A stretch of DNA of 5,145 bases from an uncultured Caryophanales bacterium (GTDB lineage: Bacteria > Bacillota_I > Bacilli_A > RF39 > UBA660): positions 1 through 5,145 of the forward strand of contig CAMKQS010000081.1 in assembly GCA_946414975.1 (NCBI GenBank), given 5' to 3'. The position numbers were made by a program, and so were the translations under genes. Numbering within the stretch: the first letter of the stretch is position 1; each line of letters opens with the position of its first letter. Positions 1 through 5,145 of the stretch are shown piece by piece. The notes beneath the pieces are model-generated. The model made no database searches. It saw nothing but the letters and a program-made list of their open reading frames with translations, and had not been told where the DNA came from.

Positions 1-1
1 A

Positions 2-661
2 TGTATAACTTATGGTGTACTGGGAGATTATAAAATAAGAAATATTAATTATAATATTGATAATTCTAGTTTTACTGTAAATAATATTAAATATAAAACT
101 AGTTTAATAGGAGAGTATAATATATATAATTTATGTGTAGTAATAATAATTTTAAAACAATTGGGTATTAGTGATGATAAGATATATAATACTATTTTAA
201 AATTACATTCTGCTCCTGGTAGAATGGATAAGATTAAATATAAAGATTCAATTATTATAATAGATTATGCACACAGTCCTGATGCGGTAGAAAAAGTATT
301 AAAAACATTAAAAGATAAGGGTAGAATAACTACCATAATCGGTTGTGGAGGTAATAGAGATAAAAGTAAAAGAAAAATAATGGGTTCTACTGCATCTAAA
401 AATTCAGATTATGTAATATTTACTTCTGATAATCCTAGAGATGAAGAGAGTGAAGATATAATAATAGATATGATACAAAATGTTGACAGTTTTAATTATG
501 AAATTGAAGTAAATAGAGAAAATGCCATAATAAAGGGTATACAAAGACTTGAAAAAAATGATATACTATTGATATTGGGAAAAGGACATGAAAATTATCA
601 AGAAATAAAAGGAGTTAAGTATCCTTTTAATGATAAAGATGTCGTTTTAAAAAATATATAG
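2..661 (+). CDS. murE: MurE, UDP-MurNAc-tripeptide ligase, C-terminal part (5' end outside window)
   Basis: This is the last 219 codons of a cytoplasmic Mur ligase that adds the third stem-peptide amino acid to UDP-MurNAc-L-Ala-D-Glu using ATP. The frame is open from base 2, so the gene begins before the window; full MurE proteins are about 480-500 aa. Fragment residues 3-8 (TYGVLG) and 37-43 (GEYNIYN) match the end of the central ATPase domain. Residues 73-74 (GR) and 88-93 (DYAHSP) mark the junction with the C-terminal domain. That domain carries GCGGNRD (114-120), DNPR (143-146) and GKGHE (193-197), all MurE hallmarks. In the family, DNPR binds meso-diaminopimelate, whereas lysine-adding enzymes differ here, so EC 6.3.2.13 is favoured by inference. 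A TTG at 161 could be read as a start but lies inside the conserved domain. The stop TAG overlaps the mraY ribosome-binding site, consistent with co-transcription. Confidence 0.95.
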   Translation, partial: CITYGVLGDYKIRNINYNIDNSSFTVNNIKYKTSLIGEYNIYNLCVVIIILKQLGISDDKIYNTILKLHSAPGRMDKIKYKDSIIIIDYAHSPDAVEKVLKTLKDKGRITTIIGCGGNRDKSKRKIMGSTASKNSDYVIFTSDNPRDEESEDIIIDMIQNVDSFNYEIEVNRENAIIKGIQRLEKNDILLILGKGHENYQEIKGVKYPFNDKDVVLKNI

Positions 662-666
662 GAGGG
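660..666 (+). promoter_or_regulatory. Ribosome-binding site of mraY overlapping the murE stop
   Basis: AGGAGGG begins inside the murE TAG stop (659-661) and sits 6 nt before ATG 673. It fixes ATG 673 as the mraY start over the in-frame ATG at 682, and it suggests coupled translation of murE and mraY. Confidence 0.8.
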
Positions 667-672
667 TATTAT

Positions 673-1665
673 ATGTTAGTAATGACCAAGGCAATACTTG
701 CACTTATGATTGGCTTTATTATTTCAGTAGTAATAGGGTTAGTTACCATACCAATTTTAAAGAAGACTAAAATAAAACAAGTTGAAAGTACTTATTTAAG
801 CAAAAAGCATAAAGAAAAATCCGGGACTCCTACTATGGGAGGAATTATATTTATTGCATCAACTATAATAACAATGCTTTTATTTATAATTTTTGGTAAA
901 GTTAAAGTATCAACAAATTTACTTATTGTACTATTTATATTTTTGTCTTATGCTTTAATAGGATTTATAGATGATTTTCTGATAATAAAAAGAAAAAATA
1001 ATATAGGTCTTACAGAAATCCAAAAATTATCACTGCAAGTTATAGTAGCTTTAATATTTTTCTATGTCTATATGCATAGTGGAGCTAATGCTTCATTAGA
1101 AATACATACACTTGGAATTAATATTAATATGGGCTGGTTCTATGGAATATTTATTTTGTTTATGTTAGTTGCAAGTAGTAATGCAGTTAATATTACTGAT
1201 GGACTTGATGGACTTGCAGCAGGACTTTCAGTACTTGCTTATTTAGCATTTGCTCTTATATCTTGGAATACATTTGCAATTACTGGTACAGAAGATATTG
1301 CTATATTTATATTTGTACTTGTAGGAAGTTTAATTGGATTTTTGGTATTCAATACTCATCCAGCTAAAGTATTTATGGGAGATACAGGTTCACTTGCCCT
1401 TGGTGCGACACTTGCATCAATTGCAATCATAACAAAACATGAAATTACATTTATCATAGTAATGCTTGTATTTATATTTGAAACATTAGTATGTTTAATT
1501 CAAATTGTTTCAATGGTATTTTTCCACAAGAAAGTATTTCTTATGACACCATACCATCATCATTTAGAAAAAATTGGATGGAAAGAAACAGATATTGTAA
1601 AAGTATTTTGGTTTGTAGGATTAATACTTAGTATGAGCGCAATTATATTTGGAGTATGGTTATAA
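673..1665 (+). CDS. mraY: MraY, phospho-N-acetylmuramoyl-pentapeptide-transferase
   Basis: This integral membrane enzyme transfers phospho-MurNAc-pentapeptide from UDP to undecaprenyl phosphate, giving lipid I (EC 2.7.8.13). At 330 aa it is full length for a Gram-positive MraY (about 320-330 aa). The family motifs are all present: MGG at 55-57, the Asp pair at 100-101 (GFIDDF), N170 and N173 with TDGLDG at 175-180, FMGDTGS at 234-240, and the HHH loop at 295-297 (PYHHHLEK). Some ten hydrophobic segments spread over the protein fit the ten-helix fold. The start is set by AGGAGGG 6 nt upstream. It follows murE by 11 nt and is the next dcw gene, as in the Bacillus order murE-mraY-murD. Here murD does not follow: a terminator and a bacteriocin operon do. 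All catalytic motifs are intact, so function is expected to be normal. Confidence 0.98.
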   Translation: MLVMTKAILALMIGFIISVVIGLVTIPILKKTKIKQVESTYLSKKHKEKSGTPTMGGIIFIASTIITMLLFIIFGKVKVSTNLLIVLFIFLSYALIGFIDDFLIIKRKNNIGLTEIQKLSLQVIVALIFFYVYMHSGANASLEIHTLGININMGWFYGIFILFMLVASSNAVNITDGLDGLAAGLSVLAYLAFALISWNTFAITGTEDIAIFIFVLVGSLIGFLVFNTHPAKVFMGDTGSLALGATLASIAIITKHEITFIIVMLVFIFETLVCLIQIVSMVFFHKKVFLMTPYHHHLEKIGWKETDIVKVFWFVGLILSMSAIIFGVWL

Positions 1666-1698
1666 AAATTAAGAATTTCTTAATTTTTTTTTGTTTTT
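1665..1698 (+). terminator. Rho-independent terminator after mraY
   Basis: The arms AAAATTAAG (1665-1673) and CTTAATTTT (1679-1687) form a 9-bp stem with a 5-nt loop. They are followed by T's that begin within the right arm and run to 1692, then G and five more T's. The stem has only one G-C pair, so it is a weak hairpin, but the long T-tract and its position directly at the mraY stop support it. It would separate mraY from the bacteriocin operon. The remaining gap up to 1737 shows no convincing promoter: TATTAT at 1727-1732 could be a -10 but lacks a good -35. Confidence 0.75.
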
Positions 1699-1737
1699 AA
1701 AAAGGATTTTGTATTTTTTTATCGAATATTATTAATG

Positions 1738-1743
1738 AGGAGG
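1738..1743 (+). promoter_or_regulatory. Ribosome-binding site of the peptidase-containing transporter
   Basis: AGGAGG, part of a longer GAGGAGGAG run, lies 7 nt before ATG 1751. This is a perfect Shine-Dalgarno match and supports that start, which also places the catalytic Cys at the usual distance from the N-terminus. Confidence 0.8.
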
Positions 1744-1750
1744 AGAAGAG

Positions 1751-3823
1751 ATGCGATATCCTTTTGTAAAACAAGAAGGACAAATGGAATGTGGAGTTGC
1801 ATGTATATTAATGCTTATTAAGTATTATAACGGTTATATAAGTACTAATAAACTTAAAATAATGACTAAAACAACAAAGTGCGGAACAACTGTATTTAAT
1901 ATGGTTAAAGCATTAAGAGAAATAGGATTTAGTGCAGATGGTGTTGAATGTGATTTTAATACATTACTTAAAAATAATAATATGATGCCCTGTATATGCC
2001 ATGTAATAATTAATAAATCATATAACCATTTTGTAGTACTATACAAGATTAATAATAATAATATAGTAATTGCTGATCCTGCATTAGGTATTAAAAAACT
2101 TTCATTTAGTGAATTTAAAAAAATATATAATAATATCTTAATAATTGCAAAACCAAATAAAATAATTCCTAATATAAGTGATAATAAAAATTATAATCTC
2201 TTTAAGATAATTAAAAAAAATAAAAATATAATAATATTAGTAATTTTATATTCATTACTTATAACTTTCTTGTCAATAACAAATTCATTTTATTTTGGAA
2301 AATTAATAGATAGCATATCTTATAAGTCCTTTGATTTTACTAGTATTATCTTTATCTTCTTCTTTATTATTAAGATAATAAGTCTACTATTTTTTTTCTT
2401 CAGAAATAAATTATATTTTATTTTAAATAAAAGATTTGATATTGAATTTACAAACGACATATTTTCAAGTATCTTATCTCTTCCTTACCAACATTATAAA
2501 AATTATACTACTGGTGATATTTTTTATAGAATAAATGATGCATCAATAATTAAGGATTCTATAAGTAAATTCTTTATTGATATGGCATCAAGTATTCCTA
2601 TTGTTATATCAAGTTTAATAATTCTCTTTATAATTAATAAATATTTAAGCTTTATTTGTATCAGTATTATATTTGCAATCTTTATTTTTTCTTTAGCGTG
2701 TAAAAAAATATTATCCCCTCTATTAAACAAATTAAAAAGATTAAAGTCTATAGATACTAGCATGATGATTGATACAATTAATTCATATGAAACAGTTAAG
2801 GGAATAAACATTAAAAATGTTATTAATAATAGAATTAATAATAAACATATAGAATATTTAAATTTTAATAAATACTTTTCTAATTTATTAAATATAAGAG
2901 ATTTAATATTAAAAATATTAACAGACTTAGGAATAATAATAATTCAGTATTTAGGTATTCTTTTAGTTATTGATAATAAAATAAGTATAAGTACTTTAGT
3001 CACATATAACACCATTCTAGGCTTTTTATTTACCTCATTTGCAAGTATAACTGAATGTATATCTACATATACTGATTTTAAAATTTCTTTAAAAAGAATC
3101 GATAATATTATGTATAAATATAAAGATAATGGCTTTCTAAGTAAATTTAATAATGGAGATATACTATATAATAATTTTTCTTTTTCTTTTGATGATATTA
3201 ACTATTGTATAAAAAATGTAAATTTAAAGATTAATAAAAGTGAAAGATTAGTCGTCATTGGTAAAAGTGGATCAGGAAAATCAACTCTATTTAAAGTATT
3301 AAAAGGATACTATAATATAGATTATGATTCTATTACAATTAATAATATTGATATAAAAAATTATAAGAATAATATTTTATGTAATAAAATTCTCTATATA
3401 AATCAAAATGAAATATTATATAATGATACACTTATTAATAATATATTAATTGATAATTGTAGTGAAGAAAAATTAGTTGATATATGTAATATATGTTCTA
3501 TTAATGACATAATAAAAAATAATAATTTAGGTTTTAATATGATGATAGAAGAAAATGGATTTAACTTATCAGGTGGACAGAGACAGAGAATAGTAATGGC
3601 AAGATCATTAATAAAAGATTTTGATATTTTAATTATTGATGAGGCATTAAATCAGTTAGATATTTATTCAGAGAAAAAAATATTAAATAGTATTTTTAAT
3701 TATTATCCCAGCAAGACTATAATATTTATAACTCATAGATTAAATAATTGTAATATGTTTAATCATTTAATTGAAATGAAAGAAGGAATGATTATAAAAG
3801 ATGAATATATCAAAAATAGATGA
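1751..3823 (+). CDS. Peptidase-containing ABC transporter (C39 protease + permease + ATPase) for double-glycine peptides
   Basis: This 690-aa membrane protein is expected to cut leader peptides after Gly-Gly and export the mature peptides using ATP. Residues 1-135 form a C39 peptidase: Q8 (oxyanion hole), C14 in ECGVAC, H93 in NHFVVLY and D109 in ADPALG. The Q-C, C-H and C-D spacings of 6, 79 and 95 equal those recalled for streptococcal ComA (Q11, C17, H96, D112). Residues about 155-435 hold the hydrophobic permease segments. The C-terminal ATPase has Walker A GKSGSGKST (504-512), Q-loop Q552, signature LSGGQ (606-610), Walker B ILIIDE (626-631), D-loop NQLD (634-637) and H662. All catalytic residues are present, so it looks functional. 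Length is typical (about 700 aa). It is very rich in Asn, Ile and Lys and visibly more AT-rich than mraY, which may hint at separate ancestry. Its last 23 bp overlap the next gene. The natural substrates are the two GG-leader peptides encoded downstream. Confidence 0.96.
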   Translation: MRYPFVKQEGQMECGVACILMLIKYYNGYISTNKLKIMTKTTKCGTTVFNMVKALREIGFSADGVECDFNTLLKNNNMMPCICHVIINKSYNHFVVLYKINNNNIVIADPALGIKKLSFSEFKKIYNNILIIAKPNKIIPNISDNKNYNLFKIIKKNKNIIILVILYSLLITFLSITNSFYFGKLIDSISYKSFDFTSIIFIFFFIIKIISLLFFFFRNKLYFILNKRFDIEFTNDIFSSILSLPYQHYKNYTTGDIFYRINDASIIKDSISKFFIDMASSIPIVISSLIILFIINKYLSFICISIIFAIFIFSLACKKILSPLLNKLKRLKSIDTSMMIDTINSYETVKGINIKNVINNRINNKHIEYLNFNKYFSNLLNIRDLILKILTDLGIIIIQYLGILLVIDNKISISTLVTYNTILGFLFTSFASITECISTYTDFKISLKRIDNIMYKYKDNGFLSKFNNGDILYNNFSFSFDDINYCIKNVNLKINKSERLVVIGKSGSGKSTLFKVLKGYYNIDYDSITINNIDIKNYKNNILCNKILYINQNEILYNDTLINNILIDNCSEEKLVDICNICSINDIIKNNNLGFNMMIEENGFNLSGGQRQRIVMARSLIKDFDILIIDEALNQLDIYSEKKILNSIFNYYPSKTIIFITHRLNNCNMFNHLIEMKEGMIIKDEYIKNR

Positions 3824-4208
3824 TTCACGAGTTTATAATTTAAATAATAAAATTGATTTAAAAAAATACTATATTTTATTAATAATAACTATACTATTCT
3901 TTGTTTTTATAATTATATATCCATATCAAAATATTTCTACATATAAGCTAATTGTTGATAATTCATATAAATTAATTGTTGATGATAATTTTTTTCCTAT
4001 AAAAAATAATTATTTATATATAAATAATAAAAAGTATAATTATAATGTTGCAGAAATAAGTGAACAAAAAATTATAGATAATAAAATATATTATGAACTT
4101 AAAATAGATATTAACTTAAAAGTAGATACTAATATTATTCCGGTTATTATAAAAAGAGGAAAAACTACTTTATTTAATAAGTTTGTAAATAATTTGAAAG
4201 GGTGGTAG
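3801..4208 (+). CDS. Small single-pass membrane protein, probable truncated HlyD-type accessory factor of the exporter
   Basis: This 135-aa protein has a short charged N-terminus (1-21), one strong membrane helix (about 22-41) and a roughly 90-residue outer part rich in alternating hydrophobic and polar residues, suggesting beta strands. That layout is the N-in, C-out form of HlyD/MesE-type membrane-fusion proteins that work with C39 transporters. The C-terminal stretch PVIIKRGKTTLFNKF (114-128) resembles the end of such proteins, where a basic Gly-Lys turn precedes a short tail. It lacks the long coiled-coil middle; normal family members have about 400-470 aa. The start at ATG 3801 overlaps the transporter by 23 bp, with AAGGA 13 nt upstream, a rather long spacing. 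It contains a 24-bp tandem duplication encoding YKLIVD twice. The alternative is a bacteriocin immunity protein, since no other candidate is present. The reading frame is secure, the role is inferred. Confidence 0.8.
   Translation: MNISKIDDSRVYNLNNKIDLKKYYILLIITILFFVFIIIYPYQNISTYKLIVDNSYKLIVDDNFFPIKNNYLYINNKKYNYNVAEISEQKIIDNKIYYELKIDINLKVDTNIIPVIIKRGKTTLFNKFVNNLKGW
3940..3987 (+). repeat. 24-bp tandem duplication within the accessory-protein gene
   Basis: Two adjacent 24-bp units (3940-3963 and 3964-3987) agree at 20 of 24 positions and both begin CATATAA and contain TAATTGTTGAT. They are in frame and give YKLIVD at residues 48-53 and again at 56-61, directly after the membrane helix. A recent in-frame duplication is the simplest reading. 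Confidence 0.75.
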
Positions 4209-4210
4209 TA

Positions 4211-4351
4211 ATGCATAAACTAAATGATAATGAAATGATGAATATAAATGGTGGAAGTGTAAGTGCCGGTACTATTTTTTTAATTGCTGCAGGAGTTACA
4301 CTGGTTGCAGGAATAATTGATGGCATAATAAGACCACTAAGGTGTAATTAA
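4211..4351 (+). CDS. Double-glycine-leader bacteriocin-like peptide, 46 aa (peptide 1)
   Basis: The 15-residue leader MHKLNDNEMMNINGG fits the C39-transporter leader consensus: L at -12, E at -8, hydrophobic M at -7, I at -4 and GG at -2/-1. Cleavage would release a 31-residue core beginning SVSAG. The core is strongly hydrophobic from residue 21 to 40, contains GIIDG (34-38, a GxxxG helix-packing motif) and ends with a basic tail, RPLRCN, holding its only Cys. GGGTGG (4200-4205) precedes the ATG by 5 nt, and the gene starts 2 nt after the accessory gene stop. Small size, leader and cassette setting support a bacteriocin or signalling peptide; one Cys and no modifying enzymes nearby argue against a lantibiotic. 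I do not recognise the core as a named bacteriocin. It is likely one half of a two-peptide bacteriocin with the next gene. Confidence 0.9.
   Translation: MHKLNDNEMMNINGGSVSAGTIFLIAAGVTLVAGIIDGIIRPLRCN
4339..4344 (+). promoter_or_regulatory. Ribosome-binding site of peptide 2 inside the end of peptide 1
   Basis: AAGGTG lies 6 nt before ATG 4351 and falls within the last codons of peptide 1. With the TAATG stop-start overlap it suggests coupled translation, a usual way to keep two partner peptides in balance. Confidence 0.65.
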
Positions 4352-4521
4352 TGAAAAAGTTAAGTGATATAGAGATGCAAAAAATTGAAGGAGGAAATAG
4401 TTATATAACAGCTGCATTTATATCTTCAATAACTAGGGCAGGTAATTGCATTTTAGATGTAGGTAGAAGTATAGGAAGTGCAATTAGAAGAATATATGAA
4501 AACGATATTTGTTCACTTTAA
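4351..4521 (+). CDS. Double-glycine-leader bacteriocin-like peptide, 56 aa (peptide 2)
   Basis: The leader MKKLSDIEMQKIEGG is again 15 residues and shares 9 positions with the peptide 1 leader (M1, K3, L4, D6, E8, M9, I12, G14, G15), so both should be processed by the same C39 domain. The 41-residue core begins NSYITAAF, has a mixed amphipathic character and contains GRSIG (38-42, GxxxG) followed by AIRRIYENDICSL. Cys33 and Cys54 could form a disulfide. The basic patches (R29, R39, R46, R47) fit a membrane-active cationic peptide. The ATG overlaps the peptide 1 stop by one base, and a terminator begins right at its own stop, so it is the last gene of the operon. Proposed role: partner of peptide 1 in a class IIb-like bacteriocin. 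Name and target unknown. Confidence 0.9.
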   Translation: MKKLSDIEMQKIEGGNSYITAAFISSITRAGNCILDVGRSIGSAIRRIYENDICSL

Positions 4522-4548
4522 AAAAGGTACTAAGTATCTTTTTTTTTT
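4521..4548 (+). terminator. Rho-independent terminator of the bacteriocin operon
   Basis: The arms AAAAAGGTAC (4521-4530) and GTATCTTTTT (4534-4543) pair over 10 bp with one G-U wobble and a 3-nt loop. T's run from 4539 to 4548. It begins at the last base of the peptide 2 stop codon. The flanking A and T runs could also let it act on the other strand. Confidence 0.85.
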
Positions 4549-4561
4549 AGTAAAAAATTAA

Positions 4562-4590
4562 TTTACAATTTATATATGGAATGATATAAT
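4562..4590 (+). promoter_or_regulatory. Strong sigma-A-type promoter of the pilin gene
   Basis: The -35 box TTTACA (4562-4567) and a perfect -10 box TATAAT (4585-4590) are 17 bp apart. TGA at 4582-4584 gives the TGn extended -10. Transcription should start near 4597, giving a leader of about 90 nt before the pilin ATG. It directly follows the bacteriocin terminator, so the pilin is a separate transcription unit. Confidence 0.85.
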
Positions 4591-4597
4591 ATATGTA

Positions 4598-4685
4598 GAC
4601 TATAAGAGTAGGAAATATGTAATTAATAGTTTCCATTATATAATCTTCTCAAGTAGCAGTTAGTCGATGAAAGGAAATTGATAGA
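4598..4685 (+). promoter_or_regulatory. 5' untranslated leader of the pilin gene with possible RNA structure
   Basis: The leader is long for a simple ribosome-binding region. GACTA at its expected 5' end (4598-4602) can pair with TAGTC (4661-4665). Inside, GGAAATAT (4611-4618) can pair with ATAGTTTCC (4626-4634) with a bulged G, loop GTAATTA. TTTCC (4630-4634) is also complementary to the GGAAA (4673-4677) that belongs to the pilin ribosome-binding site, so the two pairings exclude each other. I do not see the conserved core of a cyclic-di-GMP riboswitch or a T-box. A regulatory role is an inference from pairing only; in such AT-rich DNA short pairings arise by chance. Confidence 0.4.
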
Positions 4686-5145
4686 ATGACTAAGGTTAAA
4701 AAACGTGGTTTTACGTTGATTGAATTAATAGCTGTATTAGTTATTATGGCAATCATTGCACTTATCGTAACACCACTAGTAATGTCTATAATTAAAAAGG
4801 CAAAAATAAGTGCGAGAAAAAGAAGTGTAGATGCATATGGAAGATCAGTAGAGTTAGCTATTGCATCACATTTACTAGATACAGGTACATTTCCAACAAA
4901 TGAAGAGTTACCAAATCTACAAATTGAATATAGTGGTTCTACTGTAGTTTGTAATGTAATGGCTATGAAAGAAAATGGTGGATTATACTTATCTGAATGT
5001 AAGGTAAATAATGTAGATGTTAAAGATAATTCTACTGATGATGGATGGTATCATTATGGTACTAGAGATTTAACAAATGAGGAATATGTTGATATGTATG
5101 GAGATGCCTTAAAGACTGCATCACTTGCATATTTTAATACAAATG
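4686..5145 (+). CDS. Type IV prepilin / pilin-like protein, N-terminal part (3' end outside window)
   Basis: The first 153 codons of a secreted pilus subunit are present and the frame is still open at the window end. MTKVKKRG is a short basic leader cut by prepilin peptidase between G8 and F9. The mature protein begins FTLIEL with Glu at mature position 5 (E13) and a hydrophobic helix to about residue 36. P30 equals mature Pro22, conserved in type IVa pilins. After the helix come a basic stretch (K37-R46), then a soluble domain with C89 and C105 that may form a disulfide, and the segment SVELAIASHLL (54-64), typical of low-GC Gram-positive pilins. AAGGA (4671-4675) lies 10 nt before the ATG. 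It could be a major pilin or a minor, competence-type pseudopilin; none of the assembly genes are in view. Its own promoter separates it from the bacteriocin operon. Confidence 0.93.
   Translation, partial: MTKVKKRGFTLIELIAVLVIMAIIALIVTPLVMSIIKKAKISARKRSVDAYGRSVELAIASHLLDTGTFPTNEELPNLQIEYSGSTVVCNVMAMKENGGLYLSECKVNNVDVKDNSTDDGWYHYGTRDLTNEEYVDMYGDALKTASLAYFNTN

Follow-up and report, generated by a model that had tools for sequence, protein, structure and literature searches.

A class IIb-like two-peptide cassette near-universal in one bacterial order, most likely RF39

We found that a compact cassette encoding two double-glycine (GG) leader peptides and their exporter, resembling class IIb bacteriocin systems, is near-universal in one bacterial order. 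The order sampled is most likely RF39, and its assemblies are about 0.4-1.9 Mb in size. It is this distribution of a class IIb-like pair that is new here. Two-peptide bacteriocins are known chiefly as accessory traits of lactic acid bacteria. Bacteriocin spread is usually patchy, and a near-universal, sequence-conserved distribution is unusual for a weapon of competition. As versions of the pair occur in nearly every sampled species, it would seem to belong to the basic equipment of these bacteria and not to their optional weapons. Judging from sequence, we consider that the cassette probably encodes a class IIb-like membrane-active pair, most likely antimicrobial or permeabilising in role and vertically inherited as core equipment (probability about 0.58).

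Results

Organization of the cassette

The window, the whole stretch of 5,145 nucleotides analysed, harbours the cassette at positions 1751-4521 (Table 1). It comprises genes for a C39 ABC exporter, a membrane protein with one helix and two GG-leader peptides, followed by an AT-rich terminator. The exporter and 135-aa ORFs overlap by 23 nt, 2 nt separate the 135-aa gene from the start of peptide 1, and the two peptide ORFs overlap by 1 nt. Open reading frames, domain matches and folding bore out the preliminary description of a tightly packed four-gene cassette with a C39 transporter, matched 15-residue leaders and a terminator. The start of peptide 1 is the ATG at 4211, with an in-frame GTG at 4202. 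Gene order is collinear in another locus (L001), whose exporter is 84% identical to that of the window; this collinearity, together with the peptide matches across the family described below, places the cassette beyond chance. The cassette terminator consists of an 11-bp stem and a 3-nt loop (-7.2 kcal/mol; 3 of 200 shuffles were equally good) and did not appear in a consensus terminator scan of the window. The terminator following mraY would set the cassette apart from the mur genes. Rfam gave no matches at gathering scores, and no regulator gene was seen in the cassette.

Table 1. Positions of the cassette features within the window
Feature	Position	Strand	Details
Terminator 3' of mraY	1664..1692	+	AT-rich; -6.4 kcal/mol; 1/200 shuffles equally good
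C39 peptidase-ABC exporter, 690 aa	1751..3823	+	Pfam PF03412, PF00664, PF00005
135-aa protein, 'ACC'	3801..4208	+	Predicted N-terminal membrane helix and putative beta-barrel
Peptide 1, 46 aa	4211..4351	+	Leader 15 aa (4211-4255); hydrophobic core 31 aa (4256-4348)
Peptide 1 GxxxG (GIIDG), residues 34-38 (G34-G38)	4310..4324	+	G38 in 100%, G34 in 96% of 127 pairs
Peptide 1 Cys45	4343..4345	+	100% of 127 pairs
Peptide 2, 56 aa	4351..4521	+	Leader 15 aa (4351-4395); core 41 aa (4396-4518)
Peptide 2 GxxxG (GRSIG), residues 38-42 (G38-G42)	4462..4476	+	Followed by R46-R47
Peptide 2 Cys54	4510..4512	+	100% of 127 pairs
Cassette terminator	4520..4548	+	AT-rich, intrinsic; overlaps stop codon of peptide 2; hairpin shared with L001

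Concerning the exporter, the Pfam domains Peptidase_C39, ABC_membrane and ABC_tran were matched with E-values of 1.4e-36, 1.1e-29 and 1.3e-24, respectively. Its scores against TIGR01193 (358 bits) and NF045998 (320 bits) lay under the cut-offs of 523.85 and 500. The protein is expected to cut after GG and to export both peptides. The dedicated C39 ABC exporter typical of class IIb systems is present in the window, and all 133 loci in which the two peptides are adjacent have an exporter no more than 1 kb upstream of peptide 1.

The predicted model of the 135-aa protein comprises a helix at residues 20-39, seven strands and a helix at 124-134. It displays no lipoyl domain and no coiled-coil hairpin, and a Foldseek search returned no matches at E<=0.001. 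The closest counterparts in known systems would be membrane-fusion proteins such as HlyD and MacA. With moderate confidence, we regard the protein as probably a minimal membrane-fusion (secretion accessory) protein, closer to a stripped-down member of that group than to an immunity protein. An ORF occupies this slot in 90 of 133 loci.

Two different precursors with a class IIb layout

The two adjacent, different GG-leader precursors, the GxxxG motif in each core and the C39 exporter are features shared with class IIb bacteriocins (lactococcin G/enterocin 1071, lactobin A/cerein 7B); in the available part of one source, the presence of GxxxG or a similar motif in each core is given as a criterion of the class (PMC8538875). 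Both cores in the window carry the motif, as do 128 of 133 peptide-1 cores and all 133 peptide-2 cores. Among the 127 pairs examined, G38 of peptide 1 was present in 100% and G34 in 96%, while G38 and G42 of peptide 2 were each present in 100%. Peptide 2 was predicted to form a helix at residues 21-50 (mean pLDDT 78.9). The best sequence matches to solved structures, with E-values of 0.12 and 0.088, were not significant.

It had been stated beforehand that neither core was recognised as a described bacteriocin, and this needs correcting for peptide 1. Against TIGR03949, the model of the lactobin A/cerein 7B family (class IIb), peptide 1 reached 28.3 bits, above the cut-off of 21.5. In the peptide-1 family alignment of 37 sequences, window included, TIGR03949 matched 29 and the lactococcin G-beta model 30 (E<=0.1), matches that partly reflect the shared leader. 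The window's peptide 2 matched no NCBIfam model, TIGR03949 included, at E<=0.1, and reached no family cut-off; TIGR03949 matched 14 of 38 peptide-2 sequences (E<=0.1), again in part through the shared leader. Peptide 2 had 881 relatives at E<=0.001. None of the 120 relatives listed bore a Pfam domain or functional name, and the readable source names among them were 'hypothetical protein' only.

Distribution and genomic position

Of 193 genomes in the family to which the closest genome belongs, 176 were matched by the peptide-2 profile and 174 by the peptide-1 profile; ribosomal protein S2 was found in 176 of the same 193. Across the order, the corresponding figure was 264 of 288 genomes. Samples of the class and the phylum yielded no full-length matches outside the order. 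In one of the two samples, 9 of 44 matching genomes lay beyond the family and order searches, with matches spanning at most positions 1-36 of 55; in the other these were 16 of 23, spanning at most positions 1-40 (G684, E 8.1e-8). Nine of these extra-order matches were inspected (L190-L198); the seven others, including G684, may include a distant relative. The nine were rejected as relatives: they were GG-leader ORFs of other kinds, and the window's exporter was matched only by an ATPase in L198 (L191 covers just about 1.5 kb upstream).

The cassette has a common site, upstream of a gene we take by recognition to be S21-like, in 77 of 117 loci; a gene recognised in the same manner as YqeY-like was also present in 62. 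The fetched stretch included MraY in 2 of 117 loci, so that the window's mraY context is rare. The mur neighbourhood was dismissed as a functional clue, as MurE-like genes occurred in only 4 of 117 loci and the usual neighbour is S21-like. Could the cassette then be a species-specific class IIb cluster of the usual sort, an accessory trait spread by horizontal transfer? Its general anatomy and the rare context in the window would agree with this, but the distribution and the shared position contradict it, and searches for relatives returned no matches in plasmids (peptides 1 and 2), phages (peptide 2 only) or viral contigs (peptide 2 only). A mobile or phage origin was rejected on these absences, and we judge the accessory cluster very unlikely. 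Of the initial two-peptide reading, the GG-leader pair with its own exporter stands, whereas the notion of an isolated bacteriocin gives way to a system near-universal across the order.

Retention, selection and covariation of the pair

The loci were fetched by a peptide-2 match, and co-occurrence was therefore counted from the genome lists. Both profiles matched 172 of 193 family genomes and neither matched 15, with peptide 2 alone in 4 and peptide 1 alone in 2. Loss of one partner or accumulation of stops, named beforehand as grounds for refutation, was not the outcome. An adjacent pair was called in 133 of 142 loci by a script accepting only peptide 1 upstream of peptide 2. The remaining nine were varied: L053 and L186, from one genome, have peptide 2 separate from the exporter and peptide 1; in L063 the pair is present with the exporter about 2.8 kb off; L094 has a gap of about 700 nt; both peptides are present in L134 (peptide 1 called shortened) and L161; a called peptide 1 is missing in L130 and L181; and the calls in L180 are peptide 2 and a third gene only.

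In eight hand-picked close pairs, dN/dS was 0.02-0.23 for the peptide-2 core and 0.00-0.60 for the peptide-1 core, and the peptide-2 core value lay under that of the exporter in 6 of the 8. Both cores are under purifying selection. That the ORFs are spurious, or what is left of decaying genes next to a functional ABC transporter, can be given almost no credence; both peptides are short and mostly without names in databases, as such a reading would have it, but it is refuted by purifying selection, invariant residues and the number of peptide-2 relatives. The partial distance correlation between peptides 1 and 2 was 0.323, equalled or exceeded in 0 of 2000 permutations (127 of 133 pairs; tree unmodelled). 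The cores co-vary beyond the exporter tree, a signal that joint transfer apart from the exporter would mimic.

Each core usually carries one Cys. This was the case in 111 of 133 pairs, and two in both cores were found in 1 of 133. A strict rule of one each was abandoned, as 22 of 133 pairs deviated by script count; one of these, L128, was scored 0 through a trimming artefact and its ORF holds the Cys. In L202, an extra tandem pair has a peptide 2 without Cys, and in L207 the Cys is lost in both peptides. According to the available part of PMC10100652, most class IIb peptides have no Cys, unlike those here, and the gallocin peptides have two each, joined by an intramolecular bond. That gallocin arrangement is not the one found here, with usually one Cys in each core. 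The window's peptide 1 has one Cys; its peptide 2 has two (C33, C54), which could form an internal bond. Calculated monoisotopic masses of the reduced window cores are 3109.77 and 4432.26 Da, and a covalent pair would lie near 7540.0 Da after loss of two hydrogens. An enzyme-made disulfide was weakened as a proposal, with DsbA in 0 of 41, VKOR in 0 of 41 and a redoxin over the cut-off in 5 of 41 genomes.

A third small gene related to peptide 2

A third small gene was present in 59 of 128 loci and absent from the window; these counts rest on a profile seeded by position from the same loci. The encoded proteins are 36-70 aa long (42-60 aa in 56 of 59) with one hydrophobic stretch. With hhalign, the third protein matched peptide 2 with probabilities of 95.6 and 94.5, against about 0.1 for peptide 1. 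From this profile similarity, it appears to be a membrane-anchored relative of the C-terminal half of peptide 2, and is a candidate immunity protein acting by mimicry. When 42 members were compared with NCBIfam, 11 families each gained one or two of them as matches (best E 0.0013), and no match was convincing. The profile matched 89 of 193 family genomes, many rows being cross-hits on peptide 2; the closest genome gave only a weak cross-hit of this kind. A candidate for the dedicated membrane immunity protein of class IIb systems is available in those 59 loci; 29 loci have neither the third gene nor an ORF in the 135-aa slot.

In the parts of the cited sources available, immunity proteins of two-peptide bacteriocins are 42-55 aa long, and CbnZ of carnobacteriocin XY is a 42-aa single-helix membrane protein, similarly short to that described here; the immunity mechanism 'remains a mystery' (PMC6957408). 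The gallocin A immunity peptide GIP is modelled as bacteriocin-like, with competition proposed (available portion of PMC10100652). The likeness to gallocin A lies in an immunity peptide similar to the bacteriocin peptides; unlike GIP, the third gene here is a sequence-profile relative of peptide 2.

Discussion

We prefer an antimicrobial pair on the grounds of the domain and family matches, the conserved GxxxG pair, exporter adjacency, S2-like prevalence, the shared site, low dN/dS, covariation, the profile match between the third protein and peptide 2, and the precedents of GIP and 42-55-aa immunity proteins. The exporter would cut both leaders and release the cores, with the 135-aa protein, where present, perhaps forming an extracytoplasmic sleeve. 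Peptide 1, which has the hydropathy of a membrane-spanning helix, and the mildly cationic peptide 2 would pair helix-to-helix through their GxxxG motifs, and the paired helices would make the membrane leaky. Where encoded, the third protein may protect the producer by holding peptide 1 in an inactive pair. Small-genome, nutrient-dependent producers could then use the pair on their neighbours.

Against an antimicrobial pair stand its near-universal, slow-changing spread, the lack of a universal immunity candidate, the absence of the third gene from the window and the lack of a regulator. In contrast to class IIb systems, the cassette genes are core to an order and include no standard immunity gene. 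A signalling or envelope function that employs bacteriocin-type export, for instance as a pheromone or as part of the envelope of the producer itself, would accommodate a pair as widespread as S2 in the same genomes, the common site, a peptide-2 core mostly more constrained than the exporter, and an immunity gene that is not universal. Yet the cassette has no receptor or kinase, two GxxxG cores and, in many loci, a relative of peptide 2 are more in keeping with a membrane toxin and its immunity, and peptide 1 falls within a class IIb family model. We consider such a function rather unlikely.

A tentative proposal is that the order relies on a two-peptide system that is passed on vertically, equals a ribosomal protein in universality and is no optional bacteriocin; the two cores would act as a Cys-requiring unit, and a copy of peptide 2 would capture peptide 1. 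As parts of the same tentative proposal, the Cys-dependent unit might be a heterodimer joined covalently or a pair under thiol control, and a membrane copy evolved from peptide 2, in about half of the loci, might confer immunity or control by mimicry. The available text of PMC13155120 describes RF39 as uncultured, its missing nucleic-acid synthesis genes having prompted speculation on a parasitic or endosymbiotic life. A core permeabilising pair, if true, would be a concrete route to nutrients from neighbours. The peptide-related third protein makes mimicry immunity directly testable, which bears on the question of two-peptide immunity.

Among the literature matches listed, titles and abstract openings, a scope mostly outside subscription papers, held no account of this system. 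The IIBacFinder atlas comprises, according to the accessible part of its text, 82,806 predicted gut class II precursors (PMC12648078), and may already contain some of these peptides.

Layout of the cassette in the window

The preliminary description had proposed a compact four-gene cassette consisting of an exporter, a small membrane protein and two double-glycine (GG) peptides. Re-derivation of the ORFs bore this out, with all four genes recovered at the same positions. The cassette follows a partial MurE gene and MraY. A hairpin with a T-run follows peptide 2, and a second AT-rich hairpin 3' of mraY suggests that the cassette forms its own transcription unit. For the pilin-like ORF that follows, the best NCBIfam matches, GspG and ComGC, were both below cut-off. 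The exporter scored 320 bits against the Mbov_0121-family peptidase-ABC model NF045998, not reaching the cut-off of 500, a possible sign of a connection with the mycoplasma C39 exporter.

Features of the cassette and its downstream flank
Feature	Position	Strand	Remarks
C39-ABC exporter	1751-3823	+	All three expected Pfam domains present
ACC, 135-aa membrane protein	3801-4208	+	
Peptide 1	4211-4351	+	Above TIGR03949 class IIb cut-off
Peptide 2	4351-4521	+	Above no family-model cut-off
Type IV pilin/pseudopilin-like ORF, directly after cassette	4686-5144, runs off end	+	N_methyl

The closest relative of the window (locus L001, genome G001) displayed the same gene order from MurE through peptide 2, and the terminator hairpin was also present. 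Identity was 84% for the exporter and also 84% for the 135-aa protein.

Distribution of the peptide pair

Profiles for peptide 2 (A2) and peptide 1 (A3) were built from the first relatives and searched over the family of G001 (E ≤ 0.01). Peptide 2 was found in 176 of 193 genomes and peptide 1 in 174. Counted from the negatives, 172 genomes were hit by both profiles, four by that of peptide 2 alone, two by that of peptide 1 alone and 15 by neither. The universally present ribosomal protein S2 was likewise detected in just 176 of the 193 (E ≤ 0.001), and a shortfall this large can therefore be obtained from assembly gaps alone. S2 was present in 13 of the 15 genomes with no hit to either peptide, and true loss in some is thus possible. 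Throughout the order, 264 of 288 genomes matched (E ≤ 0.001). This order is most likely RF39, an assignment supported in part by the names 'Bacilli' and 'Mollicutes bacterium' that some relatives bear in databases. When a broader profile, A6, was run on 26 negatives of the family and order searches, a recheck that left out four further order negatives, seven more were positive. In a class sample, A6 matched 44 of 296 genomes, 35 of them shared with the family and order searches. All longer matches were among these 35, and the remaining nine genomes matched at positions up to 36 of 55. A phylum sample gave matches in 23 of 245 genomes; seven were again shared with the family and order searches; matches in the other 16 reached position 40 at most.

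Gene order around a constant core

We compared 142 loci, comprising 140 fetched regions (two from one genome), the window and L001. An adjacent peptide 1-peptide 2 pair was found in 133, and the scan gave none in the other nine. In all 133 the exporter was found no more than 1 kb upstream of peptide 1, and it was upstream in all 130 adjacent-pair loci having at least 2.6 kb of upstream sequence. In 90 of the 133 (89 by profile), exporter and peptide 1 were separated by an ORF of 90-220 aa. Mapped onto a 129-tip exporter tree, the 135-aa gene required 13 changes and the third gene, a short ORF following peptide 2 at some loci, 22, indicating that accessory genes were gained and lost around a constant core. 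Of the 117 loci with sufficient sequence downstream, 77 had a gene recognized as S21-like among the next genes, and 62 of these also carried a YqeY-like gene. This shared neighbourhood suggests that the position is ancestral and descent vertical. The site beside mraY in the window is unusual.

Among the loci read, the only split cassette clearly seen was in genome G127 (L053 and L186), where peptide 2 and the third gene lie ~35 kb from the exporter and peptide 1. Two loci carried two tandem peptide 1-peptide 2 pairs each (L199, 7878-8451; L202, 8045-8618); in the second pair the cores were shorter and the Cys was shifted or missing. In L209 an extra short ORF with a GG leader (8229-8363) separates the 135-aa gene from peptide 1, and 42-43-aa ORFs precede peptide 1 in L071 and L072. 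Such an extra ORF is possibly a third exported peptide.

The third gene

Among the 128 loci with 250 nt or more of downstream sequence, 59 carry the third gene, whose start lies at the end of peptide 2. It encodes 36-70 aa (42-60 aa in 56 of 59) and in 58 of the 59 overlaps peptide 2, the overlap ranging from 7 to 26 nt; the commonest overlap, 13 nt, places it in another frame. The gene is absent from the window, and in G001 nothing more than a weak cross-hit on peptide 2 was obtained. Its product contains a hydrophobic stretch, lacks a GG leader and ends in a GRxxGT-like segment with a conserved Arg. The profile for this protein was seeded from ORFs chosen for where they lie and how long they are; resemblance to peptide 2 was not a criterion. 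In profile comparison the protein matched peptide 2 over its C-terminal half (probability 95.6, E 1.1e-8), and separately made alignments again linked it to peptide 2 (probability 94.5, E 7.7e-8). No link to peptide 1 was detected in the profile comparison (probability about 0.1). The nearest precedent that we found is the gallocin immunity peptide GIP, for which modelling shows a resemblance to its bacteriocin (PMC10100652).

Conserved residues and selection

Conservation was counted over 127 of the 133 pairs. In peptide 1, G38 and C45 were invariant (100%), followed by P42 (97%), G34 (96%) and D37 (88%); in peptide 2, G38, G42 and C54 were invariant, followed by R47 (98%) and R46 (92%). GxxxG occurred in 128 of 133 peptide 1 cores and in all 133 peptide 2 cores. 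Both partners had exactly one Cys per core in 111 of 133 pairs. The cores contain 3.45 and 2.73 Cys per 100 aa, about five times the 0.59 in the last 90 residues of 89 ACC proteins. Cys was gone from both partners in L207; in the extra tandem pairs it had moved (L199, L202) or was absent (second peptide 2 of L202). Neither DsbA nor VKOR was found among 41 genomes searched, and a redoxin exceeded the cut-off in five.

In eight close pairs picked by hand, dN/dS was 0.02-0.23 for the peptide 2 core, 0.00-0.60 for the peptide 1 core and 0.10-0.41 for the exporter, single values being rough owing to few codons and some dS being saturated. The highest peptide 1 value, 0.60 for the window and L001, rests on 7 and 4 changes. 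Distances of peptides 1 and 2 were correlated with the exporter partialled out (r 0.323; 0 of 2000 permutations as high).

Function and novelty

The anatomy of the cassette favours a class IIb-like, membrane-active pair, and, judged from sequence, the pair is probably antimicrobial or permeabilising (probability roughly 0.6). Its universality and conservation argue that this is no ordinary optional weapon. A non-weapon role is conceivable, if rather unlikely. Some of these peptides may already be in the IIBacFinder atlas. Among the papers listed by our literature searches, we saw no description of a core status throughout the order, of the pattern of one Cys in each core or of a peptide 2 relative beside the pair, and in a term search 'bacteriocin' and 'C39' were both absent from the main text of the RF39 genomics papers PMC7301438 and PMC10868615.

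Four small genomes from other groups encode 130-aa GG-leader proteins with near-identical N-terminal halves (L190, 8039-8431; L191, 1470-1862; L192, 8366-8758; L193, 8114-8506). The window's exporter had no match in the fetched stretches of these loci. The proteins possibly represent a second conserved GG-peptide system.
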